Assembly: GCF_000702905.1 (NCBI RefSeq)
Contig: NZ_JNKR01000001.1
Coordinates: forward strand, 62,001 to 126,000
Direction of reading: 5' to 3'
Source of the DNA: Mitsuokella jalaludinii DSM 13811
Lineage (GTDB): Bacteria > Bacillota > Negativicutes > Selenomonadales > Selenomonadaceae
DNA length: 64,000 nt
Shown here: positions 1 to 64,000 of the stretch, in pieces
How positions within the stretch are numbered: position 1 is the first letter of the stretch
How the letters are laid out: each line of letters begins with the position of its first letter
Translations under genes and position numbers: made by a program
The notes under the pieces: model-generated
Seen by the model: only the letters and a program-made list of their open reading frames with translations
Told to the model about the DNA's origin: nothing
The model's database searches: none

Positions 1-497
1 GAGGCCGACTCGATGGCCTTGGCCGCCACCTCTTCGTCATGGGCCGCTTCTTTCCGGCGTTCCTCGGCCGTCTCGCGCGCCTCCATGACCTCCGGCGGCA
101 CGAAGTCGCGGTGCTCGTAGTGGTAGTCGCCGTACGTCTCGTAGAACCACTCTGCCAGCGTGTAAGCAAGCGGCAGCAGTACCTTGCAATCCTCGACCGA
201 CTCATAGCTCTCGTGGACGGCGAGGTTGCGCTTCTTGCGCAAGGCGTGCAGGATGGCCGTGAGGTCCTGCGTGATGTAACCCTCGCGCTCGAGCAGGTTG
301 ATGCGGTGCACGGCGTCATCCTTCAGCGGGTGCTCGATATCGTCGATGTCGTAGATGAGCTGGACGACCGTCTCCCCGATCATGCCGAGCTTCATGAGGC
401 AGGCATTCGCGTCCGACTGCCAGTAGCGCTCCGCCTGCTGCCCGAAGCGCGCGAGCACCGGGAAATGTTCGGCCAAGAACGAAAAGTTTGATTCCAT
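1..497 (-). CDS. DUF4145-domain protein, N-terminal part (runs off the window)
   Basis: The first 165 residues read from an ATG with a GAGGGGGG ribosome site and continue past the window edge. The start MESNFSFLAEHFPVLARFG, then EYI-type helices with LRKKRNLAVHE, resemble the DUF4145 module found at the N-terminus of type I restriction HsdR-like helicase-nucleases and of some stand-alone proteins. In that family the module is thought to help bind nucleic acid or partner proteins. A charged, coiled-coil-prone stretch begins near residue 140. What follows cannot be seen, so the HsdR link is an inference and an unrelated DUF4145 protein is possible. A terminator separates it from the upstream symporter gene. 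Confidence 0.6.
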   Translation of the reverse strand, partial: MESNFSFLAEHFPVLARFGQQAERYWQSDANACLMKLGMIGETVVQLIYDIDDIEHPLKDDAVHRINLLEREGYITQDLTAILHALRKKRNLAVHESYESVEDCKVLLPLAYTLAEWFYETYGDYHYEHRDFVPPEVMEARETAEERRKEAAHDEEVAAKAIESA

Positions 498-540
498 TGT
501 ACAAGCCCCCCCTCTGCTGACTTTGACGGTCAAGTCCTAT

Positions 541-580
541 CAAACAACAAGAGCCCCCGCCGTGAGAGACAGCAGGGGTT
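541..580 (-). terminator. Intrinsic terminator after the symporter gene
   Basis: On the minus strand, CCCCTGC pairs with GCGGGGG across a loop of about ten bases and is followed by a T-rich run (TTGTTGTTTG). It lies between the symporter stop and the DUF4145 gene start. Confidence 0.7.
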
Positions 581-656
581 CCTGAATATCTTCATCATCT
601 TGTTAATTATTCCACAGAAATTTGAAAAACCCTGCCTGCGCTGCTTTGACGAGTCA

Positions 657-2105
657 TCAGCGATGGCGCAGCCAGCACGGGATGAGGCAGAGGGCGCTGA
701 CGGCGAGGCCGAAGAAGAGCGGGTTGCCGGCGGCGCCGAGGAAGACGGCGATGAGGGCGGCGGCGGTCGAGAGGGCCATGGAGAGCGTGGCGCTCATGGC
801 GGTGATGGTGCCTGGCGCAAAGATGGCGAAGCTCAGCGGCAGGAAGATGCCGCCGCTCCGGAGGGCCATGGACAGGAAGTTCCAGAAGAGGACCTGACTG
901 CCCTCGTTGGCCAGCGCGATAAAAGCGGCCAGCGTGATGGTCAAAAGGACGATCAGGCGCGTGACGGCGAGCTCTGAGAGGTGGTACGGATGGTTGGGTG
1001 TCGGGATTTCCGTGATGTCGATGATCTGGTTCTCAGGATCTTCGGCGAGCTTGTGGATCTTGCGCGCGCGCAGCGTCACGCGAGCGCGGTGGAAGATGTC
1101 GCGCGAGAGCATCGTGCCGATGCCGAGCGACAGGCCGGCAATCGAGCCGATTAGGGAGAGCATGATGCCGCCCATGGCGATGCCGCCGAGCAGGGATGGC
1201 TGCTCCGTCAAGAGGTACGTCGGCAGCGAGAGGATCGGCATGATCTCAGGATGCGCCGCGCCCATGTAGATGCCGACCATCGCGCAGGGCAGTCCGACCG
1301 GCAGGCTGATGAGCGCTGCCGTAAAGGCCGCGACGGATGCCGTGCGCGGATTCGAGGCCGAGAAGATGGCCTGGATGTACGACTGCGTGCAGAGCATGCC
1401 GATGACGACGGACGAGAAGTTCGCGAGGATGTGGCTCATGTCGCCGCGCAGCAGGTTGAAGGTCCCCTCCGGCAGGGTTGCCGAGACGGCAGGATCGGCA
1501 AAGAGCGAATGCGAGGCCATGATGCCGGCGATGGCCATCGTGACCCAGATGACGATCATCTTGAGGATGCCTCCGACACCGGCACTCTTCATGCCGCCGA
1601 AAAAGGCATAGGCTGCGACGGTCAGGACGAGCAGGATCGTCGCGGGCAAAAACGAGATGCCGAAGATCGCGGCGATGATGTAGATGGCCGGCAGGCAGCT
1701 TGCCACCGCGCTGAACAGGATGCCGATGGATGAGACGACACTCGAGAAGATGCCGCAGGTCACGCCGAAGTTCTGGGCGAGGAACTGCGGGATCGTCTCG
1801 AGTGCCGTGCGGCGCAGGGGCTTGGCATAGAAGAGGCCCATGATGATGAGTCCGACGCCGGAGCCGATGGTGAACCACCAGGCCGACAGTCCGACGGTCG
1901 CGGCGAGCTGCGCCGTGCCGACGGTCGCACCGCCGCCGACACATGTGCCCGCGATGCCGCCTGCGACGAGCGGCACACCGGCCGACCGGCCGCCGACACT
2001 GAAGCCTTTCGTCGAGTGGACGGACCGGGCCGCCCGGATGCCAAACCCCAGCACGACAGCGATCGTCGCGCAGATGGCGATGATCTGCAAGAGAGAAATA
2101 TCCAT
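657..2105 (-). CDS. Sodium:solute symporter family (SSS) permease
   Basis: A 482-residue, very hydrophobic protein with about 13 membrane segments. The N-terminal part (GFGIRAARSVHSTKGFSVGGRS, then GTCVGGGATVGTAQ) is the typical TM1-TM2 region of the SSF fold, which couples substrate uptake to the sodium gradient at the inner membrane. The substrate cannot be named from sequence. The ATG at MDISLLQ was chosen because GAGGTG lies 8 nt upstream; a GTG three codons earlier would overlap that site. The gene follows the 110-residue membrane protein by about 60 nt on the same strand, so the two are probably co-transcribed and the small protein could be an accessory subunit. Confidence 0.85.
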   Translation of the reverse strand: MDISLLQIIAICATIAVVLGFGIRAARSVHSTKGFSVGGRSAGVPLVAGGIAGTCVGGGATVGTAQLAATVGLSAWWFTIGSGVGLIIMGLFYAKPLRRTALETIPQFLAQNFGVTCGIFSSVVSSIGILFSAVASCLPAIYIIAAIFGISFLPATILLVLTVAAYAFFGGMKSAGVGGILKMIVIWVTMAIAGIMASHSLFADPAVSATLPEGTFNLLRGDMSHILANFSSVVIGMLCTQSYIQAIFSASNPRTASVAAFTAALISLPVGLPCAMVGIYMGAAHPEIMPILSLPTYLLTEQPSLLGGIAMGGIMLSLIGSIAGLSLGIGTMLSRDIFHRARVTLRARKIHKLAEDPENQIIDITEIPTPNHPYHLSELAVTRLIVLLTITLAAFIALANEGSQVLFWNFLSMALRSGGIFLPLSFAIFAPGTITAMSATLSMALSTAAALIAVFLGAAGNPLFFGLAVSALCLIPCWLRHR

Positions 2106-2163
2106 GAAATACACACCTCAAAAAAAGAAAGCCCCCCGCTCGATGAGCTGGGGCAATGAAAAA

Positions 2164-2496
2164 TCATTCAAACCAGATCCAGAACACGCCGATGACCGCG
2201 ATGGCGATGGCCGCGATGTTGCGGTGATAGTAGTCGGCGAGCCAGCCGATGTGCGTCACATCGTAGAGCCAGCCGAGCACGCGCAGCGCGATGTAGTGGA
2301 TGATACAGCCGACGAGATAGGCGAGGCCGACCTCGATGGCGATGACCAGCATCGTGATGGACAGGCCGATCATCGCGAAGATGCCCGTGAAGAACAGGCC
2401 GATGATGATGAGGGCCGCCACGATGACGAAGAGCGAGCCGCCGAGCGCAACGCCGATGCCCGCAAGGGCTGCCAGGAATCCCTTCAAGCTATCCAT
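2164..2496 (-). CDS. Small membrane protein of unknown function
   Basis: 110 residues with three or four hydrophobic helices (about 8-33, 37-62 and 92-108) and an amphipathic stretch around GWLYDVTHIGWLADYYHRN. I do not recognise the family. The ATG at MDSLKGF is preceded by a near-perfect AAGGAGGAG, so an upstream 23-residue extension is rejected. It lies directly downstream of the IscB insertion and directly upstream of the SSS symporter. The insertion ends within a few bases of its ribosome site, so its native promoter may have been displaced or replaced by one from the element. Confidence 0.75.
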   Translation of the reverse strand: MDSLKGFLAALAGIGVALGGSLFVIVAALIIIGLFFTGIFAMIGLSITMLVIAIEVGLAYLVGCIIHYIALRVLGWLYDVTHIGWLADYYHRNIAAIAIAVIGVFWIWFE

Positions 2497-2522
2497 AAGA
2501 ACTCCTCCTTTTAAAAATATGG

Positions 2523-2560
2523 TCAAATGTGTCCGGAAGTGTTTGTCTAAGCACATTTGA
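2523..2560 (-). repeat. Long inverted repeat at the 3' end of iscB (element right-end hairpin or terminator)
   Basis: TCAAATGTG and CACATTTGA form a perfect 9-bp inverted repeat with a 20-base loop, extendable by GG/CC with one bulged base. The distal arm lies inside the last codons of iscB. On the minus strand the stem is followed by ATATTTTT. It may be the subterminal palindrome expected at the end of an IS200/IS605-type element, a terminator, or both. Confidence 0.6.
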
Positions 2561-3791
2561 ACCAATATATCTTGTCATATCTCCACAAAAGCCTTGCTTT
2601 CAGAGCATTAACCCGTTTGCAATGCTTTGTAGGGGATTGGAAATTCAACTGGTTTTTGTCGGGATACATTGCGGTAACGTAACCCGTATGAGTTTCACCG
2701 TTGCGATAAGTGTAGGTCACATAATCCCGATGATGGAAACCGCAGACTTCATCGACTCCAGCTTTGTTTTTGCGACGCATAGGCTTTATAGTCCACTCTT
2801 CGATGTCTATGTTCTCTGGCTTCAAGTCAGTTATACAGACTGCATCATTGGAGTGAGTCTTTGCAATATCCCAGTCTTCACGTTTATTGGCGGTGTTGCC
2901 GCCAGTAGTCAAAACTAGCGAACCTCTTTGTTGCAGTTGTTCTCTGAACCAATGCTTGCCCTGCATAACACGCTGGGCATCATCAAGTCCTTCGACATGA
3001 CCTGTGGAGCCAATCAAAGCATAGTACCTATCTGCAAACTGTGATTCCCTGCCAAAAGTTTTAGCATGGCATTTAGGGCATAGTGTTATCAGATTACTTA
3101 TAGTATCAGCCCCGCCGGTCTTTCGTGGAGTAATGTGATGTACTTCAAAACGAGTTTTGGTCTTGCCGCATTCCACACACTTGCAGCCATCACGATGAAT
3201 AGCTGCCAGCCGAAGATTGTTGTCCAGCCTGTTCGACTTCTGGTATTGCCAACGATAAGGCTTGTAGCCATCGGTTAGTGCCCGAATGTCAATTTTTACG
3301 TCTTCCAACCAGTAGCCGTCAATGCGAACCCACTGCCTAAGTCTGTCAATTACTCGAAGAATTGCCTGTTTTCTTTGGATTATCGAAGGCATTAGCCTGC
3401 CGCTACGCCTTGATGATGCACGGTTTAGAAACCTGGCGGGGCGATACTGCTTATGGTATCTATGATACCTGCGATAGCCACGACGAACGGTCAGCAAATG
3501 CTTGACATCCTTGCGCTGCTCGATAGTGCCTTTGAACAAAACCTTGTTTCTGGTCTGGCATTTCTGCACCAGAGCCATGCCGACATGATTCGCACCATCG
3601 TCAATACCACAACGAATTTCATCATTGTTGGGATTATCCATGACTTTATTCAATTGAATTATCATTGGAAACTTCGATACCAGTCGAGCTTTATATTGAC
3701 GAACAAGCCGCCAAGCATTCTGCTCGATTGTTGGGTCAAGTTGTTTTCTTTTCGCGTCCAAAACGAACGCATATTTCTTGATTTTTGGCAT
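2547..3791 (-). CDS. iscB: IscB-type RNA-guided HNH/RuvC endonuclease
   Basis: 414 residues in the IscB order: a PLMP-like N-terminal domain ([11 protein letters not shown], about 10-45); RuvC-I (CGIDDG, D64); an arginine-rich bridge helix with the RRXRR signature ([10 protein letters not shown], about 103-124); a RuvC-II strand (VKIDIRAL, about 165-172); an HNH domain (CVEC at 205-208, VHHI at 217-220, ISNL, CPKCH at 238-242); RuvC-III (KTHSNDAV, 311-318); and a C-terminal domain ([18 protein letters not shown]) like the IscB TAM-interacting region. IscB proteins cut DNA guided by an omega-RNA encoded just upstream and are the accepted ancestors of Cas9. Oddities are QLDP in place of PLMP and Asp where most relatives have Glu in RuvC-II. 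ATG at MPKIKK has GGAAAGGTGG upstream. No tnpA is nearby. Base composition is clearly lower in GC than the flanks. Confidence 0.88.
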
Positions 3792-4130
3792 CTCTGCCAC
3801 CTTTCCTTTTGGAAGAATTTTCCTTCTTGCCCATGTCGTCAGGAAGCCCATGTGTTTCCCTGTTATCACCGCAGGACATTAGCGATGTTTCTTAGTTGGC
3901 ACTCTCAGAGCAGCGGACTGATGGTTTACATCCGCAGGTGAGTCTTTAGCTTATTCTGATAACTTAGTTCATCCCGCAAGCAGCTTTCGCTGAACACGGT
4001 CACTGGGGCTTGAAACGGCTTCATAAGCATCTATGCATGAGATATTTGTCCACTTATGCGTAGATTTATCGATACTATCGACTACTTATTAGTTCGTCCT
4101 TTCAAGTTCTGTCATGCAACTTCATGATTC
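3792..4130 (-). ncRNA. Putative omega-RNA region of the IscB locus
   Basis: About 340 nt without a plausible gene lie between iscB and the end of uvrA, the place where IscB omega-RNAs are encoded. It contains several inverted repeats: ATCTATGCATGAG with CTTATGCGTAGAT (4029-4065, 13 pairs, two of them G-T on the plus strand), GTTCA with TGAAC (3967-3995, enclosing CAGC-TTTC-GCTG), GCGGA with TCCGC (3913-3935) and ACAT with ATGT (3876-3888). The exact 5' guide/scaffold boundary and the element left end cannot be fixed by eye. Identification rests on position and structure, not on a covariance match. Confidence 0.55.
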
Positions 4131-4136
4131 ACCTTC

Positions 4137-4164
4137 ATTATAGGAAGAACGTCTGCCCTCCGCA
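4137..4164 (-). promoter_or_regulatory. Strong promoter reading into the omega-RNA/iscB region
   Basis: On the minus strand TTGCGG is followed, after exactly 17 bases, by a perfect TATAAT. The predicted start is near 4130. It lies just beyond the uvrA stop codon, so it belongs to host flanking sequence or to the element border. Confidence 0.65.
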
Positions 4165-4178
4165 AGATGCTTTTTGCA

Positions 4179-7007
<2,829 letters not shown>

Positions 7008-7014
7008 TGCTTTT

Positions 7015-7050
7015 ACCTATTATCTAGTATCTACTCATTATCTAGTATCG
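7015..7050. repeat. Two tandem 18-bp repeats between uvrB and uvrA
   Basis: On the minus strand GATACTAGATAATGAGTA is followed at once by GATACTAGATAATAGGTA (two mismatches). The second copy carries the AGGTA that is the only ribosome-site-like sequence before the uvrA ATG. Confidence 0.85.
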
Positions 7051-7077
7051 ATGTATCTATGATCGCACCCGTGGCGC

Positions 7078-9144
7078 TCACTTCTTGCTTCGCCTGCTCT
7101 TGGAGGCCTTCTTTGGTGCCGCGCCGGGCAGACTGCCGTCGAGCTCGAGGATCATGTCGCGGAGCTCTGCGGCCCGCTCGAACTCGAGCGCGCGAGACGC
7201 CTGCTGCATCTCGCGCGTCAGCGTCTTGATGAGGTTCTCCCTGTCCTTCTTCGTCAGCTTCTTCTTGCCCGGCTTCACCTCGTACTTGCCGCCCGACTCA
7301 GCGACGAGTGTCGTCTCAATGAGCGGCTTGATGGGCTTGACGATCGTCTTCGGCGTGATTCCGTGCGCCTTGTTGTAGGCCTGCTGGATCTCGCGGCGGC
7401 GCGCCGTCTCGTCGATGGCGCGCTTCATGGAGTCCGTGATGCGGTCGGCGTACATGATGACGTGGCCGCGCGCATTGCGAGCCGCGCGGCCGATGATCTG
7501 GATGAGCGACGTGTCGGAGCGCAGGAAGCCCTCTTTGTCGGCATCGAGGATGGCGATCAGCGAGACTTCCGGCATGTCGAGGCCCTCGCGCAGGAGGTTG
7601 ATGCCGACGAGCACATCGAATTCGCCGGCGCGCAGGTCGTGGATGATCTCCGCGCGCTCGATCGTCGCGATGTCGGAATGGAGGTAGCGCACCTTGACGC
7701 CGACCTCCGTGAAGTAGTCTGTGAGGTTCTCCGCCATCTTCTTGGTCAGCGTCGTGACGAGCACGCGCTCGTGGCGCTCGATGCGCAGCTTGATCTCGGC
7801 GAGCAGGTCATCGATCTGCCCCTCGAGCGGCCGCACTTCGATCTCAGGATCTAAGAGTCCCGTCGGGCGGATGATCTGCTGAGCGACCTGCTGGGCCCGC
7901 TCGAGTTCGTATTTGCCCGGCGTCGCCGAGACGTAGATGATCTGGTTGATGCGCGCGGCAAATTCCTCGAAGGTCAGCGGACGGTTGTCGAAGGCCGACG
8001 GCAGGCGGAAGCCGTTCTCGACGAGCGACACCTTGCGGCTGCGGTCGCCGGCGTACATCGCGTGGAGCTGCGGCAGCGTCACATGCGACTCATCCATGAC
8101 AATGAGGAAGTCCTCCGGGAAGTAGTCGAGCAGGGTGTAGGGCGCCTCCCCCGCCTTGCGGTGCGTCAGATGGCGCGAGTAATTCTCGATGCCTGAGCAG
8201 TAGCCCATCTCCTGCATCATCTCGAGATCGTAGCGTGTGCGCTGCTCGATGCGCTGGGCCTCGATGAGCTTGCCCTCCGCCTTGAACTTCTTGACCTGCT
8301 CCTCCATCTCCGCCTCGATGTCCTTCATCGCGATCTTGAGGTCCTCGTCCTCCGTGACGTAGTGCGAGGCCGGGAAGATCATCGAATGCGTGCGCTCGCC
8401 GTAGACCTCCCCCGTCACGACATCGAACTCGACGATGCGGTCCACCTCATCGCCGAAGAGCTCGATGCGCACCGCGCGGTTGTTGTAGCCGGCCGGGAAG
8501 ACTTCGATGACATCGCCGCGCACGCGGAACTGGCCGCGCTCAAAGGCGACGTCATTGCGCTCGTAGCGGATGGAGACGAGCTTCTTTAAGATCACGTCGC
8601 GGTCGACCGTCTGCCCCTTGTGCAGCGACAGCACCATCTCGTGGTAGCTCTCCGGCGAGCCCAGGCCGTAGATGCAGGAGACAGAGGCGACGATGATGAC
8701 ATCGCGCCGCTCAAACAGCGAGCACGTCGCGCTGTGGCGCAGCTCATCGATCTCGTCGTTGATCGACGCATCCTTCTCGATGTACGTATCGGTCGAGGCG
8801 ATGTAGGCTTCCGGCTGATAGAAATCGTAATAGCTGACGAAGTAGCCGACGTAGTTGTTCGGGAAGAACGCCTTGAACTCACTCGCGAGCTGCGCCGCGA
8901 GCGTCTTGTTGTGGGCGATGACGAGCGTCGGCTTCTGCACCTTCTCGATGACCTTGGCGATCGTGTACGTCTTGCCCGTGCCCGTCGCGCCCAGGAGGAC
9001 CTGCGCCTGCTGTCCGTTCTCGACGCCTGCAGCCAGCTCCTCGATGGCCTGCGGCTGATCGCCCATCGGCGCAAACGGCGCCACGACCTCAAAGGGCTTC
9101 TCCTCATCAAAATGCATCGTATTGAGCTTTGGCACCTTCGCCAT
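7078..9144 (-). CDS. uvrB: Excinuclease ABC subunit B
   Basis: 688 residues. Helicase Walker [11 protein letters not shown] near residue 38, beta-hairpin region [15 protein letters not shown]-like DESH, motif VI (QIIGRAARN) and a C-terminal UVR motif ([11 protein letters not shown]) that contacts UvrC. UvrB verifies the lesion delivered by UvrA and recruits UvrC. The ATG at MAKVPKLN was preferred because AGGAGGGG lies 7 nt upstream; the longer reading by seven residues has no such site. First gene of the uvrB-uvrA pair. uvrC is not in the window. Confidence 0.98.
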
Positions 9145-9246
9145 GCAATCCCCTCCTGTAATCAAAAAACATTCTCCATATCAGACGTGTAACTCTATTA
9201 TATACGTCCACTTCAAAAAAATCCACAGCAAGTGCAGGCGGCCCGC

Positions 9247-9288
9247 ATGACAAATGTCATATCCCGTTCATGCGATATTGTGACGCAT
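9247..9288. promoter_or_regulatory. Two palindromes in the uvrB/PTS divergent region (possible operators)
   Basis: ATGACA-AA-TGTCAT (9247-9260) is a perfect palindrome and ATGCG-N9-CGCAT (9270-9288) is a second inverted repeat. They lie in the 264-bp gap between uvrB and the PTS operon. No regulator can be assigned. No clear sigma-54 -24/-12 element was found, although many mannose-family PTS operons use one. Confidence 0.4.
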
Positions 9289-9408
9289 ATCCAATGTATT
9301 TCTTCTCGATTTATCGTATTATAGGAACTGTCAGATAGATAAAGCAGTCGAGCGGAAATGATTCAGACTGCTCCGCTATTCCGGTACAAGGAAAGAGAGG
9401 TACTCATT

Positions 9409-9900
9409 ATGGAAATCGCATTCTGCCGCATCGACGACCGCCTGATCCACGGCCAGGTCGCTACTGTATGGACGAAGGTCACGGGCTGCAACCGCATCAT
9501 GTGCTGCAACGATGAAGTCGCACAGGACACGCTGCGCAAGAAGCTCCTGCTGCAGGTCGCTCCTCCGGGCATCAAGGCGTACGTCATCCCGGTCGAGAAG
9601 GCCGTCGCCGCCTACAAGAACCCGAAGTACGCGCCCTTCAAGACGCTGTTCCTCTTCACGAATCCGCGCGATGTCGTGCGCGCCGTCAAGGGCGGCATCC
9701 CGTTCAAGTCGGTCAACCTCGGCGGCATGACCTACAAGGACGGCGACACGCTGATCTCGCAGGCCGTCGCCGTCAACAAGGATGACGCCGCTGCCATCAA
9801 GGAGCTCGTCGACATGGGCATCGAGGTCGAGATCCGCAAGCTCGCCAACGAGCCGAAGAAAGACGCCATCGAAGCACTCAAGGCAAAGGGCCTGCTCTGA
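9409..9900 (+). CDS. PTS mannose/fructose/sorbose family IIB component
   Basis: 163 residues, typical of a free IIB of the mannose family. MEIAFCRIDDRLIHGQV is the diagnostic N-terminus, with His14 as the phosphorylation site that takes the phosphoryl group from IIA and gives it to the incoming sugar. Cytoplasmic. The ATG was chosen over a frame extension of 17 residues because GAGAGG precedes it. First gene of IIB-IIC-IID; the operon encodes no IIA. The sugar is not predictable beyond the mannose/fructose/sorbose/glucosamine class. Confidence 0.93.
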   Translation: MEIAFCRIDDRLIHGQVATVWTKVTGCNRIMCCNDEVAQDTLRKKLLLQVAPPGIKAYVIPVEKAVAAYKNPKYAPFKTLFLFTNPRDVVRAVKGGIPFKSVNLGGMTYKDGDTLISQAVAVNKDDAAAIKELVDMGIEVEIRKLANEPKKDAIEALKAKGLL

Positions 9901-9935
9901 GCGGCTGATCCGACTGATTTTGGGAAATGAAACAA

Positions 9936-9960
9936 GCGGCAGCCTTGGGGAGGCTGCCGC
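9936..9960 (+). repeat. Intercistronic hairpin between IIB and IIC
   Basis: GCGGCAGCC and GGCTGCCGC form a perfect 9-bp stem around TTGGGGA. No T-run follows, so it is not a standard terminator; it ends about 13 nt before the IIC ribosome site AGGGGG and could act in mRNA processing or translation control. Confidence 0.75.
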
Positions 9961-9986
9961 CATATCCTGAAGGGGGAACATTCAAA

Positions 9987-10805
9987 ATGACTACAATCCA
10001 GTTCATCCTGCTCATCCTCGTCGCAGCCGTCGCCGGCATGGGGTCGGTCCTCGACGAAGCACAATTCCATCGCCCGCTCGTCGCCTGCACGCTCGTCGGC
10101 CTCGTGCTCGGCGATATCACAACCGGTATCATCCTCGGCGGTACACTTGAAATGCTCGCACTCGGCTGGATGAACGTCGGTGCAGCCATGGCACCAGATG
10201 CCGCGCTCGCATCCGTCGTCTCCGCCATCCTCGTCATCGTCGGCCACCAGAGCATCGGCGCCGGCATCGCGATTGCCGTGCCGCTCGCCGCTGCAGGCCA
10301 GGTCCTGACGATCTTCGTCCGCACGATCACCGTCTTCTTCCAGCACCTCGCCGATAAGTTCGCCCTCGAGGGCAATGGCTTCGGCATTGAGATGTGCCAC
10401 CTCGGCGGCCTCCTTCTGCAGGCCATCCGCGTTGCTGTACCGGCTGCCCTCGTCGCTGCCATCGCCGGCACGGACACCGTCAACGCCATGCTCGCTTCGA
10501 TCCCTGAAGTCATCACGCGCGGCCTGCAGGTCGCCGGCGGCTTCATCGTCGTCGTCGGTTATGCGATGGTCATCAACATGATGAACGCGAAATCGCTCAT
10601 GCCGTTCTTCTTCCTCGGTTTCCTCGTCGCCGTCTTCACGAACGTCAACCTCATCGGCTTCGGCGCCATCGGCCTGATCGCTGCTTACTTCCACGTCAAG
10701 GGCCTGCAGCGCGACATCGCCATCGAAGAGGCCGCCAAGACGGGCGGCCCTGGCGCAGCTGGCGGCACGGGGCTCGATGACATCGACGACTCCGATCTCA
10801 TGTAA
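9987..10805 (+). CDS. PTS mannose/fructose/sorbose family IIC component
   Basis: 272 residues with eight or more hydrophobic helices. The N-terminal pattern (AAVAGMGSVLDEAQFHRPL, then GDITTGIILGGTLEMLALGW) is typical of EIIC-Man/Sor, the membrane channel that with IID translocates and phosphorylates the sugar. ATG at MTTIQF has AGGGGG upstream, so the 20-residue longer reading is rejected. An acidic C-terminal tail (DDIDDSDLM) ends 22 nt before the IID start. Confidence 0.93.
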   Translation: MTTIQFILLILVAAVAGMGSVLDEAQFHRPLVACTLVGLVLGDITTGIILGGTLEMLALGWMNVGAAMAPDAALASVVSAILVIVGHQSIGAGIAIAVPLAAAGQVLTIFVRTITVFFQHLADKFALEGNGFGIEMCHLGGLLLQAIRVAVPAALVAAIAGTDTVNAMLASIPEVITRGLQVAGGFIVVVGYAMVINMMNAKSLMPFFFLGFLVAVFTNVNLIGFGAIGLIAAYFHVKGLQRDIAIEEAAKTGGPGAAGGTGLDDIDDSDLM

Positions 10806-10827
10806 GGTGAAGGAGGAAAACACGATC

Positions 10828-11652
10828 ATGGAAAAGAAACTCAACAAAAAAGATCTCATCAACATCTTCATCCGCTCGAACTTCCTCCTGGGCTCGTTCA
10901 ACTTCGAGCGCATGCAGGCCATCGGCTTCTGCGTCTCGCTGCTGCCGGCCCTGCGGAAGGTCTACAAGGACGATAAGCCGGCAATGGCCGCCGCTATGAA
11001 GCGCCACCTCGAATTCTTCAACACGCAGCCGTTCCTCGCCACGCCGATCATGGGCATCACGGCCGCCATGGAGGAGAAGAAAGCCAACGGCGCGGACATC
11101 AGCGACCAGACAATCTCCGGCGTCAAGGTCGGCCTCATGGGCCCGCTCGCCGGCGTCGGCGACCCGATTTTCTGGGGCACGCTGCGCCCGGTCCTCGCGG
11201 CCCTCGGCGCTGGCATCGCCCTGACGGGCAGCATCATGGGCCCGCTGATCTTCTTCCTCGTCTTCAATGCCATCCGCCTCGCCACGAACTGGTACGGCGT
11301 CATGTACGGCTACTCGAAGGGCACGGAGCTCGTCGATGAGATGGGCGGCAACAAGATGCGCTTCCTCACGGAAGGCTCCTCCGTCCTCGGACTTCTCGTC
11401 ATGGGCGCCCTCGTCGCCAAGTGGACGACCGTCAACATGCCGCTCGTGCTCTCGAGCTACACGAACAGCGCCGGCGAGCAGGTCACAACGACGGTCCAGA
11501 CCATCCTCGACAGCCTCATGCCCGGCATCGTGCCGCTGCTCATGACCTTCGCCTGCATGTGGCTCCTGCGCAAGAACGTCAACCCGCTCATCATCATCCT
11601 GGGCCTCTTCGCCCTCGGCATCGTCGGCTATGCAATCGGCCTGTTCGCCTGA
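10828..11652 (+). CDS. PTS mannose/fructose/sorbose family IID component
   Basis: 274 residues, usual IID size. KKDLINIFIRSNFLLGSFNFERMQ near the N-terminus and VGLMGPLAGVGDPIFWGTLRP in the middle are hallmarks of EIID-Man. C-terminal membrane helices follow. Start at MEKKLNKK with GAAGGAGG upstream. Last gene of the PTS operon, closed by a strong terminator; the following sensor genes have their own promoter but the same orientation. Confidence 0.94.
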   Translation: MEKKLNKKDLINIFIRSNFLLGSFNFERMQAIGFCVSLLPALRKVYKDDKPAMAAAMKRHLEFFNTQPFLATPIMGITAAMEEKKANGADISDQTISGVKVGLMGPLAGVGDPIFWGTLRPVLAALGAGIALTGSIMGPLIFFLVFNAIRLATNWYGVMYGYSKGTELVDEMGGNKMRFLTEGSSVLGLLVMGALVAKWTTVNMPLVLSSYTNSAGEQVTTTVQTILDSLMPGIVPLLMTFACMWLLRKNVNPLIIILGLFALGIVGYAIGLFA

Positions 11653-11698
11653 TTGCCTGACTGCAACAAGAGCCTGATTCCATACCGCTCATGCAAGC

Positions 11699-11737
11699 AT
11701 CCCGCAAAGACCAAAAACGTCTTTGCGGGATTTTTTG
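11699..11737 (+). terminator. Intrinsic terminator of the PTS operon
   Basis: ATCCCGCAAAGAC and GTCTTTGCGGGAT form a 13-bp stem around CAAAAAC, followed by six T residues. Confidence 0.95.
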
Positions 11738-11778
11738 CCCAAATACGCAGCCGGCGCGGCCTGATTGACTGACCCTTA

Positions 11779-11787
11779 TGGTATAAT
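11779..11787 (+). promoter_or_regulatory. Extended -10 promoter of the sensor operon
   Basis: TGGTATAAT (extended -10) lies about 50 nt before the first start codon. No good -35 is visible at 17 bp, which is usual for extended -10 promoters. Confidence 0.55.
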
Positions 11788-11835
11788 CAATACAGCAACG
11801 ATTTTCTAGCCCCACTTGAAAAGAAAGGAATTACC

Positions 11836-12801
11836 ATGATCCGGGAAATACGGACAATCGCCCTCCTGATGGCCATCATCATCGTCTGCCTCGCCCTCGG
11901 CACGCTCAATGCGCCGCAGCGCGACCTCAGCGCGAAGCAGGAGGAACACCAGAAGCGCTTTGGCGCCGTCTACATGACACTCAACAACCCGTTCTACGAG
12001 ATCATCGACGAGGAGATCCGGACGGAGGTCGAGAAGCACGGCGATGTGCTGCTCTCGCGCGACCCGGCGCTCTCGGTCGAGAAGCAGACCGAGGAGATCG
12101 AGGACCTCATCCGCGAGGGCGTCTCCGTCATCTTCCTCAACCCCGTCGACTTCGAGCGCATGGGGCCAGCGCTTGAAGCTGCGCGCGCAGCCCACATCCC
12201 CGTCATCACGATCGACACAAATGTCCAGGATAGCGACTTTGTCGCCTCGACCATCGAGACGGACAACTACGCGGCCGGCCGCGCCTGCGCCGAGCACCTC
12301 CTGCAGCACGCTGACCACGCGAACATCCTGCTTCTCAAGCACAGCAGTGCGCACTCAGCCGTCGACCGCATCACGGGCTTCCGGCAGACGATCGCGGGCC
12401 ATCCGGGCTTCACCATCGTCGACGAGGCGGAGTGTGACGGGCAGCTCGAGCGCGCCATGCCGGCCATGCAGGAGATGCTCAGCCGCCATCCCGAGGCCGA
12501 CACTGTCATGGCGCTCAACGATCCATCTGCACTCGGCGCTATGGCTGCGCTCGAGTCCTGCGGCAGGCTGCAGTCGTTCCGCGTCTACGGCGTCGACGGC
12601 GTCCCCGAGACGAAGGAGCTGATCCTTGCGGGGCGCATGACGGCGACGGCGGCCCAGTCGCCGCGCCGCATCGGCCGCCTAGCGGCACAGCAGGCCTACC
12701 GCCTCTTGGACGGCGAGCCGGTCGACCGCCTGATCCAGCTGCCAACCCATCTATGGACGCAGGAAAACCTGACGCCCGCCAAGACAAAGGAGTGGGATTG
12801 A
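11836..12801 (+). CDS. Membrane-tethered RbsB-like sugar-binding protein (likely sensor component)
   Basis: 321 residues. A single hydrophobic helix (about 7-24) without a lipobox cysteine is followed by a periplasmic-binding-protein type I fold: AVYMTLNNPFYEII, VSVIFLNPVDFERMGPAL, IPVITIDTNV and the hinge/ligand region YGVDGVPETKELI. Members bind monosaccharides. With no ABC permease or ATPase nearby and a histidine kinase starting directly after the stop codon (TGA-ATG), the likely role is to sense sugar in the periplasm and signal to the kinase, as XylFII does with LytS in clostridia. Ligand unknown. Ribosome site AAAGGAA. Confidence 0.82.
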   Translation: MIREIRTIALLMAIIIVCLALGTLNAPQRDLSAKQEEHQKRFGAVYMTLNNPFYEIIDEEIRTEVEKHGDVLLSRDPALSVEKQTEEIEDLIREGVSVIFLNPVDFERMGPALEAARAAHIPVITIDTNVQDSDFVASTIETDNYAAGRACAEHLLQHADHANILLLKHSSAHSAVDRITGFRQTIAGHPGFTIVDEAECDGQLERAMPAMQEMLSRHPEADTVMALNDPSALGAMAALESCGRLQSFRVYGVDGVPETKELILAGRMTATAAQSPRRIGRLAAQQAYRLLDGEPVDRLIQLPTHLWTQENLTPAKTKEWD

Positions 12802-14154
12802 ATGAGCGACACAAGCCTACGCCGCGCCAAGCGCCTCGCGCGCGCGCTCGACGCCAGCGAGCTGCACCAGATGCACGACGTCCTGATCATCTACAACGGC
12901 ATGGTCGTCACGCTGACTGCCGCCTTCATGAGCCTCACGCAGGACAAGATCATCCGGTCGTTCCACGCGCGCGCCTTCCTCGAGCAGCTGTCGAGCGTGC
13001 CGCTGCCGCCCGTATCGGGCTTCTTCACTTCAGTCGGCGCCTTCCTGCTGCTCGCCCTGCTCGGCTGGCTCTACCGCGAAGGCAAGATGATGCCGACGAT
13101 GCGCTACGCCTGCCTCACGGCAGAGATCTTCGTCTGCATCGTCCTGCTGCGCAGCTTCGACCTCGCCTACGACGGCGTCGTGCTGCTCGTCGTCGCCGAC
13201 CTCCTGCACCGCTATTCCGGCCGCCACCAGCTCGTCGTGCTGACCTGCGCCATGCTCGGCCTCTACGCCATCGTCGACTACAATGCGATGTTCTTCGAGC
13301 ATCAGGTCACGCCGTTTGACGTCTACACCTCGTACTACGCGCCGTCTGCGCGGTCCTGGATCCACCTGATGCACACGGGCCTCGCCTCGTTCAACCTCAT
13401 CCTCTTCGTCTTCTACCTGACGCTGCTCATCCGCCAGAACCACCAGGAGAAGCAGCGCATCGCGAGCCTCAACGCCCAGCTCGAAGAGGCGAACACGCGC
13501 CTGCGCGCCTACGCGATCGAAGCGGAGTCCATGGCCGAGACGCGCGAGCGCAACCGCCTCGCGCGCGAGATCCATGACACGCTCGGCCACGCGCTGACCG
13601 GCATCGCCGCGGGGCTCGACGCCACCGCGCTGCTCGTCGACCTCGCCCCCGACAAGGCCAAGGAACAGCTCGTCAAAATAAAGGAGACGGCCCTGCGCGG
13701 CCTCAAGGATGTGCGCCGCAGCGTCAAGAAGCTGCGGCCCGACGACCTCGAGCACCTGCCGCTGCGGCAGGCCATCGCGAACATGGTGGAGGAATTCGCG
13801 AGCTCGACCGGCATGAAGATCGACTTCGAGGTCCTCGAGTGGCCCGAGCGCCTGCGCCCCGACCAGGAAGAGGTGCTCTACCGCGTCGTGCAGGAAGGCA
13901 TGACGAACGCAAGGCGCCACGGCCACGCCAAGCACCTCGAGATCACCATTGGCGCCAAGCGCGGCGCCATCTACCTGCTGCTCGCCGATGACGGCGAGGG
14001 CGCCGACATCGCCGAGCTCGAGAAGGGCTTCGGCCTGCGCCACATGCAGGAGCGCCTTGCCCTGCTGCACGGCAAGCTCCGCTACTGGAGCGACTCCGGG
14101 TTCACACTCGAGGCAATCCTGCCAGAAAATGAGGAGGCATCGAACTTTTTATGA
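12802..14154 (+). CDS. NarL-type sensor histidine kinase (HisKA_3) with multi-pass membrane domain
   Basis: 450 residues. Five or six membrane helices lie between about 27 and 210 (for example FLLLALLGWLYREGK and FNLILFVFYLTLLI), followed by a coiled coil (about 212-250) and a HisKA_3 dimerisation/phosphoacceptor segment (RNRLAREIHDTLGHALTG, His258). The HATPase_c domain shows VVQEGMTNARRHG and DDGEGAD with GFGLRHMQERL. Its output partner is the response regulator, which overlaps it by 4 bp. It lacks a large periplasmic domain of its own, so ligand information probably comes from the tethered binding proteins on either side. Confidence 0.93.
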   Translation: MSDTSLRRAKRLARALDASELHQMHDVLIIYNGMVVTLTAAFMSLTQDKIIRSFHARAFLEQLSSVPLPPVSGFFTSVGAFLLLALLGWLYREGKMMPTMRYACLTAEIFVCIVLLRSFDLAYDGVVLLVVADLLHRYSGRHQLVVLTCAMLGLYAIVDYNAMFFEHQVTPFDVYTSYYAPSARSWIHLMHTGLASFNLILFVFYLTLLIRQNHQEKQRIASLNAQLEEANTRLRAYAIEAESMAETRERNRLAREIHDTLGHALTGIAAGLDATALLVDLAPDKAKEQLVKIKETALRGLKDVRRSVKKLRPDDLEHLPLRQAIANMVEEFASSTGMKIDFEVLEWPERLRPDQEEVLYRVVQEGMTNARRHGHAKHLEITIGAKRGAIYLLLADDGEGADIAELEKGFGLRHMQERLALLHGKLRYWSDSGFTLEAILPENEEASNFL

Positions 14155-14843
14155 TGGACAAGATCAAGATCATGATTGCAGATGACCAGGAGCTCATCCG
14201 CGACAGTCTCAGCATCGTACTGGGCGCCAATGCCGATATGGAAGTCACGGGGCTTGCAGGCAACGGCCGCGAGCTCATCGAGCTCATCGAGAAGGGCAGG
14301 AAAGCACTGCCTGACGTCGTGCTCATGGATGTGCGCATGCCGGAGCTCGACGGCGTGGAAGCGACGCACGCCGTCAAAGAACGCTGGCCGCAGGTCCGCA
14401 TCATCATCCTCACGACGTTCGACGACGACGAATACGTCTTCAACGCCCTCAAGTACGGCGCGAGCGGCTACCTCTTGAAGGGCGTGTCGGTGCCGGAGCT
14501 CAGCGCGGCCATCCGCACGGTCGCGCAGGGCGGCGCCATGATCAACCCGGGCATCGTGACGAAGGTCGTCAAGTTCTTCAACCAGATGGCACAGTCGAGC
14601 CTCACGACCTCGCCTGAGGAGACGATGGACGCCGCTGTCCTCGGCCACACGGAGCGCAATATCGCGCTGCTCGTCGGCCGCGGCCTCTCGAACAAGGAAA
14701 TCGCGGCAAAGCTCTCGCTCTCAGACGGCACCATCCGCAACGGCCTCTCCTCAGCCCTCTCTAAGCTCAATCTGCGCGACCGCACGCAGCTCGCAATCTG
14801 GGCCGTGCAGACGGGTCTTGCAAATGAAGAGGTACATCCATGA
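14151..14843 (+). CDS. NarL/FixJ-family response regulator
   Basis: 230 residues. Receiver domain with acidic pair D11-D12, phosphoacceptor D60 (VVLMDVRMPELDG) and LLKG lysine near 110. A LuxR-type helix-turn-helix lies at about 165-215 (ERNIALLVGRGLSNKEIAAKL, then GTIRNGLSSALSKL). The ATG overlaps the kinase stop (ATGA) and the gene overlaps the next start by 4 bp, so the pair is translationally coupled. Targets unknown; the PTS operon just upstream is an obvious candidate. Confidence 0.95.
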   Translation: MMDKIKIMIADDQELIRDSLSIVLGANADMEVTGLAGNGRELIELIEKGRKALPDVVLMDVRMPELDGVEATHAVKERWPQVRIIILTTFDDDEYVFNALKYGASGYLLKGVSVPELSAAIRTVAQGGAMINPGIVTKVVKFFNQMAQSSLTTSPEETMDAAVLGHTERNIALLVGRGLSNKEIAAKLSLSDGTIRNGLSSALSKLNLRDRTQLAIWAVQTGLANEEVHP

Positions 14844-16162
14844 GCGGGAAGCGTCGCCTGCGCTCTCCCTTTGCTTTGCTGCTGCTCGTCGCGTACGCCT
14901 TCGTCTTCTTCTCGCTCTATCTCATGGAGCCGTGCGCCATCGAGCTGCGCGTCGGGACGTTTGCCGGCAGCAATTGGGACGTGCCGCAGGGCGAGAGCTA
15001 CGCCTATCTCGACCATGTCATCGCGCGCTTCGAAGCGGAGCACCCCGGCGTCAAAGTCACCTACCAGAGCGGCATCCGCAAGTCCGACTACACGGAATGG
15101 CTAGCGGGGCGTGAGCTCGCCGGCGAGATGCCCGACGTCTTCCTGATCCCGCAGGACGATTTCAACCTCTACGCAGGGCTCGGCGCCCTGCTGCCGCTCG
15201 ATGCGCTCGCCAAGAAGGACGATGCCTTCGCGCTCGACGACTTCTACCCCGCTCCGCTCGCCTTCGGCCGCAGCGCAGATGACGCCGCGCTCTACGCCCT
15301 GCCCGCCGAATGCGTGCCGCGCCTGATGTTCGTCAACCGCACGCTGCTCGACCGCGAGGGCATCCCCATGCCGCAGGACGACTGGACCTGGGACGACTTC
15401 CTCGCCATCTGCCAGAAGGTCACGCGCGATACGGACGGCGACGGCCGCCTCGACCAGTTCGGCGCCTACGGCTACAACTGGCAGGATGCCGCCGTCACGA
15501 GCGGGGCCGAGCTGTTCCGCGAGGACGGCAAGGCGTCGTATTTCACCGACGAGCGCATCGAGAGCGCCGTGCGCTTCGCCAACGCGCTGCACCAGCTCCA
15601 GCGCAACCAAGTCGTGCAGGAGCGCGACTTCGACATCGGCCACGTCGCCTTCCGCCCCTTCAACTTCGCCGCCTACCGCACGTACAAGCCCTATCCCTGG
15701 CGTATCAAGAAGGCCACGGACTTCGAGTGGGACTGCATCCGCCTGCCCCGCGGGCCGGAGGGGCGCAACACCTCGCCCGTGCAGACGCTGCTCATGGGCA
15801 TCAGCGCCAAGACGAAAGAACGTCAGCTCGCCTGGGAATTCCTCAAGGCATACTGCCACGACAGGGAGAACCAGACATTGCTGCTCTCGCTTTCAGCGGC
15901 CCTGCCGACGCGGCGCGGCATCATCGAGGAGGCCGCCCCACAGGAGCTCTTCGGCGCGGAGGCCAGCGGCCGGACAGGCCGCAGCCCGCTGGCCGTCAGC
16001 CAGGTCATCGAGGAAGGCACCGTCCCCTACCGCTTCCCGCGCTACGTAGCGGCCATGAGGCTGGCCGACCAGGAGATCCAGAAGCTCATCGACAGCGACG
16101 CGCTCGAGGTCAACTCCATGAACCGCATCCAGAAGGAAATCAACGACCTCCTTCTCAAGTGA
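14840..16162 (+). CDS. Membrane-anchored extracellular solute-binding protein (family 1, sugar type)
   Basis: 440 residues. One uncleaved-looking hydrophobic helix (about 12-32, FALLLLVAYAFVFFSLYLM) with no lipobox cysteine, followed by a MalE/UgpB-like fold: FEAEHPGVKVTYQSG, MPDVFLIPQDD, PAECVPRLMFVNRTLLDREGIPMP, WTWDDFLAICQKVT and a calcium-loop-like DTDGDGRLDQFGAY. The canonical members deliver sugars to ABC importers, but none is encoded here. The 4-bp overlap with the response regulator makes it the fourth member of the sensor operon. It could be a second ligand sensor or a co-receptor. Confidence 0.85.
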   Translation: MSGKRRLRSPFALLLLVAYAFVFFSLYLMEPCAIELRVGTFAGSNWDVPQGESYAYLDHVIARFEAEHPGVKVTYQSGIRKSDYTEWLAGRELAGEMPDVFLIPQDDFNLYAGLGALLPLDALAKKDDAFALDDFYPAPLAFGRSADDAALYALPAECVPRLMFVNRTLLDREGIPMPQDDWTWDDFLAICQKVTRDTDGDGRLDQFGAYGYNWQDAAVTSGAELFREDGKASYFTDERIESAVRFANALHQLQRNQVVQERDFDIGHVAFRPFNFAAYRTYKPYPWRIKKATDFEWDCIRLPRGPEGRNTSPVQTLLMGISAKTKERQLAWEFLKAYCHDRENQTLLLSLSAALPTRRGIIEEAAPQELFGAEASGRTGRSPLAVSQVIEEGTVPYRFPRYVAAMRLADQEIQKLIDSDALEVNSMNRIQKEINDLLLK

Positions 16163-16167
16163 ACGCA

Positions 16168-16209
16168 CAAAAAAATCGACCGACAGATTCCTGTCAGTCG
16201 ATTTTTTTT
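16168..16209. terminator. Bidirectional terminator between the sensor operon and the HAD gene
   Basis: AATCGAC-GACAG and CTGTC-GTCGATT arms with one internal mismatch, an A-run before and a T-run after, serve both converging genes. Confidence 0.9.
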
Positions 16210-16228
16210 GCATGTTTGTTTTCGGCGC

Positions 16229-17032
16229 TCAGCCAATCAGATGGTGCTCGCTGAGGTACGCGTAGATGCCGTCCTCTTCGTTGGAGGTCGTGACAATGCC
16301 AGCGGCCTCCTTCACCGGCTGCGGCGCGTTGCCCATGGCGACGCTCGCGCCTGTATAGCGGAGCATCTCGAGGTCGTTGTAGTTGTCGCCGAACGAGAGC
16401 GCATCGCTCGCCTCGAGGCCGAAGTGCTTCAGCATGACCTCGATGCCGCTCGCCTTGTTGACGGAAGCATCCATGATCTCGAGCAGGTGCGGCGCAGAGC
16501 GCACGATATTGAGCGCCGGGAACAGCGCCTGGAGTTCCCGCTCAGCCCGCTCGCAGTCCGCAGGCTCCATCATGAGCAGGATCTTGTGCGGCAGGGTGCC
16601 CTCAGTCAGGCAGTCCGCGAAGGAGCGCCTCTCGGCCACGGCTCCCGTAATCTTCATCTCCAAGGCGACGCGCGGATTGCTCGTGTCCTTGACGTACCAG
16701 TGATGGCCGGCGTAGTAGTTGACGGTCGCCTGGGGGAAGTGCGCCTCGACTGCCTCGAGGAAGGCTGCCGCGTGCTCCGCCTTCATCGTCAGGCTGTAAA
16801 GCGTCTCTCCCTCTTCCGTCAGCACGAGCGCACCGCTGTAAGAGATCAGCGGGATCTTGACGCCCATCGCCTCAGTGATCGGGTAGATGGCCTCTGGCAT
16901 GCGCGCCGAGACGAGTACAAAGGGAATCCCCTGCTGCACGAGGCCCTTGACGGCCTGCTCCGTCTTTTCGGTGACGCGCTTGTCATCCGTCAGCAGCGTG
17001 CCGTCGATGTCCGAGAATACAATCCTTGCCAT
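16229..17032 (-). CDS. Cof-type HAD-superfamily phosphatase
   Basis: 267 residues. N-terminal motif FSDIDGTLLTDDKRVT supplies the catalytic aspartates (DxDGT), with a C2-type cap in the middle and SFGDNYNDLEMLRYTGASVAMGNA as the C-terminal metal-binding motif. Family members dephosphorylate sugar phosphates, FMN or pyridoxal phosphate in the cytoplasm; the substrate is not predictable. It follows leuS by 18 nt and probably rides on the leuS transcript, so it would also be under T-box control. Confidence 0.92.
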   Translation of the reverse strand: MARIVFSDIDGTLLTDDKRVTEKTEQAVKGLVQQGIPFVLVSARMPEAIYPITEAMGVKIPLISYSGALVLTEEGETLYSLTMKAEHAAAFLEAVEAHFPQATVNYYAGHHWYVKDTSNPRVALEMKITGAVAERRSFADCLTEGTLPHKILLMMEPADCERAERELQALFPALNIVRSAPHLLEIMDASVNKASGIEVMLKHFGLEASDALSFGDNYNDLEMLRYTGASVAMGNAPQPVKEAAGIVTTSNEEDGIYAYLSEHHLIG

Positions 17033-17050
17033 GCGAACCCCTCCTGAATG

Positions 17051-19531
17051 TCAGCCCTTGACGACGATGTTGACGAGTTTCTTCGGCACACAGATGACCT
17101 TGACGATCGTCTTGCCGTCCGTGAGTTCCTGCGTGCGCGGCAGTTCCATGGCGATCTTCTTCATGCCCTCGCGATCCGTATCGGCAGGGATCATGAGCTT
17201 GTCGCGTACCTTGCCATTGATCTGCAGGACGATCTCGACCTCCGCGAGCTTCGTGGCCTCTTCGTCAAATGCCGGCCACTTCTGCTGATGGACGCTGCCC
17301 TGGCCCTCAAACAGGCGGCTCCAGAGCTCTTCCGTGATGTGCGGGGCAAACGGTGCCAGGAGCTTGATGAGATTCTCGGCGACTTCGCGCGCGAGGCCGG
17401 CGTTCATCTCCTTGTCCTGGAAGGCGTAAAAGGCATTGACGAGCTCCATGATGGAAGAGACGGCCGTGTTGAACATGAAGCGGTCGCGCACATCTTCCGT
17501 GACCTTGCGGATCGTCACGTGCAGGATGCGGCGCAGTTCCTTCTCGTCCTTCGTGAGCTTCGTGACATCGTAGTCCGGCTTGCCCGCCTTGATGGCATCC
17601 TCGAAGTGGCCGAGGATGCGCCAGACGCGGTTGAGGAAGCGGTACGAGCCCTCGACGCCCTTGTCGCTCCACTCGAGGTCGCGGTCGACCGGTGCGGCGA
17701 ACAGGATGAAGAGGCGGGCCGTGTCGGCGCCGTACTTCGCGATGATCTCCTCCGGCGAGACGACGTTGCCCTTCGACTTCGACATCTTCGAACCGTCCTT
17801 GAGGACCATGCCCTGCGTCAGGAGGTTCGTGAACGGCTCATCGAAGTCGACGAGGCCGGCGTCGTGCAGGACCTTCGTGAAGAAGCGCGAGTACAGGAGG
17901 TGCAGGATGGCGTGCTCGATGCCGCCGATGTACTGGTCGACAGGCGCCCAATAATTGACCTTGTCCTTGGCGAACGGCTCCTTGTCGTTGTGCGGGTCCG
18001 TGTAGCGCAGGTAGTACCACGAAGAGCAGATGAAGGTGTCCATCGTGTCCGTCTCGCGCGTCGCATCGGCGCCGCACTTCGGGCACTTGCAGTGGACGAA
18101 GCTCTCGCTCGACGCCAGTGGCGACAGCGAGCCCTGGTCAAACGAGACATCCTCTGGCAGCATGACCGGCAGGTCTTTTTCCGGCACGAGGACTTCGCCG
18201 CAGTGCGGGCAGTTGATGACCGGGATCGGCGCACCCCAGTAGCGCTGGCGCGAGATGAGCCAGTCGCGCAGGCGGAAGTTGACGCGGCGCTTGCCGAAGC
18301 CTTCCTTCTCGGCCTTGTCCATGATGCCCTTCATGGCCTCTTTGATATCGAGGCCCGTGAATTCAGCCGAGTTGACGAGCACACCGTCCTTGTCCGTGTA
18401 GGCCTCTGTCATCTCCTCGAGCTTGAGCTCGTGGTCGCGCGGCTGCAGCGTGATGATCTTCGGGATGTCGTACTTCGTCGCGAACATCCAGTCACGCGAA
18501 TCCTCCGACGGAACGCCGATGACGGCGCCCGTGCCGTAGTCAGCCAGGACGTAGTTCGTGACCCAGATCTGTACCTTGTTGCCGTTGAACGGGTTGATGC
18601 AGTAAGCGCCCGTGAAGATACCTTCCTTCTCGGACTCGCTCGACGTGCGCTCGATCTCGCTCTGGTTGCGCGTGCGCTTGACGAAGGCCTGGATCTCCTC
18701 GGCCTTCGGATTGTTCTCGCAGATCTTGTCGACGAGCGGATGCTCAGCTGCGAGCGCGAGGAAGGTGATGCCATAGACCGTGTCGGGGCGCGTCGTGTAG
18801 GCGGCGATCGACGTGCCGAGCTCCGGCGCCTCGAGATTGAACTCCAAGCCCTCGCTGCGGCCGATCCAGTTGTCCTGCATCGTCTTGACGCGCTCCGGCC
18901 AGCCCTTGAGCTTGTCGAGGTCCTTCAGCAGGACATCGGCGTAATCCGTGATCTTGAGGAACCACTGCGAGAGGTCCTTCTTGTGGACCTCGTGGTCGCA
19001 GCGCCAGCACTTGCCGTCGATGACCTGCTCGTTCGCGAGGACCGTGCCGCAGGTATCGCACCAGTTGACCGATGCCTTCTTCTTGTAGGCGAGACCGCGC
19101 TTGTAGAAGAGCTCGAAGAGCCACTGCGTCCACTTGTAGTACGAAGGATCGCACGTCTTGACCTCGCGGTCCCAGTCGTAGGAGAGGCCGAGCTTCTTCT
19201 GCTGCTTCTCCATGTTCTCGATATTGCTGTACGTCCAGTCGGCCGGCTTGACACCGTGCTTGATGGCCGCATTCTCGGCCGGCATGCCAAAGGAGTCGAA
19301 GCCCATCGGGTGCAGGACGTTGAAGCCTTCCATCGTCTTGTAGCGCGCCATGACGTCGCCGATGGCGTAGTTGCGCACGTGGCCCATGTGCAGGTTGCCC
19401 GACGGATACGGGAACATCTCGAGTGCGTAGTACTTCGGGCGACTAGCGTCGGCCTCCGTCTTGTAGACCTTGCCCTCTTCCCACTTCTTCTGCCATTTCG
19501 ACTCGATGTCCTGCGGCGAATATCTTTCCAT
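17051..19531 (-). CDS. leuS: Leucyl-tRNA synthetase
   Basis: 826 residues, bacterial LeuRS length. The class I signatures are present: HMGHVRNY (HIGH) near residue 49 and KMSKSKGN near 580. Zinc-type cysteine clusters (CDTCGTV with CWRCDHE; CPHCGE) and the CP1 editing domain ([31 protein letters not shown]) are visible. It charges tRNA-Leu and hydrolyses mischarged tRNA. Start at MERYSPQD with AGGAGG upstream. A T-box leader with a CUC specifier precedes it. Confidence 0.98.
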
Positions 19532-19551
19532 CTCAATTGCCTCCTAAAACT

Positions 19552-19794
19552 AAAAAATCCCTGACCGTCATGTGACGATCAGGGACGATGATTCGCGGTA
19601 CCACCCTGCTTGATGCCAAAGCATCCTCTCGGTGCCGTAACGTGGCAGGCGTCGGCCGTTTCGCTCGAAGGCTCCCCGGCCGCTCCTCCGCAGTGAGTTC
19701 AGCGCTTCCCGTCACCGGCTCCCACCTGCCGCCGGCTCTCTTGAGACGTCCTGCACCTACTGCTCTGCATCCTCGGATTTACGTGTTTACATAT
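19552..19794 (-). promoter_or_regulatory. T-box riboswitch of leuS (specifier CUC, Leu)
   Basis: The T-box sequence AGGGTGGTACCGCG is at 19594-19607. The Stem I specifier loop reads GAA-CTC-AC with the Leu codon CTC at 19695-19697. The terminator stem TCCCTGA-CGTCA / TGACG-TCAGGGA followed by TTTTTT (19553-19584) is the expression platform. Uncharged tRNA-Leu should favour the antiterminator and switch leuS on. Confidence 0.95.
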
Positions 19795-19800
19795 GCTCCT

Positions 19801-19829
19801 ATTATAGCGGGGATTGCGTGTATCGTCAA
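19801..19829 (-). promoter_or_regulatory. Promoter of the leuS T-box leader
   Basis: Minus-strand TTGACG, 17-bp spacer, TATAAT. Predicted transcription start near 19794. Confidence 0.85.
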
Positions 19830-20771
19830 CTACTTCTCGCGCCTGCCGTGCAGCTGCTCGAACTCGAGCTGCTTCTCGTGCGTCTGCTGCCACTTGCGCC
19901 GCGCGTCCTCGTAGCTCTCGCAGGCGAGCGTGAAGCCCTTGCCAGAGACCTCCGACGTATCGGAGACGATCATGAATGCCTGCGGGTCGTGATGGCTGAC
20001 GATGGTCTTGACGCGGCTGACCTGCGTGAGGCTCACGACGACGAACAGGATGTTCTTCGGTTCCTCCGCAAGGCCGCCGCGGCCGTCGAGGAACGTCGCA
20101 CCGCGGTGCACGTTCTCCATGATGTCGTTGCAGATGGCCTTGGCCTGCGGCGAGACGATGAGGATGGACTTCTCGCGGTTGAGGCCGGCGGCCACGCGGT
20201 TCGTCAGCTCCGCCGTCACGTAAATGGAGACGATACTGAACAGCGCGACCTCGACGCCGAAGAGCGCAACCGAACCCATGATGATCAGGAAGTTCAGCAT
20301 AAAGACGACCGTGCCGACATCGAGGGAGTAGTACTTCTTGGCCACGGCCGCGATGACGTCGAGGCCGCCCGTGTTCGCGTTGGCGCGGAAGACCATGCCG
20401 AAGCCGACGCCAGCGAGCACGCCGCCGAAGATGGAGTTGAGCATCGGGTCGCTGCAGATGCTCCAGTCGACGAGGAAGTGCGTCGCATCGAGGAAGACCG
20501 ACAGCGCCACCGTGCCGAAGATCGTGTCCGCGGCGTAGAGGCGGCCGAAGACACGGTAGGCGAGGTAGAGGATCGGCAGGTTGTAGACGAGGTTCTGCAT
20601 GCCGACGGGCAAGCCAATCAGGTAGTAGATGATCAGGGCCACGCCGCTGATGCCGCCCGTCAAGAGATGTGCGGGGATCAGGAAGAGGTTGAAGCCCAGG
20701 CAGACGAGCAGGCAGCCGAGCGTGATCTGGAAGTAGCGCATGGCGTGCTTGCGCCAGAGATTCTGATTCAT
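19830..20771 (-). CDS. YitT family membrane protein (DUF161 plus DUF2179)
   Basis: 313 residues. Five or six membrane helices to about residue 190 (ITLGCLLVCLGFNLFLIPAHLLTGGISGVALIIYY carries the family pattern; GGVLAGVGFGMVFRANANTGGLD is the repeat). A cytoplasmic DUF2179 domain follows, ending in AFMIVSDTSEVSGKGFT. Widespread in Firmicutes; no reaction is established. The stop codon lies immediately upstream of the leuS promoter. Same strand as nif3 and trmK, so it may end that transcript. Confidence 0.92.
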   Translation of the reverse strand: MNQNLWRKHAMRYFQITLGCLLVCLGFNLFLIPAHLLTGGISGVALIIYYLIGLPVGMQNLVYNLPILYLAYRVFGRLYAADTIFGTVALSVFLDATHFLVDWSICSDPMLNSIFGGVLAGVGFGMVFRANANTGGLDVIAAVAKKYYSLDVGTVVFMLNFLIIMGSVALFGVEVALFSIVSIYVTAELTNRVAAGLNREKSILIVSPQAKAICNDIMENVHRGATFLDGRGGLAEEPKNILFVVVSLTQVSRVKTIVSHHDPQAFMIVSDTSEVSGKGFTLACESYEDARRKWQQTHEKQLEFEQLHGRREK

Positions 20772-20814
20772 AGTGCAGCCTTTCGCGCAAAAGCGCAGAT
20801 GTGAGAAACGTATA

Positions 20815-21621
20815 TCAGGCCAGCGAGAAGAAGTCCTTCGACTCGCGGTCGGCGATGACTTCGACCTCGCCTTCGCCGCGCAGCTCTTCGCGCAACCGGC
20901 TCACGAGCGTGGCGACGACGGGGAACTCCGTGCCGAAGTGGCCAGCGTCGATGACGTGCATGCCGAGCTCGGCGGCGCGCTGCGCATCGTGGTAGCGCAC
21001 ATCGCCCGTGACGTAGGCATCCGCCCCCATCATCGCGGCCCTATCCACGAATTCCGCACCGGCACCGCTGCAGAGCGCGACCTTGCGCACCGGGCGGTCG
21101 CCGGCGTCGACGAAGCGCACATGCTCCGTCGGCAGGGCCTCGCGGACCTGCTTGGCGAAGTCGCGGATCGCCATCGGCTGCGGCAGCGAGCCGATGCGGC
21201 CAAGACTCTCGGTCTCTCCGCCCTCGCCCTGCTGCGTGATGACGAAGCTCGAGAGCTTCGAGAGGCCGATGGCCTCCGCGAGCACATCGTTGACGCCGCC
21301 GCGGGCGATGTCGAGATTCGTGTGCGCGGCGGCCACGGCGATGTCGTGCTGCAGGAGGACCTGCAGGCGGTGGCCGAGCGGCTCGTCCGTGCGGATCTTC
21401 TTGATCGGCTTGAAGAGCAGCGGATGGTGTGCGACGATCATCTCTGCCCCTTCGTGCACGGCCTGGCGCACGACAATGTCGCTGACGTCGAGCGCGACGA
21501 GGATGCGGCTGACCTGCCGCTCCGGGCTGCCGACAAGCAGGCCCGGGTTATCCCAATCCTCTGCGAGATGATGCGGCGCGATGCGCTCCAGCGCATCCAT
21601 GACAACTTGACATTTTACCAT
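20815..21621 (-). CDS. Nif3-like dinuclear metal centre protein
   Basis: 268 residues, the short form of the Nif3/YqfO family. Metal-ligand motifs: AEDWDNPGLLVG near the start, EMIVAHHPLLFKP (HH pair), AAHTNLDIARGGVND and a C-terminal DAGHFGTE. The family forms hexamers with two metals per subunit and is often linked to trmK, as here; its activity is debated (GTP cyclohydrolase I type 2 annotations are unproven). The start overlaps the trmK stop by 7 bp, showing translational coupling. Confidence 0.93.
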   Translation of the reverse strand: MVKCQVVMDALERIAPHHLAEDWDNPGLLVGSPERQVSRILVALDVSDIVVRQAVHEGAEMIVAHHPLLFKPIKKIRTDEPLGHRLQVLLQHDIAVAAAHTNLDIARGGVNDVLAEAIGLSKLSSFVITQQGEGGETESLGRIGSLPQPMAIRDFAKQVREALPTEHVRFVDAGDRPVRKVALCSGAGAEFVDRAAMMGADAYVTGDVRYHDAQRAAELGMHVIDAGHFGTEFPVVATLVSRLREELRGEGEVEVIADRESKDFFSLA

Positions 21622-22304
21622 GACAGATGCTCCCCCAGTTCCTTGATGTGACGGATGACGGCCTGATACTTCTTCGACTTCTTCGCGGCATCGCTCTTCT
21701 CCATGCCCGCTGCGACGCGGCGCTCCTGGAAGAGCAGGGCCTCGATGTGATGGCGCAAGAGAGGCGGCTTCTTCTGCCAGAGGACGGGACCGATCTCGAG
21801 CATCAGCTGCTCCGGCATCTTGCGGCGGCCGCGCTTGGCCATGATGATCTCGTAGATGCGCCCATCGTCGAGCGCGAGCGATTCATCCTCGATGTGCCAG
21901 TGCTTGCGGTAGATCCAGCGGCGCAACTCCGGCGCCGCGCTCTGCGGCTGCAGGATGAGTGTGTCAAGCGTCTCGACGACATCAGGCGAGCCTTCGAGGA
22001 TCTCGACCATCAGCGCACCGCCCATGCCGGCGATGCAGACTGTGTCAACCTCGCCGGGCTTGAGTCTCTTGAGGCCGTCCCCGAGGCGCACCGAGATGAC
22101 GTTGTCCGCCAGTCCATTCTCGCGGACGGTACGCACGGCAGCCTCGTAGGGACCTGTGTTCTTGTCGCTCGCCACGACGAACTTCGCCTTGCCCGACTTC
22201 ACGAGCTCTACCGCAAGGTAGCCATGGTCCGTGCCGATGTCAGCCACGCGGCTGCCCTGCGGCACGAAGTCGGCCACGGCCTGCAAGCGATCTCCCAGAT
22301 TCAT
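21615..22304 (-). CDS. trmK: tRNA (adenine22-N1)-methyltransferase
   Basis: 229 residues. Rossmann methyltransferase with SAM loop VADIGTDHGYLAVELV near residue 20, then VASDKNTGPYEAA, VRLGDGLKRLKPGEVDTV and CIAGMGGALMVEIL. The C-terminal coiled coil (EKSDAAKKSKKYQAV) is typical of TrmK, which methylates A22 in the D-loop of some tRNAs. GAGGAGGGA precedes the ATG. First gene of trmK-nif3. Confidence 0.94.
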   Translation of the reverse strand: MNLGDRLQAVADFVPQGSRVADIGTDHGYLAVELVKSGKAKFVVASDKNTGPYEAAVRTVRENGLADNVISVRLGDGLKRLKPGEVDTVCIAGMGGALMVEILEGSPDVVETLDTLILQPQSAAPELRRWIYRKHWHIEDESLALDDGRIYEIIMAKRGRRKMPEQLMLEIGPVLWQKKPPLLRHHIEALLFQERRVAAGMEKSDAAKKSKKYQAVIRHIKELGEHLSW

Positions 22305-22370
22305 GAAAATCCCTCCTCATAGACGTCTATACTTCCAGTTTTCCTCTATCTTAGCACAAGCTTAGCACAA

Positions 22371-22400
22371 GAAAAAGGGTGTAACAAGCGTTACACCCTG
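22371..22400 (-). terminator. Terminator after tRNA-Asn
   Basis: Perfect 10-bp stem AGGGTGTAAC / GTTACACCCT around a GCTT loop, followed on the minus strand by TTTTTC. Confidence 0.92.
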
Positions 22401-22410
22401 GATGTTCAAT

Positions 22411-22486
22411 TGGCTCCTCGAGCAGGATTCGAACCTGCGACAGCCTGATTAACAGTCAGGTGCTCTACCGGCTGAGCTATCGAGGA
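22411..22486 (-). tRNA. tRNA-Asn (anticodon GTT)
   Basis: 76 nt with acceptor TCCTCGA / TCGAGGA, D-arm GCTC..GAGC, anticodon loop CTGTTAA reading GTT, T-arm GCAGGTTCGAATCCTGC and encoded CCA. It has its own promoter and terminator. Confidence 0.97.
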
Positions 22487-22504
22487 ATATCAACAACAGG
22501 TATT

Positions 22505-22533
22505 ATTATAGAGGGTCCCGGCGCCTTTGTCAA
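22505..22533 (-). promoter_or_regulatory. Promoter of tRNA-Asn
   Basis: Consensus TTGACA, 17-bp GC-rich spacer, consensus TATAAT on the minus strand, about 19 bp before the mature tRNA 5' end. Confidence 0.9.
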
Positions 22534-22575
22534 CACCTTTTTTCATTTTTCCCCTGCGAGCACAAATCTTTTTCC

Positions 22576-22611
22576 GCAAAAGAAAGACCAGAGCATCATC
22601 ACTCTGGTCTT
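22576..22611 (-). terminator. Terminator of the dnaG-rpoD operon
   Basis: AAGACCAGAG and CTCTGGTCTT form a 10-bp stem a few bases after the rpoD stop, followed by TCTTTTGC. Confidence 0.85.
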
Positions 22612-22617
22612 CAGCAA

Positions 22618-23739
<1,122 letters not shown>

Positions 23740-23786
23740 TCGACTGCCTCCTTTCCACACGTTCCATCCATCTTTTACCAAGTGAT

Positions 23787-25568
23787 TCACCATTCATCCA
23801 TTTCATGTTTGATCTTATTAACCTCATTCAATTCCTGCAGGCAGGCCTCATGCTGGCCGTTCTGCGCATATTCATTCGCCTTGCGGCTGTGCTCCGTGTA
23901 GAGGGCATTGAGATATGCCTTGCGGAGCACCCGCAGAGAATCATCGTAAGCTCCTGTCTCATCGCGCCCGCCGAGGTCTTCGACGAGCGAGCGCGAGAGC
24001 TCAGCCGCCGCCTCGTCGCTCAGCGACGCGGCACTCATATCATCCACCGGACGTCCCTCCTCGGCAGACTCCTTGAGAAAGGTCAGGATCTCGCGCTGGA
24101 CCGGGTCGCGTATGCCCGCAAGCGGCACGATCGTCTCGAGATGCGCGATGATGGCGGCATCCTGCCAGGCCATGCGGATGACGAGGCGCCCCGCTTTCCT
24201 GAGTGCCGTGTCGGGCTTCGCGATGGCCTGACGGATGGGCTGGCGCGCAGGCGCCTCCTCCGCCTCGGGGCGGTAGTGCCGGAGCTCCTCGCGCACGATG
24301 CCCTCATCGAGCATGAGCGCCTGCGCGAGCTTCCGCTCGTACTCGCTGCGCACGGCCGACTCGTGGATGCCCGCGAGCACGGGCATCATCTCATGGAGTG
24401 CCTTGACCTTGCCGTCGAGCGTGTCGTAGTTCGTGTGCGAGAGAACGTAGCGCAGCCGGTACTCCACAAGCGGCAGCGCCTGCCGCACGAGCTCCCGGAA
24501 TGCATCGGCTCCGTGCTTGCGGATGAATTCATCCGGGTCCTTGCCGTCCGGCACGACGATGACGCGGACGCGGGCCCCTGTGTCGCGCACGATGGTGAGC
24601 GCGCGTATCGTTGCCTTTTGGCCCGCCTCGTCACTGTCGTAACAGAAGCAGATTTCCGGCGCATAGTGCAGGAGCTTCTTCGCGTGCTCCGGTGTGAACG
24701 ATGTGCCGAGTGATGCGACGACATTGTGCACACCGGCATCGAACACGGATATCGCATCCATGTAGCCCTCAACGACGATGGCACGGCCCTCCTGCTGGAT
24801 GGCGCGGTGCGAGCGGTCGAGGCCGAAGAGCAATTTCCTCTTGTTGAAGAGGACCGTCTCCGGCGTGTTGAGGTACTTCGGCGTCGAATCGTCGAGGACG
24901 CGGCCGCCGAAGCCGACGACACGGCCGCGCTCATCCGCTATGGGGATGATCACGCGCCCGCGGAAGCGGTCGTAGAGGCCGCTGCCCTGCTTGCGCTCGG
25001 CAGACAGGCCGCTTGCCAGCAAAAACTCCTGCTTGATTCCACGTTTGAGAAAAGCCGTGGACAACTTATCCCAGGCAGGCGGTGCATAGCCGAGCTGGAA
25101 CTCTTCGATCGTCTCCTGACGGATGCCGCGCCCGGCGAAGTAGGCCTTGCCCCGCTCCCCCATGCGCGTCATCGTCAGGCAGTTGTGGAAGAAGTCGCGC
25201 GCGAGCTCATTGACCTTGCGCAAGTCCTGTATCTCGCGTTCTCGCGCGATCTCCTGCGGACTCCTCTTCCGCTCCGGCAAGGGGATGCCCAGCTTCTCTG
25301 CCTGCAGCTTGATCGCGTCAAAATACGAGATGTTTTCGATAAGCGAAATGAACTTGAACGCATTGCCGCCGGCATGGCAGCCGAAGCAGTAGAAGAAGCC
25401 CTTATCGGGTACGACAGAGAAGGATGCCGTCTTCTCGTGATGGAACGGGCAGCACCCCCAGTAGCGATTGCCCCGGCGCTTAAGCGGGACGTAGCTCTGC
25501 ACGATGCGCACGATGTCTGTGTTCTCGCTCACGCGCTCGACGAAGGCGTCCATCGCCTCATTCCGCAT
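23787..25568 (-). CDS. dnaG: DNA primase
   Basis: About 593 residues. Zinc-binding domain ([15 protein letters not shown] with [12 protein letters not shown]2 type), TOPRIM core ([26 protein letters not shown]) and C-terminal helicase-binding region. It makes RNA primers at the replication fork and interacts with DnaB. Two ATGs, five codons apart, are possible (MRNEAM and MDAFVERV); both are close to GGAGG-like sequence and I cannot decide firmly. Gene order dgt-dnaG-rpoD is conserved in Firmicutes. Confidence 0.96.
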
Positions 25569-25803
25569 TCGTTCCAATTGATTCCATCCTCCCGTCCTCC
25601 GCTGGAGCCTGACGGCACACACCGGAGTGACACTCTAGTATATTCGCTGTCATCTGGAAAAAACCTTCTTCGCGCGGATAAAAAACTCGTCCAGCCCCTT
25701 GACAAAGTGACGGGCATGCACTCCACGCAGGTTTTTCAGATATATATTCCGCAAAAACTCCCAATATCCTTTTTCATCCCGAAAATTTCCTGGCACACAG
25801 CTG

Positions 25804-26817
25804 TCATCGGCTGTAGCGGATGACGCGCCCGACGGGCGGGATGAAGATCTCCGAGAAGAGCTGCACGGCGTAGCTGTCCGTGAGCCCCGCGACGTAATCC
25901 GTCACGATCTGCTGGCGGCCCCAGCGCGCCTCGCGCTCGCAGAACTCCTGCGGGAGCTCCTCTGGATGCGCGAGGAAGTGCGCGTAGAGCTGGCGCAGCA
26001 TGAAGCCCGCCTGGCGGCGCTCATGCGCGAGCGCGTCGGACAGATAGATGTGCTCGAACATGAAACTCCTGAAGAGGTCCATCGTCTCGCGCACCTCATC
26101 CGACTGGCGGATGTCCGTGAGGTCTGCCGAGCTCTCGATCATGTCTGAAACCATGCTCGTAATCATCGAAGAGGTGTCCCGGCCAAAGCGCTCGTAGACG
26201 GCTGCGGGCAGGTCTCCTTCCCTCAGCAGGCCCGCGCGCAGGCTGTCATCGTAGTCGTGCGTCAGGTAGGCGATGCGGTCGGCCGTGCGCACGATGCGCC
26301 CCTCCAAGGTCTTCGGCAGGTGAGGCCCCGTGTGATTGACGATGCCATCCTTGACCTCGTAGGTCAGGTTCAGCCCCTTGCCGCCCTTCTCGAGGAACTC
26401 GACGACGCGCAGGCTCTGCTCGTTGTGGGCGAAGTGGCCCGCGAGCTCCGCCATCACCGACTCGCCCGCATGTCCAAAAGGCGTGTGGCCGACATCGTGG
26501 CCGATGGCGATGGCCTCGACGAGGTCCTCGTTGAGGCGCAGTCCGCGCGCAATAGTCCGCGAGATCTGCGCGACTTCCAGGCTGTGCGTCATGCGCGTGC
26601 GGTAGTGGTCGCCCGCCACGATGTAGACCTGTGTCTTGTGCTTGAGCCGCCGGAAGGATTTGGAGTGCAGGATGCGGTCGCGGTCGCGCTGGAAGCTCGT
26701 GCGCAGCGCGCACTCCTCGCCTTTCTCCTTGCGCCTGGCAGCGCGGCTCTTGGCCGCCTGCGGCGCCAGGTACGCGTACTCAAGTTCTTCTGTCCGTTCC
26801 CGGATATTCAAGGCCAT
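25804..26817 (-). CDS. dgt: dGTP triphosphohydrolase-like HD-domain protein
   Basis: 337 residues. HD-domain motifs: FRRLKHKTQVYI, THSLEVAQISRTIARGL, AIGHDVGHTPFGHAGE (the HD pair) and YLTHDYDDS. The family hydrolyses dNTPs, chiefly dGTP, to the nucleoside and tripolyphosphate and so tunes dNTP pools. Start at MALNIRE behind GGAGAGGGG; a longer reading by 19 residues has no better site. It precedes dnaG by about 235 bp, in which I see no gene, only a weak TATACT -10 candidate near 25640. Confidence 0.93.
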   Translation of the reverse strand: MALNIRERTEELEYAYLAPQAAKSRAARRKEKGEECALRTSFQRDRDRILHSKSFRRLKHKTQVYIVAGDHYRTRMTHSLEVAQISRTIARGLRLNEDLVEAIAIGHDVGHTPFGHAGESVMAELAGHFAHNEQSLRVVEFLEKGGKGLNLTYEVKDGIVNHTGPHLPKTLEGRIVRTADRIAYLTHDYDDSLRAGLLREGDLPAAVYERFGRDTSSMITSMVSDMIESSADLTDIRQSDEVRETMDLFRSFMFEHIYLSDALAHERRQAGFMLRQLYAHFLAHPEELPQEFCEREARWGRQQIVTDYVAGLTDSYAVQLFSEIFIPPVGRVIRYSR

Positions 26818-26862
26818 TCCCCTCTCCTTCCCCTTCCATGAAGAGAATCGATTGACAAGTGG

Positions 26863-26890
26863 TGACAAATCCACGCTTTTGTCATATAAT
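26863..26890 (+). promoter_or_regulatory. Promoter candidate of the OstA-like gene with overlapping inverted repeat
   Basis: GTGACA, 17-bp spacer, TATAAT on the plus strand (26862-26890). TGACAAA-N8-TTTGTCA is a perfect inverted repeat covering the -35 and most of the spacer, and could be an operator. Confidence 0.6.
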
Positions 26891-27010
26891 TATATATTAC
26901 GCGCACAGCGCGGAATTTCCTGCTTCCTGCCTCGCTTTTCTTGTGATTTTGCAAAATGTGAATGGCAGGAGTAGAATAGAATCATCGAAATCTTCTACGA
27001 GGTGATCCTC

Positions 27011-27577
27011 TTGCTCAAATCATGCGATATACTCGCCACAGCACTCGGCCTGCTCATCGGCCTGACCGCGCCCGCTGCCGCCGAGGGCACACAGCCTGTC
27101 ACGAAAGATATGGAAGTTGCTGATGTCACAGAAGTCCATCCCGTCAGTTCCTTCATGCAGGGCGAGCAGCCCGCCATCTCCGCCCGCTCCGTGCAGTACG
27201 ACGAGAAGACGGGCCGCTACATCTGCCACGGCAGTGTGCAGATCCATCTCGGCGACCGCCTGATCACAGCGGACGAGGCGCAGATCACCAGCGACCTCAG
27301 CGCCATCTGGACGCAGGGCACAGCGCGCCTCATCGACGGCGAGAACATCTTCTGCAGCGAGGCGATCTACGCGCGCCCCTTCGAGGGGCAGGCCTACTTC
27401 TTCGGCACGCGCTGCAAGCTCAAGCGCCCCGGTCTCGCCATCGACAGCGACTCAATCGAGTACCGCTGGCAGGACAAGATTGGCGTCTTCGACGGCCACG
27501 TGCTCTACATCGACAGCGACGGCGAGAAGGCCTTCGTCCACCTCGAGTACGACTTCAACAAGAACAAGATCGCCTGA
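27011..27577 (+). CDS. OstA/LptA-like exported protein
   Basis: 188 residues. A signal peptide (LATALGLLIGLTAPAAA) is followed by one OstA/LptA-type beta-repeat domain: ISARSVQYDEKTGRYICHGSVQIHL, then ITADEAQITSDLSAIWTQG. LptA-like domains form the periplasmic bridge that carries lipopolysaccharide to the outer membrane; in Negativicutes several stand-alone OstA-domain proteins occur. The start is taken at TTG 27011 because GAGGTG lies 6 nt upstream; the GTG at 27002 overlaps that ribosome site. It is a single gene facing away from dgt, with no lpt genes beside it. Role in LPS transport is inferred from fold only. Confidence 0.8.
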   Translation: MLKSCDILATALGLLIGLTAPAAAEGTQPVTKDMEVADVTEVHPVSSFMQGEQPAISARSVQYDEKTGRYICHGSVQIHLGDRLITADEAQITSDLSAIWTQGTARLIDGENIFCSEAIYARPFEGQAYFFGTRCKLKRPGLAIDSDSIEYRWQDKIGVFDGHVLYIDSDGEKAFVHLEYDFNKNKIA

Positions 27578-27607
27578 GCACCGCAGAAAATGCTATCCAG
27601 AGAACAA

Positions 27608-27663
27608 AAAGAAGGGCCTGGCAGCCAGCACCGACTGGCTGTCAGGTCCTTCTTCATTTTTTT
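27608..27663. terminator. Bidirectional terminator between the OstA-like gene and glyS
   Basis: AAGAAGGGCCTG-CAGCCAG and CTGGCTG-CAGGTCCTTCTT arms (about 19 bp with few mismatches) followed by a T-run on the plus strand and by an AAAGAAG-flanked stem usable from the minus strand. Confidence 0.9.
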
Positions 27664-27684
27664 ACCAGTGTCCCGTTCTGCTCG

Positions 27685-29739
27685 TTACGCGAGGACGATC
27701 TTCGTGAAATCGGCGACGCGGCCTACGATTGCATCGATGCTCTTGAGCAGGCCGAGGCGGTTGTTCTTGATGGCCTCGTCCTTGTCCATGACCATGACGT
27801 CTGCAAAGAACGCGTCGATCGGAGCGGCGAGTGCCGCGAGGGCACGGATAGCCTCCGCATATGCCTCAGAAGCGATATCTGCCTCGACAGCTGCAGCTGC
27901 CTTCTCGTAGGCGGCGAAGAGCGTGCGCTCTGCATCCGTCTGGAAGAGCTCTGCCGAGACTTCGGCGGACTCCGCCTTCTTGGCGAGGTTGGCCACGCGG
28001 ACAAATGCCTGGATGCCTGCTGCAGCATCGGCAGATGCCACATAGTCTGCCACGGCCTTTGCGCGCAGCGAGACGGCGTAGATGTCGTCGACATCTGCGA
28101 GCACGGCGTCGACGACGTCGTAGCGGATGGACTCGAGGACATTCTTGAGGCGCAGGCGGATGAAGTCTGCCACATCCTGCTGCATCTTCGCGCGTGCCTT
28201 CTCATCCTCGATGGCGTAGAGGTCCATGGCCTTCGCGACGATGGATGCGAGGCTCAGGTGATACTTGGCCTCGATGATCATGTTGACGAGGCCGAGTGCC
28301 TGGCGGCGCAGTGCAAAAGGATCCTGCGAGCCCGTCGGGATCTTGCCGAGGCTGAACGTGCCGACGATCGTGTCGATCTTGTCGGCCAGGCTCACGATGC
28401 GGCCGGCCGTCGTCTGCGGCTGGCTGTCACCGGCAAAGCGCGGCTTGTAGTGCTCGTCGATGGCAATGGCGACCTTCTCGCACTCGCCGTCGAGCTTCGC
28501 GTACTCGCGGCCCATGATCCCCTGCAGTTCCGTGAACTCCGTGACCATGCCCGTGACGAGGTCGGCCTTCGAGAGGATGGCGGCGCGCTTGGCGTGCTTG
28601 TGGTCCTTCTCGTCGGCGCCGATGGCATCAGCGATGAAAGAAGCGAGCTTCTCGAGGCGCTCCGTCTTCTCGTACATCGTGCCGAGGCCCTGCTGGAAGA
28701 CGACCGTCTTGAGCTTCTCGCGATGCTCTTCAAGGCTCTTCTTGCGGTCTTCGTCGAAGAAGAACTGCGCATCGGCGAGGCGGGCGCGCAGGACGCGCTC
28801 ATTGCCGTGCTGGACCGTCTCGAGGTATTCCTTGCCACCGTTGCGGACCGTGATGAAGAGCGGCAGCAGCTTGCCGTCAGCCGTCTTTACCGGGAAGTAG
28901 CGCTGATGGTCGCGCATCGGCGTGATGACGGCCTCCGGCGGCAGCTGCAGGTACTTCTCCTCGAAGTTGCCGCAAAGCGCCGTCGGATACTCGACGAGGT
29001 AGAGGACCTCTTCTAAGAGGTCTTCCGTGATCTCGGCCTGGCCGCCATTCGCCTTGGCGACGGCCTCGATCTGCTCGCGGATCATCTGCTTGCGCTTGTC
29101 CTGGTCGACGATGATGAAGTTCTCCTCGCAGGCCTTCTCGTAGCTCTTCGCATCGGCAATCTCGAAGTCGCCCTGCGAGAGGAAACGGTGGCCGCGCGAC
29201 GTGCGGCCCGACTTGACGTTTGCGAGCTCGAACGGGATGACATCGGAGCCGTAGAGCGCGACGAACCAGCGGATCGGGCGGATGAACTTGAAGTCGAGGT
29301 CGCCCCAGCGCATGTTGTTGGGGAACGAGAGGCCGCAGACGAGCTCTGGCAGCAGCGTTTCGAGGATCTTTGCCGTCGGCTGGCCCTCCTCGTGGACTTC
29401 CGCGTAGACATAGCCGTCCTTGACGACGAGGTCTTTCGGGTCAACGTGCTGGCCACGCGCAAAGCCCTGCGCAGCCTTCGTCGGATTGCCGTCCGCATCG
29501 AAGGCGATCTTGACGGACGGGCCGCGATTCTCGCTCGCGACATCTTCCTGCTTCTCCGCGACTCCCTCGACAATGAGTGCCGTGCGGTGCGGCGTGCCGA
29601 GCGTGCGGATGGCCGTGAAGGCGATGCGGTTCTCGTTCAGTGCCTTCTCGGCGTTCTCCTTGAGCTGGGCGAGTGTGCCCGGCATTACGTGGGCCGGAAC
29701 TTCTTCCGTGCCGATTTCAAATAACAGATCTTTAGCCAT
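27685..29739 (-). CDS. glyS: Glycyl-tRNA synthetase beta subunit
   Basis: 684 residues. N-terminus KDLLFEIGTEEVPAHVMPG is diagnostic for GlyS. VRNGGKEYLETVQHGNERVLRARLADAQFF and the HD-like region with DKIDTIVGTFSLG follow, with a C-terminal DALR-type anticodon-binding region. It works as the alpha2-beta2 enzyme with GlyQ to charge tRNA-Gly. ATG at MAKDLL is preferred (GGGGAG 8 nt upstream); a GTG two codons earlier is possible. The start lies 2 nt after the glyQ stop. Confidence 0.97.
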   Translation of the reverse strand: MAKDLLFEIGTEEVPAHVMPGTLAQLKENAEKALNENRIAFTAIRTLGTPHRTALIVEGVAEKQEDVASENRGPSVKIAFDADGNPTKAAQGFARGQHVDPKDLVVKDGYVYAEVHEEGQPTAKILETLLPELVCGLSFPNNMRWGDLDFKFIRPIRWFVALYGSDVIPFELANVKSGRTSRGHRFLSQGDFEIADAKSYEKACEENFIIVDQDKRKQMIREQIEAVAKANGGQAEITEDLLEEVLYLVEYPTALCGNFEEKYLQLPPEAVITPMRDHQRYFPVKTADGKLLPLFITVRNGGKEYLETVQHGNERVLRARLADAQFFFDEDRKKSLEEHREKLKTVVFQQGLGTMYEKTERLEKLASFIADAIGADEKDHKHAKRAAILSKADLVTGMVTEFTELQGIMGREYAKLDGECEKVAIAIDEHYKPRFAGDSQPQTTAGRIVSLADKIDTIVGTFSLGKIPTGSQDPFALRRQALGLVNMIIEAKYHLSLASIVAKAMDLYAIEDEKARAKMQQDVADFIRLRLKNVLESIRYDVVDAVLADVDDIYAVSLRAKAVADYVASADAAAGIQAFVRVANLAKKAESAEVSAELFQTDAERTLFAAYEKAAAAVEADIASEAYAEAIRALAALAAPIDAFFADVMVMDKDEAIKNNRLGLLKSIDAIVGRVADFTKIVLA

Positions 29740-29741
29740 GC

Positions 29742-30620
29742 TCACTTCTCCCCTCTGTGGAGCATCGGATAGCCGAGCTCCTCACGCTGTTTCAGATAGC
29801 ACTCTGCGCAGAGACGCGCGAGCTTTCTCACGCGGCCGATGAAAGCGGCACGCTGCGAGACGGAGATGGCACCGCGCGCATCGAGCAGGTTGAACGTATG
29901 CGAGCACTTGAGCACGTAGTCGTAGGCCGGATGGACATAGCCCTTGTCGATGACGCGCACAGCCTCTTTCTCGTACTTGTCGAACAGGTCGAAGAGCAGC
30001 GCCTCATCCGAGAGGTCGAAGGCGTAGACCGACTGCTCGTACTCGTTCTGGTGGAAGACATCGCCGTACGTGTAGTCATCCGTCCACTGGATGTCGTAGA
30101 CGTTCTCGACACCCTGGATGTACATCGCGAGGCGCTCGAGGCCGTACGTGATCTCCGAGGCGACCGGCTTGATGTCCTGACTGCCGACCTGCTGGAAGTA
30201 CGTGAACTGCGTGATCTCCATGCCGTCGAGCCAGACTTCCCAGCCGAGGCCCCAGGCGCCGAGCGTCGGCGACTCCCAGTTGTCCTCGACGAAGCGGATG
30301 TCGTGCTGCTTCGGGTCGATGCCGAGGCGCTCGAGGCTCTCGAGGTAGAGCTCCTGGATGTTGTCCGGCGACGGCTTCATGATGACCTGGAACTGGTGGT
30401 GCTGATAGAGGCGGTTCGGGTTATCGCCGTAGCGGCCATCGGCCGGGCGGCGCGACGGCTCGACGTAGGCGACGTGCCACGGCTCGGGGCCGAGCACGCG
30501 CAGGAACGTCGACGGGTTCATCGTGCCGGCGCCCTTCTCGACATCATACGGTTCTGCCAGGATGCAGCCCTGCTCCGACCAGAATTTCTGCAGGGCCAGG
30601 ATGATTTCCTGAAATTTCAT
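29742..30620 (-). CDS. glyQ: Glycyl-tRNA synthetase alpha subunit
   Basis: 292 residues, standard length. [37 protein letters not shown] and [18 protein letters not shown] are class II motifs of GlyQ, which holds the aminoacylation site. First gene of glyQS and controlled by an upstream T-box with a GGC specifier. Confidence 0.98.
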
Positions 30621-30663
30621 GGGAACAACTCCTTTTCACCATTTCGAATGTCACAGAAACAAA

Positions 30664-30863
30664 TAAAAATCTCGTTCCTGCAACGTAACGTTACAGGGAC
30701 GAGACTTGTCTTTCAAGTACCGCGGTTCCACCCTGATTGGCTTCCAGAAGGAAAGCCCGCTCAAATTATGGGATTGCGCTCCGAAGTGCCGTTCATCTCA
30801 TTGACTGCCTCACACCATCGCCGTCTCGCTGACTGCTGAGATTACTCTTCTTCCTCATTGCTA
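30664..30863 (-). promoter_or_regulatory. T-box riboswitch of glyQS (specifier GGC, Gly)
   Basis: T-box sequence AGGGTGGAACCGCGG at 30720-30734. Stem I specifier loop GAA-CGGCAC has the Gly codon GGC at 30788-30790. The terminator stem TCTCGTCCCTGTAACG / CGTTGCAGGAACGAGA followed by TTTTTA is at 30664-30705. Short leader, as usual for glyQS T-boxes. Confidence 0.95.
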
Positions 30864-30869
30864 TCTACG

Positions 30870-30898
30870 AGTCTAGCAAAAGTCACGTGACTTGTCAA
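30870..30898 (-). promoter_or_regulatory. Promoter of the glyQS T-box, with a palindromic spacer
   Basis: Minus-strand TTGACA, 17-bp spacer, TAGACT. The spacer region holds the perfect 14-bp palindrome AAGTCACGTGACTT (30880-30893), lying exactly where a repressor would block RNA polymerase. Confidence 0.8.
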
Positions 30899-30909
30899 CT
30901 GGTCACTGA

Positions 30910-32457
30910 TCAGCCCTTCTGCCACATGATGATCAGCGGCTTGCCGTACTCCTTCTTGAACTGCTTGCAGTACGACTTCATCTCGAACTCTGCCGCGCTG
31001 TGATCTTCGCCCTTCTTGCCGCGCAGCGAGAGCACGACGGCCTCTTCGTCGTCGGCGACGTCGATTCTGCGCACGACGCCCTCGTACGTCACATCGGACG
31101 CTTCGGCGAGTGCCAGGAGAAGCGAGAGCCGGCGCACCTTCTTCCAATCCTCCGGCGTCAGCATCATGCCGTATCGGTAAGCCCGCATGATCTTGTTGCT
31201 GATGCCGTGGTGGAAGCCCGCGATGAATGCAGCCCGGAGCTGCTCGAGCTGGCGCATGCCGTAGAGTGGCGCATGTGCGATGATGAAGGCCGAGTGGCGC
31301 GCGTGGTCGTAGTAGTTGACGACCTTGCCCGAGTCATGCAGCCAGGCTGCGACCTCCAGCAGGCTGCGGTCGCGCCGCGTCCCGCCGTGCGAGCGCTTGA
31401 GCTGGTCAAAGAGGCTCAGCGCAAGCGTGCGCACGCGCTCGAGGTGCTCCATGCGGCGGTCGGCGCTCAAGAGGTAATTGTGCACACTCTCCTGCAGCAC
31501 ATCCGGGATGATCGGGCCCTTATAGCCATCGCCGTAGCCATACGTCTCGCCGTAGTACTCGAAAAAGACGCCGTCGCGCAGGCCGCAGCCCGAGACGATG
31601 ATGTTCTGACCGCCCGTGAACTCCATGAGCGTGTTGATGATGATGGCACCGGCGACAATGAGGTCGGCACGCTCTGACGAGAGTCCCTTCATGCGCTTGC
31701 GGCTCGAGAGGTTCGACTTGATGATACTCGTGTACGTCTCCTCGAAGCGGCGGCGCGGGATGATGTAGTTGTGGATGCGCGAGAGCTGGTAGTTCGTCTG
31801 CGCCTGGTCCATCTTCGCGAGGTTTCGGACGGTGCCGCCGACGCCGATGACGGGCAGGTTGAGTCCCTCGGCCCACGGGATCATCTCCTCGTATTTTCTC
31901 CGCACGAATGCGCAGCAGCGCTCGATGGCCGCAGGCGTCACCTTGTCACCGAGGTTGAAGGCATCCGTGACCGTCACGGCGCCGATTGGCACGGAGACGG
32001 ACTCGACGATCTTGCGGTCGCGCACGAGCGAGACTTCGATGGAAGCGCCGCCGAGGTCGAACTGCACGTAGTTGCGCTCGTCGATTGTGTTGACGACGCC
32101 GAGGTAGCCGAGGTACGCCTCGCGCTCACCCGAGATGACCTCGATCTCGATGCCCGTTTCCTGCTTGATGCGCTCGATGAACGCCTCGCCATCTGAGGCA
32201 TTGCGCGCGGCCGCCGTCGCGACGGCGATGCACTTCGTGACCTGCATGACTTCCATCATGTGCTTGTAGACGTGCAGGCATGCAAGGGCGCGCTCCACGC
32301 CCTCCGGATTGAGCTTGCCCGTCTCCGACATGCCGCGGCCGAGACGGATAGCCTCTTTCTGCTGATATTCGAGGTGATACGACTTGTTGTCCGCCACCTG
32401 CATGACGATGAAGCGGATCGAATTCGAGCCCATATCGATGATTGCCACTCTCTCCAT
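30910..32457 (-). CDS. ppx: Exopolyphosphatase (Ppx/GppA phosphatase family)
   Basis: 515 residues. Actin-like ATPase-fold motifs are intact: IIDMGSNSIRFIV (phosphate 1), SGEREAYLGYLG with the catalytic Glu, DLGGASIEVSLV (phosphate 2) and GVGGTVRNLA. The C-terminal HD-like domain (WLHDSGKVVNYYDHARHSAF) is the Ppx-type extension. It removes terminal phosphate from polyphosphate or from pppGpp; which one cannot be told from sequence. ATG at MERVAIID has AAGGGGAG upstream; a 41-residue upstream reading is rejected. Divergent from the Ppx-like/ppk1 pair. Confidence 0.92.
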   Translation of the reverse strand: MERVAIIDMGSNSIRFIVMQVADNKSYHLEYQQKEAIRLGRGMSETGKLNPEGVERALACLHVYKHMMEVMQVTKCIAVATAAARNASDGEAFIERIKQETGIEIEVISGEREAYLGYLGVVNTIDERNYVQFDLGGASIEVSLVRDRKIVESVSVPIGAVTVTDAFNLGDKVTPAAIERCCAFVRRKYEEMIPWAEGLNLPVIGVGGTVRNLAKMDQAQTNYQLSRIHNYIIPRRRFEETYTSIIKSNLSSRKRMKGLSSERADLIVAGAIIINTLMEFTGGQNIIVSGCGLRDGVFFEYYGETYGYGDGYKGPIIPDVLQESVHNYLLSADRRMEHLERVRTLALSLFDQLKRSHGGTRRDRSLLEVAAWLHDSGKVVNYYDHARHSAFIIAHAPLYGMRQLEQLRAAFIAGFHHGISNKIMRAYRYGMMLTPEDWKKVRRLSLLLALAEASDVTYEGVVRRIDVADDEEAVVLSLRGKKGEDHSAAEFEMKSYCKQFKKEYGKPLIIMWQKG

Positions 32458-32601
32458 AGAAGAACTCCCCTTTTTGATTGCCGTCCGCATTTGCGCGCAA
32501 TTCCACAGATTCTTACAGTTTCTTCCAGTATAGCAATTCGCGCGCGATGCTTCAAGACGATTCGAAATTTCCCTTCGCATTGCGCCACATAAAAAAAGGA
32601 A

Positions 32602-32655
32602 TTAACAAGAATTTCACGAAAAAGTAACGCAGAGCCCTCTCCTGTTTCCTATAAT
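32602..32655 (+). promoter_or_regulatory. Pho-box-like triple hexamer plus -10 upstream of the Ppx-like/ppk1 operon
   Basis: TTAACA-N5-TTCACG-N5-GTAACG (32602-32629) repeats with an 11-bp period, like Firmicute PhoP boxes (TTAACA-type direct repeats spaced by 5). A consensus TATAAT follows at 32650-32655, about 49 bp before the start codon. No good -35 is present, which suits an activator-dependent promoter. Confidence 0.6.
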
Positions 32656-32703
32656 GAATCCAGGCCCCTCTCCAGAGCCGCCCTTCCAGAAAGGATGTTA
32701 TCT

Positions 32704-34248
32704 ATGAAGAAAACAGCCACATTCGGCATCATTCACATCGGCTCCATCCACACGAGTATGGCCATCGTGAATTATCACTCTCCGACCAACATCGAGATCA
32801 TCGAATCGGCAAACAAAGAGATCCCTCTCGGTGAGGAAGTCTTCCGCACGCACCACCTCTCCTTTGCCTCCATCCATGAACTCTGCCACATCCTGCAGGG
32901 ATTCCGTCAACTCCTGCTCGACTACCGCGTCGATGAGGTCTACCCGATCGCCACGACAGTCATCCGCGAGGCCGAGAACCGCCTGGGCATCCTCGACCTC
33001 TTATACATGCGCACGGGCTTCCGCTTCCACGTCGCCGACATGACGGAGGAAGTCTACTACAAGTTCTTCGCGCTGCACCACTTCCTGAAAGAGGACGAGC
33101 ATGTCGGCACGAAGCCGACGCTGCTGCTCGACGTCACCTCGGGCGGCCTCGGCTTCACGGGCTGGCAGGACAGCACGCTGCTCTTCCAGACAAATGTCAC
33201 GGGCGGGCGCCTCAGCGTCCTCGAGCACTTTACCGAGGAAGAGCGCGTCAGCGTCATGTTCCCCGCGGCCGTGCGCGACTATCTGCACGCCTCGCTGTCC
33301 TCGCTCTGGCCCCGCATCGAGCACGCGGACATCCACACACTCGTGCTCACGGGCTTCGAGGCGCGCATCCTCGTCTCGCAGCTCTCCGGAGGTGCACCGG
33401 GCACGACGCAGTATCCCGCCGTCATCGATCCCGAGAAATTCCTGGAGATCACGGAGTCGCTGATGCCGCTGACGACCCACAAGCTCATGCAGGCCTTCGA
33501 GATCAGCGAGCGGCGCGCCCAGCTGTTGCTGCCTACGCTGCTGCTCTACGAGGAAGTCGTGCGCACGCTCCACATCGACACGATCCTCGTCATGAACACG
33601 ACCTTCCTCTACGGCTATGCAGCCTGGTGCGGCGCGCAACGCATCAGCCCGAAGGCGATCTCAGAGCAGGCCGACCTGCTCCTGGACCTCGCGCGCAGCA
33701 CGGCCATGCGCTACAACTGCAACCTGCCGCACATCAGCCGCATCGACGAGTACGCGACGAAGCTCTTCGACGGCCTGCGCCGCGTGCACGGACTCTCGAC
33801 GCGCCATCGCCTGCTGCTGCGCATGAGCGCGCTCCTGCACGAGACGGGCAAGTTCGTCAACCTGCGCAATTATCCACTGCACTCGTGGCAGATCATCATG
33901 GGCACCGACATCTTCGGCATCACCGATGCCGAGAAGGAAGTCATCGCCTGCATCAGCTATTACTACCACCGCGACAATCCCGGCAAGAAGGACATGCACT
34001 ATCAGCGCCTGACGCAGGAGCAGAAGATTGTCGCCGACAAGTGCTGCGCGATCCTGCGCCTCGCCGATGCCCTCGACCAGGGCCATAGTGGGCGCATCCA
34101 GAGCCTCGCCGTGCGCCTCGTCAAGGAAAAATTATACGTCAATTACACCTCAGAGTACGACATCTCTCTGATTCGCTGGAGCTTCGCACAGGCCTCGACG
34201 CTCTTCCGCGAAATCTTCGGCATCGAGCCTGTCTTAAGGAGGAAATGA
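32704..34248 (+). CDS. Degenerate Ppx/GppA-like protein (probable pseudo-enzyme) coupled to ppk1
   Basis: 514 residues, same layout as the intact Ppx at 30910-32457, but key motifs are altered. Phosphate-1 is FGIIHIGSIHTSMAIV (His for Asp, His for Asn). The catalytic-Glu segment is DMTEEVYYKFFAL. Phosphate-2 is DVTSGGLGFTGW instead of DLGGASIEVS, and the third site is LVLTGFEARILV. The HD-like segment reads LLHETGKFVNLRNYPLHSW, with HE for HD. The fold is probably kept and catalysis lost or changed, which points to a regulatory or polyphosphate-binding role. It ends 1 nt before ppk1. Start at MKKTATFG behind AAAGGATG. Confidence 0.82.
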   Translation: MKKTATFGIIHIGSIHTSMAIVNYHSPTNIEIIESANKEIPLGEEVFRTHHLSFASIHELCHILQGFRQLLLDYRVDEVYPIATTVIREAENRLGILDLLYMRTGFRFHVADMTEEVYYKFFALHHFLKEDEHVGTKPTLLLDVTSGGLGFTGWQDSTLLFQTNVTGGRLSVLEHFTEEERVSVMFPAAVRDYLHASLSSLWPRIEHADIHTLVLTGFEARILVSQLSGGAPGTTQYPAVIDPEKFLEITESLMPLTTHKLMQAFEISERRAQLLLPTLLLYEEVVRTLHIDTILVMNTTFLYGYAAWCGAQRISPKAISEQADLLLDLARSTAMRYNCNLPHISRIDEYATKLFDGLRRVHGLSTRHRLLLRMSALLHETGKFVNLRNYPLHSWQIIMGTDIFGITDAEKEVIACISYYYHRDNPGKKDMHYQRLTQEQKIVADKCCAILRLADALDQGHSGRIQSLAVRLVKEKLYVNYTSEYDISLIRWSFAQASTLFREIFGIEPVLRRK

Positions 34249-34249
34249 T

Positions 34250-36307
34250 ATGGACTTCAATGACCGTCAATACTACCTGAACCGCGAGTGCACCTGGCTG
34301 AGCTTCAACCAGCGCGTGCTGCGCGAATCGACGAGCAAGGACAACCCCCTGCTCGAGCGCCTACGCTTCATCGCCATCAGCTGCTCCAACCTCGATGAGT
34401 TCTTCATGATCCGCGTCGCCGGACTCAAGCACCTCATCGAGAGCGGCGTCAAGCACCACGACATCAGCGGCCTGACGCCGCAGGGCCAGATGGACGCCGT
34501 CAGCCGCATCGCCCACGAGCAGATGCACGACATCGACCGCTGCCTCAAGGCGACGCTCGCCGAGCTCAAAGAGCACGGCATCCGCTTCGTCCGCCCGGAA
34601 GATCTCGATGCACAGCAGGACCGCTGGCTGACGGAATTCTTTGAGCGCGAGATCTTCCCGGTCGTCACGCCGATGGGCATCGACCCGTCGCACCCCTTCC
34701 CCTTCCTGACGAGCAAGAGCCTCAACCTCGCCGTCCACCTCAAGCGCCCCGAGGACAAGGAAATCCGCCTCGCCATCCTGCCCGTGCCGGTATCCGTCCT
34801 CGGCCGCCTCATCAAGGTACCGGAGCTCCAGCACTACCTCTACCTTGAGGACATCCTGAGCTACTTCGCCGAGCGCTTCTTCACCGGCTACGAGATCCTC
34901 GAGACGACGCCGTTCCGCATCACGCGCGACGCCGACCTCGACATCCGCGAGGACGTCGACGACCTGCTGCTCGAAGTCGAGAAATCCCTCGAGAAGCGGC
35001 GCAAGGGCGCGGCCGTGCGCCTCGAGATCGCCAAATCGTGCTCGAAGGAGACGCGCAAGACGCTCCAGAAGGAGCTCGAGCTCGACGAGCTCGACATCTA
35101 CACGATTGACGGGCCGCTCGGCGGCGCCTTCTTCTCGTCGTTCGCCAACCTCAGCGGCTACGATGCGCTGCGCTACGAGCCCTTCGTGCCGCAGCCGTCG
35201 GTCGAGCTTGCCGCGCGCAAGACGAAGGACATCTGGAAGGCCATCCGCGAGAAGGACGTGCTCGTCCACCATCCGTACGAGACGTTCGCGACGGTCGAGA
35301 ACTTCATCCGCACGGCCGCCGATGACGATGCCGTACTCGCCATCAAGCAGACGCTCTACCGCGTCTCGAGCAAGTCGCCAATCATCTCGGCGCTCGCCGA
35401 CGCTGCCCGCAACGGCAAGCAGGTCACGGTGCTCATGGAGGTCAAGGCGCGCTTCGACGAGGAGAACAACATCATCATGGCGCGCCGCCTCGAGGAAGCC
35501 GGCTGCCACGTCATCTACGGCATCCTCGGCCTCAAGACGCACTCCAAGATCACGATGGTCGTGCGCCGCGAGGAAGACGGCATCCGCCGCTACTGCCATC
35601 TCGCGACGGGCAACTACAACGGTTCGACAGCCAAGATCTACACGGATATCGGCCTGATGACGGCCGACAACGAGATCGGTGCCGACGGTTCCCGCTTCTT
35701 CAACTTCCTCTCCGGCTTCTCTGACCCGCCGGCCTGGAACAAGCTCATCGTCGCACCGCTCAACCTGCGCGAGACGATCATGGCAGAGATCGACCAGGAG
35801 ATCGAGCACGCCAAGCGCGGCGAGCGCGCCTACATCGCCGCCAAGATGAACTCTCTCCTAGACCGCCTGATCATCGCCAAGCTCTACGAGGCATCGGCCG
35901 CCGGCGTCAAGATCGACCTCATCGTCCGCGGCATCTGTGTCCTGCGCCCGGGCCTGCCGGAGGTCAGCGAGAACATCCACGTGCGCAGCATCGTCGGCCG
36001 CTTCCTCGAGCACAGCCGCATCCTCTACTGCTACAACGGCGGACGCGAAGATGTCTTCATCTCGTCAGCCGACTGGATGCCGCGCAACCTCAACAACCGC
36101 GTCGAGCTCATGATCCCGATCCGCGAGCAGGACCACAAGAACCGCCTGCACGCCATCCTGCAGACATACCTTAAGGACAACACGAAGGCTTACCTCATGC
36201 GCTCCGACGGCTCGTACGTCCGCGCCTCGTGCCGCCAGGGCATGACGCCGATCGGCGCCCAGCAGACCTTCATGGAGACAGCGCTTTCCGGCAAGACGCT
36301 CGGCTGA
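34250..36307 (+). CDS. ppk1: Polyphosphate kinase 1
   Basis: 685 residues, normal PPK1 length. N-terminal YYLNRECTWLSFNQRVL, the phosphohistidine region LGLKTHSKITMVVRREE with CHLATGNYN, and the second conserved His in FLEHSRILYCYNGG followed by SSADWMPRNLNNRVE. It builds long-chain polyphosphate from ATP at the membrane. GGAGGAAATGAT precedes the ATG and the gap to the Ppx-like gene is 1 nt, so both are one operon under the Pho-box-like promoter. Confidence 0.97.
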   Translation: MDFNDRQYYLNRECTWLSFNQRVLRESTSKDNPLLERLRFIAISCSNLDEFFMIRVAGLKHLIESGVKHHDISGLTPQGQMDAVSRIAHEQMHDIDRCLKATLAELKEHGIRFVRPEDLDAQQDRWLTEFFEREIFPVVTPMGIDPSHPFPFLTSKSLNLAVHLKRPEDKEIRLAILPVPVSVLGRLIKVPELQHYLYLEDILSYFAERFFTGYEILETTPFRITRDADLDIREDVDDLLLEVEKSLEKRRKGAAVRLEIAKSCSKETRKTLQKELELDELDIYTIDGPLGGAFFSSFANLSGYDALRYEPFVPQPSVELAARKTKDIWKAIREKDVLVHHPYETFATVENFIRTAADDDAVLAIKQTLYRVSSKSPIISALADAARNGKQVTVLMEVKARFDEENNIIMARRLEEAGCHVIYGILGLKTHSKITMVVRREEDGIRRYCHLATGNYNGSTAKIYTDIGLMTADNEIGADGSRFFNFLSGFSDPPAWNKLIVAPLNLRETIMAEIDQEIEHAKRGERAYIAAKMNSLLDRLIIAKLYEASAAGVKIDLIVRGICVLRPGLPEVSENIHVRSIVGRFLEHSRILYCYNGGREDVFISSADWMPRNLNNRVELMIPIREQDHKNRLHAILQTYLKDNTKAYLMRSDGSYVRASCRQGMTPIGAQQTFMETALSGKTLG

Positions 36308-36325
36308 GCGGCCATCATACGGCAT

Positions 36326-36366
36326 AAAAAAACGCTCACATCCAAGAGATGTGAGCGTTTTTTTGT
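36326..36366. terminator. Bidirectional terminator between ppk1 and recO
   Basis: AACGCTCACATC / GATGTGAGCGTT stem around CAAGA, with an A-run before and seven T residues after. Confidence 0.95.
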
Positions 36367-36370
36367 TGTC

Positions 36371-37108
36371 TCATCCTGTCATGCTGAGCTGCTGGATGAA
36401 GGCCAGCGACTTCAGTGGCCGGCCTAAGAGGTCCTGCAGGTAAGTGAGCAGGACCTCTTCCGCTGCAACGAGCAGGGACGATGAGAGGCGCAACTCCCCG
36501 CCCTGCCAGTCGAAGTCGCGCAGTCCGATGATGAAGCGGCGCAGTTCATCGGGAAAGGGCTTCGCGTCAGGCGTCGCACAGTCCTGGCAGAGCACGCCGC
36601 CCTCGCGCATGGAGAAGGCAGCATCTCCCTCGATCTTCCTGCCGCAGTGGACGCAGTTCTCATAGCGCAGCTGGAGGCCCGTGAACTCCATGAGCTGGTA
36701 GACAGCCGCTACGGCCGTTATGCGCGGGTTGCGCTGCTCAAAGGCCGCGAGGATGTCGAGCAGTGCCGAGAACATCTGCGGCTCCGGCTGACCCTCCGGC
36801 AGGAACTCGCGCAGGAACTCCGCGACGAAGCTGCCGTAGGCCATCACCATGAGGTCTTCGCTGAGCTTCCTGTAATGGCGGCGCAGCAGGCACTGGCGCA
36901 CCGTGTCGACGCGCCTGCCCTCCGAGAGCTGCAAATCGAGGTGCGAGAACATCTGCATGCCGCCCGCCAAGGGGCTCCTCGGCCTGCGGCAGCCAAAGGC
37001 AGCCGCGCGCACGAGGCCGCGCTCCTTCGTGAAGAAGGTCATCATCTTGTCGGCATCGCCCCAGTTCTTCGAGCCGAGCACGACGGCTTCTGTCTGATAG
37101 ATTGCCAT
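36371..37108 (-). CDS. recO: DNA repair protein RecO
   Basis: 245 residues. N-terminal OB fold (TEAVVLGSKNWGDADKMMTFFT, then GLVRAAAFGCRRPRS) and a zinc finger (CVHCGRKI ... CQDC, about 150-175). RecO loads RecA on SSB-coated DNA with RecR and RecF. ATG at MAIYQTE chosen; it begins 1 nt after the DUF502 gene stop. Last gene of a phoH-ybeY-era-DUF502-recO run. Confidence 0.95.
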   Translation of the reverse strand: MAIYQTEAVVLGSKNWGDADKMMTFFTKERGLVRAAAFGCRRPRSPLAGGMQMFSHLDLQLSEGRRVDTVRQCLLRRHYRKLSEDLMVMAYGSFVAEFLREFLPEGQPEPQMFSALLDILAAFEQRNPRITAVAAVYQLMEFTGLQLRYENCVHCGRKIEGDAAFSMREGGVLCQDCATPDAKPFPDELRRFIIGLRDFDWQGGELRLSSSLLVAAEEVLLTYLQDLLGRPLKSLAFIQQLSMTG

Positions 37109-37109
37109 G

Positions 37110-37775
37110 TCAGCCCTTCTTCTTTTTGGCGAGCTCGGCTGCCGCCTCTGCCGACACATCCGGCTGCATCTCTGCGTCGCTTTCCAAGCGCCGCGGCATG
37201 ACAGCGCCGGCTGTCAGCATGTACTGCAGGGCCGACTCGCTGCTGATGTCGAGGTAGATGACATCTTGCTTGCGCACGAAGAGGTTTGTACCCGACGTCA
37301 TGTTGAGGCTCCAGGGCACGAAGACGCAGACGTAATCATCGCCGAGCTTCTCCTTGAGCATCTGCGGCACATCGGCCATGATGAAGCCGAGCGCCTTCGA
37401 CTGGTGGAACGGCACGAGCACGACGTGGTCGAACATGTTGTTCGACTCAAAGACGGCCGTCGAGAGGTGCTTGACACTGTTGTAGATGAACTTGACGACA
37501 GGGATCTTGCCGAGCAGCGCTTCGCCGTAGTGGATCAGGCGGCGCATGATCCAGTACGACGAGATCCAGCCGACGAAGTAGATGACGAGCACCACTGTGA
37601 TGATGCCGAGCCCCGGGAAGTAGAACGGCAGGTGCTTGCCGAGCACGCCCTCCGTGAAGTGCAGGACCTCGCTGACGACGAGCAGCGTGATGACGACCGG
37701 CACGAGCAGTATAAGGCCGTTGACGAAGCGGCGCGAGACGCGCTTCGACAGACAGCTCTTGCGCTCTTTTGCCAT
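37110..37775 (-). CDS. DUF502 family membrane protein
   Basis: 221 residues. Two membrane helices (about 17-38, FVNGLILLVPVVITLLVVSEV, and 53-75, GLGIITVVLVIYFVGWISSYW) are followed by a soluble domain with FIYNSVKHLSTAVF and HQSKALGFIMADV, typical of DUF502. No function is established. The ATG overlaps the era stop by 1 bp (TAATG). Confidence 0.92.
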   Translation of the reverse strand: MAKERKSCLSKRVSRRFVNGLILLVPVVITLLVVSEVLHFTEGVLGKHLPFYFPGLGIITVVLVIYFVGWISSYWIMRRLIHYGEALLGKIPVVKFIYNSVKHLSTAVFESNNMFDHVVLVPFHQSKALGFIMADVPQMLKEKLGDDYVCVFVPWSLNMTSGTNLFVRKQDVIYLDISSESALQYMLTAGAVMPRRLESDAEMQPDVSAEAAAELAKKKKG

Positions 37776-38680
37776 TACGATTCCACCCCGAAGCCGAAGT
37801 TGTGGAGCACGCCTTCGCGGTTGCGCCAGTCCTTCTTGACCTTGACCCAGAGGTCGAGGAAGACGCGCGAGCCGAGCAGCGCCTCGATGTCCTTGCGCGC
37901 CAGAGCGCCGATCTCCTTGAGCATTGCGCCCTTGGCACCGATGATGATGCCCTTCTGCGAATCGCGCTCGACGTAGATCGTCGCGCGGATGTAGACATCG
38001 CCATTCGGCCGCGTCGTCATCTCATCCGTCTCGACGGCCACCGCATGCGGCACCTCGTCACGCGTGAGCTGCAGGACCTTCTCGCGGATGAGCTCGGCGA
38101 CGATGAGGCGCTCCGGCTGGTCCGTGACCATGTCCTCCGGATAGTACTGCGGGCCCTCCGGCAGGTACTTCTTGACCTCCGTCAGCAGGGAGTCGAGATT
38201 CGTCTCCGCCTTGGCCGAGATCGGCACGACACCGACGAACGGGTACTTGTCGGCATAGCGCGAGATGATCGGCAGGACCTGCTCCTTCTCGATGAGGTCG
38301 AGCTTGTTGACGACGAGGATGACGGGCTTGCGCGTCGCCTGCAGGCGCTCGAGGATGTAGTACTCGCCCGGGCCCATCTTCTCCGTCGCATCGACGACGA
38401 AGAGAATGGCGTCGACTTCCTTGAGTGTGCCCTCGGCTGCCTTGACCATGTACTCGCCGAGCTTGTGCTTCGGCTTGTGGATGCCCGGCGTGTCGAGGAA
38501 GACAATCTGGGCATCGGGTTCCGTCAGAATGCAGAGGATGCGGTTCTGCGTCGTCTGCGGCTTGTCGCTCATGATGGCGATCTTCTGGCCGATCAGCGTG
38601 TTGATGAGCGTCGACTTGCCGACGTTCGGGCGGCCGATGACGGCGATGAAGCCCGATCTATGTTTTGCGTTCTGTTCCAT
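37775..38680 (-). CDS. era: GTPase Era
   Basis: 301 residues. G1 GRPNVGKST, G3 DTPGIHKPKHKLGEYM, G4 NKLDLI, then a C-terminal KH RNA-binding domain (IGAKGAMLKEIGALARKDIE). Era binds the 3' end of 16S rRNA during 30S maturation. It lies 48 bp after ybeY, which acts on the same rRNA end. Confidence 0.98.
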   Translation of the reverse strand: MEQNAKHRSGFIAVIGRPNVGKSTLINTLIGQKIAIMSDKPQTTQNRILCILTEPDAQIVFLDTPGIHKPKHKLGEYMVKAAEGTLKEVDAILFVVDATEKMGPGEYYILERLQATRKPVILVVNKLDLIEKEQVLPIISRYADKYPFVGVVPISAKAETNLDSLLTEVKKYLPEGPQYYPEDMVTDQPERLIVAELIREKVLQLTRDEVPHAVAVETDEMTTRPNGDVYIRATIYVERDSQKGIIIGAKGAMLKEIGALARKDIEALLGSRVFLDLWVKVKKDWRNREGVLHNFGFGVES

Positions 38681-38728
38681 ACCTTCACTTCTTTCTATTC
38701 GATTGGTCTTTATGCAATGCTTACCGCG

Positions 38729-39193
38729 TCATTCGCGCGGGATGCCGAGCTTCTCCATGACGAAGCGCTGCTCCCGCTCCATCTCGAGGCGCTCCTCCTC
38801 TTCCATGTGGTCGTAGCCCAGGAGATGCAGCATGCCGTGCACCGTCAGGAAGGCCATCTCGCGCTTGACGCTGTGACCGAAGTCCTTGGCCTGCTCCTCG
38901 GCGCGCTCCACCGAGATGACGAGGTCGCCGAGCACATTGAGGTCGGCGCCGCCCGTGACTTCCGGCTCCTCGCTCTCATTGAGCGCAAACGAGAGGACAT
39001 CCGTCGGACGGTCGATGCCGCGGTACTGACGGTTGAGCTCGTGGATGTAATCGTTGTTCGTCAGCGTGATGCTGACCTCGCCGTTCTCGACGCCGTAGAT
39101 CTCGCCGACCTTCTGGGCCGCCGCCGTCACATTCTCGACGTATTCCTGCGGCACTTCGAGATCCTCTGGATAATTGCTGATGATGACATTCAC
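38729..39193 (-). CDS. ybeY: Endoribonuclease YbeY (16S rRNA maturation)
   Basis: 154 residues. [25 protein letters not shown] and the zinc motif [11 protein letters not shown] (three His) are diagnostic. Involved in 16S rRNA 3' processing and ribosome quality control. The start overlaps the phoH stop by 4 bp. Confidence 0.97.
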
Positions 39194-40203
39194 TTCGCGC
39201 GCACCTCCCGCTGCTTATCTCGCTGCTCCTTCTCTTTCTTCTTTTTCTCTTCCCAGGCACCGTACGCCTCGACGATGCGCGTGACGACATCGTGGCGGAT
39301 GACATCGACAGGCGCCATGCGCACGATGCCGATGCCCTTGACGTCCTTCAAGACCTGGCTCGCCTCGCGCAGGCCCGACGCGACGCCGCGCGGCAGGTCG
39401 ACCTGGCCGAGGTCGCCCGTGACGACCATGCGCGAGCCGAAGCCGAGGCGCGTCAGGAACATCTTCATCTGCTTGTCCGTCGTGTTCTGTGCCTCGTCGA
39501 GAATGACGAAGGCGTCTTCGAGCGTGCGGCCGCGCATGTAGGCGAGCGGCGCAATTTCGATGATGCCCTTGGCCATGAGCTTCTGGTAGCTGTCCTGGCC
39601 GAGGATGTCCTGCAGCGCATCGTAGAGCGGGCGCAGGTACGGGTCGACCTTGTCCTGCAGGTCGCCCGGCAGGAAGCCGAGACGCTCACCAGCCTCGACA
39701 GCCGGGCGCGTCAGGATGATGCGCCGCACCTCCTTGTTGCGCAGGGCCGCGACAGCCATGACGACAGCCAAGTATGTCTTGCCCGTGCCGGCCGGCCCGA
39801 TGCCGAACGTGATGGAATTGTGGCGGATCGTGTCGAGATAGAGGCGCTGGCCGAGCGTCTTCGGGCGTACGTGGCGGCCGCGCGCGGTCACGAGGATCGT
39901 GTCGCCGAAGAGCGTGTGCAGTGCCTCGCCCTTGCCGCCGCGCACGAGACCGATGCCGTAGCGGACCTCATGCATCGTGATCGTCGTGCCCTGACGGTAG
40001 AGATACTGGAGCTCTTCGACGAGCGTTGCTGCCATCTTCACCTCAGCGGCTTCGCCGAGGATCTCGAGCTGCTCGCCGCGGCTGATGAACTGGCAGTCAA
40101 AATTCTCGCGGAACACCTGCAAAAACTCATCCCGGTCCCCGAGAAGTGCGTATGCTTCTTTATGGTCTTCAAAGACAATCTGTCTTTTCAATGCCTGCTG
40201 CAA
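39190..40203 (-). CDS. PhoH-family ATPase (PhoL type)
   Basis: 337 residues. N-terminal KH-like region and a RecA-like ATPase: [19 protein letters not shown] (Walker A), [28 protein letters not shown] and [11 protein letters not shown] (Walker B). Usually next to ybeY and linked to RNA metabolism; not shown to be phosphate-regulated in this setting. The start is a TTG preceded by AGGTGA at 8 nt. First gene of the phoH-ybeY-era-DUF502-recO run. Confidence 0.94.
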
Positions 40204-40326
40204 AGAAATACTTCACCTGCTTCTTTCCACTATATAGAGATAAAACTTCCAATATAGCTTCATTTTACAACACCTGCCCGATTTGTCAATGAAATACCGC
40301 TTTTTGTCAAGCACTCTTATCCTAAA

Positions 40327-40364
40327 GGTTGACGGTTAACCGATATTATCCTATAATGTTGACC
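40327..40364 (+). promoter_or_regulatory. bioB promoter with overlapping GTTAACC-type repeats (possible biotin-repressor site)
   Basis: TTGACG, 17-bp spacer, TATAAT (40329-40357). The motifs GGTTGAC (40327), GTTAACC (40335) and GTTGACC (40358) overlap it. GTTAACC is the half-site of BirA operators, but the arrangement is not a clean inverted repeat with the usual spacing, so the BirA call is tentative. Confidence 0.5.
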
Positions 40365-40406
40365 ATAATCCCACACCACGACGCACATATGAATCGAGGT
40401 CTTATC

Positions 40407-41417
40407 ATGTCCGAATCCAATTGCCTGAAACTCGCCAAAAGCATTATCGCCGGCCGCCGCATCAAGCGTGGAGACGATCTCTCGATCTTCCTCACCGCAC
40501 CGCTCCCGGAACTGCAGGAAGGCGCCCGCCTGCTGCAGGATCACTTCTGCGGCAATCACATCGACTTCTGCACGATCATCAACGGGCGCAGCGGCCGCTG
40601 TGGAGAGAACTGCAAGTACTGTGCACAGGCGGCCTGCCATCACACGGGCATCGAAGAATACGCCTTCCTGCCCAAGGAGACGATCATCGCCTACGCGCGT
40701 GCGAACGAGGAAGCCGGCGCCAACCGCTTTGCCATCGTGACCTCCGGCCGGGCGCTCTCAGGACGCGACTTCGACCGGGCCATCGAGACGTATGAGGCCA
40801 TGCGCGATACACTCCACATCGACCTCTGCGCATCGCACGGCCTGCTGACGCGCGCCCAGCTAAGACGCCTGCGCGAGGCTGGCGTCACGAGCTACCACCA
40901 CAACATCGAGACGAGCCACCGCTTCTTCCCACAGATCTGCACAACGCACACGTACGACGACCGCATCCGGACCATCAAGATGGCGCAGGAAGAGGGCTTC
41001 TGCGTCTGCTCCGGCGGCATCATCGGCATGGGCGAGACATGGGAGGACCGCCTCGACATGGCTCTCTCCCTGGCGGAGCTCGGCATCGAGTCCATCCCCA
41101 TCAACGCCTTGATGCCGATTCCCGGCACGGGCATGGAAGGCCGCGCGCAGTTGCCGGCAGATGACATCCTGCGCACGATCGCCTTCTTCCGCTACATCAA
41201 TCCAGCAGCCAACATCCGCCTGGCCGCCGGGCGCAAGCTGCTGCCGAAAAACGGCGCCACCGCCTTTTGCGCCGGTGCCTCGGCTTCAATCACGGGCAAC
41301 ATGCTCACGACCTCCGGCACGACGATCAAGGAAGACATGGCCATGATCGCGAAGCTCGGCCTGACGAACCGCGAGGAAGACTGCCATGCTGTCACAGGAA
41401 CATGCGGCGCACGCTGA
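40407..41417 (+). CDS. bioB: Biotin synthase
   Basis: 336 residues. Radical-SAM cluster CGENCKYCAQ, then YHHNIETSHRFFP, IIGMGETWEDR, INALMPIPGTGMEG and SITGNMLTTSG. It inserts sulfur into dethiobiotin using a 4Fe-4S and an auxiliary Fe-S cluster. ATG at MSESN has GAGGT 8 nt upstream; upstream in-frame ATGs are rejected because they fall next to the promoter. No other bio genes are near, so this is a lone bioB. Confidence 0.95.
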   Translation: MSESNCLKLAKSIIAGRRIKRGDDLSIFLTAPLPELQEGARLLQDHFCGNHIDFCTIINGRSGRCGENCKYCAQAACHHTGIEEYAFLPKETIIAYARANEEAGANRFAIVTSGRALSGRDFDRAIETYEAMRDTLHIDLCASHGLLTRAQLRRLREAGVTSYHHNIETSHRFFPQICTTHTYDDRIRTIKMAQEEGFCVCSGGIIGMGETWEDRLDMALSLAELGIESIPINALMPIPGTGMEGRAQLPADDILRTIAFFRYINPAANIRLAAGRKLLPKNGATAFCAGASASITGNMLTTSGTTIKEDMAMIAKLGLTNREEDCHAVTGTCGAR

Positions 41418-41437
41418 CGCAGGAACGCAGGACATAG

Positions 41438-41473
41438 AAAAGAGGAAGGACCCTCACGTCCTTCCTCTTTTTT
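41438..41473. terminator. Bidirectional terminator between bioB and the desulfoferrodoxin gene
   Basis: AAAAGAGGAAGGAC / GTCCTTCCTCTTTT perfect stem with a CCTCAC loop and a T-run. Confidence 0.95.
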
Positions 41474-41501
41474 CGTGCCTTCCGTCTTCAGACCTCCGTT
41501 C

Positions 41502-41897
41502 TCAGTCCTCGTGGAACTCTGCCTTCCAGAGGCCGTGGAGGTTGCAGTAAGCAAACGCCGCGACCGGCTTTTCGCCGCCGGCCAGCATGAATACTGCCTC
41601 CGGCGTCTCACCCGGTTTGAGGTGCTTGATCTGTGCGCCGTTCTCCGTCTCGAGGTGGATCCACTCGATGAAGTGCTCCGGCAGCATCGGATGTGCGACC
41701 GTGCCGACCTGTACCGTGACCTCACCGCCCTCGCGGTCCAGCGTGATGACCGGCACGTGCTTCTCAGCAGCCGCATCGACCGTATTGGGGATGAGTTCCT
41801 TCATCGGCTGGCCGCAGCAGCTCAGCGGGCCGCCAGCGTCCTTGATGAGCCCGACGATGTTCCCACATTTCTCACATACGAAAAAACGCTTTGCCAT
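41502..41897 (-). CDS. Desulfoferrodoxin (superoxide reductase with rubredoxin-like domain)
   Basis: 131 residues. N-terminal desulforedoxin domain with CEKCG and CCGQPM (FeCys4 centre I). The SOR domain supplies the Fe(His4)Cys centre II from EKHVPVI, HPMLPEHFIEWIHL and CNLHGLW. It reduces superoxide to peroxide without making oxygen, typical of anaerobes. Monocistronic in appearance, between bioB (converging) and the DUF2156 gene. Confidence 0.95.
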   Translation of the reverse strand: MAKRFFVCEKCGNIVGLIKDAGGPLSCCGQPMKELIPNTVDAAAEKHVPVITLDREGGEVTVQVGTVAHPMLPEHFIEWIHLETENGAQIKHLKPGETPEAVFMLAGGEKPVAAFAYCNLHGLWKAEFHED

Positions 41898-41979
41898 AAA
41901 AATACCTCCCCTGATGAATCGATCTTTTACAGACTTACACCTTTATTGTAGCGAATCCAAACGCATGTTGCAAGGCGGA

Positions 41980-42885
41980 TCACTTGCGGCGTGCGTTGAA
42001 TTTCTCGATCATCTTGAATGGCTTGTACGATTCCTTCGCCTTGCGCAGTCCCTCATGGCCCATGTCCTCCTCGCGGTTGATGTAGGTCATCGCGCTCCAG
42101 GCGTGCTCGACGAAGCCCTGGTTGATGGCCGGGTACGCGCCGCGGATATTCGGGTCCGCCTTCTCGACATGGATGACGGCCGTATCGGCATTGAGCGCCT
42201 CGCCGAACGTGAAGGCGATGATGCGGTCATCGAGGCGGATGGCGCCGCCCTTGAGCTTGAAGTAGTCGAAGTCGTTGAAGATTTCGAGGATAGCCTTGCG
42301 CTCCCAGCCGATGAAGGGGTCGTCCGGCTCATCCTGGATGCGCAGCTTGTACCAGTTGTTGAGCTCGATCTTGCAGGCCGTGATGATGTCCTCCGTGATG
42401 GGCAGGTACTCAGCCTGCGGGTACATCTTGCGGAAGGCGTTGAGATGGTTCTTCTTGGAGTGGAGCTTGCGGCCCGAGAGACTGATGAGTTTCTCTGCCT
42501 CGTAGACGTAATCCCAGTTGTCGCGGTCATCCTCGATCTCAAAAGAGGCACCGTCGTACTGCTCGAGGAACTCTGCGTAGGCCTTCTCGATGCCCGTGAA
42601 GAGCACGGGGCGGCCCTGTTCTTCAAAATAAGAGAGAATCTTCGCCGTCGCCTCAGGCCACTTCTCCTCTGCACAGAACGGCTGGATGGCCATGAGCTCG
42701 CCTTCCCACTCGCACGTCATGTAGAGCACATCGCCATCCTCTGCCCATCTGACATGGTACGGCTCGCGCCACATGAAGAAGTTCGTGAAATTGAAGTGGG
42801 AATTCTCGTAATAGCCGCTGGAAAAATGACGGTCCAGCACCGGCTTGTCTTCTTTCGTCAAATCCTGGAAATCGATGATTCTCAT
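41980..42885 (-). CDS. DUF2156 protein (phosphatidylglycerol lysyltransferase C-domain-like, GNAT fold)
   Basis: About 301 residues. MRIIDFQDLTKEDKPVLDRHF, then FTNFFMWRE, SGRKLHSKKNHLNAFRKMYP and YPAINQGFVEHAW-like segments match cytoplasmic DUF2156 proteins, which share the GNAT fold of MprF-type aminoacyl transferases but lack the membrane flippase. Substrate unknown. The start is uncertain: this ATG has GGGAGG directly against it with no spacer, while an alternative ATG at 42942 adds 19 residues but has no ribosome site. Confidence 0.85.
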   Translation of the reverse strand: MRIIDFQDLTKEDKPVLDRHFSSGYYENSHFNFTNFFMWREPYHVRWAEDGDVLYMTCEWEGELMAIQPFCAEEKWPEATAKILSYFEEQGRPVLFTGIEKAYAEFLEQYDGASFEIEDDRDNWDYVYEAEKLISLSGRKLHSKKNHLNAFRKMYPQAEYLPITEDIITACKIELNNWYKLRIQDEPDDPFIGWERKAILEIFNDFDYFKLKGGAIRLDDRIIAFTFGEALNADTAVIHVEKADPNIRGAYPAINQGFVEHAWSAMTYINREEDMGHEGLRKAKESYKPFKMIEKFNARRK

Positions 42886-43006
42886 CCTCCCGATGCGCGC
42901 CGATGGGTCCCAAACGAAACGGATGCCGAGCGCGCGCGGCATCTGTTACGTATACTCTTACAGCTATACATTATATCAACTTTGTCAAATCGAGTTTGTG
43001 ACTGAC

Positions 43007-43396
43007 TCACGGCCTGACGATCTTTTCCATATGGCGAGATGATTCCGCCCTGCGCACAACTTCGTCAAGGCCTGCCCCGCTCGCCGCAGCGAGAGCCGCG
43101 AGCACGGCGCCCTCGGCGATTGGGCAGTCTACGAGGCGCACGGCCTCGTCGCGGCACTCCTCGACCGCGAGCTCGGCCGTCATGACGGCCGAGCCCATGT
43201 CCATGAGCACGACGGCACCATCCGTGCCGCAGACATCCTCGATGGCGACCTTGACGCGCTCGTAGCTCGTGCCGAGCAGTCCTTCATCGAGGCCGCCCGC
43301 CGCCTCGATGTGCACGTTGTTTGCCATCATCTCCGCCAGCTCCTTGACGCCCTCCGCCAATTTCTGGCTGTGTGAAACGATTACGATACCAACCAA
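43007..43396 (-). CDS. DhaM-like PTS phosphocarrier (EIIA-mannose fold), stand-alone
   Basis: 129 residues. VGIVIVSHSQKLAEGV places the phosphorylatable His at residue 9; AAGGLDEGLLGTS and GAVVLMDMGSAVMTAELA are the DhaM-type pattern that separates it from sugar IIA-Man. DhaM passes phosphate from HPr to the ADP of DhaL in PTS-dependent dihydroxyacetone kinase. No dhaK or dhaL is near and the protein has no fused HPr or EI domain. The start is TTG at 43396 with AGGGGGG 7 nt upstream; the 19-residue longer reading is rejected. Confidence 0.87.
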   Translation of the reverse strand: MVGIVIVSHSQKLAEGVKELAEMMANNVHIEAAGGLDEGLLGTSYERVKVAIEDVCGTDGAVVLMDMGSAVMTAELAVEECRDEAVRLVDCPIAEGAVLAALAAASGAGLDEVVRRAESSRHMEKIVRP

Positions 43397-43492
43397 AGTG
43401 ATGCCCCCCTGATAGTAAGAATGCGGCCAGTAGGCACTGACCGCATTTGTCAATTATTCTTTATTGTATCACGCCGACGGCGCAGCGTCTAC

Positions 43493-46400
43493 TCATTTGT
43501 AGTAGCGGACACCAGCCTCGAAGAGCTGCTGATCCTTGCTGCCCGGGACGTTCTTGGCGACATCTTCGCCAATGCGCTCCGAATGGCCCATCTTGCCGAG
43601 CACGCGGCCGTCCGGGCTCGTGATGCCTTCGATGGCATCGACAGAACCGTTCGGGTTGAACGGGATGTCGAGCGACGGATTGCCGGCTGCATCGACGTAC
43701 TGCGTCGCGATCTGGCCGTTTTCCTGAAGTCTCTTGACCGTCTCGGCGTCAGCCACGAAGCGGCCCTCGCCGTGCGAGATGGCGATCGTGTGGACGTCGC
43801 CGACCTTGACGTTGTTGAACCACGGCGAGAGGTTCGAGATGACGCGCGTGTCGACCATGCAGGAAGCATGGCGGCCGATCGTGTTGTGCGTCAGCGTCGG
43901 GGAGTTCTCGGAGAGATCGCGGATCTCGCCGTACGGCACGAGGCCGAGCTTGATGAGCGCCTGGAAGCCGTTGCAGATGCCGAGCATCAGGCCGTCGCGC
44001 TTCTGAAGGAGTGCCATGACCTCTTCCTTGATGCGCGGGTTGCGGAACATCGCCGCGATGAACTTGCCCGAGCCGTCCGGCTCATCGCCGCCGGAGAAGC
44101 CGCCCGGCAGCATGATGATCTGCGAGCGCTTGATGCCATTGACGAGCGCCTCGACCGTCTCCTCGACAGCCGTCGGCGTCAGGTTGCGCACGACGATCGT
44201 CTCGGCCGTAGCGCCGGCGCGCTCCCAGGCACGGGCCGAATCGTACTCGCAGTTCGTGCCGGGGAATACCGGGATGATGACATGCGGGCGAGCGATCTTT
44301 GTCGCAGCGGTGATGCCGTTGCCCTTCGTGTACGGGGCATACGATACCTCGCCCTTGACCTTCTTCGTCTGCGTCGGGAAGATCTTCTCGAGCGGCGTCG
44401 TGTAGGCCTTCTCTGCCTCTTTGATGCTGACGGCGATGCCGTTCACGCGGATTTCCTGCTCTGCCGTCGTCTGGCCGAGCTCATAGGCGCCCGTCTCGGC
44501 AAGCGCTGCCGAGACATCGACATCGTCCGCAAGCTCGAGGACGATCGTGCCATAGTCGGCGCAGTAGAGCTGCTCTTCCGTCATCTCCTTCGCGAACGCA
44601 AAGCCGATGCGGTTGCCGAGTGCCATCTTTGTGACGGCTGCGGCAATGCCACCGACGCCGATGCTCTGCGCAGCGCGCACCTTGCCCGCTGCCGTGAGCT
44701 GGCGGATCTTCTCGAAGTTTGCGCGCAGTTTCGGGAAGACCGGCAGGTCCTGCTCGTCCTTCTCGGCCGGCACGACGTAGACGCGGCTGCCCGCCTGCTT
44801 GAACTCCGGCGAGACAGCACGGTCGGCCTTCATGACGTCGACAGCGAAAGCTGCGAGCGTCGGCGGCACGTGGATGTGCTCGAACGTGCCGGACATGGAG
44901 TCCTTGCCGCCGATGGCCGCGATGCCGAGCTCATGCTGTGCCCAGAGAGCGCCGATGAGGGCTGCGAACGGATTGCCCCACTTCGCCGGGTCCTTGCCGA
45001 GACTCTCGAAGTACTCCTGGAACGTCAGGCGGATCTTCGCGGCGTCACCGCCGAGCGCGACCATCTTGGCCGCTGCTTCGACAACCGAGTAGAGGGCGCC
45101 GTGGAACGGGCTCCACTCCGTGAAGGCCGGGTTGAGGCCGAACGTCATGGCCGTCGCCGTCGTCGTCTCTGCGCCGAGCACCGGCAATTTGGCGACCATG
45201 CCCTCAGCCGGCGTCAGCTGTGTCTTGCCGCCGAACGGCATGAGGACCGTGTTGCCGCCGATCGTCGAGTCGAAACGCTCAGCGAGGCCCTTCTGGCTGC
45301 AGACGTTGAGGTCCTGGAGGTTTGTAAGCCACGCGGCCTTCGCGTCAGAGCCGCAGGCCTTGACGGCTGCCGGGACTTCGGCGAGGTAGCGCTTTGCCGT
45401 GTCCGGCTGTGCGATGACGGCCGTGACATGCTGGCGCACGCCGTTCGTGTCGAGGAAGGCGCGGTTCATCTGGACGATCTCGTTGCCGCGCCACTTCATG
45501 ATGAGGCGAGGCTGCTCCGTGACGACGGCAACAGGCGTTGCCTCGAGGTTCTCATCATCCGAGAACTTCTGGAAGGCCTCGACATCCTTCGGGTCGAGCA
45601 CGACGGCCATGCGCTCCTGCGATTCAGAGATAGCAAGCTCCGTGCCGTCGAGGCCCTTGTACTTTTTCTTGACGGCATCGAGGTCGATGACGAGGCCGTC
45701 GGCGAGCTCGCCGATGGCGACAGCGACGCCGCCCGCACCGAAGTCATTGCAGCGCTTGATCATGCGGGAGACCTTCGGGTTGCGGAACAGGCGCTGGATC
45801 TTGCGCTCCGTCGGCGGATTGCCCTTCTGGACCTCTGCGCCGCACGTCGTCAGCGATTCTTCCGTGTGCTCCTTCGACGAACCCGTTGCACCGCCGCAGC
45901 CGTCACGGCCCGTGCGGCCGCCGACGAGCACGATGATATCGCCGGCTGCCGGGCGCTCGCGCACGACATTCTCCTTCGGCGCCGCTGCGATGACCGCACC
46001 GATCTCCATGCGCTTCGCCATGTAGCCCTCATGGTAGACCTCGCGGACCTGGCCCGTGGCGAGGCCGATCTGGTTGCCGTAGGAGCTGTAGCCGGCAGCA
46101 GCGCCGAGCGTGATCTTCTTCTGCGGCAGCTTGCCCGGCAGCGTCTCGCTGAACGGGCGGCGCGGGTCGGCAGCACCCGTCACGCGCATGGCCTGATAGA
46201 CGTACGAACGGCCCGAGAGCGGATCGCGGATAGCGCCGCCGAGGCACGTCGCCGCGCCGCCGAACGGCTCGATCTCCGTCGGATGGTTGTGCGTCTCGTT
46301 CTTGAACATGACGAGCCAGTCTTCCTGCTTGCCGCCGATGTCGGCCTTGACGACGATGCTGCAGGCATTGATTTCCTCGGACTTGTCGAGGTCATCGAGC

Positions 46401-47269
46401 AGGCCTTCCTTGCGCAGCGCCTTGGCGCCGATGACGGCGATGTCCATGAGCGTGACCGCGCGGTCTGTATCCTCGCCGTAGAGCGTGTCTCTGTCTTCCT
46501 TGTACTTGCGGTAAGCTGCCGTCAGTGCCGGAGAGAAGTAGCCGTCCTCGATCGTGATATCGTCGATGGCCGTCGTGAACGTCGTGTGGCGGCAGTGATC
46601 CGACCAGTAGGTGTCGATGACGCGCAGCTCCGTGATCGTCGGCGCGCGGTGTTCCGTGTCGCGGAAGTACTCCTGGCAGAACTTGAGGTCCTCAAAGCTC
46701 ATGGCAAAGCCGCGCGCATCCATGAACGCATGGAGCTCGTCTTCGCTCATCGCGTTGAACGAAGTCAGCACCTCGACATCGGCCGGCTCTTCCGTGACCA
46801 TGTCGAGCGACTCCGGCTTTTCGAGCGACGCCTCGCGGCTCTCGACGGCATTAATGCAGTAATCCTTGATCTCCTGCAGCGCCTTGTCATCGACTGTTCC
46901 CGTCAGCACGATGACGCGTGCCGTAGCGATCTGCGGACGCTCCTTCTGCGTGACGAGCTGAACGCACTGCGCTGCAGAATCCGCCGTCTGGTCGTACTGG
47001 CCCGGCAGGTACTCGACGGCAAACATGCGGGAATCCTTGAATGCTGGCAGCGTCTCTTCATAGACTTTGTCAACAGGTGCTTCCGCAAAGACGACAAACT
47101 TGACCTTCTCGTACTCCTCATCGCTGAGGCCCTCGATGTCGTAGCGGTTGATGATGCGGACCGCCTCGAGGCCATCGAGATGGAACGTCTCCTTCAGATC
47201 GTCGCAGAGCTGCTGAGCCGGGATGTCGAATCCCTGTCTTTTTTCTACGAAAATTCTTCTTACCGTCAT
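43493..47269 (-). CDS. purL: Phosphoribosylformylglycinamidine synthase, single-chain
   Basis: 1258 residues, the large one-chain type that fuses the PurS-like, synthetase and glutaminase parts. Synthetase motifs: YWSDHCRHTTF, KNETHNHPTEIEPFGGAATC and GAGGVAVAIGELADGL. The C-terminal class I glutamine amidotransferase shows FPGTNCEYDSARAWERAGA, MLPGGFSGGDEP and the nucleophile in GICNGFQALIKLG, with HGEGRF as the acid-base His. It converts FGAR, glutamine and ATP to FGAM in purine synthesis. ATG at MTVRRIFV with GGAGG about 12 nt upstream. No other pur genes adjoin it. Confidence 0.97.
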   Translation of the reverse strand: MTVRRIFVEKRQGFDIPAQQLCDDLKETFHLDGLEAVRIINRYDIEGLSDEEYEKVKFVVFAEAPVDKVYEETLPAFKDSRMFAVEYLPGQYDQTADSAAQCVQLVTQKERPQIATARVIVLTGTVDDKALQEIKDYCINAVESREASLEKPESLDMVTEEPADVEVLTSFNAMSEDELHAFMDARGFAMSFEDLKFCQEYFRDTEHRAPTITELRVIDTYWSDHCRHTTFTTAIDDITIEDGYFSPALTAAYRKYKEDRDTLYGEDTDRAVTLMDIAVIGAKALRKEGLLDDLDKSEEINACSIVVKADIGGKQEDWLVMFKNETHNHPTEIEPFGGAATCLGGAIRDPLSGRSYVYQAMRVTGAADPRRPFSETLPGKLPQKKITLGAAAGYSSYGNQIGLATGQVREVYHEGYMAKRMEIGAVIAAAPKENVVRERPAAGDIIVLVGGRTGRDGCGGATGSSKEHTEESLTTCGAEVQKGNPPTERKIQRLFRNPKVSRMIKRCNDFGAGGVAVAIGELADGLVIDLDAVKKKYKGLDGTELAISESQERMAVVLDPKDVEAFQKFSDDENLEATPVAVVTEQPRLIMKWRGNEIVQMNRAFLDTNGVRQHVTAVIAQPDTAKRYLAEVPAAVKACGSDAKAAWLTNLQDLNVCSQKGLAERFDSTIGGNTVLMPFGGKTQLTPAEGMVAKLPVLGAETTTATAMTFGLNPAFTEWSPFHGALYSVVEAAAKMVALGGDAAKIRLTFQEYFESLGKDPAKWGNPFAALIGALWAQHELGIAAIGGKDSMSGTFEHIHVPPTLAAFAVDVMKADRAVSPEFKQAGSRVYVVPAEKDEQDLPVFPKLRANFEKIRQLTAAGKVRAAQSIGVGGIAAAVTKMALGNRIGFAFAKEMTEEQLYCADYGTIVLELADDVDVSAALAETGAYELGQTTAEQEIRVNGIAVSIKEAEKAYTTPLEKIFPTQTKKVKGEVSYAPYTKGNGITAATKIARPHVIIPVFPGTNCEYDSARAWERAGATAETIVVRNLTPTAVEETVEALVNGIKRSQIIMLPGGFSGGDEPDGSGKFIAAMFRNPRIKEEVMALLQKRDGLMLGICNGFQALIKLGLVPYGEIRDLSENSPTLTHNTIGRHASCMVDTRVISNLSPWFNNVKVGDVHTIAISHGEGRFVADAETVKRLQENGQIATQYVDAAGNPSLDIPFNPNGSVDAIEGITSPDGRVLGKMGHSERIGEDVAKNVPGSKDQQLFEAGVRYYK

Positions 47270-47385
47270 GAGTGCTTTTTCCTCCAAACGCAAAACAGAT
47301 CGGGAACACTTCGTCCAAGGATCGCCACCTCGCGGATGGGACCCCTTCTACGGTTTATTGTACCGAAAGTGAACGGCCATTGCAA
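47270..47385 (-). promoter_or_regulatory. purL promoter and about 80-nt structured leader
   Basis: TTGCAA, 17-bp spacer, TACAAT on the minus strand (47357-47385). The leader contains CCATCC-GCGA-GGTGG, a GNRA-capped stem, nested within GTCC/GGAC and GATC/GATC pairings. I do not recognise a known purine, ZTP or PRPP riboswitch. The rest of the gap to the Lrp gene (47386-47580) holds only promoter-like sequence. Confidence 0.45.
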
Positions 47386-47480
47386 GAAGGCTTCCTAATC
47401 TTTTCGCAAAGAGACGCTTGACCGCATGCCATTCTCCATTTGTCTCTATCGAGTGGAAGGGATTGTCTCATGATTCATTC

Positions 47481-47513
47481 TTGCTTTCCCTCATGGTACA
47501 GATATGATATAAT
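47481..47513 (+). promoter_or_regulatory. Promoter candidate of the Lrp-aminotransferase pair
   Basis: TTGCTT with a 16-bp spacer to TATGAT, overlapping a second -10, TATAAT (47508-47513). Either could be used; the ATG is about 70 bp further. Confidence 0.45.
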
Positions 47514-47583
47514 TATTCTGATTTCTACGAATTGATTTCACACGATGTTTCACTCAGGTTCCAGATAGCAAGGGGGATTTTAC

Positions 47584-48063
47584 ATGAAAGAATTGCTGGA
47601 GCTCCTCGAGCACGACGCGCGCCGTCCTGTCAACGAGCTGGCCTCGATGCTGCACCGCAGCGAGTACGAAGTCGAGCAGGATATCAAGAAGCTGGAGAAG
47701 GACAAGATCATCCTGTCCTACAACACGCTGATCAACTGGGAGAAGTTCGGCACGGACACTGTGACGGCCGTCATCGAGATCAACCTGACGCCGCAGCGCG
47801 AGGTCGGCTTCGACGCCATTGCAGAACGCATCTACCGCTTCGATGAGGTCCGCACCGTCTACCTCATGAGCGGCAGCTTCGACCTGCTCGTCATCATCGA
47901 GGGCAAATCCCTCAAGGATGTCGCCAACTTCGTCGCGACGCGCCTCGCCACCATTGAGGGCGTCACGCAGACGCGCAGCCACTTCATGCTCAAGCCCTAC
48001 AAGAAGGACGGCGTCATCATCAACGACGAAGAGCGCGACCGCAGACTGGTGGTGACACCATGA
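47584..48063 (+). CDS. Lrp/AsnC-family transcriptional regulator
   Basis: 159 residues. N-terminal helix-turn-helix (LLELLEHDARRPVNELASML, then YEVEQDIKKLEKDKII) and a RAM/AsnC ligand domain (TVTAVIEINLTPQREVGFDAI, VRTVYLMSGSFDLLVIIEG). Such proteins bind amino acids and control amino-acid metabolism genes. Its stop overlaps the aminotransferase start by 4 bp, so it probably regulates that enzyme and itself. AAGGGGG precedes the ATG. Confidence 0.93.
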   Translation: MKELLELLEHDARRPVNELASMLHRSEYEVEQDIKKLEKDKIILSYNTLINWEKFGTDTVTAVIEINLTPQREVGFDAIAERIYRFDEVRTVYLMSGSFDLLVIIEGKSLKDVANFVATRLATIEGVTQTRSHFMLKPYKKDGVIINDEERDRRLVVTP

Positions 48064-49247
48064 TCGAGAAGAGAAACGACTGGCAGGAGCGCCTCTCGCC
48101 GCGCGTCAATGCCATCGCCCCGTCGGGCATCCGCAAGTTCTTCGACATCGCCGCGCAGATGGAAGACGTCATCTCACTCGGCGTCGGCGAGCCAGACTTC
48201 GTCACGCCCTGGTCCATCCGCGAGAGCTGCGTCTACGGCCTCGAGCAGGGATACACCTCGTATACGGCAAACCGCGGCCTGCCCGAGCTGCGCGAGGAGA
48301 TTGCCCGCCACTACGCCGACGAGTACGGCTGCTCATACGATGCCGACACCGACATCCTCGTGACGGTCGGTGTCAGCGAAGCGCTCGACCTCGTCATGCG
48401 CGCCATCCTCGCGCCAGGCGACGAGGTCCTGATCCCTGAGCCGTGCTACGTCTCCTACCAGGCCTGCACGATCCTCGCGGGCGGCAAGCCCGTCGCCGTG
48501 CCGGCCAAGATCGAGAACGAGTTCCGCATCACGCCGGACGAGCTCGAAGAGCACGTGACCCCCAGGACGAAGGCGCTGCTCATCGGCTATCCGAACAACC
48601 CGACGGGCGCCATCATGACGCGCAAGGATCTCCTGGCCATCGCGGCCTTTGCCGAGAAGCACGACCTCATCGTCATCTCCGACGAGATTTACGGCGACCT
48701 GACGTACGGCGGCGAGAAGCACGTCTGCTTCTCCTCCCTGCCCGGCATGCAGGAGCGCACGATCCTCCTCAACGGCTTCTCGAAGGCCTACGCGATGACG
48801 GGCTGGCGCATCGGCTATGCGCTCGGCAACAAGGCCTTCATCAGCGCCATGACGAAGATTCACCAGTACACGATGCTCTGCGCGCCGATCACAGCCCAGA
48901 TTGCGGCCATCGAGGCGCTGCGCCACGGCGAGAAGTACATGAAGAAGATGGTCGCTGAGTACGACCGCCGCCGCCACCTGATCTACGACGGCTTCACGAA
49001 GATGGGCCTGCCGTGCTTCGAGCCGAAGGGCGCCTTCTACATTTTCCCGGACATCACGAGCACGGGCTACACCTCCGACGAGTTCGCCGAAGAACTCCTC
49101 AAGGCCGAGCACGTCGCCCTAATCCCGGGCTCCGCCTTCGGTGCCTGCGGCGAGGGCCATGTACGCTGCTCGTACGCGACATCCATCGACAAGATCTCCG
49201 AGGCGCTCGCGCGCATCGAGAACTTCCTCAAGAACCACAAGCGGTAA
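48060..49247 (+). CDS. Class I pyridoxal-phosphate aminotransferase (aspartate-type)
   Basis: 395 residues, fold type I. Motifs: VISLGVGEPDFVTPWSIRE, YTANRGLPELREEIARHY, GYPNNPTGAIM, VISDEIYGDLTY and the Schiff-base lysine in NGFSKAYAMTGWRIGY. The C-terminal Arg that binds the carboxylate is in HVRCSYATS. Close relatives act on Asp, Ala or aromatic substrates; specificity cannot be fixed. Coupled to the Lrp-family regulator. Confidence 0.93.
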   Translation: MIEKRNDWQERLSPRVNAIAPSGIRKFFDIAAQMEDVISLGVGEPDFVTPWSIRESCVYGLEQGYTSYTANRGLPELREEIARHYADEYGCSYDADTDILVTVGVSEALDLVMRAILAPGDEVLIPEPCYVSYQACTILAGGKPVAVPAKIENEFRITPDELEEHVTPRTKALLIGYPNNPTGAIMTRKDLLAIAAFAEKHDLIVISDEIYGDLTYGGEKHVCFSSLPGMQERTILLNGFSKAYAMTGWRIGYALGNKAFISAMTKIHQYTMLCAPITAQIAAIEALRHGEKYMKKMVAEYDRRRHLIYDGFTKMGLPCFEPKGAFYIFPDITSTGYTSDEFAEELLKAEHVALIPGSAFGACGEGHVRCSYATSIDKISEALARIENFLKNHKR

Positions 49248-49259
49248 TCCGCTGCACCG

Positions 49260-49299
49260 CGCTCCGTCCGTATTTCTCGTACTGACGGGGCGTTTTTTC
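49260..49299 (+). terminator. Terminator after the aminotransferase gene
   Basis: CGCTCCGTC / GACGGGGCG stem with a 15-base loop and TTTTTT. Confidence 0.85.
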
Positions 49300-49454
49300 T
49301 TGCTTGAATTTTCTTCATCGCATTGCTGTAAGATGCACCAAATCCTCCTTGATATTGGCCTGCTCCGTGCTATAATGGAACCATTCTCAAATTGAACATC
49401 AATTCGCCATTTCATTTGGGCCGGCGTCTATGGAGCCGGCAGAAAGGAGATCTT

Positions 49455-49691
49455 ATGGACTGGGCAAAAGGCTACATGCTCATCACTCTCGTCGCATTCC
49501 TTTGCGAGTACATCCGCCTGCGCGTGGATTATCACATCCTGGAGGTCGTCATCATGGTGGCTGCCATACCGTTCGCCATCTTCGCCGTCTGCGTGCTCCT
49601 CTACCTCGTGCTCTCTGTGCTGACAGACCGCGTCTGTGACCTCATCGAAGTGAGCCGCGCCAAGAACCACGGCATGCGCACCGATCCCTGA
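49455..49691 (+). CDS. Small two-helix membrane protein
   Basis: 78 residues with hydrophobic stretches at about 6-20 (YMLITLVAFLCEYIRL) and 27-55 (LEVVIMVAAIPFAIFAVCVLLYLVLSVL region), and a basic C-terminus. I do not recognise a family. Start at MDWAKG with AAAGGAGAT upstream; an 21-residue extension lacks a ribosome site. It precedes tRNA-Arg, which has its own promoter. Confidence 0.7.
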   Translation: MDWAKGYMLITLVAFLCEYIRLRVDYHILEVVIMVAAIPFAIFAVCVLLYLVLSVLTDRVCDLIEVSRAKNHGMRTDP

Positions 49692-49708
49692 CGCACAGCA
49701 GACAAAAT

Positions 49709-49738
49709 TGACAAGCCCGTGCGTTTCATGCTATACTA
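49709..49738 (+). promoter_or_regulatory. Promoter of tRNA-Arg
   Basis: TTGACA, 18-bp spacer, TATACT, about 25 bp before the mature tRNA. Confidence 0.85.
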
Positions 49739-49762
49739 TCTTTTGTTCCCAGTGAACAACAT

Positions 49763-49837
49763 GCGCTCGTAGTCCAGTGGATAGGACGTTGGCCTCCGGA
49801 GCCGAAAGCGGCAGTTCGACTCTGCCCGAGCGCACCA
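49763..49837 (+). tRNA. tRNA-Arg (anticodon CCG)
   Basis: 75 nt with acceptor GCGCTCG / CGAGCGC, anticodon stem TTGGC / GCCGA around CTCCGGA (CCG), T-arm GGCAGTTCGACTCTGCC and encoded CCA. Confidence 0.96.
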
Positions 49838-49849
49838 CTTGAAATCATG

Positions 49850-49873
49850 CCCGCTCTTTCGAGCGGGTTTTTT
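49850..49873 (+). terminator. Terminator of tRNA-Arg
   Basis: CCCGCTC-TTTC-GAGCGGG stem followed by six T residues. Confidence 0.95.
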
Positions 49874-49876
49874 GAT

Positions 49877-49911
49877 GCAAAAAGCAGCCTCCCTCGCGGG
49901 CAGGCTGCTTT
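49877..49911 (-). terminator. Terminator of udk
   Basis: AAAGCAGCCT / AGGCTGCTTT stem; on the minus strand it is followed by TTTGC and comes right after the udk stop. Usable in both directions. Confidence 0.85.
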
Positions 49912-49918
49912 TCTTGTA

Positions 49919-50539
49919 TTAGGACTCCCCGTTCTCGAGGATGTCCTGTATCTTCGTCTTCATGATGTCGAAGGCCACATCGTTGAGGCCGCTGTTGATG
50001 ACGATGTCGGCGAGATTCTTCGTCGGCTCGACGTAGAGATAGTGCATCGGCTTGACCGTCGTCAAGTACTGGCTGATGATGTTCTCGAGGTCACGGCCGC
50101 GCTCGTTCATATCGCGCAGCACGCGGCGCAGGATGCGCTCATCGGCATCGGCCTCGACGAAGATCTTGATGTCGAAGAGATTGCGCAGGCGCTCATCCTG
50201 GAAGATCAGGATGCCCTCGACGATGATGACCTGGCTCGGCTCGATGACCTTCGTCTCCTTAGAGCGCGTGTGGCGCGTAAAGTCGTAGACGGGACACTCG
50301 ATGCTCTTTCCCTCACGCAGCGCCTTGAGATGCGCGACGAGCAGGTCCGTCTCCAAAGAGTCCGGATGGTCGTAGTTGATGTACTGGCGCTGCTCAAACG
50401 GAATCTCGTCATGTGCCCTGTAGTAATCATCGTGATAGATGACCGTGACGCGGTCCCCGAAATGCGCCTTGAGCCGGTTCGTGAATGTGGACTTGCCCGA
50501 GCCCGTGCCGCCCGCAATGCCGATAATCGTCGTCTTCAA
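49919..50539 (-). CDS. udk: Uridine kinase
   Basis: 206 residues. Walker A GIAGGTGSGKSTFTNRL, then YHDDYYRAHDEIPFEQRQYINYDHPDS and VIIVEGILIFQDERLR. It phosphorylates uridine and cytidine in pyrimidine salvage. The start is read as TTG at 50539 with GGAAGGGG about 9 nt upstream; an upstream ATG adds 11 residues (MFIRYRKGLSE) without a good site. Confidence 0.95.
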   Translation of the reverse strand: MKTTIIGIAGGTGSGKSTFTNRLKAHFGDRVTVIYHDDYYRAHDEIPFEQRQYINYDHPDSLETDLLVAHLKALREGKSIECPVYDFTRHTRSKETKVIEPSQVIIVEGILIFQDERLRNLFDIKIFVEADADERILRRVLRDMNERGRDLENIISQYLTTVKPMHYLYVEPTKNLADIVINSGLNDVAFDIMKTKIQDILENGES

Positions 50540-50636
50540 TTCTGAAAGCCCCTTCCTGTATCGTATGAACATTACCTATTATCCTATCACAGATTCCGCT
50601 CCCTGTCTGCCCCCAGCGGACCGATAATATCCACCT

Positions 50637-51482
50637 TCAGCAGCTGAAGTACGGCTTCAACAGGAGCGTCAGGAAGAACAGCACCGAGGAGATCACGACG
50701 ATCGTCGCACCGGCGGCCATGTCGAAGTAGTAGGCGAGCATCAGGCCGAGAAAGCCCGAGAACATCGCGATGAGCACCGAGAAGAGGTGGTACTGCTTGA
50801 CGTTGTTGGCGATATTGCGCGCGCCGGCCGCCGGCAGAACGAGCATCGCGTTGATGATCAGGATGCCGACCCACTGGATGCTGATGGAGACGACGACGGC
50901 GAGCAGCGAGGCAAAGGCGCTCTCGATCCAGAAGGCGGGAATGCCGCGGCTGCGCGCGAATGACGAATTGATGGAGAGCACGAGCAGCTGGTTGAAGAGC
51001 AGCCCCCAGGCGATGAGGCCGAGCACGAAGACGACGGCCAGCGCCGAGAGATCGTCCGGCGTGATCGACAGGATGTCGCCAATGAGGAACGAGGAGAACT
51101 TGTTGAAGCCGCCGCCGTGGCTCATGATCATGAGGCCGAGCGCGATGGCCGTTGCTGAGAACACGCCGATGATCGTATCCGTCGAAGCCGTGCTCTTGTT
51201 CTTGATGTAGGTGATGAAGAGCGCGAAGACGACCGAGAAGACGACGAGCGACAAGAGCGGCGAAACGGAGCCCAGGAGCACGCCGATGGCGATGCCGGTA
51301 AACGCGCCGTGGCCGAGTGAATCCGAGAAGAACGCCATGCGGTTCGAGACGACCATCGTGCTGATCAGGCCGAAGAGCGGCGTGACGAGCAGCACGGCCA
51401 GGAAGGCATTCTTCATGAAGTTGCTGCCGAGCCATGCAAACGGCAGGACCGCATCCATCAAGCTGTAAATCGTATCCATCAT
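50637..51482 (-). CDS. Metal ABC transporter permease (ZnuB/MntB, ABC-3 family)
   Basis: 281 residues with about eight membrane helices. VSNRMAFFSDSLGHGAFTGIAIG is the ABC-3 signature region of permeases for zinc, manganese or iron. It would form the inner-membrane channel driven by the ATPase encoded just upstream; the two genes overlap by 4 bp. No binding-protein gene is adjacent. Metal not predictable. Confidence 0.93.
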   Translation of the reverse strand: MMDTIYSLMDAVLPFAWLGSNFMKNAFLAVLLVTPLFGLISTMVVSNRMAFFSDSLGHGAFTGIAIGVLLGSVSPLLSLVVFSVVFALFITYIKNKSTASTDTIIGVFSATAIALGLMIMSHGGGFNKFSSFLIGDILSITPDDLSALAVVFVLGLIAWGLLFNQLLVLSINSSFARSRGIPAFWIESAFASLLAVVVSISIQWVGILIINAMLVLPAAGARNIANNVKQYHLFSVLIAMFSGFLGLMLAYYFDMAAGATIVVISSVLFFLTLLLKPYFSC

Positions 51483-52336
51483 GCATCCGCCCCCCTCGCT
51501 TCATCTGCTGTATCCCCAGCCGTGTCCTGCGTGCCCGCAGGGATATCCGCCGCCGCTTCCTGTGCGGATTCACCAGCCAGCATGCCAAAGATCTTCTTGG
51601 TGCGCTGGTCGGCAAAGACCTCTTCCGGCGTGCCGCTCATGACGACGCCCTTATTCATCAGGACGACCTGGTCGGCGTGCTTGGCCACCATGTTGAGGTC
51701 GTGCGAGATCAAGATGATGGCCATGTCCTCCTTCTCGCGCAAATCTGCAACAATCTCATAGAAGAGTTCGAGGCCGTTCTGGTCGACGCCTGAGACAGGC
51801 TCGTCGAGAAGCAGGAGGTCAGGCATCGGGTCGAGCGCGAGCGCCAGGAGCACGCGCTGCAGCTCGCCGCCCGACAGCGCGCCGAGGCGGCGGTCGATGA
51901 GGTGCGCGGCGCGCACGCGCTCGAGGCTCCTCAGGACGCGCGGGCGCAGGGATTTGGCCGAGCAGAGCCAGACGGGCCGCCGCGTCAGGCAGGCCATGAA
52001 GATGTCCATGACGCTCGTCGGCGAGCTCACATCGAAGCGCAGGTACTGCGGCACATAGCCGATGACGGGATGGCCCGTATGCTTGCCCTTCGCGTCGACG
52101 TAATGGAGACTCCCTCCATGCGGCACCTCGCCGAGGATGGCTTTTAAAAGCGTGCTCTTGCCCGCGCCATTCGGCCCGATGAGCGCCGTGAGCTGGCCGC
52201 AATGGATGTGGATGTTGACATGGTCGAAGATGGTCAGGCGGCCGATCTTGACCGAGAAATCCTCGATCTTCGTGCAGCAGAGCTTCGTACAATCGCTGCA
52301 CGACGAGGCGTGATGATGGAGTATGGTCTTGAACAA
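51479..52336 (-). CDS. Metal ABC transporter ATPase (ZnuC-like) with N-terminal His/Cys cluster
   Basis: 285 residues. Walker A GPNGAGKSTLL, Q-loop YVPQYL, signature LSGGELQRV, Walker B LLLLDEPVSGVDQNG and H-loop SHDLNMV. Before the ABC domain is LHHHASSCSDCTKLCC, three His and four Cys within residues 7-21, an unusual potential metal-binding tag. The C-terminal tail after about 250 is Ala/Asp-rich. Start is a TTG preceded by AAAGGAAC. Partner of the ABC-3 permease; zinc or manganese uptake is the likely role. Confidence 0.92.
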   Translation of the reverse strand: MFKTILHHHASSCSDCTKLCCTKIEDFSVKIGRLTIFDHVNIHIHCGQLTALIGPNGAGKSTLLKAILGEVPHGGSLHYVDAKGKHTGHPVIGYVPQYLRFDVSSPTSVMDIFMACLTRRPVWLCSAKSLRPRVLRSLERVRAAHLIDRRLGALSGGELQRVLLALALDPMPDLLLLDEPVSGVDQNGLELFYEIVADLREKEDMAIILISHDLNMVAKHADQVVLMNKGVVMSGTPEEVFADQRTKKIFGMLAGESAQEAAADIPAGTQDTAGDTADEARGADA

Positions 52337-52358
52337 GATGCAGTTCCTTTCTTTTTAT

Positions 52359-53111
52359 CTATTCGGTCAGCCTGCGGAAGGCACGGCTGCCCCAGAGCCA
52401 GCCGCCCGCCGCATAGGCGATCAGTACGAGAATGGAGAGATACGATACCTCCGCGCCGCTGCCGATGCCGCGCAGGAGGTAGCTCGTATGCGTGAGCGGC
52501 AGCAGCTCGATGAAATAGCGCACGACCGTCGGCAGCGACTGCGTCGTGAAGAACGTGCCGCAGAGGAAGGACATCGGCAGCAGGATGTAGGTATTGACCT
52601 GCGCCATCTCCTCATACGTGCGGATCTTCATCGCCGCGAGGAAGCCGATCTCCGCAAAGACGATGCAGTTGAGCACGAGTACGAGCAGGAAGAGCGGTGT
52701 CATCTGGAAATGCGCACCGAAGAGCAGCGCGAGGATGACGATGATGGCCGACGATATGAGTGCGCGCACGACAGCGGCCGCCACCTTACCGATCAGGAAG
52801 GCGTCGGGCCAGATTGGCGCGATCATGTACTCCTCGAGGCTCTTGTGGTAGATGCGCTCCGCGTGCACCGGTGTGATGCTGTTGAAGCTGATGTTCATGG
52901 AATTGAGCGCGAGGATGCCCGGCACGAGGAAATCGAGGTAGGTGCCAGAGCTGACCTCGATGCTGCGCCCGAGGCCCCAGCCGAACGCGACGAGGTAGAG
53001 CATCGGCGCGACCATGCGCGAGAGGATGAACTTCGCCATGCGCCGCTTGAGCACGACCCAGTCGCGCCAGAACACCGTCGCAATGTCAAAGAGATTCTCC
53101 TTGATGTTCAT
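52359..53111 (-). CDS. ABC-2 type transporter permease
   Basis: 250 residues with six hydrophobic helices; FVPGILALNSMNISFNS-like segment, ERIYHKSLEEYMIAPI and PMSFLCGTFF followed by the LPLTHTSYLLRG motif are typical of the NatB/YadH/DrrB class of ABC-2 permeases. It pairs with the ATPase gene that overlaps it by 4 bp. Export of a drug, lipid or polysaccharide is possible; the substrate is not predictable. Confidence 0.91.
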   Translation of the reverse strand: MNIKENLFDIATVFWRDWVVLKRRMAKFILSRMVAPMLYLVAFGWGLGRSIEVSSGTYLDFLVPGILALNSMNISFNSITPVHAERIYHKSLEEYMIAPIWPDAFLIGKVAAAVVRALISSAIIVILALLFGAHFQMTPLFLLVLVLNCIVFAEIGFLAAMKIRTYEEMAQVNTYILLPMSFLCGTFFTTQSLPTVVRYFIELLPLTHTSYLLRGIGSGAEVSYLSILVLIAYAAGGWLWGSRAFRRLTE

Positions 53112-53881
53112 ACGCGCCCTCCCTTCCCAGCGGCACCGTCCTCCGCCGTCAGCGCGAGGAAGACTTCCTCGAGATTCGGCAGATCCATCTTCTGGCGCAG
53201 ATTCGCCGGCGTGTCGAGGTCGATGAGATGGCCCTTCGAGAGGATGGCAACACGGTCGCAGAGCGCTTCTGCCTCCTCGATGTAGTGCGTCGTCAAAAAG
53301 ACCGTCACACCGCCCTTGGCCATATCCTTGACGAGCGCCCAGATGCGCCGGCGGACCTGCGGATCGAGCGCCACCGTCGGCTCGTCGAGGAACAGGATGC
53401 GCGGCCGGTGCAGGAGCGCCCGCACGATGAGCAGCCGCCGCTTCATCCCGCCCGAGAGACGCCTGACGCCGTCGTTTATGACATCGGCAAGCTCGACGTA
53501 GCGCAGGAGCTCCTCGATGCGCGCGCGGCGCTCTTCTTTTCCCATGTGATGCAGCCGTGCGTGCAGCTCCAGATTCTCGCCGACCGTGAGGTCCTGGTCG
53601 AAGTTGACGTGCTGCGGCACGACGCCGATAAGCGATTTGATGCGCCGCGCATCCCGGCGCGTATCGAGCCCATCGTAGAGGATGATGCCGCTCGTCGGCC
53701 GCGCCTGCATGGTCATCATGCGGATCGTCGTCGTCTTGCCCGCGCCGTTCGGGCCAAGCAGCCCGAAGATCTCGCCGTTCCCGACGCAGAGCGTCAAGTC
53801 ATCGACGGCCGTCTTGAAGGCCGCCCGCCCCGCCTTGTCCTTGTGCGGGAATCTCTTCACGAGATGCTGCACTTCTATCAT
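53108..53881 (-). CDS. ABC transporter ATPase (ABC-2 exporter, NatA/DrrA-like)
   Basis: 257 residues. Walker A GPNGAGKTTTIRMM, Q-loop VVPQHVNFDQDLTVGENLELHARLH, signature LSGGMKRRLLI, Walker B ILFLDEPTVALDPQVR and H-loop THYIEEAEALCD. It energises the overlapping ABC-2 permease. First gene of the pair. The 147 bp upstream, to the HMA_2 gene, contain only promoter-type sequence. Confidence 0.95.
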   Translation of the reverse strand: MIEVQHLVKRFPHKDKAGRAAFKTAVDDLTLCVGNGEIFGLLGPNGAGKTTTIRMMTMQARPTSGIILYDGLDTRRDARRIKSLIGVVPQHVNFDQDLTVGENLELHARLHHMGKEERRARIEELLRYVELADVINDGVRRLSGGMKRRLLIVRALLHRPRILFLDEPTVALDPQVRRRIWALVKDMAKGGVTVFLTTHYIEEAEALCDRVAILSKGHLIDLDTPANLRQKMDLPNLEEVFLALTAEDGAAGKGGRV

Positions 53882-54028
53882 ATTCCTGAAATCCTTCCTC
53901 TAATAAACAAAAATTCGATGATACTTCCCTATTCTCTCACACTTTTTTGCAGATGAAAAGGGGTTTTGAGAGGATTTCTCTGTTTTACGGCGAATCATTC
54001 TCATATGCAATACAAAGGAGGAATATGC

Positions 54029-54520
54029 ATGAACAAATCATTCAAGCGACTGCCCCTCGGCCTGCCCCTGACGGTCAGCGGCATCGCAACCATCGCCACG
54101 ATCTTCACGGGGAAGAAACTCCATGTCGCCTTCGGCGCAGTCTGGGGCCTGCTCTCCATTCTCCACGGCCTGCAGCACGCCGGGAAACTCGAGCATGATG
54201 TCAAGGCGTTTGCGGGAAAGACCGCGCGCAAAGCCGTCGACAAGGCAGAGTCCATCTCCCTGCACGCCTTTCTCGCCGGCACGGATATCGCCAGCTACGC
54301 GCCCGGCCGCATCCGCGTCTACAACCTCGCGCTCGCCGGCAATGACAAGCTCGCCGATCAGGTCTCCTCGTTCGTCCGTTCATTCAGCGGCGTCACGGAT
54401 GCCAAAGTCGCCCTGAACACCGGCAGCCTGCTCATCACCTATGAACCAGACGAGCTCCGCAAGAACCCGCATCTCGCCAACATCGAAACATTCGTCCGCG
54501 AGCACGCCAAGATACGCTGA
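54029..54520 (+). CDS. HMA_2-domain protein with N-terminal membrane segment
   Basis: 163 residues. Hydrophobic helices at about 11-25 and 32-47 (VAFGAVWGLLSILHGLQHAGK), a basic linker, then an HMA_2-like domain: SYAPGRIRVYNLALAGNDKLAD, FSGVTDAKVALNTGSLLITYEPDEL. HMA_2 shares the ferredoxin-like fold of metal-binding HMA domains but has no CxxC, as here. Function unknown; it may assist metal handling or envelope processes. Start at MNKSFKR behind AAAGGAGGA. Bordered by a strong terminator. Confidence 0.75.
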   Translation: MNKSFKRLPLGLPLTVSGIATIATIFTGKKLHVAFGAVWGLLSILHGLQHAGKLEHDVKAFAGKTARKAVDKAESISLHAFLAGTDIASYAPGRIRVYNLALAGNDKLADQVSSFVRSFSGVTDAKVALNTGSLLITYEPDELRKNPHLANIETFVREHAKIR

Positions 54521-54545
54521 CCTGCAAAGCAGGGATCGAACCAGG

Positions 54546-54598
54546 AAAAGGGGCTGTGACAAAATGTAAAACCATTTTGTCCACAGCCCCTTTTTGTC
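54546..54598. terminator. Strong bidirectional terminator after the HMA_2 gene
   Basis: AAAAGGGGCTGTG-ACAAAATG / CATTTTGT-CACAGCCCCTTTTT, a stem of about 21 pairs with a TAAAAC loop. Confidence 0.95.
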
Positions 54599-54599
54599 G

Positions 54600-55718
54600 T
54601 CATGTCGTTTTATGGCGGAAGAGCCAGCCGGCCAGCGGCATGGTCACAGCCGCCACGGCGAGCATCGGCACAAAGTCCCAGGCGATGTCGCAAAGGCCCG
54701 CGCCCTCGAGGTAGATGCGGCGCACGGCATCGATGACGAAGCGCATGGGGTCGGCGTACGTGATGATCTGCAGGAACTCCGGCATATTGTGGATTGGCGT
54801 CACGAGGCCGGACAGCAGGACCATCGGGATCATGAGCACGAGCAGGTAAACGAGAACCTGCTGCATATTCTTCGCGACGGACGAAATGGAAAGGCCCAGG
54901 CCTGTCGTACTGACCATGAAGATGAAGAGGGTCAAGAGCAGCGTGAACAAGTTGCCGGCAAACGGCACCTCAAACCAGAACCGCGCAATGAGGAAGACCA
55001 TCGCGGCCTGAAACAGGCCGACGATCACCGGCGGTGTCGCCTTGCCGATCAGGATCTCCGTCGGCGAGAACGGCGTGACGAGCAGCTGATCAAATGTACC
55101 CTGCTCGCGCTCTTCCGCAATCGAGAGGCCCGCGAGGAACATGACCTGCACAAAGGCAATCATCGCGAGGAATGAAGGCAGGAAGGTCCAGCGCGAAAGC
55201 TGATTCGGATTGAACCACGTGCGCGTCTCAATGGAGACCGGCAGTCTGGAAAAGCCCTTCGCCTCACTCCAAGAAGCGGCGATCTCTGTGACGTAGCTCT
55301 TGACCATCGAGGCGATCATCGGATTGCGGCCGTCCGTGATGACTTGTACAGGCGCCGGTTCGCCATGTTCCAGTTTTTTCTCGAAGTCTTCGGGCACGAT
55401 GATGCCGCCGAGGACTTCGCCGGCATCGATGAGTGTGCTGACTTCCTGTACATTGCCACAGACTGCATAGCACGAGAACGTCGGGGCACCGGCGACATGC
55501 GCGAGGAAATCGCGCGCCGAAGAGGTCTCCGAACGATCGACGACAGCATACGGCACTTCCTCGATGTTGTAGTTGGCCGCATAGCCGAACAAAAAGCCCT
55601 CGATGATGACGGGCATGACGAGCTGGATCCGCATGCGCGGGTCCTTGAAGAGAGAGAGCAACTCCTTCTGGCAGAGGAAATAAAGGTGGCGCAGAAAACG
55701 CTGCAGGGAAATGTTCAT
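54600..55718 (-). CDS. ABC-2 efflux permease (YbhR-like)
   Basis: 372 residues. One N-terminal helix, a large periplasmic domain (about 45-180) and five or six C-terminal helices. AEEREQGTFDQLLVTPFSPTEILIGK is the signature of this family; VLLSGLVTPIHNMPEFLQIITYADPMRFVIDAVR ends the membrane domain. Last gene of an HlyD-dual ATPase-permease-permease operon matching ybhGFSR of enteric bacteria, a multidrug or cation exporter. Overlaps the sister permease by 4 bp. Confidence 0.93.
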   Translation of the reverse strand: MNISLQRFLRHLYFLCQKELLSLFKDPRMRIQLVMPVIIEGFLFGYAANYNIEEVPYAVVDRSETSSARDFLAHVAGAPTFSCYAVCGNVQEVSTLIDAGEVLGGIIVPEDFEKKLEHGEPAPVQVITDGRNPMIASMVKSYVTEIAASWSEAKGFSRLPVSIETRTWFNPNQLSRWTFLPSFLAMIAFVQVMFLAGLSIAEEREQGTFDQLLVTPFSPTEILIGKATPPVIVGLFQAAMVFLIARFWFEVPFAGNLFTLLLTLFIFMVSTTGLGLSISSVAKNMQQVLVYLLVLMIPMVLLSGLVTPIHNMPEFLQIITYADPMRFVIDAVRRIYLEGAGLCDIAWDFVPMLAVAAVTMPLAGWLFRHKTT

Positions 55719-56836
55719 GGCTCCACCTTCTTTCGCGTCATATGAAAGGCCCAGCCGAGGAAGAAGAGGGCGAAGCCCAGGAGGATGGCCGTATCGCGCG
55801 CGATTAGCGGCCAGTAATTGCCCGAAAGGAAGAGCGATTTCATGAGTTCCAGATAGTAGGTCGTCGGGATGAGGCTGCTGACCACGCGGATGGCCGCAGG
55901 CTCCGCATGCAGGTCAAACAGGAAGCCCGACAGCACGACCGATGGCAGGAAGCTGATCATCAGCGAGACATGGCAGGCGAGGAACTGGTTCTTGGTCAGC
56001 GCCGAGATGACGAGGCCGATGGTTAGCGCCACGATGAGGTAGAGCATCGACTCGCCGAGAATCAACGCGAGCGAGCCGCGCATCGGCAGGTCATAGAGCA
56101 CTCGGCCGACGATGAGGCAGAGCACCATGCCGAGCATGGCGATGACGAAGTACGGGATCGTCTTAGAAAGGACGAGCTCGAGAATCTTCATCGGCGTGAC
56201 GAAGAGCGACTCGAACGTGCCGCGCTCCCACTCGCGCGCCATGACAACGGACGTCAGGAAAACACCGCTGATCGTCAGCACGAGCATGAGGATGCCCGGC
56301 ACGTAGAACCACGTGCTCGTATTCGCATCGTTGAACCAGATGCGCGACTCGATGGCGATACCGCCTGCATGGGCCCCGCGCCTTGCTCCCTCGCCAGCGG
56401 CCCATGTAAGGATGCCTGCCTCAAAGTAACCCTGCGCGCTCATGGCCGTCGTCGCCTCCGTGCCATTGAGGATGACCTGCAGTTCTGCCCGGCCCTCGGC
56501 AAAGCGCGCCGAGAAGTCCGACGGCACGACGAGCATGGCATCGACTTCATGACGGCGCATCATCGCCTCGCCGTCCGCCAGCGAGGAGACGAATACAGGC
56601 GCGAAATACTCCGAGCCCTGCGTGAAGTGCACGGCCTGCCGCGCAAACGGCGAGCTGTCCTCGAGGACAACGGCCGTCGGCACCTGCTTGACATCGAGGC
56701 TCATGCCGTACCCGATGATCAGAATCAGCACGAGCGGCAGCACGACGCCGAGCGCCAGGCTGCTGTTGTCGCGCAGGAGTTCGCGCGTCTCCTTGCGCAT
56801 CAGTGCAAGAAGGCGCCGCCAGAATCCACTTGTCAT
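55715..56836 (-). CDS. ABC-2 efflux permease (YbhS-like)
   Basis: 373 residues with the same layout as its neighbour: N-terminal helix (SLALGVVLPLVLILIIGYGMSL), a periplasmic domain and C-terminal helices. AREWERGTFESLFVTPMKILELVLSK is the family signature. Probably forms a heterodimeric channel with the YbhR-like protein. It overlaps both neighbouring genes by 4 bp, showing a tightly coupled operon. Confidence 0.93.
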   Translation of the reverse strand: MTSGFWRRLLALMRKETRELLRDNSSLALGVVLPLVLILIIGYGMSLDVKQVPTAVVLEDSSPFARQAVHFTQGSEYFAPVFVSSLADGEAMMRRHEVDAMLVVPSDFSARFAEGRAELQVILNGTEATTAMSAQGYFEAGILTWAAGEGARRGAHAGGIAIESRIWFNDANTSTWFYVPGILMLVLTISGVFLTSVVMAREWERGTFESLFVTPMKILELVLSKTIPYFVIAMLGMVLCLIVGRVLYDLPMRGSLALILGESMLYLIVALTIGLVISALTKNQFLACHVSLMISFLPSVVLSGFLFDLHAEPAAIRVVSSLIPTTYYLELMKSLFLSGNYWPLIARDTAILLGFALFFLGWAFHMTRKKVEP

Positions 56837-58617
56837 GATACCGCCCCCTTTGCCTTGCTATCCTTCTCCGCCTCACTGCGCGCCTGCTCGACAATCGCGA
56901 CAAAGATGTCATCCATGGTCGCATCCGGCAGGCGCATGCGCTGGCGGATCTCTTCGGGACTGCCGAGCACGAGCATCCTGCCGTGATCCTGTATCATGAA
57001 GCGATCGCAGTACTCCGCCTCTTCCATGAAATGCGTCGTGATGATGATCGTCGTGCCGCGCTCCGAAAGCGCCGTGATTTTCTGCCAGAATGTGCGGCGG
57101 GCCAGCGGGTCAATGCCGCTCGTCGGTTCATCGAGGAACAGGATCTCCGGCTTGTGGATGAGCGCAGCGGCCATCGAAAGGCGCTGCTTGTAGCCGCCCG
57201 GCAGGCTGCCGGCCGCATGGTCCGCCACGTCCTGCAGGTGAAATTCCCGCAGGACGGCCTGGATGCGCGCGTAGAGATGTGCGCCATAGAGGCCGTAGGC
57301 ACCGCCGAAAAACCGCAGGTTCTCATAAACGGAAAGGCTGCTGTAAAGCGAGAATTTCTGCGCAACATAGCCGACCTTCGCACGTGCCTCGATGCGGGCC
57401 GTGCGCAGATTGACGCCGGCTACGGAGATCTTGCCGCTCGTCGCCGGCAAAAGGCCGCAGAGCATGCGGAACGTCGTCGTCTTGCCCGCGCCGTTTGGCC
57501 CGAGCAGACCGAAGACCTCTCCTCGGTGCACCGAGAATGAGGTGTGCGAGACGGCGGTGAAGTCGCCGAACCTGCGCACGAGGTCGTGCACCTCGATCTC
57601 CACAGGCGCAGCCACCCTCGAGCGTTCCGAAAAAGTTCCCATCTGCCCGGACGAAGCCGCGGCAGTCTGCACAGCAGGCCCGCCCTGCTCCTGTACATCC
57701 TCCTTGAGGAGCGTCATGAAGCCGTCCTCAAGGCGCGGCTCGATGGCTTCAGCCGTTAACGACAAGCGCGCGAGAGGCTTGAGTTCCACAGGATTACCGC
57801 GCGTGATGAAGCGGACGACGCCGCCAGACGGCACGGCATCGATAACACTCTTTTCCGCGAGCAGGCGGCTCTGCAGCGAGCGCAGGGGCATCCCCTCCGG
57901 CGGCGTCACCTTGTAGCACATGCCCGCTGCGACCTCACGCAGCTTTGCCGGCGTACCGCCTTTCAAGAAATGGCCGTGATTGAGCACATAGACTTTTTCA
58001 CAGCGTGCCGCCTCTTCCATGTACGCCGTGCTGACGAGCACGGAAAGGCGCTCCTCGCGCACGAGCTGCTGCAGGATCTGCCAAAGCTCGCGACGCGACA
58101 GCGGGTCGACGCCGACCGTCGGTTCATCGAGCAGCAGGAGTCTCGGCGAACGCACGAGCGTGCAGGCGAGGCCGAGCTTCTGCTTCATGCCGCCCGACAG
58201 CTTGCCGGCGAGGCGCTCCGTAAAGGGCGCCAGCTCCGTCATCTCGAGAAGATGGCGGAAGCGCTGCTGCCTTGTATCCTGCGTCACACCGTGCAGGTCT
58301 GCGTAGAGGTCAAGATTCTCCTGTACGGTCAGGTCCTCGTAGAGGCCGAATTTCTGCGGCATATAGCTGAGCAGATCCTGCACCGCCTGCGGTCGTTGCG
58401 TGACATCAAGGCCCGCCACCTGCAGGCTGCCGTCCGTCTTGGTCATGAGCCCGCAGACGAGCCGCATCAGCGTCGTCTTGCCCGCACCGTCCGGGCCCAC
58501 GAGAGCGGTGAGCTGTCCTTCCGGCACAGATAGGTCAATGCCGCCCAGAGCGGTCACCTGCTTGCCGTCCTTCAGGACAAAGACCTTGCTGAGCCCCTTC
58601 GCTTCGATGATCTCCAT
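56833..58617 (-). CDS. Dual-domain ABC ATPase (YbhF-like)
   Basis: 594 residues with two ATPase domains. First: GPDGAGKTTLMRL, LSGGMKQKLG, LLLLDEPTVGVDP. Second, from about 345: GPNGAGKTTTFRML, signature LPGGYKQRLSM (Ser to Pro change), ILFLDEPTSGIDP. Fusion of both nucleotide-binding domains is typical of YbhF. It powers the two permeases. The linker (about 305-340) is Gln/Ala/Ser-rich. The gene ends inside the permease start. Confidence 0.95.
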   Translation of the reverse strand: MEIIEAKGLSKVFVLKDGKQVTALGGIDLSVPEGQLTALVGPDGAGKTTLMRLVCGLMTKTDGSLQVAGLDVTQRPQAVQDLLSYMPQKFGLYEDLTVQENLDLYADLHGVTQDTRQQRFRHLLEMTELAPFTERLAGKLSGGMKQKLGLACTLVRSPRLLLLDEPTVGVDPLSRRELWQILQQLVREERLSVLVSTAYMEEAARCEKVYVLNHGHFLKGGTPAKLREVAAGMCYKVTPPEGMPLRSLQSRLLAEKSVIDAVPSGGVVRFITRGNPVELKPLARLSLTAEAIEPRLEDGFMTLLKEDVQEQGGPAVQTAAASSGQMGTFSERSRVAAPVEIEVHDLVRRFGDFTAVSHTSFSVHRGEVFGLLGPNGAGKTTTFRMLCGLLPATSGKISVAGVNLRTARIEARAKVGYVAQKFSLYSSLSVYENLRFFGGAYGLYGAHLYARIQAVLREFHLQDVADHAAGSLPGGYKQRLSMAAALIHKPEILFLDEPTSGIDPLARRTFWQKITALSERGTTIIITTHFMEEAEYCDRFMIQDHGRMLVLGSPEEIRQRMRLPDATMDDIFVAIVEQARSEAEKDSKAKGAVS

Positions 58618-58632
58618 GCGATCACCCCCTGC

Positions 58633-59634
58633 TCAAAGTTCGATCTTGACTGTCGCCGGCATGCCGAGGCGCAGGACGTTCTCCGCGTCATCGACGTAGA
58701 TGCGCACTTCGTAGACGAGCGCTGTGCGCAGCTCGTCTGTCTGCACCGTCTTCGGCGTGAACTCCGCCGTATCCGAGATGTAGCCGACCTGCCCAGCGAT
58801 TGGCTTGTCCCTCTGGCTGTCGATGAAGACCCTGGCGCTTTGCCCCTCGTAGATGTGGCCGAGGTCACTCTCCTTTACGTAGGCACGGACCCACTTCTTG
58901 TCGAGCAAGGATAGCTTGAAGACAGGCGTCGAGGGCGAGGCCATGTCGCCCACTTCTAGCAGCCGCGAGCGGATGACGCCCTTCATCGGGGCGCGCAGCT
59001 CGTACTGCGAGAGCAGATACTCTTCGCGCGACTGCTCTTCTTCCAATGCCTGCAGATTGGCCTCAGCCGCCTCGATATCCTCTGAGCGCGGGCCGTTGCG
59101 CGCCTCGCGCAGGGCCTCCTTGGCCGCCTCAAGCTCCGCCTGCTTGGCTTCAGCCTGTGAGCGGGCGTTGTCAAGATCCTGCTCGCTCACGCCTTCCACG
59201 CTGTCGTAGACGGCCTGGCGGCGCTCGTAGATGCCCTGTGCGTTCGAGGCAGCTGCCTCAGCTGCCTTGTAGCGCTGCTGTGCCTGCGCAATCTCTTCGG
59301 CACGCGTGCCGTTGTGGAGCTTCGCGACCGTACTCTGCTGCGCCGCGATCTGAGCCTTCGTCTTGCGCAAGTTGATGTTGAGCTCATCCGTGTCGAGGCG
59401 CGCGAGGACCTGCCCCTCTTCGACCGTATCGCCCTCCTCGACCAGGATGTCCTTGACGCGGTCACTCCCGCGGAAGGAGAGCGTCACCTCGCGCACGTCG
59501 ACATTGCCTGAGAGCGTGAGCTCCCGCGCAGCCGCCTGCTTTGCCGCTTCCTCATGGTGATGATAGGCAAAGATTCCCGCGCCGACGAGCAGCACGAGGA
59601 TGACTGCCAGAATTCCCTTCTGTCTCCGTTTCAT
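58633..59634 (-). CDS. HlyD-family periplasmic adaptor (YbhG-like)
   Basis: 333 residues. One N-terminal helix (GILAVILVLLVGAGIFAYHH), a lipoyl half-motif (LSFRGSDRVKDILVEEGDTVEEGQVLARLD), a long alpha-helical hairpin (about 75-195, Ala/Glu/Gln-rich) and the second lipoyl/beta-barrel part (APMKGVIRSRLLEVGD, VRAYVKESDLGHIYEGQSARVFID). It bridges the ABC-2 exporter to an outer-membrane channel, so it supports a two-membrane envelope. No TolC gene is in the window. Ribosome site AGGAGGGA. Confidence 0.94.
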   Translation of the reverse strand: MKRRQKGILAVILVLLVGAGIFAYHHHEEAAKQAAARELTLSGNVDVREVTLSFRGSDRVKDILVEEGDTVEEGQVLARLDTDELNINLRKTKAQIAAQQSTVAKLHNGTRAEEIAQAQQRYKAAEAAASNAQGIYERRQAVYDSVEGVSEQDLDNARSQAEAKQAELEAAKEALREARNGPRSEDIEAAEANLQALEEEQSREEYLLSQYELRAPMKGVIRSRLLEVGDMASPSTPVFKLSLLDKKWVRAYVKESDLGHIYEGQSARVFIDSQRDKPIAGQVGYISDTAEFTPKTVQTDELRTALVYEVRIYVDDAENVLRLGMPATVKIEL

Positions 59635-59700
59635 GATAATCCCTCCTATCCTTGCCGAACAATCTGCATGCAGACTTTCCCCGCCGCCACGGGCATGGCA

Positions 59701-60753
59701 TCAGGACTCCATCAGCATGATCTTCTCCGGCGGGAAGTATACCGAAAGCACAGGTGCCTTGATAGCCCTCCACTCTGCCTTCGGCAGTTCCCAGCGGATG
59801 CAGCTGGCCTGATGCCCGGCGCTCCGGATCATGACGAGATACGAAAAGGTATCCTCGATGACATCCGCGACTTCCATCGAGAAGATGTTGCGCGCAGGGT
59901 CTTCTGCCCCTTCGCGGTATTCGAGGAAGTGCGCCCGCAGTCCCGCATACGCGACGGACTGCGGCTCTCTCGCCGCGACCGTCAGGTCGAGCTGCCAGTC
60001 TGCTGCCCGCACACGATGCGCATCGAGACGCTCCGCCTTCGAGACATTCTTGCAGCCCGTCAAGAGCGTCGCCGCGAGCGTCTGCGGATTCTCGAAGAGC
60101 GCATCGCGCGTATGCGGCGGCTGCATCTGGCCGCGCTCGATGACAGCGGCACGGCTTGCCAGACGATAGACCTCACCGCGGTCGTGCGAGACGAGCACGG
60201 CTGCGCCGCCATACGACTTCAGCACCTCGCGGAGTTCCAGCTCCAATTTCCACTTCAGGTAATGGTCGAGCGCCGAGAACGGCTCGTCGAGCAGCAGGAT
60301 CTTCGCATCGGACGCGAGGATGCGCGCGAACGCCGCGCGCTGCTGCTGGCCGCCCGAGAGTTCCATCGGGTACGCGTTGCCGAGCTCCGTGAGGTCGAAG
60401 CGCGCGAGATTCTCGCGCACGCGTGCCTCGCGCTGCTGCCGCGTGCCCCGCGCGACAAAGCGGATATTCTCGGCAATCGTCATATTGGGAAAAAGGGCAA
60501 AGTTCTGAAAGAGATAGCCGACGCGCCGCTCTTGCGGGGACAGGTCGATGCCCTGCTCGCTGTCAAAGAGCACCCGGCCGTCGAGCACGATGCGCCCGCG
60601 GTCGGGGCGCTCGAGCCCAGCGATGCACTTGAGGGTCATGCTCTTGCCGCAGCCTGAAGCGCCGAGCAGGGCAAAGACCTCATCGCGCAGCGTAAAATCG
60701 GCCCGGAGCGTGAAATTGCGCAGTTTCTTCTCAATCTTGACATCTAACTCCAT
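59701..60753 (-). CDS. modC: Molybdate ABC transporter ATPase
   Basis: 350 residues. Walker A GASGCGKSMTLKCI, signature LSGGQQQRAAFARIL, Walker B ILLLDEPFSALD and H-loop SHDRGEVYRL. A C-terminal TOBE-like domain follows (about 245-350) and is where ModC proteins bind oxyanion for feedback. ATG at MELDVKIE with GGGAGG upstream. It starts right after modB. Adjacent mod genes fix the assignment. Confidence 0.94.
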   Translation of the reverse strand: MELDVKIEKKLRNFTLRADFTLRDEVFALLGASGCGKSMTLKCIAGLERPDRGRIVLDGRVLFDSEQGIDLSPQERRVGYLFQNFALFPNMTIAENIRFVARGTRQQREARVRENLARFDLTELGNAYPMELSGGQQQRAAFARILASDAKILLLDEPFSALDHYLKWKLELELREVLKSYGGAAVLVSHDRGEVYRLASRAAVIERGQMQPPHTRDALFENPQTLAATLLTGCKNVSKAERLDAHRVRAADWQLDLTVAAREPQSVAYAGLRAHFLEYREGAEDPARNIFSMEVADVIEDTFSYLVMIRSAGHQASCIRWELPKAEWRAIKAPVLSVYFPPEKIMLMES

Positions 60754-60754
60754 C

Positions 60755-61426
60755 TCAAACCTCCCGCCGCTGCGGCGCACCAGTACGTGAAATCAGGATA
60801 TTCATCAGACTGACAAAGACGAGCGAGAAGATGATGATGACCACCGCCCACTCGAAGGCCAAATCGTAGTCGTTGGCCTGCACCGCGGCGTAAACAGCGG
60901 TGCTCATCGTCTGCGTGATCCCGGGGATGTTGCCGGCAAACATGATGGTCGCGCCGAACTCGCCGAGCGCACGCGTAAAAGAGAGCACGAGACCCGCGAG
61001 GATACCCGAGCGCGCATTCGGCACAAGGACGTACCAGAAAATGCGCCATTCCGAGACGCCGAGCGTGCGCGCGGCGCCGATGATATTGGGATCAAGCTGT
61101 TCAAACGCGCCACGGGCCGTGCGGTACATGAGCGGCAGTGAGACAACGATGGCTGCCATGACCGCGGCCTTCCACGTAAAGACAATCGTGATATCGAACT
61201 GCAAGAGGAACCTGCCGATAGCGCTGCGGCGCCCAAAGGCGAGCAGCAGGAAAAAGCCGACGACCGTCGGCGGCAGGACGAGCGGCAACGTAATAACGGC
61301 ATCGGCCAGCCCTTGGAAACGCCGCATGCGCGCGACGGCCAGAGCCAGGCCAATGCCGAGAAAGAACGTGACCACCGTCGCCACCACAGCTGTCTTTATT
61401 GTGAGGAAGAGCGGTGCGTATTCCAT
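60755..61426 (-). CDS. modB: Molybdate ABC transporter permease
   Basis: 223 residues with five membrane helices. ITLPLVLPPTVVGFFLLLAFG is the ModB hallmark and EQLDPNIIGAARTLGVSEWRIFWYVLVPNA is the EAA loop that contacts ModC. ATG overlaps the modA stop by 1 bp (TAATG). Confidence 0.96.
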   Translation of the reverse strand: MEYAPLFLTIKTAVVATVVTFFLGIGLALAVARMRRFQGLADAVITLPLVLPPTVVGFFLLLAFGRRSAIGRFLLQFDITIVFTWKAAVMAAIVVSLPLMYRTARGAFEQLDPNIIGAARTLGVSEWRIFWYVLVPNARSGILAGLVLSFTRALGEFGATIMFAGNIPGITQTMSTAVYAAVQANDYDLAFEWAVVIIIFSLVFVSLMNILISRTGAPQRREV

Positions 61427-62211
61427 TATTTCACCTCAAAGCCATACTTCGCAAAGCGTTCCTTGTTCTTATCATTCGAGACGAAGGCCAGGAAATCCTT
61501 TGCCGTATCGAGATGTTTTGTGTCATTCAGGATGGCGGCAGGATAGACGATGTCTTTATGCGTGCCTGCCGGGGCCTTGGCTACGACGCGGACATCCTGC
61601 GAGATGGCTGCATCCGTCGCGTAGACGAGCCCCGCATCGGCTTCGCCCGAAGCGACCCAGGCGAGGACCTGGCGGACATCTGAGCCATAGACAGCCTTGG
61701 CCTTGACCGCATCGAGGATGCCGAGCTTTGTGAGGATTTCCTCTGAATACTGGCCGACCGGCACGCCTTTCGGCTCGCCGAGGGCGATGTGCTGGAGCTT
61801 GTCGCTCGTCAGCTGGTCAAACGAGGTGATGTCCTTATCGCTGTCCTTCGGGACGATCAGCACGACTTCATTCTGAAGGAGATCTTTGCGCGTGCCTTCC
61901 TTCAGCAGGCCCTTCTTGTCGAGGGCGTCCATCTGCTTCTGCGCCGCAGAGAAGAACAGGTCCGCCGTGCCGCCATTCTCGATGGCCTGCTGCAGCGCCC
62001 CTGAACTGCCGTAGTTGAACACGACCTTGACATCTGGGTGCTCTTCCTCGTACGCCTTGCCGATCTCATTCATGACATCGGTCAGGCTTGCCGCTGCAGA
62101 GACGTGGAGTTCCACGGGTTCCTTGGCAGATGTGGTCGATTGGCTTTGGCCTCCGCAGCCGCTCGCGAGTGCGAGCAGGCAGACTGCCATCAGTGTGAGT
62201 AGTTTTTTCAT
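61426..62211 (-). CDS. modA: Molybdate-binding lipoprotein
   Basis: 261 residues. Lipoprotein signal (LLALASGCGGQ, lipidated Cys19). ModA fold motifs VSAAASLTDVMNEIGKAYEE, FNYGSSGALQQAIENGGTADLFFSA, ALGEPKGVPVGQYSEEIL and ADAGLVYATDA. It captures molybdate or tungstate outside the inner membrane. The start at MKKLLTLM has AAAAGGAG upstream; a longer reading by 27 residues would translate the riboswitch and is rejected. Confidence 0.96.
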   Translation of the reverse strand: MKKLLTLMAVCLLALASGCGGQSQSTTSAKEPVELHVSAAASLTDVMNEIGKAYEEEHPDVKVVFNYGSSGALQQAIENGGTADLFFSAAQKQMDALDKKGLLKEGTRKDLLQNEVVLIVPKDSDKDITSFDQLTSDKLQHIALGEPKGVPVGQYSEEILTKLGILDAVKAKAVYGSDVRQVLAWVASGEADAGLVYATDAAISQDVRVVAKAPAGTHKDIVYPAAILNDTKHLDTAKDFLAFVSNDKNKERFAKYGFEVK

Positions 62212-62235
62212 GGTGCATAGCTCCTTTTCAAAAAC

Positions 62236-62338
62236 GGAAGGCAGTGCCATTTCCAGCACTGCCCTGTGGGTTTGACCCAGGCTCAGCCTCATAGATGAAA
62301 GACATCATCCTTAGAGTGCTTTCGCTCGGAGTTTCGAC
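62236..62338 (-). promoter_or_regulatory. Probable molybdenum-cofactor-type (Moco/Tuco) riboswitch leader of modABC
   Basis: The minus-strand leader has ACTCCGAGC-GAAA-GC (GNRA-capped stem), GATG/CATC and TGGG-TCAA-CCCA stems, then GGCAGTGC / GCACTGCC followed by TTCCGTTTTTG, a terminator-like stem just before the modA ribosome site. The CTCCGAGC element and genomic position suit the Moco RNA family, but I cannot confirm the full consensus. A TATAAT lies just upstream (62345-62350). Confidence 0.5.
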
Positions 62339-62391
62339 TTATCCATTATAGCGGAAAATGAAGCTCTCTGCCATGAGAAATATCACGCCTC

Positions 62392-63387
62392 TCACTTCGC
62401 TTCGAGCGCATTCCAGGCATCGTTGGCGCGCTCGAGGTAGAGGGACTGGATGGCCGCATTCTCGCCGATGCCGTGGATGTAGGCGTCGACCTTGTAGCCG
62501 GCGGCTTCGAGGATCGACTTGTGCGAGTCGGGCTCAGCGCCTGCCATGTCGTTGTTGGCGTGATCGCCGGCGACCATCATCATCGGCATCAGTGTGACGT
62601 GCTTGATGCCGTTCTGCTTGAGCTTCGGCATGACCGTCTCGAGCGAAGGCCAGCCCTCGACCGTGTAGACGAAGACATTCTTGTAGCCGAGCTCGTCAAT
62701 CTTGGCCTGGATGACGGAGTAATAGGCATTCGAGACTTGCGGCGTGCCGTGCGCCATGATCAGGATGGCATCGTGCTTGCCCTGCTTCGGAAACTGCGTC
62801 GCGAGCGCCTTGATGGTCTGCGTCACATCATCGGCCTGGCCCTCCTGGCCCTGCCAGTACATCAGCGACGTGCCGAGCGTCATCTTCTTGAACTGGTCCT
62901 TGTAGTTGTGGTAGACGCCGAGGTCGTAGTTGTACTCCATGCCCGGGATGACGTCGAGTGAGACGAGTGCCACGCGGCTGTATCCCTCTGCCTTGAGGGC
63001 ATCAAGTGCCTCCTCCGGCGTCGGGAACTTGATACCCTCGTTCTTCGCCACGCGGTCGATGATGATGTGCGAGGTGTAGGCCGTCACGACCTTGACACCC
63101 GGATGCGCCGCCTCGATGGCCTTGACCGTCGCATCAATCGTCTTGGCGCGCGTATCCTTATACGTCGTGCCAAATGTCATGACGACAATGGCATCTTTAT
63201 CGGCCATATCCTTGAGTGCCGGATTCTCATACTTGAGCACGCCGATCTCCGATGCCTGTTTCAGGGCCATCGTCGCATGCTTCACCTCCGGATTGAGCTG
63301 GTACGCCGCCTCTGTCGCAGTCTGGTTCCAGCCGAGAGCAGCCGTGCACACCAGGCCGGCTGCCAGCATCTTCTGCCAATGTTTCAT
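62392..63387 (-). CDS. cbiK: Exported sirohydrochlorin cobaltochelatase CbiK
   Basis: 331 residues. N-terminal signal peptide (MLAAGLVCTAALGWNQTATEA) followed by a type II chelatase fold: VVMTFGTTYKDTRAKTIDA, TAYTSHIIIDRV, LVSLDVIPGMEY, LIMAHGTPQVSNAYYS and MMMVAGDHANNDMAG, which include the metal-binding His residues. CbiK inserts cobalt into sirohydrochlorin in anaerobic B12 synthesis; exported forms are known in Desulfovibrio and may act in cobalt or haem handling. Controlled by a cobalamin riboswitch. No other cob/cbi genes adjoin it. Confidence 0.92.
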   Translation of the reverse strand: MKHWQKMLAAGLVCTAALGWNQTATEAAYQLNPEVKHATMALKQASEIGVLKYENPALKDMADKDAIVVMTFGTTYKDTRAKTIDATVKAIEAAHPGVKVVTAYTSHIIIDRVAKNEGIKFPTPEEALDALKAEGYSRVALVSLDVIPGMEYNYDLGVYHNYKDQFKKMTLGTSLMYWQGQEGQADDVTQTIKALATQFPKQGKHDAILIMAHGTPQVSNAYYSVIQAKIDELGYKNVFVYTVEGWPSLETVMPKLKQNGIKHVTLMPMMMVAGDHANNDMAGAEPDSHKSILEAAGYKVDAYIHGIGENAAIQSLYLERANDAWNALEAK

Positions 63388-63420
63388 TGTGTTTCCTCCT
63401 TTGACTAAGTCTACTCAAAC

Positions 63421-63718
63421 AAAAAAGGCTCTCCTCGCACGCACGCGAAAAAAGCCTTCCTATCGTAAAAAACCGTGCCACAAAGACACAGCTTTGCTGA
63501 TAGCAATCGCCTTCCCATCGCTCGCAGGTCGTAACGGTGATTTTCGGACAGGCAGTTCTTCTGGCTCGGTTCATCGCTCCTCTGCGCCTTCCCAGATGTT
63601 CATCCAGTGACATATCTATGCAGATTCGCTCCCCTTACAGCGGCGGGACCGCGCCGGCTTTGACCGGCTTCTCTTTTCAGCGCCTTGTGGCGTCACCTGT
63701 TCCCTCTTTATGGAATTG
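63421..63718 (-). promoter_or_regulatory. Cobalamin riboswitch upstream of cbiK, with terminator
   Basis: On the minus strand: GGGAACAGGTG, CGGTCCCGCCGCTGTAAG, GTCACTGG, CTGGGAAGGCGC, GCGATGAACCGAGCCAGAAG and CTGCCTGTCC (aptamer about 63540-63716) match the B12 riboswitch core in order. A terminator stem AAGGCT / AGCCTT followed by TTTTTTG (63421-63458) ends the leader. Cobalamin binding should switch cbiK off. Confidence 0.95.
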
Positions 63719-63732
63719 TCATGATGGCGAAG

Positions 63733-64000
63733 TCAGGGCGCGACGTCCTTGCCGCCGTCAGCAGAGCGCAGGCGGCGGTTGATGGACGAGAGTCCCTTGT
63801 AGATCGTGTTGATGTCAATCTCATCGCTGCGCGTCTCCATGTACTTCTCAAGCTTGCGCTTGACGCGCTGCAGCGCATTGTCAATGGACTTGACGTGGCG
63901 GCCGAGATCTTCGGCAATCTCCTGGTAGGACTTGCCGTCGAGATAGCTCATGAGCACCTTCCACTCCAGGTCGGAGAGGATCTCCTCCATCTTCTTCTCG
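63733..64000 (-). CDS. RNA polymerase sigma factor, SigH-like, C-terminal part (starts beyond the window)
   Basis: The last 89 residues of a sigma-70-family protein. LSDLEWKVLMSYLDGKSYQEIAEDLGRHVKSIDNALQRVKRKLEKY is a region 4 helix-turn-helix, closest in style to Spo0H/SigH. A 34-residue tail follows (DEIDINTIYKGLSSINRRLR). The rest lies outside the window, so the SigH assignment is tentative. It ends 15 bp before the cobalamin riboswitch. Confidence 0.75.
   Translation of the reverse strand, partial: EKKMEEILSDLEWKVLMSYLDGKSYQEIAEDLGRHVKSIDNALQRVKRKLEKYMETRSDEIDINTIYKGLSSINRRLRSADGGKDVAP

What the first reader, a model, noticed from the sequence alone, without database searches (positions are those of the whole stretch)
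2547..3791. IscB RNA-guided nuclease gene in a Negativicute chromosome
Seen: PLMP-like, RuvC-I, bridge helix (RRXRR), RuvC-II, HNH and RuvC-III segments in IscB order in 414 residues, with HNH and two of three RuvC acids intact. Known: IscB with omega-RNA is a programmable nuclease and the Cas9 ancestor. Unusual: QLDP replaces PLMP, and RuvC-II has Asp (KIDIRAL) where most relatives have Glu. The protein is compact and may belong to a divergent, less studied subfamily.
Basis: partly seen in the sequence, partly recalled or inferred. Interest (0 to 1): 0.82.

Follow-up and report, generated by a model that had tools for sequence, protein, structure and literature searches.

The report
RNA-guided nuclease element at ribosome-binding sites
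The gene is a real, apparently intact IscB (a small RNA-guided DNA cutter related to the ancestor of Cas9) carried on a 1.6 kb mobile element, and it belongs to a group, shared by gut bacteria and phages, whose copies sit exactly at the ribosome-binding sequence in front of other genes, which suggests that this sequence is part of what the nuclease recognises.

Summary
Confirmed: an intact IscB lies on the minus strand at 2547-3791 (NCBIfam guided_IscB, 273.5 bits, cut-off 175). Closest solved structure: 9k2z HfmIscB. The claim of an unusual RuvC-II is wrong. The catalytic Glu is E163 (YWLEDVKID), invariant in 37 relatives and aligned with the VE/LE of ordinary IscBs; D168 is the ordinary Asp of the FD/ID motif. 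The element (about 2509-4099; 45% G+C in a 61% window) is absent from two sister species. It belongs to a clade in Selenomonas, a Lachnospiraceae MAG, many viral contigs and Staphylococcus myophages. All 29 canonical copies read end directly before a Shine-Dalgarno GGAG/GGGA/GGGG plus start codon. In the five copies with clean empty alleles the breakpoint is guide|GGRG, and the guide side of the occupied site reads GGAC. Best reading: a transposase-less, homing-type IscB-omegaRNA element whose TAM includes the Shine-Dalgarno sequence, so it enters operons without breaking genes. Insertion-site evidence is strong; cleavage, TAM and homing are inferred. Main limit: key IscB and HEARO papers were not readable here, so novelty of the site rule is provisional.

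The parts
2547..3791 (-). iscB coding sequence, 414 aa (RuvC D64/E163/D316, HNH H218-H219, bridge helix R103-R117, TAG stop 2547-2549)
3792..4099 (-). omega-RNA scaffold, beginning GGAC and ending at the iscB start codon; HEARO-like fold with strong covariation
   Evidence: HEARO full-length match at 3815-4050, 24.6 bits, below gathering 83; 24-sequence alignment with 39 of 56 pairs showing two-sided changes, 97.4% of cells paired against 80.3% in shuffles
4100..4115 (-). guide segment ATGACAGAACTTGAAA: flanking host DNA fused to the 5' end of the omega-RNA (16-nt length taken from known IscBs)
   Evidence: sequence diverges between copies exactly 5' of GGAC; the only match with up to 2 mismatches in its own genome is this locus
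2509..4099 (-). whole mobile element, about 1.59 kb, from GGAC to ...TTTTTAAAA
   Evidence: absent from sister genomes G001 (L061) and G002 (L062), where uvrA and the downstream gene are adjacent; 45% G+C against 61% for the window
2502..2508 (-). GGAGGAG: Shine-Dalgarno of the downstream gene and inferred TAM-side half of the target site
   Evidence: equivalent empty sites
2164..2496 (-). downstream host gene, 110-aa membrane protein with ATG at 2496, translated from the SD bordering the element (the longer 133-aa ORF with TTG start at 2565 overlaps the element)
   Evidence: no Pfam or NCBIfam family
4179..7007 (-). upstream host gene uvrA, same strand; a likely source of read-through transcription of guide, omega-RNA and iscB (inference)
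   Evidence: NF001503 PRK00349.1, 1602.8 bits

Best explanation
This is an intact, transposase-less IscB-omegaRNA (HEARO-type) mobile element of the HfmIscB clade that inserts into Shine-Dalgarno sequences. The omega-RNA scaffold begins at GGAC. The host DNA just upstream is transcribed as its guide, so each copy is programmed against the allele it occupies. On an empty allele the guide-matching stretch is followed directly by the SD motif GGRG, which I infer contains the TAM. IscB-omegaRNA would cut there, and repair from an occupied copy would copy the element in (homing). Insertion places GGAC next to the guide and element sequence before the rebuilt SD, so neither junction keeps guide plus TAM, which would prevent self-cutting. 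Because the SD is rebuilt and orientation follows the downstream gene, the element rides in operons without breaking genes. Shown: IscB identity, intact catalytic residues, RNA structure, purifying selection, boundaries, different sites in different hosts, and breakpoints at guide|GGRG in five clean occupied/empty pairs. Inferred: RNA-guided cleavage by this copy, the exact TAM, homing, and transcription by read-through. Unknown: how a copy reaches a new, non-allelic site.
For: Protein: (dN/dS). RNA. Insertion rule: all 29 canonical copies end directly before GGAG, GGGA or GGGG and a start codon; such positions make up about 0.18% of comparable sequence, though a fairer null would be co-directional gene pairs. 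Clean empty alleles: JDF86 against BS1, CCTATAAA|GGAGAAAAG; Golestan101-M against PSU4 and BS1, GACAGTAA|GGGGATAC; RSM-J51Sa against BS2, AAATAAAAA|GGAGGATA; S. ruminantium L006 against L112, ATATACTGG|GGAGGAAATC; L032 against L134, AATCGAAG|GGAGGG. Left junction is GGAC in 27 copies and GGGC in one. The window copy is absent from G001 and G002. The guide has no second target in its own genome. No Y1 transposase match lies on the contig that holds the element.
Against: No biochemical data on this copy. For the window itself the sister empty sites differ too much to show the exact guide|GGRG junction; it is inferred from the five other pairs. The GG is shared by both junctions, so the guide/TAM register is ambiguous by 2-3 nt. 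GGRG could reflect survival of insertions that leave genes intact rather than recognition alone. The own genome has 14 matches to the Y1 transposase family on other contigs, so mobilisation in trans is not excluded for it, although two carrier genomes (G172, 99% complete; G155, 86%) show none. Some relatives (L046/L047 and the L074-L078 group) follow other boundary rules.
Confidence: 0.72

Rival explanations
1. An IS200/IS605-like (ISC) element moved by a Y1 transposase in trans; IscB serves to retain the element after excision rather than to home, and GGRG is the transposase's site.
For: Y1 transposases in the own genome and in most carrier genomes searched; a small hairpin follows the 5' end; a recurrent inverted motif near the two ends of several copies. 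IS200/605 nucleases are known to favour their own element (PMC11870625).
Against: No Y1_Tnp match on the element's contig; no match in carrier genomes G172 and G155; no transposase annotated next to the copies in the four annotated phage regions except one 'transposase' 1.4 kb downstream in Golestan101-M. The inverted end motif is weak in the window copy.
Confidence: 0.17
2. A domesticated or defensive IscB whose guide protects the host against an invader.
For: Single chromosomal copy under purifying selection.
Against: The guide is flanking host DNA and differs in every copy; no viral contig in IMG/VR has guide plus GGRG; the same clade is carried by phages themselves.
Confidence: 0.04
3. An inactive relic.
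For: Relics exist in the clade: RSM-J51Sa (109-codon remnant) and a frame-broken copy in G172.
Against: Open frame, all catalytic residues present, dN/dS about 0.05, paired omega-RNA.
Confidence: 0.07

Closest known systems
HfmIscB (PDB 9k2z)
   Same: Same clade: full-length alignment with the window protein at E 1e-171; top structural match; its closest relatives here are viral-contig copies L039 and L042 (86-87%).
   Different: Its paper was not found in the library, so its TAM and natural insertion site could not be compared.
OgeuIscB / OrufIscB and IscB-omegaRNA (HEARO) systems
   Same: Domain order, catalytic residues, omega-RNA directly upstream, guide at its 5' end; TAM of OrufIscB NTAAA, engineered OgeuIscB best at NWRGNA (PMC13180657). 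HEARO nucleases rarely sit beside TnpA, and over 16% of their contigs are viral (PMC9755519).
   Different: OgeuIscB-type proteins align at about 15-20% identity in the fold search; the Rfam HEARO model scores 24.6 bits here against a cut-off of 83; insertion at GGRG of a Shine-Dalgarno is not described in the papers read.
IsrB (DtIsrB)
   Same: Same RuvC/bridge helix/TAM-interacting architecture and guide placement; TAM 3' of the target (PMC9581776).
   Different: IsrB lacks HNH and nicks; DtIsrB prefers TTGA/ATGA TAMs. The Shine-Dalgarno discussed in that paper is the nuclease gene's own, inside its omega-RNA, not the insertion site.
Free-standing phage homing endonucleases
   Same: Works like: would cut the unoccupied allele and spread by recombination; carried in myophages between genes.
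   Different: Recognition would be by a captured RNA guide rather than by the protein, so target specificity changes with each new site (inference).

Membership tests
IscB (OMEGA nuclease) | PLMP - RuvC-I - bridge helix - RuvC-II - HNH - RuvC-III order at 400-500 aa | tested here: met
   PLMP signature reads QLDP
IscB (OMEGA nuclease) | Intact RuvC D-E-D and HNH histidine | tested here: met
   D64, E163, D316, H218/H219 invariant in 37 relatives
IscB (OMEGA nuclease) | Structured omega-RNA directly upstream with the guide at its 5' end | tested here: met
IscB (OMEGA nuclease) | IscB fold | tested here: met
   AlphaFold2 pLDDT 77, pTM 0.65; top PDB matches HfmIscB, OgeuIscB, TbaIscB. Residues 122-130, 166-190 and 265-272 are low confidence
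IscB (OMEGA nuclease) | RNA-guided, TAM-dependent DNA cleavage | not testable with these tools
   needs biochemistry
Rfam RF02033 HEARO | Score at or above the curated gathering threshold | tested here: not met
   24.6 bits against 83 for the window; 25-40 bits in eight relatives; none at gathering
ISC / IS200-IS605 element | Y1 transposase (TnpA) in the element | tested here: not met
   no Y1_Tnp match on the element's contig; 14 matches elsewhere in the genome
Homing element | Empty allele interrupted precisely at the recognised site | tested here: met
   five clean occupied/empty pairs in the clade; for the window copy, presence/absence only
Homing element | Spread by cutting and copying | not testable with these tools
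   needs a cross or plasmid-transfer assay

The most novel reading that the evidence does not exclude
A clade of IscB elements in Bacillota and their phages uses the Shine-Dalgarno sequence as its TAM, so that an RNA-guided homing element is restricted to gene starts, rebuilds the ribosome-binding site on insertion and is protected from self-cutting by a GGRG to GGRC change at the guide-side junction.
Probability: 0.55. Interest if true: 0.75.

Novelty: new variant of a known kind. Interest (0 to 1): 0.58.

Why it matters
What IscB does in nature when no transposase accompanies it is poorly settled. Here bacteria and phages provide matched occupied and empty alleles with a defined guide and a predicted TAM, so homing can be tested directly. 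If the TAM is the Shine-Dalgarno, it explains how such elements enter dense phage operons without harm, and gives a compact (about 411-432 aa) nuclease family with a GG-containing TAM for the HfmIscB structure to explain.

Tried and rejected
(1) D168 as a replaced RuvC-II Glu: rejected by alignment and by the strand position of E163 in the model. (2) A second target for the guide in its own genome or in IMG/VR: none. (3) A transposase inside or beside the element: none on the contig. (4) Terminal inverted repeats as a mobility signal: a motif recurs in inverted orientation in several copies, not convincingly in the window. (5) Clean target-site duplication: repeats of 2-4 nt fit, but not the same length in each pair. 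(6) Literature on a Shine-Dalgarno insertion rule for IscB/HEARO: not found in the held library; the 2021 IscB paper, the 2023 transposon-nuclease paper and a 2009 paper looked up for the HEARO motif were not held.

Full report
Observation. The ORF at 2547-3791 on the minus strand is an IscB by every test run: NCBIfam guided_IscB 273.5 bits against a cut-off of 175, Pfam RRXRR and HNH, PDB sequence match HfmIscB at 1e-171, and fold match to HfmIscB, OgeuIscB and TbaIscB (model pLDDT 77). It is the only copy in its genome.

Correction. In the alignment of 37 clade members E163 and D168 are both invariant. With seven divergent IscBs added, E163 falls in the VE column and D168 in the FD column, and the same holds against an Ogeu-type IscB. 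All three RuvC acids are therefore present. QLDP is a real departure from PLMP, but L-[DSA]-P-T is normal for this clade.

Omega-RNA. Upstream of the gene, Rfam HEARO matches along its whole length at 3815-4050 with 24.6 bits, below its gathering score of 83. Relatives score 25-40 bits. An alignment of 24 upstream regions folds into a 56-pair structure. Of its cells 97.4% pair, against 80.3% after shuffling and 31-41% when the partners are slid. Thirty-nine pairs show changes on both sides, which 0 of 500 shuffles reached. The first helix begins at the invariant GGAC at 4099. Upstream of GGAC the copies share nothing, which marks the guide.

The element. Sister genomes G001 and G002 have uvrA and the downstream gene side by side without the insert. 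The insert has 45% G+C in a 61% G+C window. It is 82-85% identical in DNA to S. ruminantium copies, while uvrA of the two genera is 76% identical. dN/dS is 0.04-0.05 between the window and four S. ruminantium copies.

Distribution. Close relatives were found in Selenomonadaceae, an uncultured Lachnospiraceae MAG, other members of the phylum at 52-56%, many IMG/VR contigs and Staphylococcus myophages of the genera Baoshanvirus and Silviavirus.

The insertion rule. Every canonical copy (29 read, window included) ends directly before GGAG, GGGA or GGGG followed by a start codon on the same strand. Five pairs with clean empty alleles show the breakpoint between guide and GGRG: phages JDF86, Golestan101-M and RSM-J51Sa, and S. 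ruminantium copies L006 and L032. In these pairs the sequence just 5' of the breakpoint, which is the guide of the occupied copy, reads the same in the empty allele. In the occupied state the guide is followed by GGAC (27 of 28 left ends; GGGC in one). The search for left ends used a pattern containing that C, so the count is descriptive; the alignment, made without it, shows the same for the bacterial and viral-contig copies. About 0.18% of positions in comparable sequence are GGRG with a start codon 3-14 nt on. Genes in operons are often followed by an SD, so the empty-allele breakpoints are the stronger evidence.

Mechanism. Known IscBs cut DNA matched by the guide and flanked 3' by a TAM (PMC13180657, PMC9755519). 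Applied here, guide plus GGRG describes exactly the empty allele, and insertion destroys that arrangement on both sides. I therefore favour a homing-type, SD-directed element. Cleavage, TAM and homing are not shown. How new sites are reached is unknown: the guide matches only the allele it already occupies, so ectopic moves need another agent, such as a Y1 transposase in trans, of which the own genome holds 14 matches, or rare repair events.

Literature. HEARO nucleases are known to be rarely linked to TnpA and often viral (PMC9755519). Searches for an SD insertion rule found none in the held library, but three central papers were not held. From memory only, HEARO elements were once described as following ATGA or GTGA; the ATGACAAAT site of the Silviavirus copies would fit that, whereas the canonical copies treated here do not.

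Noticed in passing
L046/L047 (Silviavirus phages VL10, MRSA13), 2201-2494 and 3720-3780: These copies lack the GGAC 5' end and sit at an ATGACAAAT stop/start overlap with a short flanking duplication, unlike the SD-type copies.
   Followed up: partly
L074, L076, L077, L078, L095, L111 after the iscB stop: These relatives have a palindromic stretch (e.g. GGTTATA...TATAACC) between an SD-like GGAGG and the next ATG, so another kind of 3' end.
   Followed up: no
L039, L042, L094, L088, L035: 5' end and the stretch after the stop codon: A motif like ATAGACAAATGTGTA near the 5' end recurs in inverted orientation near the 3' end; weak in the window copy. Possibly a recognition sequence of an unknown mobilising enzyme.
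   Followed up: partly
L048 (phage RSM-J51Sa) 2215-2910: Remnant of the element with intact outer boundaries but only a 109-codon piece of iscB.
   Followed up: partly
L072/L073 (G172 contig 60): A second, frame-broken iscB copy in a Selenomonadaceae genome with no Y1 transposase match.
   Followed up: no
G000, contigs other than C1: Fourteen matches to the Y1 transposase family, several truncated at contig ends.
   Followed up: no
window 19578-19782, 62205-62343, 63534-63715 (all minus): T-box leader, molybdenum cofactor riboswitch and cobalamin riboswitch above Rfam gathering scores.
   Followed up: no
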